64,000 bases of DNA from Corallococcus soli. GTDB lineage: Bacteria; Myxococcota; Myxococcia; Myxococcales; Myxococcaceae. This document shows positions 1-64,000 of this stretch, piece after piece. The DNA lies in NCBI RefSeq assembly GCF_014930455.1, contig NZ_JAAIYO010000005.1, positions 496,001 to 560,000 on the forward strand, given 5' to 3'. The notes under the pieces are model-generated. The model was not told where the DNA came from, ran no database searches, and was given only the letters and a program-made list of their open reading frames with translations. Both the position numbers and the translations under genes were made by a program. Position 1 is the first letter of the stretch; each line of letters starts with the position of its first letter.

Positions 1-529
1 GTCCTTCGGCGGCCTGCTGGGCGGCATCTTCGCGGCGGTGGTGTTCTTCCGGGTGAAGAAGCTGCGCTTCAACGACTACGCGGACAGCTTCGCGCTGGGC
101 GTGGCGCCGGGGTGGGCGGTGGCGCGGCTGGGGTGCTTCGCGGTGCACGACCACCCGGGGCGGCTGACGGACTTCTTCCTGGCGGTGCAGTTCCCCAACG
201 GCAACCGGCACGACCTGGGCCTGTACGACGCGGTGGTGCTGTTCGCCATCTCCGGCCTGCTGTACGGGCTGCGCAACGCCGGGAAGCTGAAGGGCCGGCT
301 GCTGCCGCTGTTGGCGCTGCTGTACGCCATCTCCCGCTTCAGCCTGGACTTCCTCCGGGCCACGGACCTGTCGTACGTGGACGCGCGCTACTTCGGCCTG
401 ACGCCCGCGCAGTACGGCAGCATCCTGCTGGTGGCGTACGGGGTGTGGGGCCTCCTGCGCAAGCAGGCGCCGAGCGCTTCGGCCCAGAAGCCGCCACCGT
501 CGTCGGGGCGGGTGGAGGCCGCGCGCTAG
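1..529 (+). CDS. Prolipoprotein diacylglyceryl transferase family protein (5' truncated by window edge)
   Basis: The reading frame is open from base 2 to the TAG at 527-529; the start lies outside the window. The visible part begins SFGGLLGGIFAA, the glycine-rich segment typical of the Lgt family, and continues with several hydrophobic membrane helices. Lgt moves a diacylglyceryl group from phosphatidylglycerol to the lipobox cysteine of prolipoproteins in the inner membrane, which would suit this lipoprotein-rich genome. The region matching the usual Lgt signature reads ARLGCFAVHDHPGR and lacks the NF.N.E part of the E. coli motif, so this may be a divergent or second Lgt-like enzyme. The tail (residues PSASAQKPPPSS) looks disordered. 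Family is fairly sure, exact activity less so. Confidence 0.75.
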   Translation, partial: SFGGLLGGIFAAVVFFRVKKLRFNDYADSFALGVAPGWAVARLGCFAVHDHPGRLTDFFLAVQFPNGNRHDLGLYDAVVLFAISGLLYGLRNAGKLKGRLLPLLALLYAISRFSLDFLRATDLSYVDARYFGLTPAQYGSILLVAYGVWGLLRKQAPSASAQKPPPSSGRVEAAR

Positions 530-572
530 CGGGTGTGCTTCGCTTCAGGCTTCGTGAGGCCGGGGGGTTCGC

Positions 573-1145
573 ATGAAGGCGTTGGCGTATGACGCGGTGA
601 TGGCGCCGCTGGGGTGGGTGGGGCTGAACGCCGCCCGCCGCCAGCTGGTGGACGGTCTGTCGGGCCGGGTGCTGGAGGTGGGCGCGGGCACGGGCCTGTC
701 GCTGCCGGGCTACCCGGACACCGTGACCTCCGTGACGGCGGTGGACGTGGACCTGGGGGCGCTCCTGCGCGCCCGGGCCCGCCGCGCCGGCGTGGCGCTG
801 CTCCAGGCGGACGCGCAGGCGCTGCCGTTCCCGGAGGCGTCGTTCGACGCGGTGGTCTCCAGCCTGGTGTTCTGCTGCGTGGACGCCCCGGCCACGGCGC
901 TCGCGGAGGTGGGGCGCGTGCTCCGGCCGGGAGGGGAGCTGCGCCTGCTGGAGCACGTGCGGGCCCCGAGCCCCGTGCTGGCGCTCGCCCAGGACCTGCT
1001 GACCCCCGCGTGGCACCGGCTGTCCGGCGGCTGCCGCCTCAACCGGGACACCTTCCGGCTGGTGGAGAACGCGGGCTTCCAGGTCCTCCGCAGGGAGCAG
1101 CGCCTGGGCGGCGTGGGCGAGTTCATCCTCGCGCGGCGGCCCTGA
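573..1145 (+). CDS. Class I SAM-dependent methyltransferase
   Basis: A 190-residue protein with the class I methyltransferase fold. Motif I is VLEVGAGTGLSL (about residues 31-42), an acidic residue follows in AVDVD, LPFPEASFDAVVSS is the motif II/post-II region, and VLRPGGELRLLEHV is motif III. The order resembles UbiE/Methyltransf_11 proteins and the small METTL7-like group; the substrate cannot be told. It starts 43 bases after the Lgt-like gene and reads the same way, so the two may be co-transcribed. A G-rich stretch just upstream of the ATG could be the ribosome binding site. Confidence 0.85.
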   Translation: MKALAYDAVMAPLGWVGLNAARRQLVDGLSGRVLEVGAGTGLSLPGYPDTVTSVTAVDVDLGALLRARARRAGVALLQADAQALPFPEASFDAVVSSLVFCCVDAPATALAEVGRVLRPGGELRLLEHVRAPSPVLALAQDLLTPAWHRLSGGCRLNRDTFRLVENAGFQVLRREQRLGGVGEFILARRP

Positions 1146-1164
1146 GTCCGGAATGAGCCCGGCG

Positions 1165-1195
1165 GGTGGGGGACAACCCACCGCATCGGGTTTTC
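1165..1195 (+). terminator. Probable intrinsic terminator after the methyltransferase gene
   Basis: A GGTGGG / CCCACC stem (1165-1170 with 1177-1182, 6-base loop) is followed within about 12 bases by TTTT. It lies 20 bases after the methyltransferase stop codon. The T-run is short, so moderate confidence. Confidence 0.4.
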
Positions 1196-1277
1196 GGATG
1201 GAATGTCAGAGGTCACCTTAGGATGACGGGCACGCTGGCGGAACCACCCGCCACGTCCCATCCCAAGGCCCTCACGC

Positions 1278-2204
1278 ATGACCCGTTCCCTCCCCTGCCT
1301 CCTCGCGCTGCTGTCCGTCGTCGGCTGTGGCCCCGCCACGGACACGCCGCCGGACCTTGAGAGTGCTCCCGCCGCGCTGGAGACGTCCGACCACCATGGC
1401 GGCTCCGCGCCCCGCGAGGGCTCCGTGCGGCTGTCCACCGGCGTCACGCTCCGCTACGTGGAGCAGGGCCGCCGGGACGGGCCCGTCGTCGTCTTCCTGC
1501 ACGGCTACACGGATTCGCACCACACCTGGGACCTGGACCTGCCGCGCTTCCCGCGCGACCTTCACGTCTACGCGCTGGACCAGCGCGGCCATGGGGACTC
1601 GTCCCGCCCGGCGTGCTGCTACACACAGCAGGCGTTCGCCCGGGACGTGGTGGCGTTCCTCGACGCGAAGCGCGTCCCGCGCGCCATCCTCGTGGGCCAC
1701 TCCATGGGCAGCTTCATCGCGCAGCAGGTGGCGCTGGACGCGCCCTCCCGCGTGAAGGCGCTGGTGCTCGTGGGCTCCGCGCCCACCGTGGCGGGCAACG
1801 AGGTGGCACTGGGGCTCAAGTCCGCCGTGGACACGCTGACGGACCCGGTGGACCCCACGTTCATCCGCGAGTTCCAGGCCAGCACCTTCGTCCGGCCGGT
1901 GCCCGCGTCCTACCTGGACACCCTCGTCGCGGAGAGCGCCAAGCTGCCCGCGCGCGTGTGGCAGGACTCGCTGGACGGGCTCATCGCGGAGGACCACTCG
2001 GCGCGGCTGGGGAGCCTCCGCGTGCCCACGCTCATCATCGGCGGGGACCAGGACGGCTTCTTCTCCGTCGCGGAGCAGCGCGCCCTGGCCCGCGCCATCC
2101 GCGGCTCCACGTACCTGCTCTACCCGGAGACGGGCCACGCCCCGCACGCCGAGCGCCCCCGGCGCTTCGTGGACGACGTGAGCCACTTCGTGCGGCGCCT
2201 GTAG
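1278..2204 (+). CDS. Alpha/beta hydrolase lipoprotein
   Basis: A 308-residue alpha/beta-hydrolase-fold enzyme with a lipoprotein signal peptide (lipobox SVVGC, Cys17). The fold is shown by the oxyanion segment FLHGYTDSHHTW, the nucleophile elbow GHSMGS (serine near residue 143), an acid in GGDQDGFF, and the catalytic histidine in ETGHAPH near the C-terminus. The small hydrophobic cap suits haloperoxidase- or esterase-like members that act on small esters. As a lipoprotein it should sit on a membrane facing the periplasm or outside. It is a single gene, with the terminator-like hairpin at 1165 upstream and a convergent transporter downstream. Substrate unknown. Confidence 0.88.
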   Translation: MTRSLPCLLALLSVVGCGPATDTPPDLESAPAALETSDHHGGSAPREGSVRLSTGVTLRYVEQGRRDGPVVVFLHGYTDSHHTWDLDLPRFPRDLHVYALDQRGHGDSSRPACCYTQQAFARDVVAFLDAKRVPRAILVGHSMGSFIAQQVALDAPSRVKALVLVGSAPTVAGNEVALGLKSAVDTLTDPVDPTFIREFQASTFVRPVPASYLDTLVAESAKLPARVWQDSLDGLIAEDHSARLGSLRVPTLIIGGDQDGFFSVAEQRALARAIRGSTYLLYPETGHAPHAERPRRFVDDVSHFVRRL

Positions 2205-2229
2205 ACGGCGGCACCGCCGGCGCGGGGCT

Positions 2230-3123
2230 TCACGGTCGGGCCGCCCGGGACACCGGCTCCGGGCGGGCCGGGTCGGAGCCCGCCAGCACCACCACCGCCA
2301 CCAGGATGAGCAGGCCGCCCGCGCCCTGCCTCAGCGACAGTCGCTCGCCCAGGAAGAGCGCGCCCAGCACCACCGCCATCACCGGCTCCAGCGTGGACAA
2401 CAGCGACGTGTTCACCGGCCCGATGCGCTCCAGGCCCGCGAAGAACGTGAGCACCGCCACCACCGTGGACAGCAGGGACAGGCCCGCCACCGCGCCCCAG
2501 CCCCCGACCGTCTGGGGGAAGGACGGCCCCTTCGCCAGCATCAGCGCCCCGAAGGCGAGCCCCGCCGACAGGAGGATGACGGTGCTCGCGCCGAGCGGCC
2601 CCGCCGGGCCCACCACGCGCGCGCTGGACAGGACATAGACGGCGTAGATGACGGCCGACAGCACGCCCAGCGCGATGCCCAGCGGCTTCGCGTCCGGCCC
2701 GGGGTCCACCGTGAGCGCGGTGCCCGCGAGCGCCAGCGCCACCGCCAGCCAGCGGGTGCGGCTCAGGTGTTCGCGGCCCAGGGCCACCTGGAGCACCGCC
2801 ACCAGCGCCGGGAAGAGGTACAGCAGCAGCGCCACCAGCCCCGCGGACGCGTGCTGGAGCGCGACGAAGTAGGCGCTGCCTTCGGCGAAGTAGCCCAGCG
2901 CCCCCAGCAGCACGAGCCCTAGCAGCACCCGGCCCCGGGGCCAGCGCCGCCGGCGCGCCAGCATCACGCAGGTGAGCACCAGGCCCGCCAGGGTGAAGCG
3001 CAGGAACAGCAGCGTGGGCATGTCCGCGCCCGCCGCGTAGGCCCACCGCGCGAACAGCCCCAGCGCGCCAAAGGAGGCGCCGGACAGGGCGACGAGGAGG
3101 AAGCCGGCGGTGCGGGTCTGCAT
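2230..3123 (-). CDS. EamA/DMT-family permease
   Basis: About 297 residues, with ten hydrophobic helices in two repeated halves as in EamA (RhaT/YdcZ-like) drug/metabolite transporters. The first half opens LVALSGASFGALGLFARWA; the second contains YAVYVLSSARVVG and ends with LGALFLGERLSLRQGAGGLLI, typical of EamA repeat ends. Such proteins export small metabolites, amino acids or toxic compounds across the inner membrane; the substrate is not predictable. An in-frame GTG at 3138 gives five extra residues; I prefer the ATG at 3123. It lies downstream of and co-directional with the rhodanese gene (68 bases apart). Confidence 0.85.
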   Translation of the reverse strand: MQTRTAGFLLVALSGASFGALGLFARWAYAAGADMPTLLFLRFTLAGLVLTCVMLARRRRWPRGRVLLGLVLLGALGYFAEGSAYFVALQHASAGLVALLLYLFPALVAVLQVALGREHLSRTRWLAVALALAGTALTVDPGPDAKPLGIALGVLSAVIYAVYVLSSARVVGPAGPLGASTVILLSAGLAFGALMLAKGPSFPQTVGGWGAVAGLSLLSTVVAVLTFFAGLERIGPVNTSLLSTLEPVMAVVLGALFLGERLSLRQGAGGLLILVAVVVLAGSDPARPEPVSRAARP

Positions 3124-3191
3124 GGGCGCGGTGCGCACGCTCGCCCGGACCGGGCCCGCTTGTCACGCGGCCCCGGGCGGCTTCGCGGCGC

Positions 3192-3473
3192 CTACCAGTT
3201 CTTGACGGACTGGAGGTCGAACACCTCCGGGAAGCCGCCCTTGCGCAGCAGCTCCGCGGCCACCGCGCTGCGGCCCCCCGCCGCGCAGTACACCACCACG
3301 GGCGTGCCCACCGGGCCCACCTCCGAGAGGCGCTGGGCCAGCACCTGCACGGGGATGTTGCGGGCGGCCTCCGGGTGTCCCTGCTGGAACTCCTCCGGGG
3401 TGCGGACATCCAGCAGCACCGCGCCTTGCGCGACCAGTTCGTGGGCCTTCTGCGAGCGTTCCTGAGGCGTCAT
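3192..3473 (-). CDS. Single-domain rhodanese-like sulfurtransferase
   Basis: A 93-residue protein made of one rhodanese domain: LLDVRTPEEFQQGHPEAARN is the CH2A-type segment, and the active loop is YCAAGGRSA with the catalytic cysteine near residue 63. The loop has the six-residue size usual for sulfur carriers of the GlpE/PspE type. The frame is open far upstream, but the ATG at 3473 gives a normal single-domain length and fits the family's N-terminus (a short helix, then LDVR). It is divergent from the GreA-like gene, with 87 bases between the starts. Confidence 0.88.
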   Translation of the reverse strand: MTPQERSQKAHELVAQGAVLLDVRTPEEFQQGHPEAARNIPVQVLAQRLSEVGPVGTPVVVYCAAGGRSAVAAELLRKGGFPEVFDLQSVKNW

Positions 3474-3560
3474 GGCGCCATCGTATCCCCAGCCCCCGCC
3501 CGGCCCGGGCCGAAAACTGGAGGCCGCCGCACCGGACGCTACAGTCCTGTAACGACCGCC

Positions 3561-4076
3561 ATGCCACTCGACAAGCACACCCTGCTCCACCAACTGGCCG
3601 ACCGTCTCCAGCAGAGCGACCGGCTGGCCCACCGCGCCGAAGCCGACGCCCGCGAGGCGGCCCGCAGCCTGGCCACGGAGTCCGAGAAGAAGGAGGACGG
3701 CCGCGCCGCCATCGAGTACGGCAGCCTCGCCACCGGCCAGGCCCAGCGCGCGCGCCGGCTCCAGGAGGAGCTCCAGGCCCTCACCGCCTTCGGCCAGAAG
3801 GCGCTGCCCCGCTTCCCGCGTCAGGGGCCCGTGGGCCTGGGCGCCCTGGTGGACGTCAGCACCGAAGATGAGGACGGCTTCGCCGAGCGCACCTTCTTCG
3901 TGCTCCCCGCCGGCGCGGGCACGGAGCTCACCGGCCCCGGCGGCGACGGCTTCCTGTCCGTCATCACCCCCAACTCCCCCGTGGGCCGCGCCCTGCTGGG
4001 CCGCCGCGCCGGGGACACCGTGGAGGTGACGCTCGCGGGCGAGGTGCGGGAGTGGACGGTGCTGGAGGTGGCCTGA
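3561..4076 (+). CDS. GreA/GreB-family transcription elongation factor-like protein
   Basis: A 171-residue protein. Residues 1-85 form a charged coiled coil (LLHQLADRLQQSDRL... ...RARRLQEELQAL). The C-terminal part ends with SVITPNSPVGRALLGRRAGD and EWTVLEV, matching the FKBP-like C-domain of Gre factors. Gre proteins enter the RNA polymerase secondary channel and stimulate cleavage of backtracked RNA, using two acidic residues at the coiled-coil tip. Here the tip has KKEDGRAAIEYG, so an acidic pair is present. It may be a Gre paralogue of the GreAB type rather than housekeeping GreA, and it is longer than GreA (about 158 residues). Confidence 0.75.
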   Translation: MPLDKHTLLHQLADRLQQSDRLAHRAEADAREAARSLATESEKKEDGRAAIEYGSLATGQAQRARRLQEELQALTAFGQKALPRFPRQGPVGLGALVDVSTEDEDGFAERTFFVLPAGAGTELTGPGGDGFLSVITPNSPVGRALLGRRAGDTVEVTLAGEVREWTVLEVA

Positions 4077-4086
4077 CGGCCGGGGC

Positions 4087-5922
4087 TCAGGACGGCTCCG
4101 GCTCCGGCTCCGGCGCGGGCTCCAGGTCCGCCGTCGGGCCCGGCGCCGCGTGCGCGGTGAGCCACTCCTCCGGGATGTCGCCCCGGGGCAGCTCCAGGAT
4201 GAACGTGGAGCCCTGCCCGGGCTCGCTGGTGGCGCGCACCTTGCCGCCGAACGCTTCGACAATCTGGCGGGTGATGTAGAGGCCCAGGCCCAGGCCGCCG
4301 TAGTGCCGGTCGCTCACCGCGCGCTCGAAGCGCTCGAAGATGCGCGCCAGGTCCTCCGGCGCGATGCCGATGCCGTGGTCCTTCACCGTGAGCCGCGCCA
4401 GCGTGCCGTGGCCCTCCACGCCCAGCACCACCGGGTGGCCCGCGCCGTACTTGAGCGCGTTGGACACCAGGTTCGTCACCACCTGCTCCAGCCGCAGCCG
4501 GTCCCACCGGCCCACCACCGGCACCGGCGCGTTCAGCTCCAGCTCCGTGCCGTGCTGCGCCGCCGCCGGGGCGAAGCGGTAGAGGATCTCCGCCGCCACG
4601 CTCGCCAGGTCCAGCTCCTCCAGTTCCAGCCGCAGCCGGCCCGCCGTGATGCGCGACACGTCCAGCAGGTTGTCCACCAGCCCGGACAGCCGGCGCACCT
4701 GGCGCTGCACCACGTCCAGCGTCTCCGCGACCTTCTCCGTGGGCACGGGCCTGCCCTCGCGCGCCAGCACCACCACCTGCTTCTGGAGCAGCTGCACCTT
4801 GAGGCTCAGCGGCGTGAGCGGCGTCTTCAGCTCGTGGCTCGCGATGCCCAGGAACTCGTCGCGCTGGCGCACCGCCTCGCGCGCCTCGCGCAGCAGCCGC
4901 GCGTTCTCCAGGTAGAGCGCGGTGCGGTGGGCCAGCTCCGACAGGAAGCGCTCCTCGTCCGCGTCGAAGGCGCGCAGCACGTTGGAGCGCAGCAACATCA
5001 GCGCGCCCAGCATGCCGCCGCGCGCGCCCAAGGGAACGCTCAGGCACCCGTGCGGCCCCACCTCGCGCAGCAGCCGCGCGTGCTCCGCGTCCCGCGCGAT
5101 GGCCGCCACGTGCTCCTCCGACAGGATGGGCAGGCGGCCCACCGCGCCGGAGACGAACACCTCCGGCAGCTCCCCTGGCAAGGAGGAGTCCGGCGGGTAG
5201 CGGCCGAGCAGCTCCCTCAGGAGCGCGTGCCGGCCCGCGTCCGCGTGCAGGGACGCCACCACGCGCACGGGCTCGCCCGGCGCCTTCAGGATGAGCAGCG
5301 CGCCGTCGCCCAGCGCGGGCACCAGCAGCTTGAGCAGCGGTTCGAGCTGCGCCTCCGCGTCCACCGCTTCGCCCAGCAGCGCGCCCGCCTCCGCCAGCAG
5401 CCGCGACGCATCCAGCACCGCGCCGGGCAACGCCTCCACGCCGTGCGTGCGCAGGAGCGCCGCCGCGACCTGCCCGTCCCCGCCCTTCACCGGCACCGCG
5501 GTGGCCCGCAGGAACGCGCGCGTCCCGTCCGGCCGGAGCACCTCCCACACCGACGCGTCCACCTGCTCGCCCGCCAGCGCCCGCGCCAGGGGCGACTCGT
5601 GCGACGGCAGCGGTGTGCCGTCCGCGCGCACCCATTCACACCCGGGCAGGCGGCCATGCTCCACGCGGGCAGGGGCCGGAATGCCGAAATGAAACGCAGC
5701 CTGCGTGTTGAAGGCGAGGACCGCGCCGGTCCGTTCGATGAGGATCCACCCTTCCGCTTCCGCTTCCGCGCCCGCGACACGCACGGGCAGGCCTTGCTCC
5801 GCCAGACCCTGCGTCAACGCCGCGTCAGCGGAGGGCTCAGGGACCCCGTCGGGGGACGGGTCCGGGCAGCTGGAGGAAGACGTGACGCCGGAGGACATGC
5901 TGGGGCTTTCCGCACGCATCAT
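4087..5922 (-). CDS. PAS-GAF sensor histidine kinase
   Basis: A 611-residue soluble histidine kinase. A disordered N-terminus of about 50 residues is followed by a PAS-like domain (about 55-165), a GAF-like domain (about 190-345), a HisKA domain with phospho-acceptor SHELKTPLTP near residue 360, and an ATPase domain with N box NLVSNALKYG, G1 DHGIGIAPED and G2 GGLGLGLYI. The tail is acidic and proline-rich (EPAPEPEPEPS). No transmembrane helix is visible, so it should sense a cytoplasmic or diffusible signal. It is divergent from the hybrid kinase at 6129, and no response regulator gene adjoins it. The domain layout is clear; the signal is unknown. Confidence 0.9.
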   Translation of the reverse strand: MMRAESPSMSSGVTSSSSCPDPSPDGVPEPSADAALTQGLAEQGLPVRVAGAEAEAEGWILIERTGAVLAFNTQAAFHFGIPAPARVEHGRLPGCEWVRADGTPLPSHESPLARALAGEQVDASVWEVLRPDGTRAFLRATAVPVKGGDGQVAAALLRTHGVEALPGAVLDASRLLAEAGALLGEAVDAEAQLEPLLKLLVPALGDGALLILKAPGEPVRVVASLHADAGRHALLRELLGRYPPDSSLPGELPEVFVSGAVGRLPILSEEHVAAIARDAEHARLLREVGPHGCLSVPLGARGGMLGALMLLRSNVLRAFDADEERFLSELAHRTALYLENARLLREAREAVRQRDEFLGIASHELKTPLTPLSLKVQLLQKQVVVLAREGRPVPTEKVAETLDVVQRQVRRLSGLVDNLLDVSRITAGRLRLELEELDLASVAAEILYRFAPAAAQHGTELELNAPVPVVGRWDRLRLEQVVTNLVSNALKYGAGHPVVLGVEGHGTLARLTVKDHGIGIAPEDLARIFERFERAVSDRHYGGLGLGLYITRQIVEAFGGKVRATSEPGQGSTFILELPRGDIPEEWLTAHAAPGPTADLEPAPEPEPEPS

Positions 5923-6128
5923 GGTGTCATCTCCGCCTCCCGGGAAGGAAGACAGACCCCAAGGCCCGCCCCATCACCATCAAGCACACGGAATGCTTCC
6001 CGTCATCCCGCTCTTCCCACGGGCCCCCTTGCCTGCATGGCGGCGATCCTCAATCGTTCGACTGTCCACGTCCGCGACCCATGAAGTTCTGTTCGCACGG
6101 CGAAGTTCTTCCACCGCGAGTCTCCTGA

Positions 6129-8969
<2,841 letters not shown>

Positions 8970-9089
8970 GCAACTCCCTCCATCGGTCATCGGGAGGACC
9001 CTCCTCCCGCTGACGGATGCGCGGTCCGCCCTCCTCTGCGAGCGTGTGCTCGTCCACCCGCCTCCTCCTCCGCCGAGGTCACACCGCCC

Positions 9090-10577
9090 ATGCGCCGCTC
9101 CACCCTGCTGCTGTCCCTTGCTGGCCTGCTGGTCGTGGGCGCGCTCGCGCTCGACGCGCTCACGAAGCTGAACGCGCCCCGGAACCACCCGCCCACCCAC
9201 GTCGCGTCGGCCCCGCTGCCGGCGCCGGGCACGGGGCCGGACCAGAGCCACACGGTGGTGCAGCCGGGCGAGGCGCCCATCCACCTGGTGCTGCCCGTGG
9301 GCGTGGGGCAGCCCGCGTCAGGCAAGGCCGGCCCGCTGGAGCTGACCGGCAAGCTGTCCGGCGCGTACGTGCGCGCGGGGCCGGGTGAGGCCTTCGCGTG
9401 GTTCGAGCTGTCGGCGCGCAAGCCGGAGACCGTCCAGCGCGTGCCGGTGAACCTGGCGCTGGTGGTGGACCGCTCCGGCTCCATGATGGGCGGCAAGCTG
9501 GAGGACGCGAAGCGCGCGGCCCAGGCCCTGGTGCGGCAGCTCAACGCGGGCGACCGGCTGGCGCTGGTGCACTACGGCTCCAACGTGACGACGCTGCCCA
9601 GCGTGGTCATCGACGAGCAGACGCGCGCGTCGCTGCTCCAGGCCATCTCAAGGATTGAGGTGGAGGGCGCCACCAACATCAGCGGCGGGCTCCAGGCCGC
9701 GGCGGAGGCGGTGCGCCCCTACACCCGGGAGTACCGGGTGACGCGCACCATCCTGCTGAGCGACGGCCAGCCCACCGAAGGGTTGGTGTCCAACACGGGC
9801 CTGTTCTCCGAGGTGGGCCGGATGCGCGAGCTGGGCATCACCGTGAGCGCGCTGGGCGTGGGCGAGGGCTTCAACGACGTGCTGATGCGCGGCATGGCCG
9901 AGCGCGGCGGCGGCTTCTCCGGCTTCATCAGCGATTCAGCGGAGCTGGCCTCCATCTTCACGCGGGAGCTGGAGCAGGCCGCCAGCACCGTGGCGCGCAA
10001 CGTCAACCTCGTGCTGACGCTGCCGCCGGGCGTGAGCAGCGTGGAGGTGATGGGCCTGCCGTCCACGCGCCAGGGCAACACGGTGCGCGTGCCCCTGTAT
10101 GATTTGACGGGCGGCCAGTCCGCGCGCGTGGTGGCCAAGGTGACGCTGGACGCGCCCGCGAGCGGCGCGGAGATGAGCGTGCTGGCCGCCAGCCTGGACT
10201 ACGTGGACGTGACGGCGGACCTGCCGTCCCAGGTGCTCCTGACCCTGAGCGCGAAGGTGACGGACAGCGAACAGGTGGTGCACGCGAACCTGGACCGGGA
10301 CGTGCGCGTGCACGCCATCCGCGCGCTGGGCACGCAGCAATTGCACGCGGCGGCGGAGGAGATGAAGAGCGGCAACCGTCAGGGAGCCATCGATCTGCTC
10401 ACCAACGCGCGTCGCCTCTTCGGCAGTTCGGCGTCCGCGCTCGCCGGGGAGATTGCGGACGTGGACGCGGCCCAGGCAGCCTATGGCAAGGCCCACGACG
10501 AAGGCGACGTGCGGCGTGAGATGCTCCAGTTGAAGCGCAAGACGATGAAGAGCTTCGGGCAGAACAACTCCTACTAG
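9090..10577 (+). CDS. VWA-domain (MIDAS) protein with N-terminal membrane anchor
   Basis: A 495-residue protein. One N-terminal hydrophobic segment (about 5-25) could be a signal anchor. From about residue 118 there is a von Willebrand factor A domain: the MIDAS metal site reads VVDRSGSMMGG, with further metal ligands in GATNISGG and LSDGQPTEG. After the domain comes a beta-rich region and a C-terminal helical, charged tail (MLQLKRKTMKSFGQNN). The layout resembles YfbK/TerY-like VWA proteins on bacterial surfaces or in the periplasm that bind partners in a metal-dependent way. It is followed after 19 bases by a membrane/coiled-coil gene, probably in one operon. Partner and process unknown. 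Confidence 0.85.
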   Translation: MRRSTLLLSLAGLLVVGALALDALTKLNAPRNHPPTHVASAPLPAPGTGPDQSHTVVQPGEAPIHLVLPVGVGQPASGKAGPLELTGKLSGAYVRAGPGEAFAWFELSARKPETVQRVPVNLALVVDRSGSMMGGKLEDAKRAAQALVRQLNAGDRLALVHYGSNVTTLPSVVIDEQTRASLLQAISRIEVEGATNISGGLQAAAEAVRPYTREYRVTRTILLSDGQPTEGLVSNTGLFSEVGRMRELGITVSALGVGEGFNDVLMRGMAERGGGFSGFISDSAELASIFTRELEQAASTVARNVNLVLTLPPGVSSVEVMGLPSTRQGNTVRVPLYDLTGGQSARVVAKVTLDAPASGAEMSVLAASLDYVDVTADLPSQVLLTLSAKVTDSEQVVHANLDRDVRVHAIRALGTQQLHAAAEEMKSGNRQGAIDLLTNARRLFGSSASALAGEIADVDAAQAAYGKAHDEGDVRREMLQLKRKTMKSFGQNNSY

Positions 10578-10596
10578 CAGGCAGGGACGGTGCGCC

Positions 10597-11697
10597 GTGT
10601 CGCTCTCCATCCAATTCATCCGCCGGGAGGACTTCGAGACGCGCTGCCTGTCCGCGTTCGTGGGGGCCGGGGCCATGGCGCTGGTGGCGGGCCTGGCCTC
10701 GCAGGTGCTGCGCATGCGGGTGGACGTGAGCGCCCTGGCGCTGGTGGCGGCGGCCTTCGCCGCGGTGAAGCCGCTGCCCACCTTCAACGCCCTGGTGCGC
10801 ACGGCGGTGGTGTTTCTGCCCGCTATCCCCTACGTCCTGGGCCTGCCGTCGCCCTGGGACCACGCGGCGGCGGGCGCGCTCGCCGCGACCGTGCTGGCGT
10901 GGCGCGGCCACGGGCGTGACGGCCTGGGCACCTCCACCCAGGTGGCGCTGAGCGCCGGGGCGGCGGCGGTCACCACGACGGTGGGGCTGTACGTGCAGGA
11001 CGTGCTCGGCGCGCGCTTCTTCTCCGGCCGGGGCTACTTCCCCCTGCTGGTGGACGCGGGCGTGATGGCGCTCTTCTGGAGCATCGGCACGCTGCCGGTG
11101 AACCTGGCCATGAGCCAGGACGCGGTGGCCACCCGGGGCATGCGCCTGGAGGCCACGCTCACCGGCGAGGTGCGCGGGCTGGTGGCGCGGGCGCTCGGGC
11201 TGTACCGCCAGAGCCAGACGGAGGCGCGCAAGCTGGCCACCGGCGCGGGCCGCGCGAAGCTCCAGGCGGTGCTGGGCAAGCTGGCCGAGGACGCCTTCAC
11301 CCTGGCCGAGTCCTACACGGTGCTGGAGGCCCAGCTCACCTCCGCGTCCCAGGGCAGCGTGGACTCGCAGGTGCAGGCCCTGCGCAAGCGCGCCCAGGAC
11401 GCCCAGGACGGCGTGGCCCGGCGCCAGTTGGAGCGCGCCGCCGCGTCGCTGGGAGAGGAGCTCAACCACCTGGACGCGCTGTCCCGCAAGCGGGAGCGGC
11501 TGTTCGCCCAGCTCCACGCCCAGGTGGCCCTGCTGGAGCGGGCCCGGGTGTGCTTCATCGGCGCCCAGGCGTCATCCCCGCTGGGCGGGGTGGACCGGGC
11601 CCAGGCGCTGGCCGACAAGCTCTCCGCCCTGGACCTGGAGTCCACCAGCGCGGAGCTCCCGCCCCTGCCCCAGCCCGCCCCGGCCGTCCGCGGCTAG
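10597..11697 (+). CDS. Hypothetical membrane protein with C-terminal coiled coil
   Basis: A 366-residue protein of no family I recognise. The GTG start is preceded by an AGGGACGG ribosome-binding-like stretch. Hydrophobic segments lie at about 22-45, 45-65, 70-90, 95-130 and 145-170, so the N-terminal half is polytopic. From about residue 185 to 345 the chain is helical and charged, with heptad-like spacing (RGLVARALGLYRQSQTEARK, QVQALRKRAQDAQDGVARRQ), suggesting a long cytoplasmic coiled coil. Its tight spacing to the VWA gene suggests joint expression; it could be an inner-membrane partner of that protein (inference). Confidence 0.7.
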   Translation: MSLSIQFIRREDFETRCLSAFVGAGAMALVAGLASQVLRMRVDVSALALVAAAFAAVKPLPTFNALVRTAVVFLPAIPYVLGLPSPWDHAAAGALAATVLAWRGHGRDGLGTSTQVALSAGAAAVTTTVGLYVQDVLGARFFSGRGYFPLLVDAGVMALFWSIGTLPVNLAMSQDAVATRGMRLEATLTGEVRGLVARALGLYRQSQTEARKLATGAGRAKLQAVLGKLAEDAFTLAESYTVLEAQLTSASQGSVDSQVQALRKRAQDAQDGVARRQLERAAASLGEELNHLDALSRKRERLFAQLHAQVALLERARVCFIGAQASSPLGGVDRAQALADKLSALDLESTSAELPPLPQPAPAVRG

Positions 11698-11770
11698 CGC
11701 CGCGGCCCGGTCTTCGCCCGGTCCCCTTCGACCCTGCCCTTGGGGCCAGGCCCTGGGGGGCCAGCGGAGG

Positions 11771-12124
11771 TTATTTCTCCGAGGTCGCGCGGGGGGTGCG
11801 GGAGGACGCGCGGGGGCGCTTGCGGGCCGGGGTGGCCTGCTTCCTCACGACGGTGGGCGTGTGGAGCTGGCTGGCGATGCGCGCCTCGATCTCCTCGCGG
11901 GTGCGGCGGCTGACCTCCAGCGCGGCGTTGATGCGCTCGCGCACGCGGTCGGCCTGGGCCTCGGCGGCGGCCCGGTATTCAGCGATGTCCCGGCGCAGCT
12001 CCAGGCGCCCCTCCGTAGGGGGGGCGGTGGCCGCCTTGCCCCGCTTGGACGCCGCGCTCCCCCGCCGTGCCGGCCGCCCCGTGCCCGTCCCGCTTGCCTG
12101 TTGCCCCTGTGCCTTGCGCGCCAT
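11771..12124 (-). CDS. Small basic helical protein, function unknown
   Basis: A 117-residue protein. The first 35 residues are Ala/Gly/Lys/Arg-rich (RPARRGSAASKRGKAATAPP), the middle (about 40-88) is one amphipathic helix (DIAEYRAAAEAQADRVRERI), and the tail is again Lys/Arg/Pro-rich. The ATG at 12124 has a GAGGGGG ribosome binding site; an alternative ATG 21 codons upstream lacks one. Basic tails flanking a helix recall small histone-like or phasin-like proteins, but no domain is certain. Nucleic-acid or granule binding is a guess from composition. Confidence 0.55.
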   Translation of the reverse strand: MARKAQGQQASGTGTGRPARRGSAASKRGKAATAPPTEGRLELRRDIAEYRAAAEAQADRVRERINAALEVSRRTREEIEARIASQLHTPTVVRKQATPARKRPRASSRTPRATSEK

Positions 12125-12433
12125 CTGGCCCCCTCGTGCGATCGCTCGCGTCCGTGGGATGAAAGGTGGGGTGTCCGTTCCCGCCATGGAAGTCCGACCG
12201 TGGGTCGCACGCAGGACGGGCGGGCGGACAATCGCGTCCACTCCAACAGGGGGGCTTCTCAATGCTTCAAGGAAGACGCTAAGAGGGCTTCGCCGTTCCT
12301 GGGCCGAGGGCCTTCCAGGCTGATAGCTCAGGCGCCGCCGCATCTCCCCAGGGCCGGGGTGCGAGCGAGCCTTCGTGTCCCGCGCACCCGACTCAAGGGT
12401 CCCGCGCGGCGGAACAACTGTGAGGGGATACCC
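12125..12433. other. Divergent intergenic region, no gene seen
   Basis: About 310 bases between the small basic protein gene (minus) and the fatty acid hydroxylase gene (plus). It must hold both promoters, but I find no confident -35/-10 pair, no strong inverted repeat and no convincing short reading frame. Confidence 0.5.
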
Positions 12434-13228
12434 GTGGCGGTCTCTTTCCTGAACCGGAAGCACAACCTCGACCGGATGTCGTTGCGCGACCTGGTCTATT
12501 CGTTCTTCACCTACTACGCCGTCGTCGCCTACATCCTCATCGGCATCACCTGCATCGTGCTGTCGGTGAAGTGGTTCGAAAATCCCGTGCGCATGGCGGC
12601 GGCGGTGGTGGTGGCGACGGTGGCGTACCCGTTCGGCTGGTACCTCATCCACCGGTACATCCTGCACGGGCGCTTCCTCTACAAGTCCGCGGCGACGGCG
12701 GTGACGTGGAAGCGCATCCACTTCGACCACCACCAGGACCCGCACGACCTGCGCGTGCTCTTCGGCGCGCTGCACACCACGCTGCCCACCATCGCGCTGG
12801 TGCTCACGCCCATCGGCTACCTCATCGGCGGGCGCTCCGGCGCGGCCGCGGCGCTGGGCTGGGGCATGGTGACCACGTGCTTCTACGAGTTCTGCCACTG
12901 CATCCAGCACCTGAACTACGCGCCGCAGTTCAAGTTCCTGAAGGACATCAAGCGGCTGCACATGTCGCACCACTTCCACAACGAGACGGGCAACTTCGGC
13001 ATCACCAACTACTTCTGGGACCGCGTGTTCGGCACGCTCTACGAGAAGGCCGCGGACAAGCCCAAGAGCCCCACCGTCTTCAACCTGGGCTACACCGCCG
13101 AGGAAGCCCAGAAGTACCCCTGGGTGGACAAGCTGTCCGGCGGCACGCGCGGTGACGGACACCCGCGCCGCTTCTGGCAGGCGGAGGAGCTCAGCGCCCC
13201 GGAAGGCGCCTCCACCGAGCAGACCTGA
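12434..13228 (+). CDS. Fatty acid hydroxylase / sterol desaturase family membrane protein
   Basis: A 264-residue integral membrane protein with the histidine clusters that bind the di-iron centre in the fatty acid hydroxylase superfamily: HRYILHGRF, HFDHHQDPHD, the CHCIQH segment and HMSHHFHNETGNFGI. Hydrophobic helices surround these (about 20-45, 50-70, 108-150). The family hydroxylates or desaturates lipid chains, carotenoids or sterols in membranes; the substrate here is open. I place the start at GTG 12434 because GAGGGG lies 7 bases upstream; the ATG at 12477 would remove the hydrophilic lead. A strong hairpin follows the gene. Confidence 0.87.
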   Translation: MAVSFLNRKHNLDRMSLRDLVYSFFTYYAVVAYILIGITCIVLSVKWFENPVRMAAAVVVATVAYPFGWYLIHRYILHGRFLYKSAATAVTWKRIHFDHHQDPHDLRVLFGALHTTLPTIALVLTPIGYLIGGRSGAAAALGWGMVTTCFYEFCHCIQHLNYAPQFKFLKDIKRLHMSHHFHNETGNFGITNYFWDRVFGTLYEKAADKPKSPTVFNLGYTAEEAQKYPWVDKLSGGTRGDGHPRRFWQAEELSAPEGASTEQT

Positions 13229-13258
13229 GCCCAGGCCCAGGCACCGCGCTTCCCCCGG

Positions 13259-13289
13259 ACCTCCCCGTGCGCACGCCGCCCGGGGAGGT
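13259..13289. terminator. Hairpin between convergent genes (bidirectional terminator)
   Basis: A perfect 9-bp stem (ACCTCCCCG with CGGGGAGGT, 13-base loop) lies 30 bases after the hydroxylase stop and 15 bases beyond the stop of the convergent amidino-enzyme gene. Position and strength suit a terminator for both genes. Confidence 0.55.
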
Positions 13290-13303
13290 TCTCCATTTCC
13301 ACC

Positions 13304-14248
13304 TCACGCGGACATCGCCGCCACCGACTCCGCTTCGCGCTCCTCGCGGAAGCGCTGGGCGGACACCGGCGGCAGGGTGTGCACGCGCGCGGCGAGGCAC
13401 GCCGCGCTGCCCCCGGCCAGGTGGAATTGATCCAGCTTCACGCTGACGGGCCTCCGCCCCAGCCCGCGCAGGAGCGCCTCCACGCGGGGCACCCGCGCGC
13501 CGACGATGACGGTGTTCCCCACCTCCACCAGGTTGAGGCCGAAGGCGAGCGCGTCCTCGCGCGCGACGGGCACCACCTGCTGGATGCCCTCCGTGCGTGC
13601 CAGGGTGCGCAGCGCGTCGGGGGTGAAGGCCTCGGGACACACGAGCGCGGTGCCGTCGGACAGCACGGTGAGCGCGGTGTCCAGGTGGTAGAGGTACGGG
13701 TCGCACAGCTCCAGCGGCGTGACGGGCGCGTCCAGGAAGGCCTCCAGCACGCCCGCGGCCCGCTGCGTGGAGCGCTGGCCGAAGCCCAGCAGGGCCCCGC
13801 GCCCCTGGGGCAGCATGGCCACGTCGCCCCCTTCAATGTGCACGCGCTCCGGCTCGATGACGTCGAAGCCGCGCGCGGACAGCCACCGGGCCCGCGCGAG
13901 CTGCTCCCCGCGCCGCTGTCCGTGGCGCATGGTGGCCAACAGCGCGCGCAGCTCCCCCTCCTGTGACACGAGCACCGCGTTGTCCTTGGCGAACACGGAG
14001 TCGAACGCGCCATGGACGAAGGGCAGCTCGAAGAAGCCCGCGCCCGCGTCACGCAGGGCCCGCAGGAAGGCCCGGTGCTGGGAGCAGGCCCGGCGCCACG
14101 CGACGGCGCCGACCTTCATATGTGGATTGATGTTCCACGCGACCTGATACGCGCAGTCACGGGAGCGGACGTGGTCCTTCTCGCAACGCACCTGACTCAC
14201 GGCGAAGGTGGCGGGAGTGAAGTGGCCAGTATTCAAGAGCATCCCCAT
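13304..14248 (-). CDS. Amidinotransferase/dimethylarginine dimethylaminohydrolase-like enzyme
   Basis: About 300 residues of the guanidino-group-modifying (pentein) superfamily. Visible landmarks: an N-terminal AWNINPHM (the N-P-[HW]-M segment of this group), HIEGGDVAML with the substrate-binding acid pair, YLYHLDTALTVL with the catalytic histidine, and HLAGGSAACLA with the nucleophilic cysteine about 30 residues before the end. Relatives hydrolyse or transfer the amidine group of arginine derivatives (DDAH, citrulline-forming enzymes). The start is uncertain: ATG 14248 is used, while GTG 14200 would give 298 residues; both keep the NPHM segment, and no clear ribosome binding site decides. 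It is divergent from an HDO-type oxidase at 14304 with a hairpin between. Confidence 0.8.
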   Translation of the reverse strand: MGMLLNTGHFTPATFAVSQVRCEKDHVRSRDCAYQVAWNINPHMKVGAVAWRRACSQHRAFLRALRDAGAGFFELPFVHGAFDSVFAKDNAVLVSQEGELRALLATMRHGQRRGEQLARARWLSARGFDVIEPERVHIEGGDVAMLPQGRGALLGFGQRSTQRAAGVLEAFLDAPVTPLELCDPYLYHLDTALTVLSDGTALVCPEAFTPDALRTLARTEGIQQVVPVAREDALAFGLNLVEVGNTVIVGARVPRVEALLRGLGRRPVSVKLDQFHLAGGSAACLAARVHTLPPVSAQRFREEREAESVAAMSA

Positions 14249-14287
14249 ACATGTGGTCGGAAGGCACTCCTGCCTTCCCAGACATGT
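14249..14287. repeat. Hairpin/inverted repeat between divergent genes (possible operator)
   Basis: GGAAGGCA (14259-14266) and TGCCTTCC (14271-14278) form a perfect 8-bp stem with a 4-base loop. ACATGT occurs on both outer flanks (14249 and 14282) and can extend the pairing. The repeat lies directly ahead of the GAGAGGG ribosome binding site of the HDO gene and at the possible start of the DDAH-like gene, so it could be a regulator binding site or a leader hairpin. Confidence 0.45.
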
Positions 14288-14303
14288 AGAGAGGGTGCGC
14301 ACC

Positions 14304-15221
14304 ATGGGCGGGCTTGGCGAGGTGGCTGGGGAAGTAGGAGCGGAGGACGCACGCCTGTCCGAGCGTCTGCACCGGACCCTCTTGCGCTTCAACCATTCGC
14401 GACTGGCGCCGGGATTTCCGACGGAGGGTTGGAGGGCAGGCGTGCAGGCGGAGACGCAGTTGCGCCTGCTGGAGGGCGAGTACGTGGAGGCGGAGCGACA
14501 GCGCATGGCGGCATGGGCCGCCGAGGCACCGGAGGACGCGGACGGCTTCATCGCGTGGTTCGAGGACCTGAAGGAGACGGGGCCCGGGCAGCAGGACCCG
14601 CTGTTTCCCTGGCTCGCGACCCAGGCGTCCCTGGAACAGATGCGCTGGTTCCTCACGCAGGAGGTCGCGGGCGAGGCGGGCTTCGACGACCTGGTGGCGC
14701 TGACGCAGTTGCAGTTGCCCACGCAGGCGAAGCTGGAGCTGGCGCGCAACTACTGGGACGAGATGGGCCGCGGGCGCGAGGACGCGATGCACGGGCCCAT
14801 GCTCGCGGAGATGGCGGTGAAGCTGGGACTGAAGCCCACGGACGAGGACACGGTGTGGGAAGCGCACGCGCTGGCGAACCTGCTCTGCGCGTTCGCGTTC
14901 AACCGCCGCTACACGTACCACGCGGTGGGCGCGCTGGGCATCGTGGAGGAGACGGCGCCGGGGCGCACCGCGTGCGTCAACGAAGGGCTGAAGCGTCTGG
15001 GCTTCGACATGCGGGTGCGGCGCTACTACGCGGTGCACTCCACGCTGGACGTGAAGCACTCGGAGACATGGAACCGGGAGGTGCTGCGTCCCCTGGTGGC
15101 CGCGAACCCCGCGTGCGCGAGGCCGCTGGCGGAGGGCGCGCTCCTGCGCCTGTCGGCGGGCGCGAAGTGCTTCGAGCGCTACCGCCGCGAGCTGGGGCTG
15201 GAGCTGAAGTCGCTCAGCTGA
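14304..15221 (+). CDS. Iron-containing redox enzyme (heme-oxygenase-like diiron oxidase family)
   Basis: A 305-residue, mostly helical protein. The spacing of acids and histidines fits the Haem_oxygenas_2/iron-containing redox group (HDO fold): WDEMGRGREDAMH (about 150-163), EETAPGR (about 214-220) and HSTLDVKHSE (about 245-254). Characterised HDO enzymes (UndA, SznF, BesC) use a labile di-iron site and oxygen to N-hydroxylate or cleave amino-acid or fatty-acid substrates. The start at ATG 14304 has GAGAGGG 9 bases upstream; a longer frame from 14208 would run through the intergenic hairpin and is less likely. Divergent pairing with a DDAH-like enzyme hints at shared guanidino or amine chemistry (inference). 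Confidence 0.72.
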   Translation: MGGLGEVAGEVGAEDARLSERLHRTLLRFNHSRLAPGFPTEGWRAGVQAETQLRLLEGEYVEAERQRMAAWAAEAPEDADGFIAWFEDLKETGPGQQDPLFPWLATQASLEQMRWFLTQEVAGEAGFDDLVALTQLQLPTQAKLELARNYWDEMGRGREDAMHGPMLAEMAVKLGLKPTDEDTVWEAHALANLLCAFAFNRRYTYHAVGALGIVEETAPGRTACVNEGLKRLGFDMRVRRYYAVHSTLDVKHSETWNREVLRPLVAANPACARPLAEGALLRLSAGAKCFERYRRELGLELKSLS

Positions 15222-15396
15222 GCGCCGCGCCTGGCCGTCCTTCCCCCCGGGACCTTGCGCGTGTGCGCTGGGCCTGGGGGTGCGTCCTGCACCGGACGGC
15301 CCGGATGGGTGGAGGGGATGCGCCGCGAAAGGGGCGGACGCCAGCTTGGGACGCCGTTGCCGAGCATCCCGGTGTCCGAGCCTCGCGGAGGTCCCG

Positions 15397-15858
15397 ATGT
15401 CCCTGTTCCGAATCGCCTGCGTGGGCGTGCTGGCCCTCACGGCCTGCGCGTCCCCGGGCACGTCCTTCGAGGACGTGATGCGTCGCACCCAGCCGCTGCT
15501 GCCCCAGCGGCCGGACCCCATGACCTACGGCACCCGGCCGGAGAACCCCGTGCGGGTGGGCTGGGGCGACAAGGGCGTGACGGCCTATTTCGGGCTGCTG
15601 CGAGGCCCCCAGGGACAGCCCGTGGCGTGGCGCCGGATGGGGGACTGCTGCGAGTTCACCCAGGTGGACGGCCGGGGCAACGAGCGCGGCCGGCTGGTCA
15701 TCTTCGAGGTGACATACGAAGGGTTGGACACGCCGGTGGTGCTCTACGTGGACGCGTACACCGGAGGGTCCGTGTACGCGCCCTGGGGCTTCACCCTGGA
15801 GGGCGCGCCGGACGCGCGGCCCCCCTCCGGGATGGAGCCGGACATCATCGACCTGTAG
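15397..15858 (+). CDS. Hypothetical lipoprotein
   Basis: A 153-residue protein with a lipoprotein signal (lipobox ALTAC, Cys17) and a GCGGAGG ribosome binding site. The mature part looks beta-rich, with segments such as RVGWGDKGVTAYFGLLRG, RLVIFEVTYEGLDTPVVLYV and AYTGGSVYAPWGFTL, and two adjacent cysteines (GDCCEF). I recognise no family. A hairpin terminator follows directly, so it is probably a single-gene unit. Confidence 0.7.
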   Translation: MSLFRIACVGVLALTACASPGTSFEDVMRRTQPLLPQRPDPMTYGTRPENPVRVGWGDKGVTAYFGLLRGPQGQPVAWRRMGDCCEFTQVDGRGNERGRLVIFEVTYEGLDTPVVLYVDAYTGGSVYAPWGFTLEGAPDARPPSGMEPDIIDL

Positions 15859-15862
15859 CAGC

Positions 15863-15886
15863 GGGCGCCCGGTCGTTCGGGTGCCC
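15863..15886 (+). terminator. Probable terminator hairpin after the lipoprotein gene
   Basis: GGGCGCCCG (15863-15871) pairs with CGGGTGCCC (15878-15886) across a 6-base loop, with one G-T pair. It begins 4 bases after the stop codon and is followed by a pyrimidine-rich tail rather than a clean T-run. Confidence 0.5.
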
Positions 15887-16093
15887 TCCCCTTCCAGGGC
15901 GGGCGCGGCGTGACTAGATGCAGGGTCTGGCGGGCGGGCTGGAGCCCGGGCGTGACTTTCCGCAAGACCCCCTTCGTCACGCTGGAAAGTGGAAGTTTCC
16001 CGCCGCGGGCGGTCCTCCCGGTTAGCCATGGGAGGTGCGACGCCCTCGGCGCTGCGCTAAGCGTGCGACCGCACTCCCGACGGAGGAGGAACC

Positions 16094-18805
16094 GTGGCGG
16101 CTGTGAAGAAGAAGCGTTGGCCCTATGTGCTGGGGGGCATCGTCGTCGTCCTTGTCGCCATCGTGGCGGTGGTGCTGTGGCGCCTGGACGCCATCCTGCT
16201 GAAGACGGCGCGCGACCAGGCCGCCACGTACTCGCAGAAGCTGGGGCGTCCCATCCAGATTGGCGACATCTCCACGAAGCTCTTTCCCCATGTCGGCGCG
16301 CAGATTGAGAACGTCGTCGTGGGCCCCGCGGAGGGTGAAGACCTGCCGCTCGCGGAGCTGAAGACGGTGGACGTGAGCGTGGCGGCGATGCCGCTGCTCA
16401 CGTCGAAGGGCAAGGACATCCAGGTCCGGAACGCGGAGGTGTCCGGCCTCACCGTGAACGTCCTGCGGCTGGCGGACGGCACCACCAACGTGCAGCGCCT
16501 CCAGGAGAAGTGGGCCGCCCAGCAGCCCCCGGAGCAGGCGCCGGAAGAAGAGGCGCAGCCCACGGACCTGTCGGGCGTGCACGTGGAGCGCGCGGCGCTC
16601 ACGGACGGCACCATCCGCTTCGTGGACCGCGCGGGCGGCCAGCAGGCGCGGGAGCTGGCGGTGCGCGACCTGGACATCGAGGTGAAGGACCTGCGCGTGG
16701 GCAAGCCGCTGAAGGTGGACCTGGCGGCGGCGGTGCTCGCGGAGAAGCAGAACCTCAAGATGACGCTCCAGGCGGCGCCGCTGCCGGCGACGCTGATGCC
16801 CACGCCGGAGCAGGTGACGCTGAAGGCGGACCGCATCGACCTGGCGCCGCTGGGTCCCTTCCTGCCGCCGGACGTGGGCCTGCAGGCGGGCACGCTGGAC
16901 GCGGACTGGAAGGCGGACCTGGGCGGCGCGGTGCCCGGCGGCAAGGGCCCCACGAAGCTGGTGGGCGTCATCAAGGCGCTGGGGATGAAGTTCGCGGGCT
17001 CGGAGGGTGGCAAGGCGCTGGACGTGGTGCTCGACACGGACGTGACGGGCGACCTGGAGACGGGCGACCTGGCGCTGGACAAGCTCAACCTGGACCTGGG
17101 CCCCGCGGCCATCACGGGCAAGGGCCGCGTGAAGGGGCTGCTCACGGACAAGCCGGCCGTGGAGGGCTTCGAGCTGGTGGGGCGCAACCTGGACCCCGCC
17201 GTCATCGCCGAGTACTACCCGCCCCTGAAGAAGCAGCTCAAGGGCATGGTGGCGGGCCCCATCGGGCTGGACGTGCGCGGCAGCGGCACGCAGGCCGAAC
17301 AGGCCATCAACATCGCGGTGAACCTGACGCCGGTGCGGCTGCGGGTGCCGGATCAGCTGTCGAAGGAAGCCGGCGGCGCGATGACGCTCAACGCGAAGGT
17401 GACGGGCGCGGCGGCCAGCGGCGGCGCGCTGCGCTTCGACGCGAAGGCGGACCTGGACGGCGTGGACATGCGGCCGGGCCTGCTGGTGAACAAGGCGCCG
17501 GGACAGCGGCTGGACGTGGCGGCGGCGGGCACCTACGCGCCGGCGAAGACGGGCAGCGGGATGACGGTGAACGTCACCAGCATGACCCTGGGCGCGCTGG
17601 AGGACACGGTGACGGGCACCGCGACGGTGTCGCTGGCCGGCACGGGCAAGAAGGCGACGACGACGTTCAAGGCGGCGGTGAAGAGCGCGCGGCTGGATGC
17701 GGACAAGTTGTTGATGAGCGAGGAGGAGGTCCTCGCGCGCACGGGCGGCAAGCCCCTGCCTCCTCCGCCGGAGGACGCCACGCGCTTCAACGGCTACCGG
17801 GGTGACATCCAGTTCGCCATCGCGTCGCTGCGCTACACGAAGATGGACCTGAGCCAGGTGACGGGCGTCGTGAAGATGGTGGACGACCTCATCACGGTGG
17901 AGAAGTTCTCCACGGGCCTCTACGGCGGCAAGGTGGTGGCGGACGGGACGACCATCCGCCTGGGCCCGTCGCCGGAGGCGCGGCCCTTCACCGCGAAGGT
18001 GCAGGTGCAGGGCATCGAGATGGCGCAGGCCCTGGCGGAGCGCACGCCGAAGCAGGTGATGACGGGCAAGTTCAACGGCAACGTGGACGTGCAGGGCGTG
18101 GGCTACACGGCGGACAAGCTCCAGCAGACGCTGCTGGGCGGCATCAGCGGCAACCTGCTGGAGGGCACCTTCCTGGGCAAGGACCTGGTGTCGTCGGTGA
18201 CGGGGCCGCTGGCCAAGGCGCTGCCGTTCGCCAAGGGGCTCAAGAGCGGCGACGTCACGTCGCTGGGGGAGAACCTGCCCTTCAGCGTGACCATCAAGAA
18301 CGGCGTCGCGCAGCTGAGCAAGCCCATCACCTGGACGCGGCCGGAGGCGGCGATGAGCTTCGATGGCGGCATCAAGCTGGACGGCACGCTGGACCTGATG
18401 GGCGGCGTGTCGCTGACGCCCTCCACCATCAAGGCGCTGACGGCGGGCAAGGTGACGCCGACGGAGGCCATCCCGGTGGGGCTGAAGCTCACGGGCAAGG
18501 CGTGGAGCCCGGAGGTGACGGGCATCGACGTGAAGCCGGCGGCGACGACCATCCTGAAGCTGGCGGGTGTGTCGGCCGCGGGCAGCCTGCTGGGTGAGAA
18601 GGGCAAGGCCGTGCAGGACATCATCATGGGCGGCCAGGACAAGGCCAAGGCCGAAGCGGAGGCGAAGCGTCAGGAGCTGGAGGCGCGCGCCAACGAGGAG
18701 AAGAAGAAGCTGGAGGACCAGGCCCGCGCCGAGCAGGAGAAGGCGAAGCAGCGCGCGGAGGAAGAAGCGAAGAAGAAGCTCAAGGGCATCTTCGGCGGGA
18801 AGTAG
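16094..18805 (+). CDS. AsmA-family envelope protein
   Basis: A 903-residue protein with one N-terminal membrane helix (about 10-30, GGIVVVLVAIVAVVLW) and a long periplasmic region of repeated beta-strand units. RPIQIGDISTKLFPHVGAQI is the typical AsmA N-terminal stretch, and the C-terminal third (QVQGIEMAQAL, MTGKFNGNVDVQGVG, SVTIKNGVAQLSKPI) matches the AsmA_2-like repeat. Relatives (AsmA, YhdP, TamB) form hydrophobic grooves that move phospholipids towards the outer membrane. Unusually, the last 60 residues are a Lys/Glu/Ala-rich coiled coil (AEAKRQELEARANEEKKKLE). The GTG start has GGAGGAGGA just upstream. A hairpin terminator follows. Confidence 0.87.
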   Translation: MAAVKKKRWPYVLGGIVVVLVAIVAVVLWRLDAILLKTARDQAATYSQKLGRPIQIGDISTKLFPHVGAQIENVVVGPAEGEDLPLAELKTVDVSVAAMPLLTSKGKDIQVRNAEVSGLTVNVLRLADGTTNVQRLQEKWAAQQPPEQAPEEEAQPTDLSGVHVERAALTDGTIRFVDRAGGQQARELAVRDLDIEVKDLRVGKPLKVDLAAAVLAEKQNLKMTLQAAPLPATLMPTPEQVTLKADRIDLAPLGPFLPPDVGLQAGTLDADWKADLGGAVPGGKGPTKLVGVIKALGMKFAGSEGGKALDVVLDTDVTGDLETGDLALDKLNLDLGPAAITGKGRVKGLLTDKPAVEGFELVGRNLDPAVIAEYYPPLKKQLKGMVAGPIGLDVRGSGTQAEQAINIAVNLTPVRLRVPDQLSKEAGGAMTLNAKVTGAAASGGALRFDAKADLDGVDMRPGLLVNKAPGQRLDVAAAGTYAPAKTGSGMTVNVTSMTLGALEDTVTGTATVSLAGTGKKATTTFKAAVKSARLDADKLLMSEEEVLARTGGKPLPPPPEDATRFNGYRGDIQFAIASLRYTKMDLSQVTGVVKMVDDLITVEKFSTGLYGGKVVADGTTIRLGPSPEARPFTAKVQVQGIEMAQALAERTPKQVMTGKFNGNVDVQGVGYTADKLQQTLLGGISGNLLEGTFLGKDLVSSVTGPLAKALPFAKGLKSGDVTSLGENLPFSVTIKNGVAQLSKPITWTRPEAAMSFDGGIKLDGTLDLMGGVSLTPSTIKALTAGKVTPTEAIPVGLKLTGKAWSPEVTGIDVKPAATTILKLAGVSAAGSLLGEKGKAVQDIIMGGQDKAKAEAEAKRQELEARANEEKKKLEDQARAEQEKAKQRAEEEAKKKLKGIFGGK

Positions 18806-18833
18806 TCGCCACGAAGTCCGCGAGAGGCACGCA

Positions 18834-18866
18834 CGCCGCGGGGCTCCGACGAGGAGCTTCGCGGCG
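18834..18866 (+). terminator. Terminator-like hairpin after the AsmA-family gene
   Basis: CGCCGCG pairs with CGCGGCG, and inside it GCTCC pairs with GGAGC around a 5-base loop, with a 2-base internal loop on each side. It lies 28 bases downstream of the stop codon. Confidence 0.5.
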
Positions 18867-18902
18867 TTCGTGTCTCCGCCCACTGGCATAGGCTCGCCGT
18901 CC

Positions 18903-19682
18903 ATGCGCACCCGGTTCACCTGCCTTGAGATGGATGGGCTCCGCTCGCTGCGCGGCGTGGTGCTGCACCCTGAGCCGCTGGAGGTCCTGCTGGATGCGGA
19001 GGGCACGGCCACCCGCGACGTCATCGCCGCCTTCACCCTGCTGCGGGAGCTGGCGCACGGGAGGCTCCAGCAGCACCTGTCCCGGCCCGGCGTCACGGAC
19101 GGCCTGCGCAGCCCCGTGAGGCTGTCCCTGTCCGTGGATTGGAACACCTACCGCGTGGAGCTCCAGCGCTTCCCCGACGGCGTGTGGCGCCTCGTGGAGG
19201 AGACGCTGGACCTGCTGGCGGGCGTGGCGGCGGAGCTCATCGCGCCCGGGCAGGAGCCGCCGCCCGCCGAGGAGGCCCTGCTCGCCTCCTACGCGGACCT
19301 GCCCCCGGAGGAGGAGCCTCGAGCGCCAGGCACCGGCGCGGAGGAGGAGGCCCGGATGCTGGGCGACCTCGTTCACGGGGCCATGCGGAGCATGGCCGCG
19401 CTCCTGCGCGGCTTCCGCGTCCAGCCCGCCGGGGCGTTCGACGTGGACGCGGAGTCCTTCCTCGTCCTGGAGGAGCCCGACGTGGACCTGCCCGCGAACG
19501 CCGTCTGGGACCGGGTCCAGTCCGCTCGCGCGGCGTCCCTGCGGATCCCCGTGCTGCTCTTCACGCCGTCGGTGGCCCTGGCGGACGCCTTCGACCTCCA
19601 GGACGTCCAGCGCGTGGAGACCCCCACCGACGGCGCGTCCTCCTTCCGGCCGTTGCTGGCCCGGAAGGAGCCCACCGGTTAG
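18903..19682 (+). CDS. Hypothetical protein
   Basis: A 259-residue soluble protein that I do not recognise. The first half contains DGLRSLRGVVLHPEPLEVLL and SVDWNTYRVELQRFPDGVW; the middle is rich in Glu, Pro and Ala (PPPAEEALLASYADLPPEEE) and probably a linker; the C-terminal part includes VLEEPDVDLPANAVWDRVQS. It has no signal peptide, membrane helix or catalytic motif. It ends 3 bases from the stop of the convergent gene at 19686, so the two transcripts probably overlap. Confidence 0.6.
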   Translation: MRTRFTCLEMDGLRSLRGVVLHPEPLEVLLDAEGTATRDVIAAFTLLRELAHGRLQQHLSRPGVTDGLRSPVRLSLSVDWNTYRVELQRFPDGVWRLVEETLDLLAGVAAELIAPGQEPPPAEEALLASYADLPPEEEPRAPGTGAEEEARMLGDLVHGAMRSMAALLRGFRVQPAGAFDVDAESFLVLEEPDVDLPANAVWDRVQSARAASLRIPVLLFTPSVALADAFDLQDVQRVETPTDGASSFRPLLARKEPTG

Positions 19683-19685
19683 CCG

Positions 19686-20462
19686 CTACTGCGTGGCGCC
19701 GCCGCGCGCTTCCCAGCCACCGCCAGCGGCGGGGCCGCCCCGGGCACCGCCACCGCGCGGGCTGGACTCCTCACGGCGCATCTCCTGGTACTTCGTCAGC
19801 TGATCCGCGCTGAGCACCTTCTGCATCTCCTGGTCGGTCTGCGTGCGCAGCTCGCGCAGCTGCCGGCGGACGTCCTGCCGGGGCTGACCATTGCCGCCGG
19901 ACATCAGCGCCTGGCGCTTCGCGTCCTCCGCCTGGAGCTGCTTCGTCAGCTCCTGCTCCTGGCTGTAGCTGAGCCGCGCGTCGGTGATGAACGTCTTGAC
20001 GCGCGCGCCGCGCTCGGCCTCCGCCTGCGACCGCATCTGGTCCACCTGCTGCTGCCACTGCTGGCGCTGCTCGGTGCGCTGCTCGTCCTGCACCGTGCGC
20101 ATGATCTCCTTCAGCGACTGCTTCCCGCTCTCGGAGTTCAGCGCCTCGCCCACCATCACGCCGCGCACCTCCTCGCGCAGCTTCGCCACCTCGGCCGCCA
20201 GGCCCGCGGGCGCGGGGCCCGAGCCACCCGTCGTCGTGCCGGGCTGCTGCTCGAAGGCCATCATCCGGCGCGACAGGAGCTGCACCGTCTCCTCCAGCGC
20301 CTTCACGCGCGTCTGGAGCGCCCGGACGTCCGCGGACGAGTCCTGCACGCGGGGCGCGGCGTCCGTCGCCGCGGGAGCCTCCGAACGACCGGGCCCCCAC
20401 AGGGCCACGCCGAGCGCCACCGAAGCCAACCCCACCGATGCGATGCCGAGGATACGATTCAT
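19686..20462 (-). CDS. Periplasmic coiled-coil protein, distantly Spy/CpxP-like
   Basis: A 258-residue protein with an N-terminal signal or anchor (GIASVGLASVALGVALW), a coiled coil at about 45-75 (DVRALQTRVKALEETVQLLS), and a helical Gln/Arg/Glu-rich core. YSQEQELTKQLQAEDAKRQ and VLSADQLTKYQEMR recall the LTxxQ-type repeats of Spy/CpxP periplasmic chaperones. The tail (PRGGGARGGPAAGGG) is Gly-rich and disordered. The resemblance is at pattern level only; a structural or stress-related envelope role is inference. Confidence 0.6.
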   Translation of the reverse strand: MNRILGIASVGLASVALGVALWGPGRSEAPAATDAAPRVQDSSADVRALQTRVKALEETVQLLSRRMMAFEQQPGTTTGGSGPAPAGLAAEVAKLREEVRGVMVGEALNSESGKQSLKEIMRTVQDEQRTEQRQQWQQQVDQMRSQAEAERGARVKTFITDARLSYSQEQELTKQLQAEDAKRQALMSGGNGQPRQDVRRQLRELRTQTDQEMQKVLSADQLTKYQEMRREESSPRGGGARGGPAAGGGWEARGGATQ

Positions 20463-20640
20463 GATGTTCTCCCTGACGGAACAGCCGGCCGCCTATTCCA
20501 TCGCGCTCCCGGAAACCGTCTTCGTGCCTTCATCCTCCCACCCGGCCGCCCCACGAGGAAACGTCCGTGCGCGGGTGCCTGCCTGCCCCCCGTGTCGCGA
20601 GCGTTGACCTCGCCTGGCGGGACGCGGAGAGTCCCGCGCC

Positions 20641-22293
20641 ATGACGCTCCGTCCCATTGCCGAAGTCGGCGCCGAGCTGGGCCTCGCGCCGGAAGACGTC
20701 CTCCCCTGGGGGCGCGACCGCGCCAAGGTGTCGCTGGACGCCCTGGGCCGCCGCTCGCGCCAGGGCCGCATGGTGCTGGTGTCGGCCATCAACCCCACGC
20801 CCCCTGGCGAGGGCAAGACGACCATGTCCGTGGCGCTGGCCATGGGCCTGCGCAAGCGCGGGCGCAAGGCGGTGGCGGCGCTGCGCGAGCCGTCCCTGGG
20901 GCCCGTCTTCGGCGTGAAGGGCGGCGGCACCGGCGGCGGCGTGGCCAGCCTGGAGCCCGCGGCGGACATCAACCTGCACTTCACCGGCGACCTGCACGCC
21001 ATCACCAGCGCGCACAACCTGCTGTCCGCGCTGGTGGACAACGCCGTGTACTACGGCCACCCGGTGGTGCTGGAGGGCACGAAAGTGCGCTGGCGCCGCG
21101 CCATGGACATGAACGACCGGTTCCTGCGCAACGTCATCGTGGGGCTGGGCGGCAAGGCGCACGGCGTGCCACGGGAGACGTCCTTCGACATCACCGCCGC
21201 CAGCGAGGTGATGGCCATCCTCGCGCTGTCGGAGGACCTGAAGGACCTGGAGGCGCGGCTGGGGCGCATCGTGGTGGGGCAGGCGCCGGACGGCACGCCC
21301 GTGCGCGCGAGCGACGTGAACGCGGCGGCGTCCATGGTGGCGCTGCTCAAGGACGCGCTGATGCCGAACCTGGCCCAGACGCGCGAGGGCGGGCCGGCCC
21401 TCGTGCACGCGGGGCCCTTCGGCAACATCGCGCACGGCTGTTCGTCCGTGGTGGGCACGCGGATGGCGCTCGCGTACGCGGACGAGGTGGTGACGGAGGC
21501 GGGCTTCGGCTTCGACCTGGGCGCGGAGAAGTTCCTGGACATCAAGTGCCGCGGCGCGGGCGTGTGGCCCCGGGGCGTGATGCTGGTGGTGACGCTGCGG
21601 GCGCTCAAGCACCACGGCGGCGCGAGCCCGGCGCAGGTGGCGGAGCCGGACCGGGAAGCGCTGCTGCGCGGCTTCAACCACCTGGAGAAGCACCTGGAAT
21701 CCGTGGCCGCGTTCGGCCTGCCGGCGGTGCTGTGCGTGAACCGCTTCCCGCAGGACACGCAGGCGGAGCTGGACGAACTGCGCGCGTTCGCGAAGGCGCG
21801 GGGCGTGGGCATCGCGGTGTGCGACGGCTTCACGAAGGGCGGCGAGGGCTCCCTGGAGCTGGCGGACACGGTGCTGGCCATGCTGGACGCCACGGACGCG
21901 GCGCCGCCGAAGCCGCGCTTCCTCTACGAGCTGGACCAGTCCCCGGAGGAGAAGATCCGCGCCATCGCGCGCACGGTGTACGGCGCGGACGACGTGGCCT
22001 TCACGTCCGGGGCGCGCAAGGACCTGGAGACGGCGCGCGCCCTGGGCGGCGCGGGGCTCCCGGTGTGCATGGCGAAGACGCACCTGTCGCTGTCGGACGA
22101 CCCGACGAAGACGGGCCGTCCCCAGGGCTTCACGCTGACGGTGCGCGAGGTGCGCCTGTCCGCGGGCGCGGGCTTCCTGGTGGCGCTCACCGGCGAGCTG
22201 CTCACCATGCCGGGCCTGCCCCGGGAGCCCGCCGCCCGGCGCGTCACCATCCATCCGGACGGCCGCATCACGGGCCTGATGCAGGGCGAGTAG
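20641..22293 (+). CDS. fhs: Formate-tetrahydrofolate ligase
   Basis: A 550-residue cytoplasmic enzyme that joins formate to tetrahydrofolate using ATP, giving 10-formyl-THF for purine and formyl-methionine synthesis. The family is clear throughout: the ATP site NPTPPGEGKTT near residues 50-60, REPSLGPVFGVKGGGTGGG, INLHFTGDLHAITSAHNLL, and the C-terminal GFLVALTGELLTMPGLPR. Length is close to the usual 555-560 residues. Upstream genes are divergent and a strong hairpin follows, so it is transcribed alone. Confidence 0.96.
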   Translation: MTLRPIAEVGAELGLAPEDVLPWGRDRAKVSLDALGRRSRQGRMVLVSAINPTPPGEGKTTMSVALAMGLRKRGRKAVAALREPSLGPVFGVKGGGTGGGVASLEPAADINLHFTGDLHAITSAHNLLSALVDNAVYYGHPVVLEGTKVRWRRAMDMNDRFLRNVIVGLGGKAHGVPRETSFDITAASEVMAILALSEDLKDLEARLGRIVVGQAPDGTPVRASDVNAAASMVALLKDALMPNLAQTREGGPALVHAGPFGNIAHGCSSVVGTRMALAYADEVVTEAGFGFDLGAEKFLDIKCRGAGVWPRGVMLVVTLRALKHHGGASPAQVAEPDREALLRGFNHLEKHLESVAAFGLPAVLCVNRFPQDTQAELDELRAFAKARGVGIAVCDGFTKGGEGSLELADTVLAMLDATDAAPPKPRFLYELDQSPEEKIRAIARTVYGADDVAFTSGARKDLETARALGGAGLPVCMAKTHLSLSDDPTKTGRPQGFTLTVREVRLSAGAGFLVALTGELLTMPGLPREPAARRVTIHPDGRITGLMQGE

Positions 22294-22310
22294 CCCGCCC
22301 CGGACGAACA

Positions 22311-22343
22311 ACGGGCCGCCCTGGTGAATCCAGGACGGCCCGT
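22311..22343. terminator. Strong bidirectional terminator hairpin between fhs and the chemoreceptor gene
   Basis: ACGGGCCG pairs with CGGCCCGT, and inside it CCTGG with CCAGG around a TGAAT loop, with one C-A mismatch. The 33-base structure lies between two convergent stop codons, 17 bases from fhs and 28 from the chemoreceptor gene. Confidence 0.65.
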
Positions 22344-22371
22344 GGGCCCCGCGGCGTCCCTTCCGGGAGCG

Positions 22372-23964
22372 CTAGACGCGGAACGAGGTGGACAGCTCCT
22401 GGAGCTTGCCCAGGGACGTGTTGATCTGCCCCACCGCCTCTTCGGCGTTGCTGGTGGCCATCACCACGTCGCTCATCATCTCCGACAGCTGCGTCACCAC
22501 TTCCGTCATCTGCGTGATGCCCGCGTTCTGCTGGGTCACCGAGGCGACGATCTGCCGCGCGGCCTGGCTGCTCTCCTGCACCACCTGGGTGATGTCCTTG
22601 AGCGTCGTCGCCGAGGCGAGCACCTGTTCGATGCCCTCCTCCATCTTCTGGGTGTCACCCTCCGCGATGCCCACCGTCTGGCGGATGGCCTGGTTGATCT
22701 CCAGGAGGATCTTCCCGATGCGCTGCGTGCTCTGGAGCGACTGACCGCTGAGCGCCCGCATCTCCTTGGCCACCACCGCGAAGCCCCGGCCCTCTTCACC
22801 GGCGCGCGCCGCCTCGATGGCCGCGTTCAGCGCCAGCACGTTGGACTGGTCCGCCAGGTCCTTCACGCTGCCAATGATCTCTCCCGCGTGCACCGCCTGC
22901 TCGGACAGGTGCCCGATGCTGCCCACCAGCGCGCCCACCCGCTGGCGGATCTGCTGGAGGCCCTCCGCGCTGCGCTCGATGGACACCTGCCCTGAAGCGC
23001 TGAACGCGTCCGCCTGCGCCGCGACCTTCAGCACCATCTCCGCGCGGCTGGCCGCCATGCCGGACGTCTGGGCGATCTCCGCGATGGTGGAGCTGGCCTC
23101 CGTGAGGCTGCGCGACTGGTTGGTCAGGAAGTTGAGCTGCTCGTGGCTGGCCGTGTTCAGCCGCGCCGCCGCCGCCGTCAGCTCCGTCACCACCGAGTGC
23201 AGCGTGCCCGGCACCGAGCGCAGCCGCTTCATCAGCGTCTCGATGCTGCGCGCCAGCTCGCCCACCTCGTCCTGGGCGGAGGTGTCGATGGGCTGCGTCA
23301 GGTCACCGTCCCGCGCGATGCGCGTCGCCGTCTCCGTCAGGCGCGCCAGGGGGATGGTCACCTCGCGCAGCAGCCACACCGTGAGCGCCGCGAGCGCCGC
23401 GATGCAGGCCACCGCCAGCAGCAGCACCCACGTCAGCGTCTTGCCGTGCAGCGACTCCATCTCCGTGAAGGTCTCGCGCTGCGCGGCCTCCTGCTGCGCC
23501 GTCACCGCCTCCAGCCCGTCGTGCACGGTCTTGAACGCCGGCTCCAGCTTCGCCAGCGCGCCCTCCGCGCCCGGGCTGTTCTGGGCCGCCAGCGCCACCA
23601 CCTTCGACGCCTCCTGCCAGTAGCGCGTGAAGGCCTCCTGCAGGGCCTCCACCCGCGGGACGTCCACGTCCTTCATGCCGCGCAGGGTCTTGAGGCCCAC
23701 GGTGAGTTCCATCACCTGGGCATCCAGCGTCTGCTGCTGCACCGCGTGCAGCGCCACCGCGTCGCCCACGTCCTGGTGCAGCGACGCGAAGCCCGCGCGC
23801 GCCGTCTGCGCCTGGCTGACGGACGGGGCCAGACTGAAGCCGATGCGATCCGAGGCCGCCCGCGTGCGCGAGCCCAGCCCCACCGTCACCGCCACGATGG
23901 CCACCAGGAACACCGACGCCACCACCGGCAGCACCATCATCTTCTGCTTGAGCCTCAACGCCAT
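22372..23964 (-). CDS. Methyl-accepting chemotaxis protein
   Basis: A 530-residue transmembrane chemoreceptor. TM1 is at about 8-30, a helical periplasmic sensor at about 30-185, TM2 at about 187-210 ([20 protein letters not shown]), then HAMP and the cytoplasmic signalling domain. The hairpin tip reads [20 protein letters not shown] followed by [20 protein letters not shown], the strongly conserved receptor tip that contacts CheA/CheW. No CheB/CheR-binding pentapeptide ends the protein. ATG 23964 is preferred over the GTG one codon upstream because GAGGGGG lies 5 bases before it. No che genes adjoin, so it is an orphan receptor. Confidence 0.93.
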
Positions 23965-24385
23965 CACACACCCCCTCGCGGGCCCACGTCAGACATCCCG
24001 ATGAAGCGCGGGGGTGCATCCCCGCGGGGCCTGCTGCGCCAGCTCATTGTCGCTCATCCTTCCGCGGCCCGGCCGGGCCCCGCCGACGGTTGAGGCCCCG
24101 TCGAGGCACGTAGGATAGACAACACCTCTCCCCCCGACTCAAGCCCGTGACCCTTGAAATATCTTGTAAACGGGTCGGGACTGCCCCGCAGGGTCATGCG
24201 GGACACTTCGCCCTGTCAGGTGGGACCTGCCTCGCAGGACGTTCCACGTCAGGCGTAGGCGCTTGTACCACACCCTGGCGCGATCACTCCTTCCCTCTGG
24301 GAAGGGCCTCCCGGGTGCTGGAGGAACCGTGGGTCGGCGGCTCCAGGGTGGGACAGGAGCGCCCCGCCAGGGCCGGGCGCGGGCT
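23965..24385. other. Long intergenic region with hairpins, no gene seen
   Basis: About 420 bases upstream of the chemoreceptor gene and downstream of the small minus-strand gene. CCTTCCC-TCT-GGGAAGG (24289-24305) is a perfect 7-bp hairpin, and CTGGAG (24318) can pair with CTCCAG (24341). Either could end transcription of the 24386 gene. Bases 24150-24175 form a short AT-rich patch. I see no convincing reading frame. Confidence 0.45.
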
Positions 24386-24775
24386 TCAGGGCCGGGGCGG
24401 CTTGCGGAAGGGCTGGACCTGGCCCAGGCAGGCGGAGTCGCACTCGGAGAAGTGGGTGAGGAACTCCGCCAGTTGTGCACACTTGCGGGGGTAGCGCGAA
24501 CCGCCGCCGTCCGGCAGGCACAGCTCCTCGAATTCGTCGCGCGTCTCCCGGAACAGGGCCTGTCGCTGCGAGGGGGACATGGCGTTGAGCGCGCGGTCCT
24601 CGCCGCCCTGCAACCACATGAAGACGCCCACCAGCACCAGCAGGACGATGCTGATCCACGTCCCCCGGCGCACCCACCGGTCCGGCGCGGGTGCCAGCTC
24701 CTTCGCGAAGATGTTGTCCTCGCCCCCTTCGTCGGGCGGCGTCCCGTCGTTGCGCATGGGCTCCATTCCATCCAT
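24386..24775 (-). CDS. Small single-pass membrane protein, unknown
   Basis: About 129 residues: an acidic cytoplasmic N-terminus (NDGTPPDEGGEDNIFAKELA), one membrane helix (about 38-58, GTWISIVLLVLVGVFMWLQG), then an outer part with four cysteines (EELCLPDG, PRKCAQL, ECDSACLG) that could form two disulfides. Three ATG codons (MDGMEPM) compete for the start. The layout suggests a small periplasm-facing protein. It is divergent from the sigma-54 activator gene (106 bases apart). Family unknown. Confidence 0.6.
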   Translation of the reverse strand: MDGMEPMRNDGTPPDEGGEDNIFAKELAPAPDRWVRRGTWISIVLLVLVGVFMWLQGGEDRALNAMSPSQRQALFRETRDEFEELCLPDGGGSRYPRKCAQLAEFLTHFSECDSACLGQVQPFRKPPRP

Positions 24776-24881
24776 GGCGCGTGCCAGTCCGCACGGCCGT
24801 CCCGCAGCAGACACCAGCCGGCCCGGCGTTGCACCCCGCAAGCGACATGCGGGCCCGGCGCCCGGCTCTTACACTGGCCCC

Positions 24882-26270
<1,389 letters not shown>

Positions 26271-26421
26271 GGCAGTGGCGTGTGCGCCAGTGCATGAAGA
26301 CACGGACCCCGGGCCCGGAGCGTCCGAGGACATGGCACTTCCGCGCGGATTGCCCCCGTGCGCACGCGTGAAGACCCTGCGGAGGGACCGCCACTCCGGT
26401 CGTCCACGCGGGGGTTGCCTC

Positions 26422-26883
26422 ATGGACATCATCGACGTGCTCATCCAGCAGCACCGGGACACCGAGGCCCTCTTCGAGGCCTACCGTGGCGCCCCGGACG
26501 ACGAGAAGCCGGAGCTGTGCGTGCGCCTGGCCGAAGCGCTCACGCTGCACAGCACCATCGAGGAGCGCTGGGTGTACCCGGTCGCCCGAAGCGTCGTCGA
26601 GGGGCCGCGCATCGACTTCGCGGTGGAGGAGCACGGGGAGATGGGCCAGCTCATCTCGGAGCTGCTGCACGCTCGTCGGGAGACGCGCCGCCGGGAGGCC
26701 ACGGTGCGCCAGTTGGAGGCGGTGGTGGCGCACCACATGGCGGAGGAGGAGCGCGAGGTGTTCCCGCGACTGCGCAAGGTGGGGGCGGACGCGTTCGGCC
26801 TCACCCACTCCGAAATCATCCGCTCCGCCTCCGACGTGCGCCGCGAGGCGATGCGCCAGCTGGGTGCGCCCGCCGCGCCGTGA
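26422..26883 (+). CDS. Hemerythrin HHE cation-binding domain protein
   Basis: A 153-residue four-helix protein with the histidine/glutamate pattern of hemerythrin-like HHE domains: QQHRDTEALFEAY, LHSTIEERWVYP, EEHGEMGQLI and VAHHMAEEEREVFP. These bind a non-haem di-iron centre that reacts with oxygen, nitric oxide or peroxide; bacterial members serve oxygen sensing, iron storage or nitrosative-stress repair. The ATG lies 151 bases after the sigma-54 activator, same strand; they may or may not be one unit. It ends 3 bases from the convergent kinase gene. Confidence 0.87.
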   Translation: MDIIDVLIQQHRDTEALFEAYRGAPDDEKPELCVRLAEALTLHSTIEERWVYPVARSVVEGPRIDFAVEEHGEMGQLISELLHARRETRRREATVRQLEAVVAHHMAEEEREVFPRLRKVGADAFGLTHSEIIRSASDVRREAMRQLGAPAAP

Positions 26884-26886
26884 CGC

Positions 26887-28725
26887 TCAGGCCTCCACGG
26901 CGGGCTGCGGCAGCGTGAACCAGAAGGTGCTGCCCTGGCCAGGGGTGCTCACCACGCCCAGCTCACCGCCGTGCGCCTGGACGATGTCGCGCGCGATGGA
27001 CAGGCCCAGCCCCGCGCCGCCCGAGGGGGCTCCCGGCGCGCGGTAGAACTTCTCGAAGATGCGCGCCTGCTCCTGGGCGGGGATGCCCTCGCCGGTGTCG
27101 CGCACCTCGAAGCGCACCCGGGCACCGTCGCGCAGCACGCGCACCGTCACCTCGCCGTCGCGCGGCGTGTGCTTCACGCCATTGCCCACGAGGTTGCCCA
27201 GCACCAACTGCAAGCGCTCCGGATCCACCCGCACCGTCTCCACGTCGTGGGCCAGGGACCGGGACAGCCTCACGCCCCGGTCCTCCGCCACCGCGCGCTG
27301 GGAGTCCAGCGCCTGCTCCAGCAGCTCCTCCGTGCGCACGTCGCGCGGGTCCAGTTGGAGCTGGCCGGACTGGATGCGCGACAGGTCCAGCAGGTCGTCC
27401 ACGATGCCCTGCAAGCGCTCGCAGTCCTCGCGCGCCGCGAAGAGCAGGTCCGCCTGCTTCTCCGTCACCTGTCCCACGACGCCCTCGGCCACCAGGTGGA
27501 TGGCCATGCGCAGCGACGTCAGCGGCGTGCGGAACTCGTGCGCCACCGTGGCCACCAGGTCGTTCTTCAGCTCGTCGAACCTCCGCAGCCGCGTCACGTC
27601 CTGGAGGATGAGCGTGGCGCCCACCACGTCTCCCGTCTCGCCGTGCACCGGACTGCCTCGCGGCAGGAGCCACCGTCCCCCCTCGGGCGAGGCCTCCACG
27701 CGCACCGCCTCCTCGTAGCCCCGGGGCTGGTACGCACCGCGTCCGCCAACGACGTGCGCGCGCACGCGCTCCAGCACCGCGCGCACCTCCGGCTCCACGC
27801 GGCCCAGCGCGTCCCCGCCCGCGTCCAGGCGCAGGCGCAGCACCGCCTCCGCCGCGGCGTTCACGTTGAGCAGTCCTCCGTCCGCGCCCAGCACCAGCAC
27901 CGGATCCGGCAGGCTGTCGATGGCCGCCTGCGACACGGCCTGCGCCTGGAGCAGCTCGCCCAGGCTGCTGCGGCGGTACTGCCCCAGCCGCTCCGCCATG
28001 GTGTTGAAGTCCCGCGCGAGCTGCGCGATCTCATCCCGCCCCTCCACCACCGCCCGGGCCTCCCCATCCCCCTGCCCCAGCCGGCGCACCGCCTGCGACA
28101 GCACCGACACCGGCCGCAGCGCGCGCTGCACCAGCGACGTGGTGAAGAACAGGCCGAAGCCCAGCGCCGCCAGCACCGACAGCGCCATCAGCGTGTTCAC
28201 CTGCTCGCTCTGCTGGCGGAGCTGCTCGCTCTTGCGCACCATCGCGTCCTGGTTCAACGCCAGGATGGCGGACGCGGCCGCCTTCGCCTCCTGGAAGGCC
28301 GGCGACAGGGACGCGAAGTAGCGCGCGCGGGACGCCTCCGGCTCACGCTCCTGGAGGAACGCGTCGAACGCCGCCTGATATGCCCTCCACGCGGCGTGCA
28401 GCCGCCGCGTCGCGTCCGCTTCTCCGGGCTCGGTGACGTTGCCCTGCTGGATGGCCAGCTCGGACTCCAGCGTGGGGCGCTGCGCGGCCTGCTGGGCGGC
28501 GCCCCGTTCGCGCTCGCCCGCGACGATGAACAACGCAGCGCTGTCCATGCGCTCCAGGTGTTCGGTGATGCGCTGGGTGGCGAGCACGCTGCGGTAGTTG
28601 TCTTGCAGCACCCGCTGGCCGGAGCGGCCCACGCGCGCCAGGGTGATGACGGCCAGCGCGCCCAGCAGCAGGAGCGCGAGCACCAGCGGCGCCTGGGCCA
28701 GCAACAAGCGGGAGCGCAGCGTCAT
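26887..28725 (-). CDS. Membrane sensor histidine kinase coupled to kdpD
   Basis: A 612-residue kinase. TM1 at about 7-30, periplasmic helical sensor at about 30-180, TM2 at about 182-205 (TLMALSVLAALGFGLFF), HAMP, PAS (about 255-370), HisKA with phospho-acceptor VAHEFRTPLTSL near residue 394, and an ATPase domain (NLVGNGVKHTP, DTGEGIPAQEQARIFEKFYR, GAGLGLSIARDIV). Its ATG overlaps the kdpD stop codon as ATGA, so it should be translationally coupled. KdpD here ends before its usual kinase half, so this protein probably supplies the kinase function (inference), although it has its own NarX-like periplasmic sensor. No response regulator gene follows. Confidence 0.9.
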   Translation of the reverse strand: MTLRSRLLLAQAPLVLALLLLGALAVITLARVGRSGQRVLQDNYRSVLATQRITEHLERMDSAALFIVAGERERGAAQQAAQRPTLESELAIQQGNVTEPGEADATRRLHAAWRAYQAAFDAFLQEREPEASRARYFASLSPAFQEAKAAASAILALNQDAMVRKSEQLRQQSEQVNTLMALSVLAALGFGLFFTTSLVQRALRPVSVLSQAVRRLGQGDGEARAVVEGRDEIAQLARDFNTMAERLGQYRRSSLGELLQAQAVSQAAIDSLPDPVLVLGADGGLLNVNAAAEAVLRLRLDAGGDALGRVEPEVRAVLERVRAHVVGGRGAYQPRGYEEAVRVEASPEGGRWLLPRGSPVHGETGDVVGATLILQDVTRLRRFDELKNDLVATVAHEFRTPLTSLRMAIHLVAEGVVGQVTEKQADLLFAAREDCERLQGIVDDLLDLSRIQSGQLQLDPRDVRTEELLEQALDSQRAVAEDRGVRLSRSLAHDVETVRVDPERLQLVLGNLVGNGVKHTPRDGEVTVRVLRDGARVRFEVRDTGEGIPAQEQARIFEKFYRAPGAPSGGAGLGLSIARDIVQAHGGELGVVSTPGQGSTFWFTLPQPAVEA

Positions 28726-29894
28726 GGGCGCTTCTCCTCGGGGGGTTCGAAGGACACGACGTGGATGTCGAAGCCTTCGCCTTCGCGCAGCAGCCGCGCG
28801 TCCGCGGTGAGGCCCAGCCGCTGCCGCCACTTCGCCTGATGCGAGCGGCCGATGATGATGTGCCCCACGCCGTGCGAGCGGCCGAAGTCCAGCAGCGCCG
28901 CCACGGGGTCCTTCGCGCGCAGGCGCACCACCTCCGCGCCCAGCTCCTTCGCCTTCTCGATGTTCGTCAGCAGGTGGCGCTGGGCCTCCGCGTCGATGAG
29001 GTGTGGCGCCTCGCCCGGCGTCTCCACGTACACCACGAACCAGTCCGTGTTGAGGCGGCCCGCCATGCGCGAGCCCCGGCGCAGGAGCGTCGCCGCGCGT
29101 GGGGGGTGGCTGGACAGGGCCACCAGCACTCGGCCCCAGGCGCCTCCGGCCCCCTTCTGGGAGGGGTCCTCGCCCGACGCGCGGGCCTGCCTGCCCGTGG
29201 TGGCGCGGTCCAGGCTCTCCGCCACCTCGCGCAGCGCCAGCTCGCGCAGGGTGGAGAGGTTGTCGCCGGTGAAGAAGCGCTCCAGCGCGTGCGGCACCTT
29301 GTCGGGCGCATAGATTTTTCCCGCCTTGAGCCGCTCGTGCAGGTCCTCCACCGCCAGGTCCAGGTTCACCACCTGGTCGGCGTTCTTGAGGAAGCTGTCG
29401 GGCAGCGTCTCGCGCACGGTGACGCCGGTGTTGCGCTCCACCAGGTCGTTGAGGCTCTCCAGGTGCTGCACGTTGAAGGCGCCAATGACGTTGATGCCCG
29501 CGGCCAGCAGCTCCTGCACATCCTGGTAGCGCTTGCGGTGGCGGCACACGGGCAGGTTCGTGTGGGCCAGCTCGTCCACGATGGCCACCTGCGGCCGGCG
29601 CGCGAGCAGGGCGTCCAGGTCCAGCTCCTCCACCGGGACGTCGCGGTAGGTGATGCGCTGGCGGGGAACCACTTCCAGCCCCGCCACCAGCGCCTCCGTC
29701 TCCGGGCGGCCATGCGTCTCGACGAAGCCCAGCACCACGTCCACGCCGCGCGCCTTGAGCGCGTGCGCCTCCTCCAGCATGCGGAACGTCTTGCCCACGC
29801 CGGCCGCGAAGCCGATGTAGAGCTTCAGCCGGCCCCGCCGACCGCGCTCCACCAGCTCCAGGAAGTCTTCCGCGCGCGGGCGCCGCGTCGTCAT
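28722..29894 (-). CDS. kdpD: KdpD-like sensor protein lacking the kinase half (KdpD + USP domains)
   Basis: A 390-residue protein matching only the N-terminal part of KdpD. The KdpD domain (about 20-225) has Walker A IGFAAGVGKTF and Walker B AIVDELAHTNLP, followed by the conserved NVQHLESLNDLVE. A universal-stress-protein domain (about 250-375) ends GHIIIGRSHQAKWRQRLGL. Full-length KdpD (about 890 residues) goes on with four membrane helices, GAF and kinase domains; these are absent, and an independent kinase gene overlaps the stop codon. Start ATG 29894 has GAGGAAGG 8 bases upstream. It follows kdpC by 13 bases. It probably senses cytoplasmic potassium, ATP or a nucleotide second messenger as in other KdpD proteins (family knowledge). 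Confidence 0.9.
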   Translation of the reverse strand: MTTRRPRAEDFLELVERGRRGRLKLYIGFAAGVGKTFRMLEEAHALKARGVDVVLGFVETHGRPETEALVAGLEVVPRQRITYRDVPVEELDLDALLARRPQVAIVDELAHTNLPVCRHRKRYQDVQELLAAGINVIGAFNVQHLESLNDLVERNTGVTVRETLPDSFLKNADQVVNLDLAVEDLHERLKAGKIYAPDKVPHALERFFTGDNLSTLRELALREVAESLDRATTGRQARASGEDPSQKGAGGAWGRVLVALSSHPPRAATLLRRGSRMAGRLNTDWFVVYVETPGEAPHLIDAEAQRHLLTNIEKAKELGAEVVRLRAKDPVAALLDFGRSHGVGHIIIGRSHQAKWRQRLGLTADARLLREGEGFDIHVVSFEPPEEKRP

Positions 29895-29907
29895 GCCAGG
29901 GCCTTCC

Positions 29908-30510
29908 TCAAGGACTCGCGAGGGTCCGCGCGGGTCCACCGAACTGTCGGTCCATCGCGAGGTTCAACGTGAGCACGTTCACCCGGGGTTCGCCCAGCAC
30001 ACCTAGCGTCCTGCCCTCCACCTGAGAGGCCACCAGCGTGCGCACGCGCGCCGGGTCCACCCCGCGCGCCCGGGCCACCCGGGGAACCTGCCACAGCGCG
30101 GACTCCGGCGACACGTGCGGATCCAACCCGGACGCGGACGCCGTCACCAGCTCCCCGGGAACGGGGCCGGGGGCTTCGGGGTTCTCGCGGCGCAGCCGGT
30201 CCGCTTCCGCCACCACGCGGTCGCGGAGCTTCTGGGAAGTGGGGCCCAGGTTGCTGCCACCGGACGCCGTCGCGTCGTAGCCCGTACCGGCGGCGGAGGG
30301 ACGGGGCTGGAAGTAGTCCGGCCGCGTGAAGCCCTGCCCGATGAGCGCGCTGCCCACCTCGCGGCCCTGCTCGTCCTTCACGAGCGACCCGTTGGCTTCC
30401 CTGGGAAACAGCACCTGCGCCGCGCCGGTGACGACCAGCGGGTACAGCACGCCCGTGAGGACCAGCGTGACGACGCTGGCGCGCAGGGCGACGAGGAGGG
30501 TTGAGAACAT
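29908..30510 (-). CDS. kdpC: Potassium-transporting ATPase subunit C
   Basis: A 200-residue protein with one N-terminal membrane helix (about 7-30, [20 protein letters not shown]) and a periplasmic/cytoplasmic domain carrying family signatures: [42 protein letters not shown] and a C-terminal [11 protein letters not shown]. KdpC stabilises the KdpFABC complex and helps ATP binding. It sits 21 bases after kdpB in the operon. Confidence 0.95.
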
Positions 30511-30531
30511 GGTGAGCCAATTCCTTTCAGG

Positions 30532-32592
30532 TCAGGCCAGGCCCACGGTGGTGAGCAGCACGTCGATGACCTTGATGCCGATGAACGGGACGATGACGCC
30601 GCCCACCCCGTACAGGAGCAGGCTGCGCCGCAAGAGGGCCGCCGCGCCCAGGGGGCGGTAGCGCACGCCCTTCAGCGCCAGCGGGATGAGCGCCACGATG
30701 ATGAGCGCGTTGAAGATGACGGCGGACAGGATGGCGCTGAACGGGGACGTGAGGCCCATCACGTTGAGCGGGGCCATCTGGGGGAAGACGCCCATGAACA
30801 GCGCCGGCAGGATGGCGAAGTACTTGGCCACGTCGTTCGCGATGGAGAACGTCGTCAGCGTGCCGCGCGTCATCAGGAGCTGCTTGCCCACCTCCACCAC
30901 CTCCAGGAGCTTGGTGGGGTTGGAGTCCAGGTCCACCATGTTGCCGGCCTCCTTGGCGGCCTGGGTGCCGGTGTTCATCGCCACGCCCACGTCCGCCTGC
31001 GCGAGCGCGGGCGCGTCGTTGGTGCCGTCGCCCGTCATCGCCACGAGCTTGCCCTTGGCCTGCTCCGCGCGGATGAGCGCGAGCTTCGCCTCCGGGGTCG
31101 CCTCCGCCAGGAAGTCGTCCACGCCGGCCTCCCGGGCGATGGCGGCGGCGGTGCGCGGGTTGTCGCCGGTGATCATCACCGTGCGGATGCCCATGGCGCG
31201 GAAGCGGTCGAAGCGCTCCCGGATGCCGCCCTTCACCACGTCCTTCAGGTGGATGAGGCCCAGCACCCGGGCACCGTCGGACACCGCCAGCGGCGTGCCG
31301 CCCGCGTCACCGATGCGTCCCGCCGCCTGCGCCAGCTCCTCCGGCACGGCGCCGCCCTGCTCCTGCGCGTGGCGCACGATGGCCTCCACCGCGCCCTTGC
31401 GGATGCCACGCGGGTGCGGATCCACCAGGTCACAGCCGCTCATGCGCGTCTGCGCGGTGAAGGGCACGAAGGTGGCCTGGTGCGCGCGCAGCTCGCGCGG
31501 ACGCAGCTTGTAGGTGTCCTTCACCAGCGTGACGACGGAGCGGCCCTCGGGGGTTTCGTCCGCCAGGCTCGCGAGCTGCGCGGCCTCCGCCAGCTCCTCC
31601 ACGCGCACGCCCGGCAGGGGCAGCAGCTCCGTCGCCATGCGGTTGCCCAGGGTGATGGTGCCCGTCTTGTCGAGCAGCAGCGTGTCCACGTCCCCCGCCG
31701 CCTCCACCGCGCGGCCGCTGAGCGCGAGCACGTTCTTGCGCAGCAGCCGGTCCATGCCCGCGATGCCAATGGCGCTCAGGAGCCCGCCGATGGTCGTGGG
31801 GATGAGGCACACCAGCAGCGCCACCACGGCGGTGCCGGACAGCGGCACGCCGGAGTAGAGCGCCAGCGGCACCAGCGTCACGCACGCCAGCAGGAACACC
31901 AGCGTGAGGCCCACCAGCAGGATGTGCAGGGCGATCTCGTTGGGCGTCTTCTGCCGCGCCGCGCCCTCCACCAGCCCAATCATCCGGTCGAGGAACGACT
32001 CGCCGGGGTCCACGCTGATGCGGACGACGATGCGGTCGGACAGCACCTTGGTGCCGCCCGTCACGGCGGAGCGGTCACCGCCGGACTCGCGGATGACGGG
32101 GGCGGACTCGCCGGTGACGGCGGACTCGTCCACGCTGGCGATGCCCTCCACCACCTCGCCGTCGCCGGGGATGACGTCGCCCGCTTCGCACACCACGCGG
32201 TCGCCCTTGCGCAGGACCGTCGCGGTGACGCGCGCCTCCGTGTCGTCGCCATCCAGGCGCCGGGCCTGGGTGTCCTGGCGCATGCGGCGCAGGGCGCTCG
32301 CCTGGGCCTTGCCGCGCCCCTCCGCCACGGCTTCGGCGAAGTTGGCGAAGAGGACGGTGAACCACAGCCACAGCATCACCGACACGGTGAACCACGGGGG
32401 GGCGCCGTCGCCGCGCGGTGACACCAGGTCCTTGAAGACGAACACGGTGGTGAGGAGGCTGCCGGCCCACACCACGAACATCACCGGGTTGCGAGCGACG
32501 GCGCGCGGGTGGAGCTTCTTGAAGCTCTCCCACACGGCGGGCTTGAGCAGCGCCGGGTCCAACAGCGACGCCTGCCTGGAAGCGGGGGCCAT
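30532..32592 (-). CDS. kdpB: Potassium-transporting ATPase subunit B (P-type ATPase)
   Basis: A 686-residue P-type ATPase that energises high-affinity potassium uptake. Key motifs: TGES in AVTGESAPV (actuator), the phosphorylation site [12 protein letters not shown] (Asp near 309), the nucleotide-binding KGAVEAIV, and [16 protein letters not shown] in the P domain. Membrane helices flank these as in E. coli KdpB (682 residues). The ATG lies 2 bases after the kdpA stop (TGA-CC-ATG), so translation is probably coupled. Confidence 0.97.
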
Positions 32593-32594
32593 GG

Positions 32595-34313
32595 TCAGTA
32601 CACCTTTCCGGCCGCGCCGAGGAAGTGCTCGACGATGGGGCCGAGTGACAGCGCGGGGAAGAACGTCAGCGCGCCCACGACGAGGACGACGCTCACGAGC
32701 AGGCCGGTGAAGAGGACGCCCTCCGTGGGGAAGGTGCCGGGTCCGGGGGCCACGACCTTCTTGTTCAGGAGCGAGCCGGCCAGCGCCATCACCGGCACCA
32801 TCATCAGGAAGCGGCCCGCGAGCATCGACACGCCCAGGCCGAGGTTCCAGAAGGGCGTGTTGGCGTTGAGGCCGGCGAAGGCGCTGCCGTTGTTGGCGAC
32901 GCCGCTGGTGAACGCATAGAGGACTTCGGACAGGCCGTGCGGCCCGGCGTTGTTGAGCGAGGACGTGCCCTGCGGGAGCGCCACGCCCACGGCGGACATG
33001 CACAGGATGACCAGGGGGAAGACGAGCACGTAGAGCATCGCGAGCTTCATCTCGCGCGCTTCAATCTTCTTGCCGAGGAACTCCGGCGTGCGGCCCACCA
33101 TCAGGCCGGCGATGAACACGGCGAGCACCGCCATGACGAGGATGCCGTACAGGCCGGCGCCCACGCCCCCGAAGATGACCTCGCCCAGCTGCATGTTGAC
33201 GAGCGGCACCAGGCCTCCCAGCGCGGTGAAGCTGTCGTGCATGGCATTGACCGCGCCGCAAGACGCGTCGGTGGTGACGGTGGCGAACAGCGAGGAGGCC
33301 GCGACGCCGAAGCGCGCCTCCTTGCCCTCCAGGTTCCCGTGCTGGAGCACCTGGGCGGCGGCGAGGGCGGGGTTGGACTGGGATTCGGCAGCGTAGCTGG
33401 CGCCCGCGCCCACGAAGAAGAGGACGGACATGGCCGCGAAGAGGACCCAGCCCTGCTTCGTGTCGCCGGTCATCTTCCCGTAGGTGTGCGTGAGGCCCGC
33501 GGGCAGGAGGAAGACGAGCAGCAGCTGCACCAGGTTGGTGAGGGGCGTGGGGTTTTCAAAGGGGTGGGCGCTGTTGGCGTTGAAGAAGCCACCGCCGTTG
33601 GTGCCCAGCATCTTGATGGCCTCCTGCGAGGCCACGGGCCCGAAGGCGAGCGTCTGCTTCACGCCCTCCACGGTGGTGAGCTCGCGGTACGGCGCGAGGT
33701 TCTGGAGCACGCCCTGCGAGGCGAAGAACAGGGCCGCGACGAAGCTCAGGGGCAGGAGCACGTAGAGCGTGCCGCGCACCAGGTCCACCTGGAAGTGGCC
33801 CAGCGTCTTGCGGCCCTCCGGGCCTGGACGACGGGTGAGGCCGCGCGCCAGGGCCAGCGCGACGCCAAGCCCGGAGGCGGCGGAGACGAAGTTCTGCCAC
33901 GTCAGGCCCACCATCTGCGTGGCGTAGCTCAGGGTGGACTCACCGGCGTAGGACTGCCAGTTGGTGTTGGAGACGAAGCTGGCGGCGGTGTTGAAGGCGA
34001 GCGCCGGTCCCACGGCCGGCAGGCCCCGGGGATTGAGCGGGAGCAGGTGCTGGAGCCGCTGGAGCGCGTAGAGGATGACGACGCCCAGCAGGCTGAAGGC
34101 GAGCAGGGCGACGGTGTACTGGCCCCACGTCTGCTCCTGTTCACGGCGCACGCCGCACAGGCGCAGCAGGGAGCGCTCGATGGGACCCAGGATTCGGGGG
34201 AGGGGTTGGGTGCCGGCCTCGAAGACGCGGAAGAGGTAGACGCCCACGGGCTTCGTCAGCGCGAGGACGAGGACGAAGAACAGCAGCGTTTGCAGCCAGC
34301 CGGTGGAGGTCAT
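32595..34313 (-). CDS. kdpA: Potassium-transporting ATPase subunit A (potassium channel subunit)
   Basis: A 572-residue inner-membrane protein with about ten helices and four selectivity-filter-like repeats, as in the KdpA channel subunit. Recognisable segments: [55 protein letters not shown] and [15 protein letters not shown]. It binds potassium from the outside with high affinity and passes it to KdpB. The start overlaps the kdpF stop by one base (TGATG). Confidence 0.97.
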
Positions 34314-34402
34314 CAGAAGCGCTCCGGCCGGAGCAGGGCGTAGACGAGGTAGACGGACAGCAGGACCGCGAGCGCGGTCCCGGCGACGTATTCGAAGGTC
34401 AT
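34313..34402 (-). CDS. kdpF: Potassium-transporting ATPase small subunit KdpF
   Basis: A 29-residue single-helix protein starting MTFEYVAGTALAVLL and ending LLRPERF. The final RPE(R/K)F segment and position directly before kdpA identify KdpF, a lipid-like stabiliser of the KdpABC complex. The TGA stop shares its last base with the kdpA ATG. A GAGG stretch about 12 bases upstream is a weak ribosome binding site. Confidence 0.88.
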   Translation of the reverse strand: MTFEYVAGTALAVLLSVYLVYALLRPERF

Positions 34403-34421
34403 GACGGGATGTGCCTCACAG

Positions 34422-34457
34422 GCGCTCGCGGCCGTGGGCTGGGGCCCACGCGAGCGC
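34422..34457 (-). promoter_or_regulatory. Strong hairpin in the leader of kdpF (attenuator or terminator candidate)
   Basis: GCGCTCGC pairs with GCGAGCGC, and GTGGGC with GCCCAC around a 4-base loop, with a 4-base bulge on one side. The structure lies between the porin stop codon (34502) and the kdpF start (34402). It could end porin transcription, reduce read-through into kdpFABC, or protect the mRNA. No T-run follows on the minus strand. Confidence 0.5.
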
Positions 34458-34501
34458 GAAGAAACCGACGGGCACCCGCGACAGGTGCTCCGTGCGGAAG
34501 A

Positions 34502-35593
34502 TCAGAAACAGGCGACGGCTCCGACGACGAGCAGGGTTTGATGGGGGCGCTGTCGCGGAAGGCCGTCCGCATCGGGGGTCGGGCCCTCGAAGACCTTCCG
34601 GGTCGACCGGTCGTGGCGGGCCTCGGCCTTGAGGGTGAGTCGCTCCGTGGGCTTCAGTTCGAGCGTGAGCGTGCCCTCCGTGAGGGTCTGCGCGGTGCCG
34701 CTCAGGAGACCGTCCCGGTCGCGGTACACCTCCGCGCGGGCCGTCACGGCCACGGCCCGTGCAAGCCGTACCCGCACGTTGGCGCCAGCCGCGTACCAGA
34801 GGGCGGCGTCAGCACCGGGCCGGGCCTGCCTGCCAGCGTCCGCGGTGGCGGCGACGCTCACGACATCGGTGAGCTTCAGGGTGAGGACGGTGTCGATGAA
34901 GAGGCGCAGGGCCTCCTCGGTGCCGGTGCCTTCGTTGCCGACGAAGGTGTTGACGGCGGCGGACCACCGGTCGCTGGCGTAGGCGACCTGGGTGCCCAGC
35001 GCCTTGCCGGAGTTGTTGTCACCGATGGTCTGCCAGCCATTGAGCAGGTGGAGCTGGGCGCTCCAGTGGTCATTGAAGCGCCAGGTGCCCTTGAGGCCGG
35101 TCTGATAGTAGGGCGAAAACTCGCCCATCCACGAGCGCGTATAGGTCCAGTTGAGCTGGGATTGGAACGACTCCAGGCCGATGTGGCTGGGGAAGATGCC
35201 GGCCTCCAGGGTGAGGGGGCCTTCGACGAAGGACAGCGAGGCCTGCTGCACGTAGCGCCAGACGTCGGGGCCGGTGGCATCGCCTGCGGGTTCGGCGCGG
35301 TGGAGGACGTCCATGCCGGTGCCGAAGCCCAGCAGCACGCGCGCGCCCACGGGCTCCGGCGCCAGGCTCACACCGAGCGAGGCCAGGTTGACGGTGACTT
35401 CATTGTGCCGCCGGGCCGTGGTGCCCGTGCCTGGCAGGAAGCTGGTGGCGCTGGCGGGGCGGTTGAAGTCGTAGCCGTAATAGGCGTCCACGCCGCCCTC
35501 CACCTGGAGGCGCGACAGGACGGAGGGCTCCGACTGGGACAGGAGGAGGTGGGGCAACAGGGAGACGAGCTTGGAGAGGGGCATGATGAGCAC
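34502..35593 (-). CDS. Outer-membrane beta-barrel porin (BBP2-like) of the kdp operon
   Basis: A 363-residue protein with a short signal sequence (PLSKLVSLLPHLLLSQ) and alternating hydrophobic/polar beta strands, ending ...VVGAVACF with a C-terminal Phe as in outer-membrane barrels. FPSHIGLESFQSQLNWTYTR and WSAQLHLLNGWQTIGDNNSG resemble the BBP2 putative porin family. The GTG start has AAGGGA 7 bases upstream; ATG 35584 is the alternative. It precedes kdpF by 99 bases on the same strand, suggesting it lets potassium or another solute cross the outer membrane ahead of the Kdp pump (inference). Confidence 0.78.
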   Translation of the reverse strand: MLIMPLSKLVSLLPHLLLSQSEPSVLSRLQVEGGVDAYYGYDFNRPASATSFLPGTGTTARRHNEVTVNLASLGVSLAPEPVGARVLLGFGTGMDVLHRAEPAGDATGPDVWRYVQQASLSFVEGPLTLEAGIFPSHIGLESFQSQLNWTYTRSWMGEFSPYYQTGLKGTWRFNDHWSAQLHLLNGWQTIGDNNSGKALGTQVAYASDRWSAAVNTFVGNEGTGTEEALRLFIDTVLTLKLTDVVSVAATADAGRQARPGADAALWYAAGANVRVRLARAVAVTARAEVYRDRDGLLSGTAQTLTEGTLTLELKPTERLTLKAEARHDRSTRKVFEGPTPDADGLPRQRPHQTLLVVGAVACF

Positions 35594-35805
35594 CGCCCCA
35601 TCCCTTGAGCATCCGGCGTGCCCTCACGGAGCGCGGACTGCTCCAGACATTCCAGGGGGTTGCGGGAGGGCGACGCATGCCCGGGTTGCAAGGTGCACGA
35701 ACCGCCCCGAGCGCGCGTTGCGAGGTGAAACGTCCCTGCGGCGAGCGGACAAGCCGGGGGCCTCCGGTCAGGGAGCGATTACAGTGGGAGGAGGAGGTGG
35801 TCGGC

Positions 35806-37176
35806 GTGCATCCGTACCGATGGAGCGAGAAGCTGGGGCCCCGGCTGGAGCAGGCAACCGAGCGGATGCGCCAGCTGCGCAGCGCCGTGATGCCGCCTGC
35901 CGCGGTGCAGAGCCTCCGGCACTGGTTCCGGATTCATCACACGTACAACTCGAACGCGATTGAGGGGAACCGGCTGACCCTGCCCGAAACGCGCGCGGTG
36001 CTGGAGGACGGCATCACCATCGCGGGCAAGTCCCTCAAGGACCACTTCGAGGCGGTGAACCTCGCGCACGCACTCGATTTCATCGAGTCCCTGGCGCGGA
36101 AGGACACGGTGTTGGGCGAACGGGACGTGCGCGAGATGCACGGCATCGTGCTGCGGGGCATCGAGCCGGAGGGCGCGGGCGTCTATCGGCGCATCAACGT
36201 GCGGATTGGTGGCACCCAGCATATGCCCCCAGAAGCCTTCCGCGTGCCCGAACAGATGCACACGTTCGGAGCGTGGCTGGCTGGCGAGAAGTCGGAGCAT
36301 CCCGTCGTCGTCTCCGCCATCGCGCACACCTGGTTCGAGACGATCCACCCATTCGTGGATGGAAACGGTCGGACCGGGAGACTGCTCGCCAACCTGCTCC
36401 TGATGCGAGAGCACTATCCCGCCATGGTTCTGCTCGTCGAGGACCGTGCACGGTATTACGCGGCCCTGGATGCCTCCCACTCGGGGGACCTCACCGCGAT
36501 GGTGGAGCTGACACTGGACCGCGTAGAGCAGAGCTTCGAGGAGTATGAGCGGGCCAGTCGCGAAATCACCGAGGTACAGGAGCCCGCGATCGAGTACCTC
36601 GCGAGCAGGTTGGGCACCGTTCAAGTCCCCGATCCACCTGAGCTCGTTCAGTGGTGGCTCGGTGTCGAAGTTCTGCACGGGGCCCTGGTACACATCGCCA
36701 ACTCCTTGAACCGACGTCTGGAAAGCTCCCAAACCCGGCTCACGGTCTCCGCCCTGCCCAACCTGACTCGGCGCGACTGGGCAACCATCAACCGCAAGCG
36801 ATTCCCACTCTTCGCACTACAAGCAGACGTCGGACGCGCCTCGACCCGCCTGGAGCTGCAGTCCGAAGTACACATGGGGGCTCTTCCTGGATGGAAGGTC
36901 CATCCGCCCGTCATCCATTTGCAGAGTCCCATAGCAGCAGCAGAGCCCCCACGCCGGTTCATCGAGGCTGTTCCCACGGGGCATCTCTTCCGTGTCTTGA
37001 GAGGGACGGCCGCCACCGCGGACTACCTCCAGAACGAGCGGCGACATATCCGAACGCTGAGCGATAGACCCGCCCCCTCGGACTACGATGTCGACGTCGA
37101 CGTCTCCGCCCAGCAGATCGCGGCGGAGATCTGGACCTATGTCGTTGACCATCACCTCGTCCCCACCCCAGGCTGA
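35806..37176 (+). CDS. Fic-domain protein (probable AMP transferase) with inhibitory helix
   Basis: A 456-residue protein. The Fic active loop is HPFVDGNGRTGRLL (about 181-194), matching HxFx(D/E)GNGRxxR, with an intact catalytic histidine. Near residue 50, NSNAIEGNRLT matches the inhibitory motif (S/T)xxxE(G/N), so the enzyme should be auto-inhibited in cis (class II Fic). Fic enzymes usually transfer AMP from ATP to protein hydroxyls; the target here is unknown. The C-terminal 150 residues include a probable winged-helix DNA-binding region, as in many Fic/DUF4172-like proteins. GTG 35806 is chosen because GGAGGAGGAGG lies 8 bases upstream. The 3' half has lower GC than its neighbours, hinting at transfer. 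Confidence 0.88.
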   Translation: MHPYRWSEKLGPRLEQATERMRQLRSAVMPPAAVQSLRHWFRIHHTYNSNAIEGNRLTLPETRAVLEDGITIAGKSLKDHFEAVNLAHALDFIESLARKDTVLGERDVREMHGIVLRGIEPEGAGVYRRINVRIGGTQHMPPEAFRVPEQMHTFGAWLAGEKSEHPVVVSAIAHTWFETIHPFVDGNGRTGRLLANLLLMREHYPAMVLLVEDRARYYAALDASHSGDLTAMVELTLDRVEQSFEEYERASREITEVQEPAIEYLASRLGTVQVPDPPELVQWWLGVEVLHGALVHIANSLNRRLESSQTRLTVSALPNLTRRDWATINRKRFPLFALQADVGRASTRLELQSEVHMGALPGWKVHPPVIHLQSPIAAAEPPRRFIEAVPTGHLFRVLRGTAATADYLQNERRHIRTLSDRPAPSDYDVDVDVSAQQIAAEIWTYVVDHHLVPTPG

Positions 37177-37202
37177 ATCCAGCCTTGGTGGTTTGTGCGA
37201 CG

Positions 37203-37562
37203 TCACGGCTGGTTGGACACGGAGTTGTCGCAGTCCGAACCCGTGCACTTGCCGGAGCAGACGACCTGACCGGGATACGAGGTCAGGACGGCGCACTCGG
37301 TGCCGCCGCTACAGGAGACCAGCTCCGTGCAGAGCGTTGCTTCGTTCACGCAGCGCGCCTGGGTCTTCCCTTCCAGCTTGATGGCGATGCACCCGAGTCC
37401 CTGGGGGCACTGGGGCAGGTCCACGCCGCACTCCTGCGCGAGGTCCAGTGACTGCCCATCCCGCAGGGCCAGTCGTCCCTGCTTGCCGCCCGCGCCGTCC
37501 GACCCACAGGCCGCCAGGGTCATGACCGTCAGGCAGCATCCCAGCATTCGCATCCAGCGCAT
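37203..37562 (-). CDS. Small cysteine-rich lipoprotein
   Basis: A 119-residue protein with lipobox TLAAC (Cys19) and an AAGGAG ribosome binding site. The mature part carries about ten cysteines in short spacing (QECGVDLPQCPQGLGC, NEATLCTELVSCSGGTEC, VVCSGKCTGSDCD), suggesting a disulfide-stabilised extracellular domain like those in many myxobacterial surface lipoproteins. No enzymatic motif. Convergent with the Fic gene (26 bases apart). Confidence 0.72.
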   Translation of the reverse strand: MRWMRMLGCCLTVMTLAACGSDGAGGKQGRLALRDGQSLDLAQECGVDLPQCPQGLGCIAIKLEGKTQARCVNEATLCTELVSCSGGTECAVLTSYPGQVVCSGKCTGSDCDNSVSNQP

Positions 37563-37716
37563 CGTGGCTCCTTCATCCGAAGAGTGACCGCGCACGACGC
37601 ACAGCAAGGAGCGCACCAACCGGCACATCGCAGGGATTCCGCAGCCTTGCCGTGCGGGGCAGCCAACGTGTCCCCCAGAAATCTGATGGGGCCACGGATC
37701 CCTGGAGGCTCGCGCC

Positions 37717-38223
37717 CTACCGGAACGCATCCACGATGTAGAAGCCGGCGCGCGGTGAATTGAGGATTGCAGTGCCCGGCTTGGACTCTGGCCGCTTGCG
37801 CAATTGGCCGAACCCGAGCCTTGCCACCGCGCAGATGGGGATCCTGTCTCTTCCCTTCAAGAACTGGGCTTCGTAATAGCGGATGACCGGCTGCTCACCG
37901 CCAGTCCATACGCGCCCATAGAGACGGAGCGGGGCCTCCAGCGTCCCGATGTCCTCCTCCAGCACGCTCTCAATCGGCCCGTCATGGAGCGTGATGGACT
38001 GCGCACTGCTCTGGTTCGCGTCAAGCTGGATCCATGCGGCCTCTCCCACGAAAAGCTGGAGGTAACGCATGATCTCCAAGGCCTTCTCCGGACACGGCTC
38101 GAACATCGGCACGCCGTCGGCATGGAGGCCGACATCCCCCGGTTTCCGCGGTGGCGTGGCACACGCCAGTGGGACCCCCACCAGGACCGCCCACCCCACG
38201 AGCATGTATTTGTGTGAAGCCAT
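37717..38223 (-). CDS. Hypothetical lipoprotein next to the DUF2381 gene
   Basis: A 168-residue protein with a lipoprotein signal ending GVPLAC (Cys21). The mature part contains AEAAWIQLDANQ-type and PLRLYGRVWTGGEQPVIRYY segments, probably beta-rich. It starts 10 bases after the DUF2381 gene on the same strand, so the two form an operon. I recognise no domain; it is presumably an envelope partner of the DUF2381 protein. Confidence 0.7.
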   Translation of the reverse strand: MASHKYMLVGWAVLVGVPLACATPPRKPGDVGLHADGVPMFEPCPEKALEIMRYLQLFVGEAAWIQLDANQSSAQSITLHDGPIESVLEEDIGTLEAPLRLYGRVWTGGEQPVIRYYEAQFLKGRDRIPICAVARLGFGQLRKRPESKPGTAILNSPRAGFYIVDAFR

Positions 38224-38233
38224 GCGGTCGTTC

Positions 38234-39157
38234 CTACTTCGCGATCAAGGCTGGATCCAACTGAACGATGGCCTGCAAGCGTCCATCCTGCCGGTACAGC
38301 TCCAGGGACAAGGAGGTCAACGTCCCGCTGTCCAGGAACGCGCTTCCGTCCACGACAAGTCCAATCACTCCGGATGTTCCCGGGACGAGCACAGCCGCCG
38401 AAGACCGAACAGCGATGGCCCGCTCCCGCGCATCCGACGTGCCCACCAGCCGCACGGACTTCATGCTCCAGGAGTGCACGGGGTGATGATTCTTCACCTT
38501 GAATACAACGGCTGCCTTTCCGGTGCCTCGAAAGACGGTGGCATCCAGCGAGGCACCGTCGTCCTGGCCGGAAAAGTGCGCCGCGACCCCGAAAGGCGTC
38601 TGAGCTACGGCGCCCGCCGTCAGCAAGGCCGCCAGCGCATGATCCTCGGAGACCTCCTCTTTGTGCAGGCGCTCGTTCTCCGCGCGGAGGGCCTTGTTCT
38701 CCTTCTCCGAATCCACCAGCGCCGAGGCCACGGCATCCTGGCTTCCACGGTCCTCGAAGACGTTGAGCTGCTGGTCCGCGCTCCCTCGTGCTTGCCGTCC
38801 CGGAGGCCTGAGGAGGAACGGGACCTCCCTGTCGTCCGCCAGGGTCACCAGCAGGGAGAACGCTTCGTCCGGATCCAGGTCGCGTCTGGGCTCCAGAACG
38901 ACCGTCCGCCCCACGATGCCCACCGGCTCGAACCGTCCGTCGCCGCCCACCAACCGCGCGCGGACAGGCTTCACGCGCGCATCGAAGCGGAGGGCCGTCA
39001 CCACCTGCCCCCTCACGTAGACCCGCTGGGGCGAGGCATCCGGATGCTCGGAGAGAAAGAGCGTCCGGATGGCGAGCTGCTCCCGCCCCTCCGCCATCGC
39101 AGCTCCTGCGAGGAGGGTGCCGAGCAGCACCGACTTCATGGGTAGTGGCATCCACAT
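38234..39157 (-). CDS. DUF2381 family (TIGR02268) myxobacterial protein
   Basis: About 307 residues with an N-terminal signal peptide (MKSVLLGTLLAGAAMA). QRVYVRGQVVTALRFDA near the start, VGRTVVLEPRRDLDPDE, a central coiled coil (SEKENKALRAENERLHKEE) and a C-terminal beta-rich part (FKVKNHHPVHSW, SLSLELYRQDGRLQ) match the DUF2381 family, which is nearly confined to Myxococcales. These proteins often neighbour Ser/Thr kinase genes and have no known function; no kinase gene is seen here. Several ATGs compete for the start (39157, 39151, 39139). Confidence 0.82.
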   Translation of the reverse strand: MWMPLPMKSVLLGTLLAGAAMAEGREQLAIRTLFLSEHPDASPQRVYVRGQVVTALRFDARVKPVRARLVGGDGRFEPVGIVGRTVVLEPRRDLDPDEAFSLLVTLADDREVPFLLRPPGRQARGSADQQLNVFEDRGSQDAVASALVDSEKENKALRAENERLHKEEVSEDHALAALLTAGAVAQTPFGVAAHFSGQDDGASLDATVFRGTGKAAVVFKVKNHHPVHSWSMKSVRLVGTSDARERAIAVRSSAAVLVPGTSGVIGLVVDGSAFLDSGTLTSLSLELYRQDGRLQAIVQLDPALIAK

Positions 39158-39349
39158 AAGACCTGGACCATAAACCAGGATCCGCTCCCCGCGACTACGC
39201 CCTGCCCTGACGGGTCCCCCGCGCGCAGCGCGTGGCCGCGCGTGCCTTCCTCCTAGCGAAGGCGGTTCGCCAACCCCTCACGCCCCGTGATTCCGAAATG
39301 AAATGACACCCATCACGTTTCCTGTTCATCACGGAATGGGGGTTTCACA

Positions 39350-39907
39350 ATGTCCGAGGAGATTGACAGTTCAGACATGGAGTACGCCGTCTTCGCCGTC
39401 CGTCATCAGCCCACCCTGCTCGCCGTCGCCCGGAACCTTTGCGGTCGGAATGCCAGTGATTGTGAGGGCCTCGTCCACGACGTGCTGCTCCGGGCCCTGC
39501 TGAAGTGGGACATGCTCCAGTCGTGGTCGGAGCCTGAACGGCGCGCCTGGCTGGTGCGGGTGCTGCACACCGTCTTCATGGACCAGTGCCGCAGTCAGAA
39601 GCCCGCGGCCCCACCTCCCATCACCCTGGCCAACGTCCACGCGCTCCTCGCGGAACCCGACGCGCCAGCCCCAGGGCTATGGGAGCACATCACCGAAGCC
39701 GACCTGCGGGAGGCCATCGCCACGCTCCCCTACCCCCTTCGCCGGACCTTCGAGTTGCACTCCCAGGGGCTGCATCACGCGGAGATTGGCCGCCAGCTCG
39801 GAGCGCCGGAGGGCACGGTGGGCACCTGGCTCTTCCAGGCCCGCTTCCGCCTGCGGGAGCGGCTGCGTGGCATGGCGGAGCAGCCCCGGAAGCAGGCGAG
39901 CGCCTGA
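39350..39907 (+). CDS. ECF-like sigma-70 family RNA polymerase sigma factor
   Basis: A 185-residue protein with region 2 (LLAVARNLCGRNASDCEGLV, then HDVLLRALLKWDML) and region 4 (ATLPYPLRRTFELHSQGLHH, then AEIGRQLGAPEGTVGTWLFQ), separated by a short linker, as in extracytoplasmic-function sigma factors. Region 4 holds the helix-turn-helix that reads the -35 element. No anti-sigma gene is adjacent. The start ATG follows a GGGGG stretch. The leader holds ATCACG repeats that might be control sites. Confidence 0.85.
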   Translation: MSEEIDSSDMEYAVFAVRHQPTLLAVARNLCGRNASDCEGLVHDVLLRALLKWDMLQSWSEPERRAWLVRVLHTVFMDQCRSQKPAAPPPITLANVHALLAEPDAPAPGLWEHITEADLREAIATLPYPLRRTFELHSQGLHHAEIGRQLGAPEGTVGTWLFQARFRLRERLRGMAEQPRKQASA

Positions 39908-39922
39908 CGTACCAGCGCCCGA

Positions 39923-40177
39923 CGCCTCCGAAGACGGACGGCCTATGCTCCCGCGCCATGTCCAATCCCTACAACGTGAGGGCCGTCCAGTCCCGCTCGG
40001 AGCTTGAGCAGGTCCTGACCCTGCAACGCAGGAACCTCAAGCAGGTCCTGTCCCCGGAGGAGATGCACTCGCAGGGCTTCGTCACCGTGGCGCATGACCT
40101 GCCCACGCTGGAGGCCATGCATGCGCTGGCGCCCAGCATCATCGCCCCGCATGGCTCCGAGGTCGTCGCCTATGCCC
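39923..40177 (+). repeat. 255-bp direct repeat, left copy (5' part of a GNAT gene)
   Basis: This copy matches 42564-42818 with 8 mismatches counted by eye (about 97% identity). It starts 16 bases after the sigma-factor stop and covers the GNAT leader, ribosome-binding region and first 73 codons, ending at TATGCCC. Beyond that point the two copies share nothing. Confidence 0.9.
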
Positions 40178-40197
40178 CGCGGAGCCTGTCAACGTGA
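39958..40197 (+). pseudogene. Truncated GNAT N-acetyltransferase (partial duplicate)
   Basis: The frame begins MSNPYNVRAVQSRSELEQ and follows the intact acetyltransferase at 42599 for 73 residues, then breaks off at VVAYAP and ends after six unrelated residues (RSLST, stop). It lacks the acetyl-CoA binding motif and most of the fold, so it cannot be active. It is the remnant left of the toxin-immunity cassette, directly downstream of the sigma factor gene. Confidence 0.85.
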
Positions 40198-40632
40198 ATG
40201 AGACAGTGAAACGGAGAGATTGGTGCGCAGCCCCCAGTTCCGTGGCGCTCCCGCGCTTGGTGTGGACTCTTTGCAAGAAGGTCTTTGGAGAATGAGGAGC
40301 TGGATGATGCTCCCCGCTGGGGGCGCATGACGCGAACCTATCCGACAGTCGGACAGGTTCTGGCGAGCAGCCGCTGACGGGGCGCCCTCATGGACCCGGT
40401 TTCTAGAGTGTCCCCTCCAAGTCCAAGCTCCACACAAAGCGCGGGAGACCACGGAGCCGGGGCAAGCTCAGAACCGGGCTACTCCGACAAGAGACCCGCC
40501 CCGTTCAAAGCGTCGCTTCATTCACGCAGGCGCCAGCCGGTGAATGGTTACGGAAATCCTTGAAGGTGGAGAGCCCGATAGTCAGGATGCCGCGCCTCCT
40601 GATTCCCAGGGGGAGCCGGCTTTGGGGTTTCA
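40198..40632. other. Cassette leader region without a convincing gene
   Basis: About 435 bases between the GNAT remnant and the toxin gene. Short frames exist on both strands but lack coding character. A near-perfect 21-bp palindrome lies at 40337-40357. The toxin promoter must lie here; I see no confident -35/-10 pair. Confidence 0.45.
40337..40357. promoter_or_regulatory. 21-bp palindrome upstream of the toxin gene
   Basis: The half-sites CCTATCCGAC and GTCGGACAGG are arranged about a central A, with one mismatched pair. It lies 276 bases before the toxin start and could be a regulator binding site. Confidence 0.4.
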
Positions 40633-41925
40633 GTGCGTCTGGTCGGAGTTGTCGCGTTGTTACTGTTGGCAGGAGGGTGTGCGACCGCTCGCGTCGTCCA
40701 TATCGGTGCTGGAGACGGCAGACAGGCAATCCACAAGTCCGTGGATGTTGACCCGGTCCAGGTGAGCGAGGACGAGTTCAAGTCGGCCCTCACGGGACTC
40801 ATCCTGGACATGCGCATGGACGTTACCTTTCGCGAGGCGGATGCGGCGGACCCACGAGGCCAGGTCCGGTCCAGGACGCTGCTTGCATCGTCGAAGGGCA
40901 TCGCGAATTCGGAGGCGGATGGAACCCCCGAGTCGTTTTACGCGCGCATCTGCCCCGAACCCGATGACTGCCTGAGCCTGGTAGGCGGGACGGGGCTGAC
41001 GTTCTCGCGGAAGGACCGGACGCTCATGGCGCTGTCCTTCGCGCTCGATACCGTGTGGGGGAGTGTCGAGGCGGAAGTCGGGAAGCTGCTGAACCCGGTT
41101 GCTCTGAAAGCCATGGTCACGTCGGCGGCGCTGACCGTGCTTCTCACGATGGCCTTTCCCGAGCCGGTCACCAAGGTCCTCGCGGTGGCCCTGACGGCAG
41201 CGCTGGTGGCGTACCTGGGTGTCGTACCGGTCTGGGAGATGGGTCGCGGCTTCGTGAGGCTGTGGGACGACGCGCAAAGGGCCACGAGCGTCATCGCATT
41301 GCAGGACATCGGGCACCGGTTCGGGCGGGTGTTGGGGACGAACGGCACGCGCGTCCTGGTGCTCCTCATCACGGCGGCCTTGGGCGGAAGAAGCGCGATG
41401 GCGGCCCAGGGGCCCAAGCTGCCGGGCTTCTCGCAGGCTGCACTTCGAGGACAGGCCGAAGCGGGCTTCCAACTCGGAGAGGCGCTGAACGGCGGAGTGA
41501 CGTCCATCGCGCTGCCCGCCGCGGGGGTGCTGAACGTCACGCTCGCTCCGGGTGCGGTTGCGGCTCTCGCGATGTACTCGCAGGGGCAGGTTCCAGGCGA
41601 TGAGGAGGGCCCGGTGCACCACATCTGCACGAGCAAGAACCTGGTTTCGGCCGCGACAGGCGGTCCCTGGACGCCGCTGTGCGAGAGGATCTTCAAGAAG
41701 GCAGGGATGACCCTTGAAGACATTGCAAACAAGGTGCGGCTCAATGGACACGAGGGTCCACATCCTGGCCCGTACCACGACAAAGTAGTCGGCAGACTGC
41801 AAGATGCTGTCAGTCGATGCAGAACAACAGAGACCTGTCGGGCACGCTTGATGGGTGAGCTTGCAAAAATCGCCAACGAGCTTCTTACGCCGGGCTCCGA
41901 GCTGCGCAGCCTTATCGTGAAGTAG
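40633..41925 (+). CDS. Lipoprotein toxin with C-terminal AHH nuclease domain (SitA-like polymorphic toxin)
   Basis: A 430-residue protein. The signal peptide ends LLLLAGGC (Cys16), giving a lipoprotein. A middle stretch (about 155-205) is strongly hydrophobic (VTSAALTVLLTMAF, KVLAVALTAALVAYLG), suggesting membrane insertion. The C-terminal 105 residues match the AHH HNH-type nuclease family: PVHHICTSKN (near 326-335), PWTPLCERIFKKAGM, NGHEGPHPGPYHDKV and an LLTPGSELRSL ending. AHH domains are predicted metal-dependent nucleases of polymorphic toxins. In Myxococcus, SitA lipoprotein toxins with variable C-termini pass between kin by TraA-dependent outer-membrane exchange. The start is GTG with GGGG 5 bases upstream. 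The immunity gene follows at once. Confidence 0.82.
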   Translation: MRLVGVVALLLLAGGCATARVVHIGAGDGRQAIHKSVDVDPVQVSEDEFKSALTGLILDMRMDVTFREADAADPRGQVRSRTLLASSKGIANSEADGTPESFYARICPEPDDCLSLVGGTGLTFSRKDRTLMALSFALDTVWGSVEAEVGKLLNPVALKAMVTSAALTVLLTMAFPEPVTKVLAVALTAALVAYLGVVPVWEMGRGFVRLWDDAQRATSVIALQDIGHRFGRVLGTNGTRVLVLLITAALGGRSAMAAQGPKLPGFSQAALRGQAEAGFQLGEALNGGVTSIALPAAGVLNVTLAPGAVAALAMYSQGQVPGDEEGPVHHICTSKNLVSAATGGPWTPLCERIFKKAGMTLEDIANKVRLNGHEGPHPGPYHDKVVGRLQDAVSRCRTTETCRARLMGELAKIANELLTPGSELRSLIVK

Positions 41926-41935
41926 GAGGCATGGG

Positions 41936-42559
41936 GTGGAACGTCAATTTTATTGGGTAGGCATGGCTGACGTGCCTCAATGGCTCATTTCGACACCAAC
42001 GTTGGCGTCCGGTGATTCGCTTGACGAACCTTGGATGTTCGCGGATGGACGCCTGCTTGAGGATCCAGGCCATATGAAGGCCCAGGTTTCACATCCTGGC
42101 GAGAAGCGAACGTTTGTATTCTCCGTGATAGAGAAAGCTCCCGTCGTCAGCGAAGAGGTCGCGAACGTCTTCAGAACCCTTGCCTCTAATGATGTCCAAC
42201 TGTTTCCGGTATCGGTAGAGGGAGAGTCCGAGCGGTACTTCGTCGTCAATGCAATCAAAGTGATTGATTGCATTGATGATGCGAGGTGCCGGGAAGTCCA
42301 TCACTACGCTGAAGAGGACCCCTTTCTCGAAGATGCAGGCGAGTACCGTTGGATCTATGGCCTGCGCATTGCCCCCTCGAAGACCGAAGGGGCGCACGTT
42401 TTGAGGCCGAAGAAGTTCAAGACGGCGTTCATTGTCTCGGAGGAGGTCAAGAACGCACTCGAAGGGGTCGGGAACCTGGGCGTGTCGTTCGAGCGTGTGA
42501 CGGCACCCGATGGAGGGAATGATGAGCAGCGAGCCTGTTCTCCCCTTCGAGATAGCTGA
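41936..42559 (+). CDS. Imm11/DUF1629-family immunity protein
   Basis: A 207-residue cytoplasmic protein of the Imm11 (DUF1629-like) kind common downstream of AHH toxins in myxobacteria. Typical stretches are FSVIEKAPVVSEEVANVF, RYFVVNAIKVIDCIDDARC, YGLRIAPSKTEGAHVLRP and AFIVSEEVKNALEGVGNLGV. It presumably binds and blocks the nuclease encoded just upstream. GTG 41936 is chosen because AGGAGG (41924-41929), overlapping the toxin TAG stop, lies 6 bases before it, so the two genes are coupled. The stop codon is 4 bases before the right-hand GNAT repeat. AT content is visibly higher than in the surrounding genes. Confidence 0.82.
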   Translation: MERQFYWVGMADVPQWLISTPTLASGDSLDEPWMFADGRLLEDPGHMKAQVSHPGEKRTFVFSVIEKAPVVSEEVANVFRTLASNDVQLFPVSVEGESERYFVVNAIKVIDCIDDARCREVHHYAEEDPFLEDAGEYRWIYGLRIAPSKTEGAHVLRPKKFKTAFIVSEEVKNALEGVGNLGVSFERVTAPDGGNDEQRACSPLRDS

Positions 42560-42563
42560 CGCT

Positions 42564-42818
42564 CGCCTCCGAGGACGGACGGCCTATGCTCCCGCGCCAT
42601 GTCCAGTCCCTACAGCGTGAGGGCCGTCCAGTCCCGCTCGGAGCTTGAGCAGGTCCTGACCCTGCAACGCAGGAACCTCAAGCAGGTCCTCTCACCGGAG
42701 GAGATGCACTCGCAGGGCTTCGTCACCGTGGCGCATGACCTGCCCACGCTGGAGGCCATGCATGCGCTGGCGCCCAGCATCATCGCCCTGCAGGGCTCCC
42801 AGGTCGTCGCCTATGCCC
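42564..42818 (+). repeat. 255-bp direct repeat, right copy (5' part of intact GNAT gene)
   Basis: This is the partner of 39923-40177, in the same orientation and offset by 2641 bases. The repeat starts in the GNAT leader (CGCCTCCGAGGACGG) and ends at TATGCCC within codon 74. It is the undamaged copy, since the GNAT frame continues. Confidence 0.9.
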
Positions 42819-43192
42819 TGGTCATGCCGCGCGAGTGCAGAGCGCTCGTCCCCGTCCTGGAGCCGATGTTCGCGCTCATCGACGGGCTCGACTTCCAGGG
42901 GCGCCCCCTGAAGGAACAGCGCTTCTACGTGATGGGGCAGATCTGCATCGACAAGGCCCACCGGGGGATGGGCCTGTTCGACGCGCTCTACCAACAACAC
43001 CACGAACAGCTCCGGGACCGGTTCGACTGCGTCATCACCGAGGTCTCCGTGCACAACACCCGCTCACTGCGCGCGCATGAGCGGGTCGGCTTCCAGACCG
43101 TCCACACCTACCCGGACGTCACCGACACCTGGGCGGTGGTGCTCTGGGACTGGACCGCGCCCACGGGACGGGTCGCCATCCACTTGCGGTGA
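42599..43192 (+). CDS. GNAT-family N-acetyltransferase
   Basis: A 197-residue protein with a GNAT fold. The acetyl-CoA binding region reads QICIDKAHRGMGLFDALYQQ (about 118-137), including the R/Q-x-x-G-x-G/A-like RGMGL. It is followed by ITEVSVHNTRSLRAHERVGF, the usual N-x-x-S-x-x-x-H-E-x-x-G-F signature, and a C-terminal strand ending WAVVLWDW. The acceptor is unknown. Its 5' end is duplicated at 39958. The last 85 bases overlap the antisense 3' end of the receiver gene at 43108. Confidence 0.87.
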   Translation: MSSPYSVRAVQSRSELEQVLTLQRRNLKQVLSPEEMHSQGFVTVAHDLPTLEAMHALAPSIIALQGSQVVAYALVMPRECRALVPVLEPMFALIDGLDFQGRPLKEQRFYVMGQICIDKAHRGMGLFDALYQQHHEQLRDRFDCVITEVSVHNTRSLRAHERVGFQTVHTYPDVTDTWAVVLWDWTAPTGRVAIHLR

Positions 43193-43554
43193 AGGCCCGA
43201 CAGCTTCAGGGCCAGCTCCGGGCCGCTGACGCTCTTGGGGATGTAGCCGTCCGCGCCCGCCGTCCGCATCAGCTCGCGCAGCTTCGACTCGTCCATGGAC
43301 GAGTACAGGATGAACAGCGTGTCCGGCCCCGCGAACTGGCGCACCACGCCCAGGATGCGGTCGCCGCTCAACGCCGGGATGTTCACGTCCAACAACACGA
43401 TGTCCGGCTGGTGAACCCGGATGAGGTTCGCCACGCCCAGCGCCGCGCGCGTCGTCGTGACCTCGAAGCCGTAGCGGGTGATGGAGCGCTCCACCAGCTC
43501 GAGCACGAGCGGGTCGTCATCCACCACAAGAGCCTTCAGCTTGCCGTCCGCCAT
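43108..43554 (-). CDS. Single-domain response regulator (receiver only)
   Basis: A 148-residue protein consisting of a CheY-like receiver: acids in KALVVDDDPLV, phospho-acceptor Asp in IVLLDVNIPALSGD (near 52-55), Thr/Ser switch position in LYSSMDESK, and Lys in YIPKSVSGPEL. After the domain (about residue 125) comes a Ser/Thr/Gln-rich tail (GAVQSQSTTAQVSVTSG) encoded antisense to the end of the GNAT gene. ATG 43554 is preferred since AGGAG lies 6 bases before it; ATG 43560 lies too close. A good sigma-70-type promoter precedes it. No output domain or partner kinase is nearby. Confidence 0.87.
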   Translation of the reverse strand: MADGKLKALVVDDDPLVLELVERSITRYGFEVTTTRAALGVANLIRVHQPDIVLLDVNIPALSGDRILGVVRQFAGPDTLFILYSSMDESKLRELMRTAGADGYIPKSVSGPELALKLSGLHRKWMATRPVGAVQSQSTTAQVSVTSG

Positions 43555-43628
43555 GCTCATCTCCTGCCTTCCAACGCACTGCCGAGGGGGGGAATGCCCG
43601 GAACCACGGTTCATCCAGGCACCATGTG

Positions 43629-43657
43629 ATTATACATGATAACTGTACTGTCCACAA
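43629..43657 (-). promoter_or_regulatory. Sigma-70-type promoter for the receiver gene
   Basis: On the minus strand TTGTGG (43652-43657) and a perfect TATAAT (43629-43634) are spaced by 17 bases, in an AT-rich island about 75 bases upstream of the start codon. The -10 is ideal and the -35 shares only TTG with the consensus. Confidence 0.6.
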
Positions 43658-43850
43658 TTACCCGAGACTCGGGGTTTGCGGGGACCTACACCTGGAGTGA
43701 CGGAGCCTCTCACGGCGGTCTGACAGTCCAGGGGGTGAGAGGTCATCCCGCACCGGTCAACTTGGAGGGTCGCTCCGTAGCCCGGGACACGCTCCGGAGA
43801 CGTGGAAGGGGGCGGGTGACGCTGGAGATGGCTAAGACACCCTCCTGCCC

Positions 43851-45524
43851 ATGGACCGCACCGACCCCGACACCGCCGCGCCCCCCACCCCTCCGGACGA
43901 CTTCGCCCTCCTGGTCGCGGTCCTTCCTCCGCCGCTCCAGGAGGCGGTGCGACGGCTGCCGGAGGCGGAGCTGCTGGAGGTGGTGATGGACCTGGGGCGT
44001 CCGCCCGAGGCGCGGCTGGTGAGCCGGGTGGTGCGCCTGGCCGACGCGCCCGTGGAGCAGGACGCGTTGCAGGCCGTGCTCTCGCGGGTGGGGGAGCCGG
44101 GCGGGGACAACCGCGCTGGCATCGAGCGGACGCTGCACCGCGTGTCGGCCATCCGCAACCGCCAGGGCCGCGTGGTGGGGCTCACCCTGCGCGTGGGCCG
44201 CGCCATCGTGGGCACCATCGACATGCTCCGCGACCTGGTGGACTCGGGGAAGAACCTGCTGCTGCTGGGGCGGCCCGGGGTGGGCAAGACGACGAAGCTT
44301 CGCGAGGTGGCGCGCGTGCTCGCGGACGCGCTGGGCAAGCGGGTGATGGTGGTGGACACCTCCAACGAGATTGGCGGTGACGGGGACATCCCGCATCCGG
44401 GCATCGGTGGCGCGCGGCGCATGCAGGTGAGCCGGCCGGACCGCCAGCACGACGTGATGATCGAGGCGGTGGAGAACCACATGCCGGAGGCCATCGTCGT
44501 GGATGAGATTGGCACCTCGGCGGAGGCCGCCGCGGCGCGCACCATCGCCGAGCGCGGCGTGCAGCTGGTGGCGACCGCGCACGGCAACACGCTGGAGAAC
44601 CTGGTGCTGAACCCCACGCTCTCCGACCTCGTGGGCGGCGTGCACACCGTCACGCTGAGCGACGAGGAGGCGCGGCGCCGGCACACCCAGAAGACGGTGA
44701 CCGAGCGCAAGGGGACGCCCACCTTCGACATCGTGGTGGAGATGGTGAACCGCGAGGAGGTGCGCGTGCACCGCGACACGGCCAGCGCGGTGGACCGGCT
44801 GCTCGCGGGCACGGAGGTCGGAGGCGAGCGCCGCCGGCAGCAGGGCGACACGGTGCTGGTGGACGCGGCGCCGGAGGTCGTGGAGGCCACGCCCCCGGGA
44901 GGGTACGTGCCCCCGGGCACGCCGGCCCTGGGCGCTCCACGGGCTGGCCCCCTGCGCATCGCGGTGCACGCGGTGAGCCGCGAGCTGCTGGAGCGCGTGC
45001 TGCGCGACCTGCCCGTGGAGGCCGTCGTGGTGGGCCGTCCGGAGAACGCCGAGCTGGTGCTCACCCCGCGCAGCCGCGCGAACTCCCCCCGCCTGCGCCG
45101 GGCCGCTGAACGCGGGGGCGCGCGCGTGCTGATCATCAAGCGCAACAGCGCCACGGAGATGCGCCGGGTGCTGCGCTCCGAGCTCAACCTCCTGGACGGC
45201 GTGGACCCAGAGGAGGTCCGCGCCGCCGTCGCGGACGCGCAGGAAGGCATCCGGCGCGTGCTCGCCGAAGGGCAGCCCGTCCCGCTGGCGCCCCGTCCGT
45301 CCCGCCTGCGACGGGTGCAGCACACGCTGGTCATCCGGAACCACCTGGAGGCGGTGAGCCTGGGCAGCGAGCCCCGGCGACACCTGGTCATCTACCCGGC
45401 GGGCGCGGGCGTGGCGGAGGCCTCCGAGCCCGAGCCCGAGCCCGTGGACGAGGAGCTTCCGGACGACGCCGAGGAGGCCGGACCCGAGGCACCGCACGAC
45501 GAGGAGGAAGGCTCCGAGCCCTGA
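43851..45524 (+). CDS. SpoIIIAA/Ycf45-like AAA ATPase with C-terminal R3H domain
   Basis: A 557-residue protein. The central ATPase has Walker A LLGRPGVGKTTKLRE (near 138-152), the conserved DTSNEIGGDGDIPHPGIGGA and Walker B EAIVVDEIGTSAEA, then VQLVATAHGNTLENL; these are hallmarks of the R3H/Ycf45 group related to SpoIIIAA. A linker (about 315-375) is followed by an unassigned domain, and then an R3H-type nucleic-acid-binding end (RNHLEAVSLGSEPRRHLVIY). The tail is acidic (EPEPEPVDEELPDDAEEAG). Related proteins are known in Firmicutes sporulation, cyanobacteria and plastids; the role in myxobacteria is unclear, with RNA or single-stranded DNA binding likely. Confidence 0.85.
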   Translation: MDRTDPDTAAPPTPPDDFALLVAVLPPPLQEAVRRLPEAELLEVVMDLGRPPEARLVSRVVRLADAPVEQDALQAVLSRVGEPGGDNRAGIERTLHRVSAIRNRQGRVVGLTLRVGRAIVGTIDMLRDLVDSGKNLLLLGRPGVGKTTKLREVARVLADALGKRVMVVDTSNEIGGDGDIPHPGIGGARRMQVSRPDRQHDVMIEAVENHMPEAIVVDEIGTSAEAAAARTIAERGVQLVATAHGNTLENLVLNPTLSDLVGGVHTVTLSDEEARRRHTQKTVTERKGTPTFDIVVEMVNREEVRVHRDTASAVDRLLAGTEVGGERRRQQGDTVLVDAAPEVVEATPPGGYVPPGTPALGAPRAGPLRIAVHAVSRELLERVLRDLPVEAVVVGRPENAELVLTPRSRANSPRLRRAAERGGARVLIIKRNSATEMRRVLRSELNLLDGVDPEEVRAAVADAQEGIRRVLAEGQPVPLAPRPSRLRRVQHTLVIRNHLEAVSLGSEPRRHLVIYPAGAGVAEASEPEPEPVDEELPDDAEEAGPEAPHDEEEGSEP

Positions 45525-45925
45525 AGCACGGAGCCACCGCGGGGGCCTTGAGGCTGGAGCCCCGCCTTCGTGCCGCGCGCATGGACGGGCCTCCGCCCGG
45601 ATTGAAGCGATGCACGACGCGCGTGCCCTGGGGCAGCGTTTGCCCCACCGCCCCGCGCACTTGGGCAGGCGCTCGGCGTGTGGCCGAAGCGTGGGGGGCG
45701 GGGTCTGCGCTCCGTGAGACCTCCCTCCTCTCGCACCCGATGACGCCTCCAGCCCTCCTCCCCTGGCGCACACGCCCTGACCGCCCCGCCCGTGGGTGCG
45801 CAGCGCGCTGCACACGCCCGGTGGGGTCATGGATGCCCTTTCCCTTGGGATTCGCGGGGTTGGGTGAGGGCATGGGCATTGCTGAGAGACAGCGGAGGAA
45901 CGCCACCCTTCTTCCGGAGACCTTC
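45525..45925. other. Intergenic region with a hairpin and a putative promoter
   Basis: About 400 bases. TGGGGCA (45629-45635) and TGCCCCA (45641-45647) form a 7-bp hairpin that could end the ATPase transcript. A sigma-54-like promoter lies at 45868-45883. Nothing else stands out, and no open frame looks coding. Confidence 0.45.
45868..45883 (+). promoter_or_regulatory. Putative sigma-54 promoter of the lipoprotein gene
   Basis: GGCAT, five bases (GGGCA), then TTGCT fits the -24/-12 consensus TGGCAC-N5-TTGCW closely, with exactly 10 bases between GG and GC. Transcription would start about 30 bases before the ATG at 45926. Sigma-54 promoters are common in myxobacteria. Confidence 0.5.
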
Positions 45926-46732
45926 ATGCGCCGCGCCACCTGCCTTGCCCTCGCCGTCCTCGCCACCGCCTGTGGCGACAACTCGCTCACCCAGGGGGAG
46001 ATCAACGACGCGACGGCGCGCGTGGAGCGGGTGGCGGCTTCCGCCCACGTGGTGCGCGGTGCGCTGGAGGTGCTGGGCCTGATGCCCGTGTATTCGTGCG
46101 GTGAGCCGCGGCGCTCGTTCCTGAATCGCGCCGTGGAAGGACTCTCCGCCACCGTGTCGTGCGCGACGGCCACCGTGTCCCCGGTGGACGACGTCACCGA
46201 CGCGGTGGTGGTGAAGTTCGCGGACGGCGGCTGTTCCGTGCACGGCCTGCGCCTCACCGGGCAAGCCGTGCTGGAGTACCGGGGCGGCGAGGACCTGATG
46301 GAGATGCACGCGGACCTGCGCGACATGACCGTGGACGGTCAGCCCCTCCAGGCGAAGGTGGGCTACGGCACGTGCAGCGACGAGACGCGCCTGTTCGCGG
46401 ACGTGGAGGGCAACGTGCCGGGCCGCGCGGGCCACTCCTTCCACGTCGTCAGCAACGTGGGCAAGCGCGAGGGCCTGCCCATCATCGGCGGCACGTCGCT
46501 GGTGTTCGACGGCCCGGGCGAGCTGACGGGCCCCTCGGGCACCGACCGCCTCACCTTCACCGCGCTGGAGTACGAGGTGGGCAACTACCTCCCCAAGGAA
46601 GGCACCGCCCTGCTGGAGACGTCGGAGGGGCGCACCCTGAAGATCCACTTCCAGCCCGTGCTGTGGCGCGTGGGCAAGGCGGAGATCACCGTGGATGACA
46701 AGGACCCCGTCACGGTGCCCGTGCTGCGCTGA
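45926..46732 (+). CDS. Hypothetical lipoprotein
   Basis: A 268-residue protein with lipobox VLATAC (Cys16); the ATG is preceded by CCGGAGA. The mature part is beta-rich with scattered cysteines (VYSCGEP, TVSCATAT, DGGCSVHG, YGTCSDET) and acidic loops. I recognise no family. It is probably surface- or periplasm-anchored. The sigma-54-like promoter just upstream suggests regulated expression. Confidence 0.7.
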   Translation: MRRATCLALAVLATACGDNSLTQGEINDATARVERVAASAHVVRGALEVLGLMPVYSCGEPRRSFLNRAVEGLSATVSCATATVSPVDDVTDAVVVKFADGGCSVHGLRLTGQAVLEYRGGEDLMEMHADLRDMTVDGQPLQAKVGYGTCSDETRLFADVEGNVPGRAGHSFHVVSNVGKREGLPIIGGTSLVFDGPGELTGPSGTDRLTFTALEYEVGNYLPKEGTALLETSEGRTLKIHFQPVLWRVGKAEITVDDKDPVTVPVLR

Positions 46733-46742
46733 GCGTCGCGGC

Positions 46743-48293
46743 TCAGGCCGCTGGCGCCACGCCGTGGACGTCGATGAGCGGCGCGGGGGTCCGCCGCCTG
46801 CCGGGGGGCTGATGCTCGAAGCGGCCCTCCGCCCGCGCCTGGCAGTTGTCGCAGTGCGCGCAGTCGTCCTCGCGCGGCTCCTCGAAGTAGTCCCCCAGCG
46901 TCCGCCAGCGGCACGCGGTGGTGCTGCCGTAGCGCATCATCGCCTCCAGGCGCTCGCGGTCGCTCTGGTGGCGGGACTCGTAGGCCGTCAGGTACGCATC
47001 CAGCTCGTCGGGGTGCTCGAAGGCCCGGAGCTGCTTCACGCCCCGCGCGCCCCGCTCCACCACGCCCGCCGCCACCAGCTGCGCCACCAGCACCCGGGCG
47101 CGCTTGTCGCCCAGTCCGCTGGCCTCCGCGAGCTGCTTGAGCGCCACGCGCCTGCCCTCCGCGCACAGGCGGCTGACGGCCGCGTAGAGCTGCCGGCTCT
47201 CCTCCCGGCGCGGGTACTTGCCTCCCAGGAAGAAGCCCTGGATGCGCTTGTCCTCCAGCCGGTACAGCAGCGCCGCGCGCGCGGGCAGCCCGTCCCGGCC
47301 CGCGCGTCCCGCCTCCTGGTAGTAGCTCTCCAGTGAGTCGGGGAAGTGGTAGTGCACCACGAGCCGCAGGTCCTGCTTGTCGATGCCCAGCCCGAAGGCC
47401 TTCGTCGCCACCACCACCGGCGTGGTGCCCTCCATGAAGCGGCGCTGGTTCTCCTCGCGCTCGCTCGCCTTGAGCTTGCCGTGGTAGCGCTCCGCCTCCA
47501 CGCCCTCCGCGCGCAGCCACCGCCACAGCTCGTCCGCGCGCCGCACGGTGGCCGTGTAGACGATGGCGCTGCCGCCACAGCCGCGCAGCAGCTCCAGCAG
47601 CTTCTGGCGCTTGAGCTCCGGGTTCACCGTGCGCAGGACCTCCAGCGTGAGGTTGTCGCGCTGGATGCCGGTGCTCACCACCACCGGGTCCTTCAAACCC
47701 AGTTGGGCGCGGATGTCCTCGCGCACCTGACGCGTGGCGGTCGCCGTGAGCGCCAGCACGCGCGGGCGCCCCAGCGCGCGGATGGCATCCCCCAGCGCCA
47801 GGTACGCGGGCCGGAAGTCGTGACCCCACTGCGAGACGCAGTGGGCCTCGTCCACCACGAAGAGGCTCACGTTCGCGCGCTTGAGCAGCTCCAGCCGCTC
47901 AGGGTTCTCCAACTGCTCCGGCGTCACGTAGATGAACTCGTGCTCGCCCCGGCGGATCTCCCGCTGCAGGTCCTTGAGGGCGCTCGCGCTCAGCGTGGAG
48001 TCCAGCTTCGCGGCGTCCAGGGCGAAGCGCTCCGTGAGGTGCTCGCGCTGGTCGTGCATCAGCGCGATGAGCGGACTGACCACCACCGTGGAGCCCGGCA
48101 CGAAGAGGGCCGGCAGTTGGAAGGTGAGGCTCTTGCCCGCGCCCGTGGGCAGCACGCCCAGCACGTCGTGCCCGGCGATGACCGCCTCGATGATCTCCCG
48201 CTGCCCGGGGCGGAACTGCTCCACGCCGAAGCGCTCGCGCGCCTCCTGCTCAAGCTGGGACCAGGGGACGGCGACGGGGGTCGGAGGCGTCAT
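46743..48293 (-). CDS. recQ: RecQ-family ATP-dependent DNA helicase (short form)
   Basis: A 516-residue superfamily 2 helicase. Motif 0 FRPGQREIIEAV, motif I PTGAGKSLTFQLP, DEAH box VVDEAHCVSQWGHDFRPAY, motif III ALTATATRQV, and motif VI SYYQEAGRAGRDGLPA are all present. After the helicase core come a short winged-helix-like part and a zinc site with TTACRWR and DDCAHCDNCQA (near 477-485). E. coli RecQ (609 residues) goes on with an HRDC domain; here the chain stops about 25 residues after the cysteines, so HRDC is missing. Role: unwinding recombination and stalled-fork intermediates in repair. Confidence 0.92.
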   Translation of the reverse strand: MTPPTPVAVPWSQLEQEARERFGVEQFRPGQREIIEAVIAGHDVLGVLPTGAGKSLTFQLPALFVPGSTVVVSPLIALMHDQREHLTERFALDAAKLDSTLSASALKDLQREIRRGEHEFIYVTPEQLENPERLELLKRANVSLFVVDEAHCVSQWGHDFRPAYLALGDAIRALGRPRVLALTATATRQVREDIRAQLGLKDPVVVSTGIQRDNLTLEVLRTVNPELKRQKLLELLRGCGGSAIVYTATVRRADELWRWLRAEGVEAERYHGKLKASEREENQRRFMEGTTPVVVATKAFGLGIDKQDLRLVVHYHFPDSLESYYQEAGRAGRDGLPARAALLYRLEDKRIQGFFLGGKYPRREESRQLYAAVSRLCAEGRRVALKQLAEASGLGDKRARVLVAQLVAAGVVERGARGVKQLRAFEHPDELDAYLTAYESRHQSDRERLEAMMRYGSTTACRWRTLGDYFEEPREDDCAHCDNCQARAEGRFEHQPPGRRRTPAPLIDVHGVAPAA

Positions 48294-48454
48294 GGCCCTG
48301 AAGCTAGGGACGACGGGCGCCGTCTCCCTGCTCCGCGCAGGGCGTCAGCGCCTGGCCGGCTGCTGGGGAGCGGACGGGGCGCCCAGGGCGGGGGCGCGGG
48401 GCTTGCGCGCGGGCGGCCCGGTCGCGGTGCGACACCGGAGCCCTGGGGCCAGGG

Positions 48455-49882
48455 TCACTCCTGGAAGGACTGGGTGAGCTTCGCGATGGCCCCCGGCAGG
48501 CCCCGCACGCGCAGCCGGCTGCCGGTCTCGTCGTAGGCCTGGGACACCACCGTGGTGTGCTCGTACACCTCGCTGATGCGCCCCTGGCGGGCGTAGGGAA
48601 TCACCAGGTCCGCCTCCACCATGGAGGCCTCGAAGAAGGCGATGATGTGCTTGCGCAGCATCGTCACGTCGTCCGGCTGGTGCGCGGAGAGCATGATGGC
48701 GTCCGGGTGCTTCGCCAGCAGCGCTTCCTTCGCCGCCGCGTCCAGCCGGTCCGCCTTGTTGAGCAGCAGCTTGCTGGGCACCGCGTCCGCGCCAATGTCC
48801 CGGAGCACCGTGCGGGTGACCTCCAGCTGCGCCGCCCAGGTGGGGTCCGACGCGTCCACCACGTAGAGCAGCAGCGACGCCTCCAGCGCCTCGTCCAGCG
48901 TGGAGCGGAAGGACGCGACCAGGTCGTGCGGCAGCTTCTGGATGAAGCCCACCGTGTCGGAGACGAGGATGCGCGGACGGGTCTCCGGCTGCATCGCGCG
49001 CACCGTGGTGTCGAGCGTCGCGAAGAGCTGGTCGGCCACCAGCACCGTGCTGCCCGTCAACGCGCGCATCAGCGACGACTTGCCCGCGTTCGTGTAGCCC
49101 ACCAGCGCCACCCGGAGCTGGTCCCTGCGCGCGTAGCGGCGGTGGTCCTGGTCCTTCTGGATGGCCGCCAGGCCCTCGCGCAGCTCCGCCAGCCGGTCGC
49201 GAATCTTGCGGCGGTCCAGCTCCACCGCCGAGTCACCCGAGCCACGCCCCTGCTGCCGCTCGCGGCCTCCCGACGACTCCCGCAGGCGGGGGGCAAGGTA
49301 GTTGAGCCGGGCGATCTCCACCTGCATCCGCGCTTCGTGGCTCTTCGCGTGCCGGTGGAAGATGTCGACAATCACGCCCGCGCGGTCCAGCACCATCGCC
49401 CCGGTGGCCTTCTCCAGGTTGCGCAGCTGGCCCGGCGACAGCTCGTGGTCCACGACCACCACGGTGGGCCGGGGCTCCGCCTTGTCGTCCTCCTCCGAAG
49501 GCGGCGGCACGGCGTCCTCGGACTCCAGGTCGTCGGCGTCCTCGTCGCCGTCCGTGTCCGCGTCCGTGTCCTCGGGTTCGGTCTCGGCGGCGGCCTCCCA
49601 CTTCTCGCGGGCCTTCGACGTCCGGTCCTGCGCCCCGGACGCAATCACGCCCGGGCCTCCGGTGAGGGCGGCCAGCTCCTTGAGCTTGCCCGTCCCGAGC
49701 ACCGTGCCCGTGGCCAGCCGCTCCCGCTTCTGGGAGATGGTCGCCACCGAGTCGTACCCCAGCGTGTGCACCAGCCGGCGCAGCTCCGCGAAGTCCGCCG
49801 CGTGCTCTTCGTCCGAGACGCCCGGAAGCTGGACACCGACGAGGACGGCACGCGGACGTTCGGGGAGGGTGGAGATCGCCAT
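48455..49882 (-). CDS. hflX: GTPase HflX with acidic insertion
   Basis: A 475-residue ribosome-associated GTPase that splits stalled ribosomes in stress. The HflX N-domain is seen in TVVVVDHELSPGQLRNLEKA and GVIVDIFHRHAKSHEARMQV; the G domain has G1 GYTNAGKSSLMRAL (near 258-271), G3 DTVGFIQKLPHDLV and G4 LNKADR. Between the two halves of the N-domain (about residues 92-140) lies an extra Asp/Glu-rich stretch (EPEDTDADTDGDEDADDLES) not found in E. coli HflX. Start ATG 49882. It lies 161 bases upstream of recQ, same strand. Confidence 0.93.
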   Translation of the reverse strand: MAISTLPERPRAVLVGVQLPGVSDEEHAADFAELRRLVHTLGYDSVATISQKRERLATGTVLGTGKLKELAALTGGPGVIASGAQDRTSKAREKWEAAAETEPEDTDADTDGDEDADDLESEDAVPPPSEEDDKAEPRPTVVVVDHELSPGQLRNLEKATGAMVLDRAGVIVDIFHRHAKSHEARMQVEIARLNYLAPRLRESSGGRERQQGRGSGDSAVELDRRKIRDRLAELREGLAAIQKDQDHRRYARRDQLRVALVGYTNAGKSSLMRALTGSTVLVADQLFATLDTTVRAMQPETRPRILVSDTVGFIQKLPHDLVASFRSTLDEALEASLLLYVVDASDPTWAAQLEVTRTVLRDIGADAVPSKLLLNKADRLDAAAKEALLAKHPDAIMLSAHQPDDVTMLRKHIIAFFEASMVEADLVIPYARQGRISEVYEHTTVVSQAYDETGSRLRVRGLPGAIAKLTQSFQE

Positions 49883-50058
49883 GCGGATGCTCGTAACACG
49901 TCAGGCCGTCCCGTGACGGGGCGAGTCCACCCCGGACGACACTCCCCGCGCCCGGGCGGCTCCTCGCCTGGGTGGTGGGGGGGCAGGAATGCCCGGGGGG
50001 ATGGGGCCCGGCCGGGGTAGGCTCGCCGGCCCTCGCGCCACCCCAAGGCTTCCCTCCC

Positions 50059-51336
50059 ATGACCTTCGCTTCGCTCGGCCTGTCGGATGCGCTCACCCGC
50101 GCGGTGGCCGAACTCGGATACGACGACCCCACGCCGGTGCAGCGCGAGACCATCCCCGTGGTGCTGCGCGGCGGCGACGTCTGGGTTTCGGCGAAGACGG
50201 GCTCGGGGAAGACCGCCGCGTTCCTGCTCCCCATCCTGGAGGCCCTGCGCGCGCGCCCGACGGGGTCCGTCCGGCCGGTGCGGGCCTTCATCCTGGTGCC
50301 CACGCGGGAGCTGGCCGCGCAGATCGTCGAGTCCGTGCAGCAGTACGGCCGCTATCTGAAGAAGCCGCTGAAGACCTGCCTCGCGGTGGGCGGCCTGTCC
50401 GCGAACCCGCAGATGCTGGCGCTCCGGGGCGGCGCGGACGTCGTCGTGGCCACGCCCGGCCGCGCGCTGGACCTGGTGGAGCAGAACGCGCTCCGGCTGG
50501 GCGGGGTGGAGACGCTGGTGCTCGACGAGGCCGACCGGCTGTTCTCCCTGGGCTTCGCGGACGAGCTCAACCGGCTGCTCGCGCTGCTGCCCGCGCGCCG
50601 GCAGAACCTGCTGTTCTCCGCCACGTTCCCGCCCTCCGTGCACATGTTCGCGGAGCGGCTGCTGCATGAGCCCACGCGCATCGACGCTGGCGACGGGGAG
50701 CTGCCCACGGCGGACCTCATCGTCCAGCGGGCCCTCCAGGTGGATGAACCCCGGCGCACGATGCTGCTGCGGCAGTTGCTGGAGACCCACGCGTGGTCCC
50801 ACGTCCTCACGTTCGTGGCCAGCCGCTACGCGGCGGACCATGTCGCGCTGAAGCTGAACCGGGCCGGCATCCCCGCGTCGTCGCTGCATGGGGAGCTCAG
50901 CCAGGGGGCGCGCACGCAGGCGCTCGCGGACTTCAAGGCGAAGCGCGTGCGGGTGCTCGTCGCCACGGACGTCGCGGCTCGCGGCCTGGACATCGCGCAG
51001 CTGCCTGCGGTCGTGAACTACGACCTGCCCCGTTCGACCGTGGACTACGTGCACCGCATCGGTCGCACGGGGCGCGCGGGCGACAAGGGCGTGGCGATCA
51101 GCTTCGTCACCGCGGACAGCGAAGCCCACTTCCGCCTCATCGAGAAGCGCCACGGGCTGGACATCCCGCGCGAGCAGCTCCCGGGGTTCGAGCCGACGGA
51201 GACGGTGAGCCCCTCCGCGCCGCCGCTGGATCCGAACGGCGGCGTGAAGGGCCGGCGCAAGAGCAAGAAGGACAAGCTGCGCGAAGCCGCCGCCGCTGCC
51301 GCTGCCGCCGCACGGCCCCCGAAGCGCAAGCCGTAG
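50059..51336 (+). CDS. DEAD-box RNA helicase (RhlE-like)
   Basis: A 425-residue DEAD-box helicase. Q motif GYDDPTPVQRETIP, motif I SAKTGSGKTAAFLLP (near 42-56), PTRELAAQ, TPGR, DEAD in VLDEADRLF, SAT in FSATFP (near 187) and motif VI YVHRIGRTGRAG (near 330). The C-terminal tail is short and basic (GRRKSKKDKLREAAAAAAAA, then RPPKRKP), as in RhlE proteins that remodel ribosomal or messenger RNA. Divergent from hflX; the intergenic DNA is G-rich. Confidence 0.93.
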   Translation: MTFASLGLSDALTRAVAELGYDDPTPVQRETIPVVLRGGDVWVSAKTGSGKTAAFLLPILEALRARPTGSVRPVRAFILVPTRELAAQIVESVQQYGRYLKKPLKTCLAVGGLSANPQMLALRGGADVVVATPGRALDLVEQNALRLGGVETLVLDEADRLFSLGFADELNRLLALLPARRQNLLFSATFPPSVHMFAERLLHEPTRIDAGDGELPTADLIVQRALQVDEPRRTMLLRQLLETHAWSHVLTFVASRYAADHVALKLNRAGIPASSLHGELSQGARTQALADFKAKRVRVLVATDVAARGLDIAQLPAVVNYDLPRSTVDYVHRIGRTGRAGDKGVAISFVTADSEAHFRLIEKRHGLDIPREQLPGFEPTETVSPSAPPLDPNGGVKGRRKSKKDKLREAAAAAAAAARPPKRKP

Positions 51337-51382
51337 CGCATGGGCATCACGGCGCCAGCGACTCCGGCCCCACGCTCGTCAC

Positions 51383-52702
51383 TCAGGCCCACAGCTCCTG
51401 CTCCAGCGTGTCCAGCAGGACCAGGGCGACCTCGGGCGTGGGCAGTCCCGCCTCGGTGATGAGCCTCGCGTCGAGCGGCACCGCGACCTCCGCGCGCAGC
51501 AGGGCCACCGCGTTCCGTTGGGCCTCACGCAGCGCATCCCGCTCCTGGACGGAGAGGCGCGGACAGGCCCACCGGTCGATGTCCCAGGACAGCTCCGCGT
51601 GCCGCGTCTCATCCCGGGCGATGCGGACCATGGCCTCACGCACGCCCGCGTCGCGCGCGTGCAGTGCCTGATGATGGGCCACCAGCGCGCCATACGTCTC
51701 CCGCACGCAGCCCTCCACCGCGTTGTCCAGGGCCACCTCCGCGAGCGGACGCGGCGGCAGCGGGGCCACGGAGGGAGGCGGTGGCGTGGCGCCGAAGCGA
51801 CGCGCGAGCCGCCCCGTCACGTCCGCGTGCAGCACCTCATCCACGGCGCTCGCGAGCGCGGCGGCCTGGAGGTCCGGACCCGCACGGTGCAGGGCCAGCT
51901 CCTCCCGCAGCCGCAGGAAGGCCTGGATGGACGCCGCCTCCAGGTGCGCGGCCTCCGCGAAGTAGCGTCCCAGCACCTCCGTGCCGTCGCAGGCCCCCGC
52001 GACCTGGAGCCCCACCGGCCGCCGTCCAATCGCACAGCTCCCACTGCCCTTCTCCAGGACGTGCTGCCCCAGTTCGCGAAGCTCGCCGGAGGCGGACACC
52101 TCCAGCTCGTGCTGGACGAGCTGGCTGCCCTCGCCACAGACGAATCCCCGGGTCGCGATGACGTTGAAGGTGCCCCACGGGTTCTGCTTCACCGCGCCCC
52201 GGTCCAGTTGCTCGCAGTTCACCTGGTAGCCCGCGGCGAAGGCCACCAGCGTGGCCTCCTGCGCGGTGTCGATGGTGCCCAGCAGCCCCTTGAGGGCCTC
52301 CAGCGTCGAATAGGTCTTCACCTCGTCGCCCCGCGTCGTCGCCAGGAAGTAGTCCTCGCAGAGCTGGAAGCAGTTGTGATGGAAGCCCTCGCCCGGAAGG
52401 GTCGCGCCCAGCGCCTCCTGGCACGCCGGAACGTCCGAGGCCGTCGCGCACGCCTCTCCGAAGGTGGACGTGTATCCATCGCCGGGCTGCGAGGAGTAGG
52501 GCTGGGCGCGGCCCAGTTGGAGGTAGTCCGGCTCCGGGGAGATGCTCAGGTCGCTGACCGAGGGGACATGGCCGTCACAGGCGATGGGCTCATAGCCCTC
52601 CAGGCTCACGGCATTGGTGCCACAGCCCGCCAGCACCAGCGGTGTGGCGAGCGAAGCCCGTAGGGCCCGCGAGAAGAGGTGTCGCAGTCGGTGTGCTTGC
52701 AT
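51383..52702 (-). CDS. Lipoprotein with ferritin-like domain (paralogue 1)
   Basis: A 439-residue protein with a long, basic signal peptide and lipobox PLVLAGC (Cys27). A cysteine-containing N-terminal domain (about 30-260) precedes a four-helix ferritin-like domain: EAAHLEAASIQAFLRLREEL, SAVDEVLHADVTGRLARRFG, NAVEGCVRETYGALVAHHQA and ARDETRHAELSWDIDRW. The repeated E...E/DxxH pattern could bind two metals. It shares the ferritin-like part with the 59136 gene, including the E-N-A-V-E-G-C-V-R-E-T type signature. It is expected on the cell surface or periplasmic side; function unknown. Confidence 0.78.
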   Translation of the reverse strand: MQAHRLRHLFSRALRASLATPLVLAGCGTNAVSLEGYEPIACDGHVPSVSDLSISPEPDYLQLGRAQPYSSQPGDGYTSTFGEACATASDVPACQEALGATLPGEGFHHNCFQLCEDYFLATTRGDEVKTYSTLEALKGLLGTIDTAQEATLVAFAAGYQVNCEQLDRGAVKQNPWGTFNVIATRGFVCGEGSQLVQHELEVSASGELRELGQHVLEKGSGSCAIGRRPVGLQVAGACDGTEVLGRYFAEAAHLEAASIQAFLRLREELALHRAGPDLQAAALASAVDEVLHADVTGRLARRFGATPPPPSVAPLPPRPLAEVALDNAVEGCVRETYGALVAHHQALHARDAGVREAMVRIARDETRHAELSWDIDRWACPRLSVQERDALREAQRNAVALLRAEVAVPLDARLITEAGLPTPEVALVLLDTLEQELWA

Positions 52703-52906
52703 GGGACGACTCCCGCAGGCTTCGGGTGCCCCGGACGCAGGAGCAATGCGGATGCCACCCCCGCGGCCCGGGGCGCCGCCGTTGGAAAGCGCGCGTCGCA
52801 CGCGTGGAAATCCGAGGAGGGATCAGAAACCTGAGGGCGAAGCCGCTAGCGTGTCCGGAATCCCGCGAGGCCCCTGCCCCGTGGACCTGGACCGGAGGAA
52901 CACCCC

Positions 52907-53815
52907 GTGCGTCGTGACGTCGCCGTGTTGCTGGAGAACGCCCCATCGAGGCGCCGGGCGCTGTCCGAGGCGGCGTTCGTGTTCCTCGCCGTCCTGGGGC
53001 CGTCCACCGCGGGCCCGGCGGGGCGGGTCGTCCTGGCCGTCATCGCGGTCGTACTGCTGGCCTGGGGGCTGGCCCTCCTGCGTCCCTGGGAGCCGTCACG
53101 AGGGGGCGCCTGGCTGGGCATCCTGGGGCTCCTGGTGGCGCTGGGCGGCACGGGCGCGGGCGCCTGGGTGGCTTCAGCGGCGGAGGTGGAGAAGGGCTTC
53201 TCGCTGTCCATGGCCCCGCTGTGCATCCGCGCGTTCGGGATGTGCCTGCTGGTGGCGGTGCTGGTGTGGCGCGACGGACAGGGCCCCGCGCAGGTGGGGC
53301 TGGTGCGCGAGGGCTGGGCGAAGGAGCTGCTGCTGGGGGTGCCGGTGCTCGTCGGCACCTACGTGGTGCACATCGCCGCGTCGGTGCCCATGGCGGCCGT
53401 CGCCGTGGCGCTGAAGCTCGTGGGGCAGGAGATGCTGGCGCGCAAGGGCGTGGCAGCGGCGCTGATGGACACGGGCCTGAGCGTGCCCGCGTTCGCGGCC
53501 ATCATGGTGCTGGTGACGGGCTTCGAGGAGTTCGTCTTCCGGGGCTTCCTCGTGCCCCGCCTGCGCGTGGTGCTGGGCCGCTGGGTGCCCGCGGTGCTGG
53601 TCGCGGCGTTGCTCTTCTGCGTGGGCCACTTCTACGAAGGCATCCTCGCCGTCTTCCAGACCTTCGTGCTGGGGGCCTGGTTCGGGTTCGTCTTCTGGTT
53701 CCGGGGACGGCTGTTGCCATTGATTGTCGCGCACGCGGCCTTCAACACCATCAGCTTCGCGCTGGTGATGTGGCTGTCGAAATCAGGCCTCCTGGACAAG
53801 CTGCCGCCAATGTGA
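52907..53815 (+). CDS. CPBP-family intramembrane metalloprotease
   Basis: A 302-residue polytopic membrane protein with the Abi/CPBP signatures: GFEEFVFRGFLVPRL (near 204-218, the EExxxR motif), LLFCVGHFYEG (near 235-245) and IVAHAAFNTISFAL (near 272-285). These supply two glutamates and histidines to an intramembrane metal. Relatives include Rce1 and bacteriocin-immunity proteins. The GTG start has GGAGG about 9 bases upstream. It is divergent from the ferritin-like lipoprotein gene (204 bases). Confidence 0.87.
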   Translation: MRRDVAVLLENAPSRRRALSEAAFVFLAVLGPSTAGPAGRVVLAVIAVVLLAWGLALLRPWEPSRGGAWLGILGLLVALGGTGAGAWVASAAEVEKGFSLSMAPLCIRAFGMCLLVAVLVWRDGQGPAQVGLVREGWAKELLLGVPVLVGTYVVHIAASVPMAAVAVALKLVGQEMLARKGVAAALMDTGLSVPAFAAIMVLVTGFEEFVFRGFLVPRLRVVLGRWVPAVLVAALLFCVGHFYEGILAVFQTFVLGAWFGFVFWFRGRLLPLIVAHAAFNTISFALVMWLSKSGLLDKLPPM

Positions 53816-53825
53816 CGGAGCCCTG

Positions 53826-53885
53826 CTCCAGGGTCATGGACTCCGGCCGGGACACCGACCGGATCCTCAATGGCAATGGGCCTGC
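53826..53885 (-). pseudogene. Relic of the 3' end of a Vps62-like gene
   Basis: Sixty bases align without gaps to 55570-55629, the end of the Vps62-related gene, with about 80% identity by eye. In translation GPLPLRIRSVSRPESMTLE parallels GPSPLRNRSVSQPEYMTLE, with the stop changed to Gln. No longer open frame surrounds it, so it is a decayed fragment. Confidence 0.6.
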
Positions 53886-53906
53886 ATGTGCGGCCCGCGC
53901 CTCCTT

Positions 53907-54965
53907 TCAGAGCCAGGGCCTCAGCCGATCCCGCAGCGTGCGCACCCCAGGCCATGCCTGCGCCAGCGCGTGGTAGAGCGGCCGTCCGAGCCGGAGCGTG
54001 GCCTCCGCCAATTCCGGGGGTCTGGAAGCCGGGGGCTCCGGAGGGCGGGAAGCCGGGGGCTCCGTGGGCCGCGCGGGGCCGGGCGCCGACGCCGCTTCGA
54101 GCGCCGCGGCGCGCAGCGACTGCACGCGGAGGGCCCGCTCGCTCTCGCTCTCATCGCTCTCGACGCGCCTCAGGCTGACGAAGAACTCGATGTCCCCTGG
54201 AGGGGTCGACGCGAAGTCCGCGAGCTGGAATGGGAACATCCCCAGCTCCGCCAGCGTGACAGCGGCCTCCAGGAAGGAGCGCGGCGTGAAGACCCAGCAG
54301 TGCACGTCCGTGTAGCCGGTTGCCTTCACGGCCTCCTGAGACTTCTGCAGCGCATTCTGGAGCGTGCCGGAGCATGAAAGGCGCTCCGCGTCGATGGCGC
54401 CGCTCCACATCGCCTGCGCGTCCACCTGGCAATAGCAGGCCCAGAAGTCGAAGACCTGCTTCACGGTGGGCGCGGCGCGGCGCGACAGGAAGGCGTCCAC
54501 CAGCTCTCCGGGGGTGCTCTCCGGACGCTTCGCATCGAAGCAGAAGCGCTTGTCCGGGATGGCCAGCGAGACGATGCCACCGGGACGCAGCGCCTCGCGC
54601 AGGTCCCCCAGCCAGCTCACGGGGTCCGGCACGTGCTCGATGACGTGGCTCGCGAGCACGAAGTCCACCCGCCGGTCGCCCAGCGCACGGGACAGCGTTC
54701 GCGACGAGAGGTCCACGTCCACGTCCACGATGGCCGCGGTGTCCCAACCGTGCCCCACGTACTTGCGCCGGAGCACCTCGGTGCTCGCGTGGTCGGCATA
54801 GAGAATCCGTCCGGCGTCACGCGTGACGATCGGACTGGCGAGCGGCCCTATCTCCACCCCTTCCATCGTTGAGAGGTGGATGGCGCCCAGCAGGCGCTCC
54901 TGACGACTCTTCATCTGCACCGGCAGCATCGACGACTCCTCATCCTTCTCGCAGCCCGCCATCAT
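53907..54965 (-). CDS. SAM-dependent methyltransferase, cell-surface glycan-type
   Basis: A 352-residue protein with a class I methyltransferase core: GVEIGPLASPIVTRDAGRIL (motif I region), YADHASTEVL, ASHVIEHVPDPVSWLGDL (motif post-II) and REALRPGGIVSLAIPDKRFC (motif III). The H-V-I-E-H type signature is common in methyltransferases of sugar and surface-polysaccharide clusters. The C-terminal 60 residues include a tandem PPASRPPE repeat, probably a flexible linker, and then a basic amphipathic end. AGGAG lies 9 bases before the first of two ATGs. Acceptor unknown. Confidence 0.8.
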   Translation of the reverse strand: MMAGCEKDEESSMLPVQMKSRQERLLGAIHLSTMEGVEIGPLASPIVTRDAGRILYADHASTEVLRRKYVGHGWDTAAIVDVDVDLSSRTLSRALGDRRVDFVLASHVIEHVPDPVSWLGDLREALRPGGIVSLAIPDKRFCFDAKRPESTPGELVDAFLSRRAAPTVKQVFDFWACYCQVDAQAMWSGAIDAERLSCSGTLQNALQKSQEAVKATGYTDVHCWVFTPRSFLEAAVTLAELGMFPFQLADFASTPPGDIEFFVSLRRVESDESESERALRVQSLRAAALEAASAPGPARPTEPPASRPPEPPASRPPELAEATLRLGRPLYHALAQAWPGVRTLRDRLRPWL

Positions 54966-55077
54966 GCCAGCACACTCCTACGGCCTCCAACTCGTCTTGT
55001 CTTGACCTCCAGCGCAAGCCCACCGTCACCGCGACGACTCCTTGCAGAGGCGGCCCATGCCATGGGACGGAGGGCCT

Positions 55078-55410
55078 ATGTTCGTCCTTCTGCGGACCTT
55101 GGGCCTCTTCGTTCTGACGGCAGTCGCGGAAGTGGTGGGCTGCTACCTGCCCTACCTCTGGCTGCGCGAGGGCAAGTCTCCGCTGCTCCTCGTGCCAGCA
55201 GCAGCGAGCCTCGGCGCCTTTGCATGGCTCCTGACGCTCCACCCCACGGGGGCAGCGCGCACCTACGCCGCCTACGGAGGCGTTTACATCGCGGTGTCGC
55301 TGTTGTGGCTGTGGGCAGTGGAGGGTGAGCGGCCCAGCGCCTGGGACATCGCAGGGGCTTTCGTCGCGTTGACCGGTATGGCGATCATCGTGCTGGCCCC
55401 CCGCAGGTAG
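55078..55410 (+). CDS. YnfA/UPF0060 family small membrane protein
   Basis: A 110-residue protein with four membrane helices of the UPF0060 (YnfA) family. [20 protein letters not shown] near the start, [20 protein letters not shown], and [20 protein letters not shown] at the end are characteristic. YnfA is a small-multidrug-resistance-like transporter by fold; physiological substrates are unsettled. ATG 55078 is chosen over an upstream in-frame ATG because GGAGG lies 5 bases before it. Confidence 0.88.
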
Positions 55411-55566
55411 TTCCGCTCCATCCGACAGTCCAGTCGGGGGACAGCAGACTGATACGGCGAAGCAGCTCCAGGGCCAGATGCCGGAGGCCTACCTCCTCTG
55501 GGTGAAGACGCCCGCGCCGGCCTTGGCCTCACAATGGGGACAAGCCCCTGGTGAAGAGGCAGGTCG

Positions 55567-57360
55567 CTATTCCAGGGTCATGTACTCCGGCTGAGACACC
55601 GACCGATTCCGCAACGGCGACGGGCCGCCGCTGTTCACGCAGTAGCCCGTCGGGTTGTCGCAGCCGCCTTCCGGGTTGCCCCAGTACGCCGTGAGGTTCA
55701 TCCACGCGAGCGAACCCGCGTACGTCCCGGCCGGCTGCCAGGGGATGGACACCACGTGGTTCCAGGTGTCCCACGCGAGCCCTGCCCCGGTGTCGTCGGC
55801 CAGGAAGTCGCCGTTGAAGATGGTTTCGTAGATGTGGCGCGCCGCGTCCGGGTAGAGCCCGTGCGAGCCATTGGCGGAGAAGACCTCCGGGTGCCAGCCC
55901 GTGAGGAAGAGCGCCTTGTCACCGAAGGGGAAGGCCTGCCCGCTCGCGTGCTGGCTCAGGTAGACCTGCGCCGGACGCCCGTCGATGAAGCGCACCGTGA
56001 GGTGCTCCCAGTCCCCCACGTGGTTGCCGAAGGTGGAGTAGCCCCCCACGCAGCCCCAGGGCGAATACCAGCCAATGCACACCCGCTTGCCATTGTTGTA
56101 GGGATAGAAATTCCAATACAGCACGTCCGTCACGTTCGTCGGCCGGCCCCCCTGGGTGCGCGGGATGAGCTGCGCATAGACGGGCACCGACGTCTGGTTC
56201 GGCCGCTGGCCATCCAGGAACTGCGGATCCGTGCAGGAGTCACAGCCCAGCGCCTGGTTCGTCACCAGGTGGCCGTTCTCCTCGTGGACGTTGGCCAGGT
56301 GGAACTGGGTGGAGGACGGAAAGTGGGCCTCGTCCGGGTGCAGCCACACGCGCGGCGCGAACGTGGCCACGACCTGGGCGTCCACTGGCAGGCCGCGCAG
56401 CTCCGGGTTGGACGTGGCGCTCTTGTTGAGGACCCAGTAGCGGTTGCCGCCCGTGTCCCCGTGGCTGGGCCGGGAGACGAAGGTGGACGCGGGCAGGCCC
56501 CGGTGGTCGCGCGCCACCGCCTGCCACACGCCGATGTCGTCGTTCGCGCCGGAGCCCCTGTCGTCCCAGACCCACGCAGGGTTGGCGGGCAGCACGTATT
56601 CGCTCCGCACGCAGCGGATGAGGTCCGTGGAGGGCTTGGAGTAGCCCAGCACCGCGACGTGGCCCAGGCAGGTGTAGCCCGCGGGCGCCACCGGCTCCCA
56701 GAAGGAGACGTCGTGCGTGCCACCGGAGCCGGAGTCACTCCAGGTCCAGGTGTAGTTGGACGGACGCGCCAGCACGTCGCCCTCGCCTCGTACCAGGAAC
56801 GTCGTCGCGGGAACCTGCCCCCGGTTGGACATGGCGACGTCGCCCAGCGAGTAGAAGCCAGGAGACTGGGAGAGGTCGGGACGCCAGACGGAGATGTCGT
56901 TCGTCGCGCCAGTGCCGTGATCATCGTAGACCCAGGTGAACCGGCGCGAGGGTCGGACCTCCAGGGCCTTCGGCTGGCGCAGCACCGCCGTGTCCGCGCT
57001 CAGGGTGAACTCCGCGCTCTGACCCGCGAGCGCGGTCGCCGCGACCAGCTTGTAGCTGCCCGGTGACAGCGTGACGGCCAGCCGCGAGTTCGTGCCGCCA
57101 CCACCGTTGTCATCCTGCGCGAGGATGGTGCCATTCCCATCCAACAGGTACAGCCACGCATCCGCCGACGACGTCAGCGTGACGGTGATGGGGGTGCCAG
57201 CCGTCTGCGAGTCCAGCAGGAACACCCGGTTGCCCGGGCTGGACGGAGCCTGTCCACCCGAGCCCTGCCAGATGCCATACACGGTGTTGGCCTGGGCCGT
57301 GTTCGCCAGGAGTGAAGTCGTGGCGAACACCACCAGGGGAAGCAATTGCCGGAGGACCAT
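55567..57360 (-). CDS. Secreted Vps62-related protein
   Basis: A 597-residue protein with a signal peptide (VLRQLLPLVVFATTSLLANT, cut near AQA). Residues 25-125 form a pre-peptidase-like beta domain (LYLLDGNGTILAQDDNGGGG). From about 140 there are three repeats of the W-x-x-D-x-G-S-G-x-x-D-(V/I)-S-x-W kind (FTWVYDDHGTGATNDISVWR, YTWTWSDSGSGGTHDVSFWE, AWVWDDRGSGANDDIGVWQA), as in Vps62/DUF946 proteins. Then comes the Vps62 core DVLYWNFYPYNNGKR and YSTFGNHVGDWEHLTVRF. The family is known mainly from fungi, plants and some bacteria; its function is unclear. It may be an outer-surface or secreted factor. Confidence 0.78.
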   Translation of the reverse strand: MVLRQLLPLVVFATTSLLANTAQANTVYGIWQGSGGQAPSSPGNRVFLLDSQTAGTPITVTLTSSADAWLYLLDGNGTILAQDDNGGGGTNSRLAVTLSPGSYKLVAATALAGQSAEFTLSADTAVLRQPKALEVRPSRRFTWVYDDHGTGATNDISVWRPDLSQSPGFYSLGDVAMSNRGQVPATTFLVRGEGDVLARPSNYTWTWSDSGSGGTHDVSFWEPVAPAGYTCLGHVAVLGYSKPSTDLIRCVRSEYVLPANPAWVWDDRGSGANDDIGVWQAVARDHRGLPASTFVSRPSHGDTGGNRYWVLNKSATSNPELRGLPVDAQVVATFAPRVWLHPDEAHFPSSTQFHLANVHEENGHLVTNQALGCDSCTDPQFLDGQRPNQTSVPVYAQLIPRTQGGRPTNVTDVLYWNFYPYNNGKRVCIGWYSPWGCVGGYSTFGNHVGDWEHLTVRFIDGRPAQVYLSQHASGQAFPFGDKALFLTGWHPEVFSANGSHGLYPDAARHIYETIFNGDFLADDTGAGLAWDTWNHVVSIPWQPAGTYAGSLAWMNLTAYWGNPEGGCDNPTGYCVNSGGPSPLRNRSVSQPEYMTLE

Positions 57361-57407
57361 GGGGACCTGGGGAAAGGGGAACCCGGGACCATAGCCGTGG
57401 ACGGCCT

Positions 57408-58670
57408 TCAAATCCGAGGGTCGACGCCGTACTCGAAGCCTTCGTAGTCGAAGGCCCGCGCAATGGCATCCAGGTCCGCCCCGGTTCCACCGCAACTCCT
57501 GACGACGTCACGCCAGCGAATCGACACCTGGTGCTTCATCGTGTCGATGAGGCGGGTGGCCTCCTCCTTCGGCACGCGGAAGCGTGCGCACTCACTCAGG
57601 AGGTTGCGGCGGTTGGCCCGGCGGTGCTGGGCGCTTCCCACCTCCATCGCCAGGTCGCGCTCGGTGCTGGCCTGCGGTGCCGGGGTCAGGTCGTAGGCAG
57701 GTGACAGGCTCCAGTGAGCACCAGACGCGATGAGGGCGTGGTTCCTCGGGTGGTCGTCGATGTTCGAGATGAGGGCGTTGAACACCATCCGGCGGAACAG
57801 CTCCCGCAAGTCCTCTCCAGGGTCGCGGACCCAGCGTTTCAACTCATCCGCCAACAGGAGGTAGGACCAGGTCTTGCGCTCGTTCGGGCCCACGCGCGGG
57901 TTCTCGTCAGCCCGGAGCACCGTCAACGCACTGACCATCCGGTGTCGCAAGTAGCCCTGCTCGGTGCGCTTCCGGTCGAACCGCTGGACCAGGAGCACGT
58001 CCTGCCCGGCGATGTTCACGACCTTGCCGGAGGCAGCACGAAGGCCGCATTCGTGCGCGAGCCTCAGCATCGCGAGTTCGACCACGGCGTTGTTCCACCG
58101 GTCCCCTCGCGACGGGAACTTGGCGATCCACAAACCCTCATCGTCCTCGACGACGTTCTTGGGACGCGCCCCTCCCATGGAGCTTCCTGGGTTCACCATG
58201 TCGTCAATCTGGGGGGACGGGGGCAGTCCCTCCTCGAACCGACGGGCTTCCTCCAGCAACAGGGGAAGCGACAGCACCCTGTTGAAGTGATGAACGGGAG
58301 CAGGCGGCGTGGTGCTCGTGCCAAAGGACAGCGCGCCCGCCCGATCCTCCGGGGAGTTGAGGAGGAAGCCGACCTCCGTCAGGTCCCCGCGTCCCAACTG
58401 GCGTTCGATGACCCTGCGCCCCCAGGCGTCAGGCGAAGCGTCTCTCAAGGCTCCGAAGATGCCTCCCAGCCGGGTCGTCCTGAAGGTGCCCGGCCGCAGC
58501 GGAAGCTCGAACAACTCCAGCTCAACGGCACGGGGATTCTCCAGATAGCTCTTGCCGTAGACGAACTGCCCGATGCCGCCCTGCTGGACGTAGCGCCCGC
58601 ACGTCACGACGTCGAGCGAGTCTGGAAGCTGGATGTACACGTAGCAACTGGACGCATCAGAAGTCGGCAT
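57408..58670 (-). CDS. hipA: HipA-family serine/threonine kinase toxin
   Basis: A 420-residue HipA-type kinase. Visible motifs: GIFGALRDASPDAWGRRVIE (HipA N-terminal), GGARPKNVVEDDEGLWIAKF (phosphate-binding loop and ATP-binding lysine, near 165-185), catalytic NIDDHPRNHALI (near 301-312) and the metal-binding YDLTPAP (near 324). In E. coli HipA phosphorylates glutamyl-tRNA synthetase and halts growth; other HipA-like kinases hit related targets. The ATG lies inside the end of hipB (14-base overlap in another frame), typical of co-translated toxin-antitoxin pairs. AAGG 9 bases upstream supports this start. Confidence 0.9.
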   Translation of the reverse strand: MPTSDASSCYVYIQLPDSLDVVTCGRYVQQGGIGQFVYGKSYLENPRAVELELFELPLRPGTFRTTRLGGIFGALRDASPDAWGRRVIERQLGRGDLTEVGFLLNSPEDRAGALSFGTSTTPPAPVHHFNRVLSLPLLLEEARRFEEGLPPSPQIDDMVNPGSSMGGARPKNVVEDDEGLWIAKFPSRGDRWNNAVVELAMLRLAHECGLRAASGKVVNIAGQDVLLVQRFDRKRTEQGYLRHRMVSALTVLRADENPRVGPNERKTWSYLLLADELKRWVRDPGEDLRELFRRMVFNALISNIDDHPRNHALIASGAHWSLSPAYDLTPAPQASTERDLAMEVGSAQHRRANRRNLLSECARFRVPKEEATRLIDTMKHQVSIRWRDVVRSCGGTGADLDAIARAFDYEGFEYGVDPRI

Positions 58671-59004
58671 CGAGCTCATCCTTGCGCTTGGGGACCACGC
58701 GCTCCGGTTGGCGAGCCCGCTCAAGCGTCTTTCCCTCCTCGTCACGGTCAGGCGAGGCGAGGTCGTCGAACTCCCGCTCCATCCCCAGCGCCCACAGGAC
58801 GGTGAAATAGGCACTGAGCGCGGTGGTGGGGCTCCCCTCCTCGATGCGCCTGAGCGTCCCGAGCGCCAGCCCCGTCTTCTTCGCGAGATCCACCTGACGG
58901 AGCCCGCGCCGGATGCGGGCCCGCGCGATGTTCTGCCCCAGGGCCGTGATGGCCCGGCCCACCGCGAAGGGCAGCGTCTCGGTCGTCAGGTTCTGTCGAG
59001 GCAT
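58657..59004 (-). CDS. hipB: HipB-like XRE antitoxin
   Basis: A 115-residue protein whose middle (about 22-75) is an XRE/Cro helix-turn-helix: NIARARIRRGLRQVDLAKKT followed by GLALGTLRRIEEG. The C-terminal tail is charged (ERARQPERVVPKRKDELDAD) and may contact HipA. It overlaps the hipA start and lies downstream of a perfect 14-bp inverted repeat (59036-59084), its probable operator. HipB usually neutralises HipA and represses the operon. Confidence 0.88.
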   Translation of the reverse strand: MPRQNLTTETLPFAVGRAITALGQNIARARIRRGLRQVDLAKKTGLALGTLRRIEEGSPTTALSAYFTVLWALGMEREFDDLASPDRDEEGKTLERARQPERVVPKRKDELDADF

Positions 59005-59035
59005 GCCCCGTAATGATGCCGCTGGCTTCCCTCCA

Positions 59036-59084
59036 GAATCAATCTATTGATTATTCACCGTCACGCCCACCAATAGATTGATTC
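59036..59084. promoter_or_regulatory. Paired operator upstream of hipBA
   Basis: GAATCAATCTATTG (59036-59049) and CAATAGATTGATTC (59071-59084) are perfect inverted copies separated by 21 bases. Each arm also contains a small palindrome (TCAAT-CT-ATTGA and CCAAT-AG-ATTGA), with centres about 31 bases apart, close to three helical turns. The site is AT-rich against the genome average and sits 32-80 bases upstream of hipB. Confidence 0.65.
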
Positions 59085-59135
59085 CCCCTTGGCCCCTGAC
59101 CAGGAGGCGGGCCACGGGCTCCCACTCCAGCCAGG

Positions 59136-60083
59136 TCAGCTTGGGAGACGCATCGACTTCGCCAGCTCCCGCACCAGGCCCCGGGCCACCTCCGGCGAAG
59201 GCAGGCCCGACCGGCGGGCCACGTCCTCCGGCATCAGGCTGTCCGCGGCGTCGCGCTCCAGTTCGAGCCAGGCCTCATGCCGGGCCGCGTCCACCCGCGC
59301 CCGCGCATCCTCCGACAGCCGCGTCCGCGCCCATGCATCAATCGCCCAGGCCAGCTCCGCGTGCCGCAGCTCGTCCGGCGCGATGGCGCCCAGCGCTTCG
59401 CGCACCGTCACGTCCTCCGCGCACCGCGCCTGCCAGCCCGCGAGCAACGCGCCGAAGGTCTCCCGCACGCAGCCCTCCACCGCGTTCTCGATGGCGAGCG
59501 CCTCCAGCGACCGGTCCCCGAACGGCGCCACCGTCACCTCCGGCATCGCGGCCCCGTGACGCACCGCCAGCGACGCCATCGCTCGCGCGTGACGCACCTC
59601 CTCGCCCGCCGCACGGCGCGCGGCCCGCACCCACCGCTCCGGTGCACCATGAAGGGCCAGCTCGTCCGCGAGCCTTTCGAACGCCGGAACCGACGCGGCC
59701 TCCAGGTGCGCCATCCTCGCGAAGAGCGCTCCCAGCGTGGGCACCCGGTCCTCCAGCGCGCCATCACTGCACAGGCCCTCGGGACGCCGGCCCTCGCACA
59801 GGAACGTCACCTGGCAGCGCACCTCGTCGGGCTCCGGAACGCCCTCCGAGGAGCGCGTGAGCTCACAGGGCGTGGTGCCCCCCACGGCCTGACACAACGC
59901 CTCGCAGGAGGTGTCCGCCGTGGGCGTCCCCCCATCCGGCAGCGAGATGGCGGCGATGCGGAACGTCTCCGAACGCGGCTCCGGGTCACAGCCAAAGGTC
60001 GATGAACACCCCACCCCCAACGTGGTGACGGGCGCGAGCAGCCACAGGCGAGAGAAGGCACGGCGGAGCTTCCGGCGGGACAT
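59136..60083 (-). CDS. Lipoprotein with ferritin-like domain (paralogue 2)
   Basis: A 315-residue protein with a basic signal peptide and lipobox TLGVGC (Cys26). A short cysteine-containing domain (CEALCQAVGGTTPC, CQVTFLCEGRRPEGLC) precedes a ferritin-like helical domain: MAHLEAASVPAFERLADELA, GEEVRHARAMASLAVRHG, ENAVEGCVRETFGALLAG and APDELRHAELAWAIDAW. It mirrors the ferritin domain of the 51383 gene but with a shorter N-terminal part. ATG 60083 has AAGGGTG upstream. Probably a surface or periplasmic metal-binding protein; function unknown. Confidence 0.77.
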   Translation of the reverse strand: MSRRKLRRAFSRLWLLAPVTTLGVGCSSTFGCDPEPRSETFRIAAISLPDGGTPTADTSCEALCQAVGGTTPCELTRSSEGVPEPDEVRCQVTFLCEGRRPEGLCSDGALEDRVPTLGALFARMAHLEAASVPAFERLADELALHGAPERWVRAARRAAGEEVRHARAMASLAVRHGAAMPEVTVAPFGDRSLEALAIENAVEGCVRETFGALLAGWQARCAEDVTVREALGAIAPDELRHAELAWAIDAWARTRLSEDARARVDAARHEAWLELERDAADSLMPEDVARRSGLPSPEVARGLVRELAKSMRLPS

Positions 60084-60304
60084 CAGGACACCCTTTTTCA
60101 GTCTCACAGCCGCCGGCCCGGGCGCCCCAAGCCTGCCACGCCGCACCGCGCCCCCGACAGCCCCCTGACACATGGAGACAGATGACAAACATGTAATTTT
60201 CAAGGATTGCATGAATAACCACTTTCCAAGCAACTCATTCACGCGTCGCGAGAAAACCCTGTCGTCACATCCTCCAACGTTGTTCCCCCCTCTTCTGGAG
60301 CGAG

Positions 60305-61171
60305 ATGCGCAAGCCATTCCTGACCCTCACCTTGTTGACGCTGGCGGGTACCAGCGCCCTGGCGTCGGAGCGCCTGAACCCGGCCGACCTGCGCCGGGTC
60401 ACCAAGGCCCGTGAATCCCTGGTGCCGGCCGTCGCGAAGGAGTTCGGGCCCAAGGCCCGGTTCATCCACCTCTTCGGCCAGGGCCGGGGAATGCTCGCGG
60501 GCATCGTCGCGGAGATCCCCGCGGATCCGCTGGGCACGGACGAGCTGCCCCTGCTCGCCATCGTCCGGTACGACGAGTCCACCGGCGCGGTGCGCGTGGT
60601 GGACCGCGAGTTCAAGTACCGCGAAGCCCGCACGCTGGGCTCGGAGGTGGCGCTGCTGGATGGCGAGGGCACCCTGCGCCTGCGCGACGCCAACGGCAAG
60701 GATCGGCTGCTCGCGCGGAGCGTGGGCGGCGACCTGTTCCCCTCGGCCAAGGGCGACGCGCTGGTGGCCACGCTCCTGATGAACAACGAGGGGCCGCATG
60801 AGACCGCCGTGGGCATCATCGACCTCCAGGGCCGCGTGAAGGTGCTCGCGGACGGGCCCGGCGTGGACGCGACGCCCAGCATCTCCCCCGACGGCAAGAC
60901 CGTGGTGTTCGTGTCCGGCCGGACCAGCGTGGCGTCGTTCTACGTGACGGACGTGGAGGGCGCGCCGGCGCGGCAGCTCACCAACGTCGGCCTGGAGAAC
61001 TACATGCTCTTCGGAGGCCCGCCCAAGGAGTTCGTGCCCCCGCCCGTCTCCTCCCACCACATGGAGTGGATGGACGCGGACGTGCTTCGCTACAACGCCG
61101 GCGGCGGCGCATTCTGGAAGATCAACGTGCGCACGGGCCACGCGGCTCCGGACGTGGGAGGTGAACCGTGA
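60305..61171 (+). CDS. Secreted PD40/TolB-like beta-propeller protein
   Basis: A 288-residue protein with a signal peptide (FLTLTLLTLAGTSALA). The C-terminal half contains TPSISPDGKTVVFVSGRTSV and FYVTDVEGAPARQLTNVGL, the PD40 repeat typical of TolB-like propellers; one or two such repeats are visible. It lies ahead of the M23 peptidase gene with a GTGA overlap, so it could be a wall- or ligand-binding partner. No catalytic residues seen. Confidence 0.72.
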   Translation: MRKPFLTLTLLTLAGTSALASERLNPADLRRVTKARESLVPAVAKEFGPKARFIHLFGQGRGMLAGIVAEIPADPLGTDELPLLAIVRYDESTGAVRVVDREFKYREARTLGSEVALLDGEGTLRLRDANGKDRLLARSVGGDLFPSAKGDALVATLLMNNEGPHETAVGIIDLQGRVKVLADGPGVDATPSISPDGKTVVFVSGRTSVASFYVTDVEGAPARQLTNVGLENYMLFGGPPKEFVPPPVSSHHMEWMDADVLRYNAGGGAFWKINVRTGHAAPDVGGEP

Positions 61172-61806
61172 AGTCCCTCATCCTGGCGCTCGCCTTCGCG
61201 CTGCTGACCCTCCCGGCGGCGTCCTCCGCCCAGACGATGTTCCGCTTTCCCGCCTCACAGCTCGCTGACCAGTGTGGCAACGGCGGCTGCGTGGTGAGCG
61301 CCTACAAGGACTACGGCGGCCGGGACTACGCCTGCGGTGGCGTGCGCTACAGCGGGCACACCGGCATCGACTACGCCCTGGTCGGCGGGTTCAGCAAGAT
61401 GGACTACGGCGTCTGGGCCATGAACGCCGCCCGGGGCTACATCGAAGCGTCCGTGGATGGCTACTTCGACCGCTGCAACTACTGGAACCAGGCCAACCCC
61501 TACGCGGCCTGCGGCCTGTACACGGCGAACTACATCATCATGCGGCACCCGGACAACACGCAGACCAAGTACTGGCACCTGAAGGCCTACACCCAGCAGT
61601 TCGCGCGGGGCACCACCCTGGCCTGCGGCAACTGGATCGCCCGGGTGGGTTCGTCCGGTGCCTCCACCGGCCCCCACCTGCACTTCGAGTACTGGGTCCC
61701 GGGCTACGGCACGGATGATCCGTACGCGGGCTCCTGCGGAACGCCCTACACGCGCTGGACCGCGCAGGGCGCCTACCGGGGCCTCCCCGGCATCACCTGC
61801 CAGTAA
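61168..61806 (+). CDS. Secreted M23-family metallopeptidase
   Basis: A 212-residue protein with a signal peptide (SLILALAFALLTLPAASSA). The LytM/M23 domain shows zinc ligands in YSGHTGIDYAL (near 62-71) and the H-x-H of GPHLHFEYW (near 168-176), with KYWHLKAYT supplying the other catalytic histidine. Several cysteine pairs (CGNGGC, CNYWNQANPYAAC) suggest disulfides outside the cell. Such enzymes cut peptidoglycan cross-links; in a predatory myxobacterium it could act on prey or self walls. The GTG start overlaps the stop of the preceding gene (GTGA). Confidence 0.85.
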   Translation: MKSLILALAFALLTLPAASSAQTMFRFPASQLADQCGNGGCVVSAYKDYGGRDYACGGVRYSGHTGIDYALVGGFSKMDYGVWAMNAARGYIEASVDGYFDRCNYWNQANPYAACGLYTANYIIMRHPDNTQTKYWHLKAYTQQFARGTTLACGNWIARVGSSGASTGPHLHFEYWVPGYGTDDPYAGSCGTPYTRWTAQGAYRGLPGITCQ

Positions 61807-61840
61807 TCCGGCACCGTCGCGCCCCTGAAGCGTCCCTCCG

Positions 61841-61875
61841 GGCCCAGCGGGTATACAGTGTATACCTGCTGGGCC
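61841..61875. promoter_or_regulatory. 35-bp palindromic operator upstream of the amidohydrolase gene
   Basis: The centre GGTATAC-AGT-GTATACC (61850-61866) is a perfect inverted repeat. It is extended on both sides by GGCCCAGC and GCTGGGCC with one mismatched pair between. It lies 18 bases before the amidohydrolase ATG, just ahead of the AGGAGGAG ribosome binding site, and is shaped like a TetR-family operator. A TetR gene converges on this operon at 63310. Confidence 0.7.
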
Positions 61876-61893
61876 TGACAGGAGGAGCACCGG

Positions 61894-63297
61894 ATGGGCG
61901 ACCGATGGCTGCTGCGTGGGGCGGAGATCATCACCTGCGACCCCGAACAGGCGGACCTGCCGCGAGGTGACGTCCTGGTGGAGGACGGACGCATCCTCGC
62001 GATGGGTCCCCAGCTGCACGCCGGGGGCTGCCGGCCCGTGGACCTGCACGGGAAGCTGCTCCTGCCCGGCCTCATCGATGCGCACCGGCACACCTGGCAG
62101 ACGCCGCTGCGCGCCCTGGGGGCGGACTGGACGGTGATGGACTACCTGGCGGCGGTGCGCGTGAAGCTGTCGCCCGCGTTCCAGCCGGAGGATCTGCACG
62201 CCGCGAACCTGGCCGGGGCGCTGGAGGCCCTGGACGCGGGCATCACCACGCTCGTGGACTATTCGCACTGCGTGGAGTCCCCCGCGCACGCGGACGCCGC
62301 GCTCACGGCGCTCCAGGACTCCGGCATCCGCGCCCTCTTCGCCTACGGCTACGCGGCGGGGCCCCAGGCGAGCGCCGCGCTGCCGACGCCCGCGAGCCGG
62401 CTCCTGGATGCCCGGCGCCTGCGCACCACCCGGCTGGCCTCCGACAGCGGGCTCGTGCGCATGGGCATCGCCCTGACGGAGATGCAGGTCCCCTGGGAGC
62501 AGAGCCGCGCGGAGCTGCGCTCCGCTCGCGAGCTGGGCGTCCCCATCACCGCCCACTGCTCCGCGTGGCCCATGTCAGGCCCCAGCGAAGTGCAGCGGAT
62601 GGCCGCCGAAGGGCTGCTCGGTCCGGACGTGCTCTTCGTCCACTGCACCTGGAGCTCCGACGAGGACCTGCGACGCATCGCCGACAGCGGCGGCGCCATC
62701 GCGGTGACGCCGGAGACGGAGCTTCAGATGGGCATGGGCTTCCCCGTCACCGGACGCGCGCTGCGCGCGGGGGTGCGGACGGCGCTCGGGTGCGACGTCG
62801 TCTCCAGCAACGGCGGGGACCTGTTCACCGCGATGCGGCTGGCCCTCCAGGTGGAGCGAGGCCGGGCCCATGAACGCGACGGGCTGTCCAAGGTCCTGGC
62901 GCTCAAGGCCGCGCGGATGCTACCCATGGTGACGCTCGACGCTGCGGAGGCGCTGGGGCTGGGGCGCGTGACGGGCTCGCTGCGGCCGGGGAAGGACGCG
63001 GACCTCATCGTCCTCGACGCGAAGGCGCTGAACCTGACGCCGCTCAACCGCCCCCGCGACGCGGTGGTGCTCCAGGCGCATGCGGGCAACGTCGAGTCGG
63101 TGATGGTGCGCGGACGGTGGGCGAAGTTCCAGGGTGCCCTGGTGGACGTGGACCTGGACACCGTCCGCCGCCGGGTCGTCGAGGCCCGCGACGCGGTGCT
63201 CGCCCGCGTGGGAGGAGCGGCCGCGCTCCTGGGCGAACGGGAGGCCCTGGGCGCGCACTGGGACATGGGGAGCGCGGGAGGCGCGAAGGACCCGTGA
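61894..63297 (+). CDS. Amidohydrolase (ATZ/TRZ, cytosine deaminase-like)
   Basis: A 467-residue metal-dependent hydrolase with a TIM-barrel fold. Metal ligands: DAHRHTWQ (H-x-H, near 62-69), ITAHCSAW (near 216-223), FVHCTWSSDE (near 246-255) and the catalytic Asp in ALGCDVVSSNGGDLFTAM (near 297). Flanking beta-sandwich parts have KLLLPGLIDAHR and GSLRPGKDADLIVLDAKAL. The layout fits the TRZ/ATZ branch that deaminates or dechlorinates nitrogen heterocycles, such as cytosine, guanine, S-adenosylhomocysteine or triazines. ATG 61894 with AGGAGGAG upstream. Probably repressed by the adjacent TetR protein. Confidence 0.87.
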   Translation: MGDRWLLRGAEIITCDPEQADLPRGDVLVEDGRILAMGPQLHAGGCRPVDLHGKLLLPGLIDAHRHTWQTPLRALGADWTVMDYLAAVRVKLSPAFQPEDLHAANLAGALEALDAGITTLVDYSHCVESPAHADAALTALQDSGIRALFAYGYAAGPQASAALPTPASRLLDARRLRTTRLASDSGLVRMGIALTEMQVPWEQSRAELRSARELGVPITAHCSAWPMSGPSEVQRMAAEGLLGPDVLFVHCTWSSDEDLRRIADSGGAIAVTPETELQMGMGFPVTGRALRAGVRTALGCDVVSSNGGDLFTAMRLALQVERGRAHERDGLSKVLALKAARMLPMVTLDAAEALGLGRVTGSLRPGKDADLIVLDAKALNLTPLNRPRDAVVLQAHAGNVESVMVRGRWAKFQGALVDVDLDTVRRRVVEARDAVLARVGGAAALLGEREALGAHWDMGSAGGAKDP

Positions 63298-63309
63298 CGC
63301 GAAGCCGGC

Positions 63310-64000
63310 TCAGCGCTGGCGGCGCAGGGGACGCTTCCGCGCAGGGGCCCGCCGTGCGTCGATGCGCCGCTGGATTCCTTCCAGCATGAAGTCGAGGCTG
63401 GTCTCGAACTCACGCCCTACGTCGGTGGCCCGCATGTGCGGAACGCCGTGGGCAAGCCCCGGGTAGTCCCTGGCGGGAAGCGCCCGGGCCGCCGCGAAGA
63501 ACCGCTCGAACGGCGGGGGCGTCCCCGGGGGCCCCACGTCCCATGGCTCCTGCCGGCGGATGGCCCCGGCCAGCCAGGAGAAGAACGTGTTGTGCAGCGC
63601 CCCCGCCTCCTTCCATGGGATGCCGGCGGCGTGCAGCTTGAGCACCGTCCGGTCGAGGATGACGAGCGCAGGGTGGACGACGGGGCCCTGCTCCAGCAGG
63701 AACTCCATCAGCCCCCGGTGCGCCAGCCCCACGGCGCGCAGCCGGCCCGCGAGCCGCCGCAGCCACGCCACCGGCTCCAGCCGCTCCTCCGGCAACACCA
63801 GGGTCTGGAGGATGGCCTCGGCGCACAGGTGCACGAGCGCGTCCCGGTTCTCGACGTGCTTGTACACGGCCATGGGCGTCACCCGGAGCCGGTTGGCCAG
63901 CGTCCGCATGGAGAGCTGTCGCAGCCCCTCTTCCCGGACGAGCGCGACGGCGGCCTCCACCACGGCGTCCCGCGACAGCCGGGGTGGACGCCCACGCGCT
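63310..64000 (-). CDS. TetR-family transcriptional regulator (start beyond window)
   Basis: The frame is open to the window edge; residues read from the edge are ARGRPPRLSRDAVVEAAVAL, typical of a TetR N-terminus, so the real start lies outside. The helix-turn-helix is LSMRTLANRLRVTPMAVYKHVENRD. The C-terminal ligand domain (about 190 residues) resembles the TetR_C_11/TetR-like Cterm group. The tail is basic (RRAPARKRPLRRQR). The gene converges with the amidohydrolase (12 bases apart) and probably binds the palindrome at 61841 (inference). Confidence 0.85.
   Translation of the reverse strand, partial: ARGRPPRLSRDAVVEAAVALVREEGLRQLSMRTLANRLRVTPMAVYKHVENRDALVHLCAEAILQTLVLPEERLEPVAWLRRLAGRLRAVGLAHRGLMEFLLEQGPVVHPALVILDRTVLKLHAAGIPWKEAGALHNTFFSWLAGAIRRQEPWDVGPPGTPPPFERFFAAARALPARDYPGLAHGVPHMRATDVGREFETSLDFMLEGIQRRIDARRAPARKRPLRRQR

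Follow-up and report, generated by a model that had tools for sequence, protein, structure and literature searches.

A short inverted repeat upstream of a hipBA gene pair in Corallococcus soli is very probably the autoregulatory operator of these two genes. Within the 64,000-nucleotide stretch analysed here (the window), the repeat holds two putative HipB palindromes placed 31 bp apart, on which two HipB dimers, each with HipA, would line up on the same side of the DNA, touch across the spacer and repress hipBA.

Results

A hipBA gene pair preceded by a composite inverted repeat

The two genes show the layout of a type II toxin-antitoxin system, with a helix-turn-helix antitoxin gene directly 5' of a HipA-type kinase gene that it overlaps (Table 1). 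The start codon of hipA was set at 58670 because the alignments of its relatives begin at residue 1. HipB matched the Pfam family HTH_3 (27.2 bits, cut-off 23), and HipA matched HipA_C (155.5 bits, cut-off 30.5) and Couple_hipA (27.9 bits, cut-off 22.5). Curated NCBIfam cut-offs were missed, HipB scoring 22.9 bits against 79 for PRK09726; so were those of the Y4mF-family antitoxin TIGR03070 (40.2 bits against 71.65) and of the HipA-family YjjJ PRK09775 (47.7 bits against 401). The closest PDB sequence matches of HipB were HipB chains, 9u9g followed by 2wiu, and those of HipA were HipT/HipA-family kinases. Alignment with E. coli HipA recovered the kinase catalytic motifs: NIDDHPRNHAL stands against ATDGHAKNFSV and SPAYDL against TPFYDI, segments that we take to hold the kinase catalytic residues. 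At its C-terminus (58660-58674, minus strand), HipB carries a D-F tail, in which D114 is kept in at least 90% of 31 aligned sequences and F115 is invariant, reminiscent of the C-terminal Trp of E. coli HipB. The gene 3' of hipA (55570-57363, minus strand) encodes a product that matches Vps62 and contains a PPC domain.

Table 1. Coordinates of the hipBA genes and of the predicted operator elements in the window
Feature	Position	Strand	Remarks
hipB-like antitoxin/repressor gene	58657..59004	-	115 aa, helix-turn-helix
hipA-like Ser/Thr kinase toxin gene	57408..58670	-	420 aa; 14 bp overlap with the end of hipB
Composite double operator (predicted), whole inverted repeat	59036..59084	.	arms GAATCAATCTATTG (59036-59049) and CAATAGATTGATTC (59071-59084)
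hipB-distal operator site (predicted), CAATCTATTG	59071..59080	-	-76 to -67 from hipB ATG
hipB-proximal operator site (predicted), CAATAGATTG	59040..59049	-	-45 to -36 from hipB ATG
Spacer, 21 nt	59050..59070	-	+10 to +12 reads GCG at one site and TTC at the other, in place of the inner T-W-A boxes seen in relatives

The inverted repeat sits between hipB and an upstream neighbour gene that ends at 59136, 32-80 bp upstream of the minus-strand hipBA pair. As the initial annotation had described, its two 14-bp arms are perfectly complementary and each holds a small palindrome of its own, here a 10-bp near-palindrome of the form CAAT-NN-ATTG; the centres, put at about three helical turns from each other, measure 31 bp apart. 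The annotation was also right that these sites differ from the E. coli hip operator, as neither of them reads TATCC-N8-GGATA. With 14 bp as the minimum arm length and 40 as the maximum gap, the window holds no second perfect inverted repeat, and of 60 dinucleotide-shuffled versions of it, only 4 contained any repeat of this class (mean 0.13). Arm length alone is unusual, near chance level and not decisive; the reality of the repeat rests instead on its conservation in relatives. No Rfam match was found in 54000-64000 at gathering thresholds.

In the 9.44-Mb, 68-contig genome, CAATCTATTG occurs at these two places only, and autoregulation is therefore the role that the sequence suggests. A search with the arm as a 13-mer, allowing one mismatch, likewise returned this locus only, so that the proposed search for further genes regulated through the arm sequence yielded no second locus.

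Composition and neighbourhood of the locus

The initial annotation had seen a hint of transfer in the high AT content of the repeat, a reading for which we find no support. The AT-rich part is the operator: its GC fraction is 0.388, compared with 0.595 for the whole intergenic stretch, 0.690 for hipB, 0.656 for hipA and 0.709 for the window. Moreover, hipB has the same upstream gene as its neighbour in 5 of the 8 other hipB loci of the genus (L084, L085, L089-L091). The data fit a locus that is no recent arrival in the lineage of the window, with losses, hipB being carried by 9 of the 16 congeneric genomes, and perhaps some movement, since the upstream gene was not found beside hipB in the remaining three loci (L086-L088). 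Elsewhere in the window, the composition profile drops to a GC of 0.61-0.68 between 36001 and 44000, as compared to near 0.70-0.75 in most of it.

The pair is conserved in close orthologs

A search of 96 genomes provided a close set of 25 HipB orthologs (L083-L107; E about 2e-44 or better), which includes the window's own protein. Loci were read for 30 matches, namely these 25 and five more distant ones (L108-L112); weaker matches and a 26th match at the same E value, a second copy in one genome (G068), stayed outside the close set. Counting as good a site that agrees with CAAT-NN-ATTG at no fewer than 7 of 8 positions, we found at least two good sites in 22 of the 25 close orthologs, and every one of these 22 has a pair at exactly 31 bp. 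The other three (L095, L105 and L107) have one good site with a weaker partner at 31 bp, and none of the five more distant loci has a site at the 7/8 level. Between the end of the chosen pair and the ATG lie 2 to 65 nt, depending on the locus. With their paired sites and conserved spacing, the relatives support the prediction of a double operator for hipBA. Its mirrored arrangement, with CT in the centre of one site and AG in the other, is true of the window copy but is not conserved: the central dinucleotides read CT/AG in 11 orthologs, AG/AG in 6, AG/CT in 4, AG/AT in 2, and AA/AG and AG/TG in one each. Because this orientation varies, we regard the mirrored 14-bp arms as a property of the window copy.

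Across the 96 genomes, two CAAT-NN-ATTG sites separated by any gap of 6-36 were found as 18 pairs, one each in 18 genomes, and the backwards control pattern gave zero pairs in the same scan; the exact pattern misses imperfect sites in other hipB-bearing genomes. The gap is exactly 21, corresponding to centres 31 bp apart, in 17 of the 18 pairs, and 16 of these 17 lie before hipB. The odd pair (G053, locus L125) has a gap of 25 and another core, and neither hipB nor hipA was seen in its vicinity. The seventeenth 31-bp pair (L118, C1:9833948-9833988) belongs to a genome of the same genus as the window (G018) that has no hipB match, and no hipB or hipA match in the 3-kb locus itself. It nevertheless adjoins the window's upstream neighbour gene, here at 70% identity, has TAA and TAG in its inner flanks, and is probably an operator relic left after loss of the hipBA operon. 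These distributions bear on the idea that the repeat is the terminal inverted repeat of a mobile element or a recombination site, as a perfect, AT-rich inverted repeat in a GC-rich genome might suggest. We consider this hardly credible, because nearly all exact 31-bp pairs lie just before hipB, because each genome has a single pair rather than one at both ends of a segment, and because the orphan pair persists beside the same upstream gene although hipBA is gone.

The 31-bp spacing extends to distant hipBA systems

For a more distant comparison, 80 of 103 hipA relatives were kept, all with a HipB-like gene just 5' of hipA. Leaving out 11 myxobacterial loci (L003-L013) and dropping three duplicates of L051 (L052, L055 and L057) gave 66 distinct non-myxobacterial upstream regions. 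None of the 66 contains an exact CAAT-NN-ATTG; GCTCTTAAGAGC-like sites (at least 9 of 12 positions) occur at least once in 45 of them and twice in 33. Other palindromes accompany other recognition helices, GTCGGCTATAGCCGAC going with GASREVV and GTTGCCATCAGGCAAC with GVSRFTV, and on our reading of the tabulated loci the type of palindrome pairs with the recognition helix.

When spacings were ranked by palindrome scores in 16-bp windows, 31 bp was best or tied in 47 of the 66 regions and among the top three in 62; another spacing outranks it in 19. In the controls, 31 bp was best or tied in 2 of 66 stretches inside hipA, in 2 of 63 taken from further upstream, and in 3, 1 and 4 of 66 regions in three shuffled sets, and it reached the top three in 5, 7, and 8, 7 and 7, respectively. 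An earlier scan with 12-bp windows likewise ranked 31 first. When the regions were clustered by HipB identity, 31 took first rank in half or more of the members for 42 of the 58 clusters formed at 90% and for 16 of the 19 formed at 70%. A second class of spacings, at 44-47 bp, we read as the gap between two pairs, as in L064, where the centres lie at -126, -95, -48 and -17 from the estimated start; a number of relatives are thus predicted to carry two operator pairs, as compared to one in the window, and many have a site nearly abutting the start codon that the window lacks. There is also a smaller excess at 20-21 bp, which may come from the inner boxes described below. Among 19 plasmid hipBA loci (HipA identity 35-50%), for which there is no control set, 31 bp was the best spacing in 10 and 30 bp in 4, and the remaining five gave 28, 17, 43, 19 and 50. 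This sample was chosen by us as 20 from the 40 listed of 366 records, less one locus without an annotated hipB (L146); the Xanthomonas citri loci H9-H11 lie outside it.

The fixed spacing in relatives favours a model in which two HipB dimers would be held in a fixed geometry. The distance might instead be a relic of an ancestral operator duplication, with HipB binding independently at both sites and no contact between the complexes. Tandem duplication would be expected to leave arrays such as those in four close orthologs (threshold 6/8), two of which have four sites at 31/30/31 bp (L093 and L103) and two have three sites at 31/31 bp plus one off-register match each (L104 and L106). Against this, the spacers of the close orthologs have diverged to a mean identity of 39% (24% expected) at constant length, flank lengths have changed, and the same distance recurs with other palindromes. 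We therefore judge a mere relic unlikely, and the position of the inner boxes speaks against it as well.

Inner flanks carry T-W-A boxes

In the close orthologs, the inner flanks of the pair are alike when read away from each site, approximately as R-Y-T-C-T-A-R. Their mirror identity is 0.408, as compared to 0.248 expected, a value reached in none of 2000 shuffles; some resemblance also exists between the inner and outer flank of site 1 (0.324 identity). A mirror symmetry that recurs among relatives thus lies in the inner flanks of the pair rather than in the arms, and these flanks are poor in the window.

We then scored the motif T-W-A at +10 to +12 from each centre, positions outside the 16-bp windows by which the pairs had been selected. 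Pairs scoring at least 18 numbered 94 in 64 of the 66 distant loci, and visibly poor ones (for example in L015, L031, L042, L058 and L073) are all counted in the totals. T-W-A was present in 122 of 188 inner flanks and in 11 of 188 outer flanks. Of 39 pairs near the start, 24 and 29 carry it on the inner side of the respective sites, and 1 and 0 on the outer side; for 55 pairs further up, at over 60 bp from the estimated start, the numbers are 37 and 32 as compared to 3 and 7. Both inner boxes are present in 22 of the 39 and 23 of the 55 pairs. Shuffled spacers gave at most 18 inner boxes near the start and 23 further up, against 53 and 69 observed. In the close orthologs, 20 of 50 inner flanks carry T-W-A and shuffles at most 6; in many of these loci the sequence ahead of the ATG is too short to include an outer flank of site 2. 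That the boxes lie mostly on the inner sides is the further point against a duplication relic. The window, with neither inner boxes nor a start-proximal site, may have a weaker operator, judging by its sequence.

The pairs further up are also informative about a possible role of the promoter. If promoter elements overlapped both sites, RNA polymerase would set the 31 bp, and promoter spacing rather than repressor contact would be conserved; indeed, as we read the window and several orthologs, site 1 ends in TTG, with the A/T-rich DNA of site 2 some 17 bp further along. Yet the 55 upstream pairs keep the 31-bp spacing and many of them carry inner boxes, which also makes a promoter -10 element an unlikely cause of the boxes. 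Furthermore, the distance from pair to ATG is very different among orthologs, the 44-47 bp class, taken to be the interval from one pair to the next, is variable where 31 bp is constant, and a simple scan of 58900-59200 detected no sigma-70-like promoter, nor a terminator. We hence regard a spacing imposed by RNA polymerase as quite improbable.

Discussion

We favour a model in which HipB would bind both palindromes, and two HipB dimers, each carrying HipA, would dock 31 bp, or about three turns, apart on the same DNA face. HipA may bridge the neighbouring complexes, with protein-protein contact across the spacer setting the distance, and binding of HipB, or HipB with HipA, would repress hipBA transcription. 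The T-W-A boxes may help the spacer to bend, or may be a contact point for HipA or the N-terminal arm of HipB.

Spaced HipB sites are already known from E. coli and have been noted in Caulobacter. In E. coli K-12, palindromic HipB sites (TATCCN8GGATA) are likewise paired upstream of hipB; by our measurement their centres lie at -125, -97, -58 and -30, giving distances of 28/39/28 bp, much as many relatives of the window combine 31 bp with the 44-47 bp class. Besides having another palindrome and a 28- instead of a 31-bp distance, the E. coli operator differs from the window in that the latter has one pair only. T-W-A stands at +10 to +12 in only one of the four inner flanks in E. coli, as compared to neither of the two in the window. 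For E. coli, cooperative binding to the four sites has been described together with DNA bending by 70 degrees and backbone contacts made by HipA (PMC3376134, PMC3920265), and another study mentions that HipA dimerizes within operator complexes (PMC7029023).

In Caulobacter crescentus, the hipBA1 and hipBA2 promoters are described as sharing identical inverted repeats, whose intervals are said to agree with the higher-order HipA/HipB/promoter structure of E. coli (PMC7029023), and as having three operator sites each (PMC8545095). The Legionella HipBST system is described as having several conserved HipB sites upstream of its operon (PMC10653801), and differs from the window in having three sites, 53-bp gaps, another sequence and another kinase family. 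In YefM-YoeB, altered palindrome spacing is reported to disturb cooperative binding (PMC4803016, PMC3920265); there the antitoxin belongs to another family and the spacing is 12 bp. Neither the 31-bp rule nor the inner boxes are stated in the titles and abstract openings among the matches listed, which is weak evidence of absence.

On balance, we lean towards the view that a large HipBA clade follows one operator plan independent of the recognition sequence, with palindromes exactly 31 bp apart and inner T-W-A boxes one turn from each centre. Two bridged HipB2HipA2 complexes that bend the spacer would have left this plan as their imprint on the DNA, and assembly geometry might then be readable from sequence alone across phyla. 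The HipB recognition sequence shifts between lineages and the distance between paired sites stays mostly constant, which separates the share of the helix-turn-helix from that of the assembled toxin-antitoxin complex. Contacts of HipA between operator-bound complexes have been discussed for E. coli persistence mutants; spacer length offers a simple test of how general they are, and the inner boxes offer a well-defined target for mutation.
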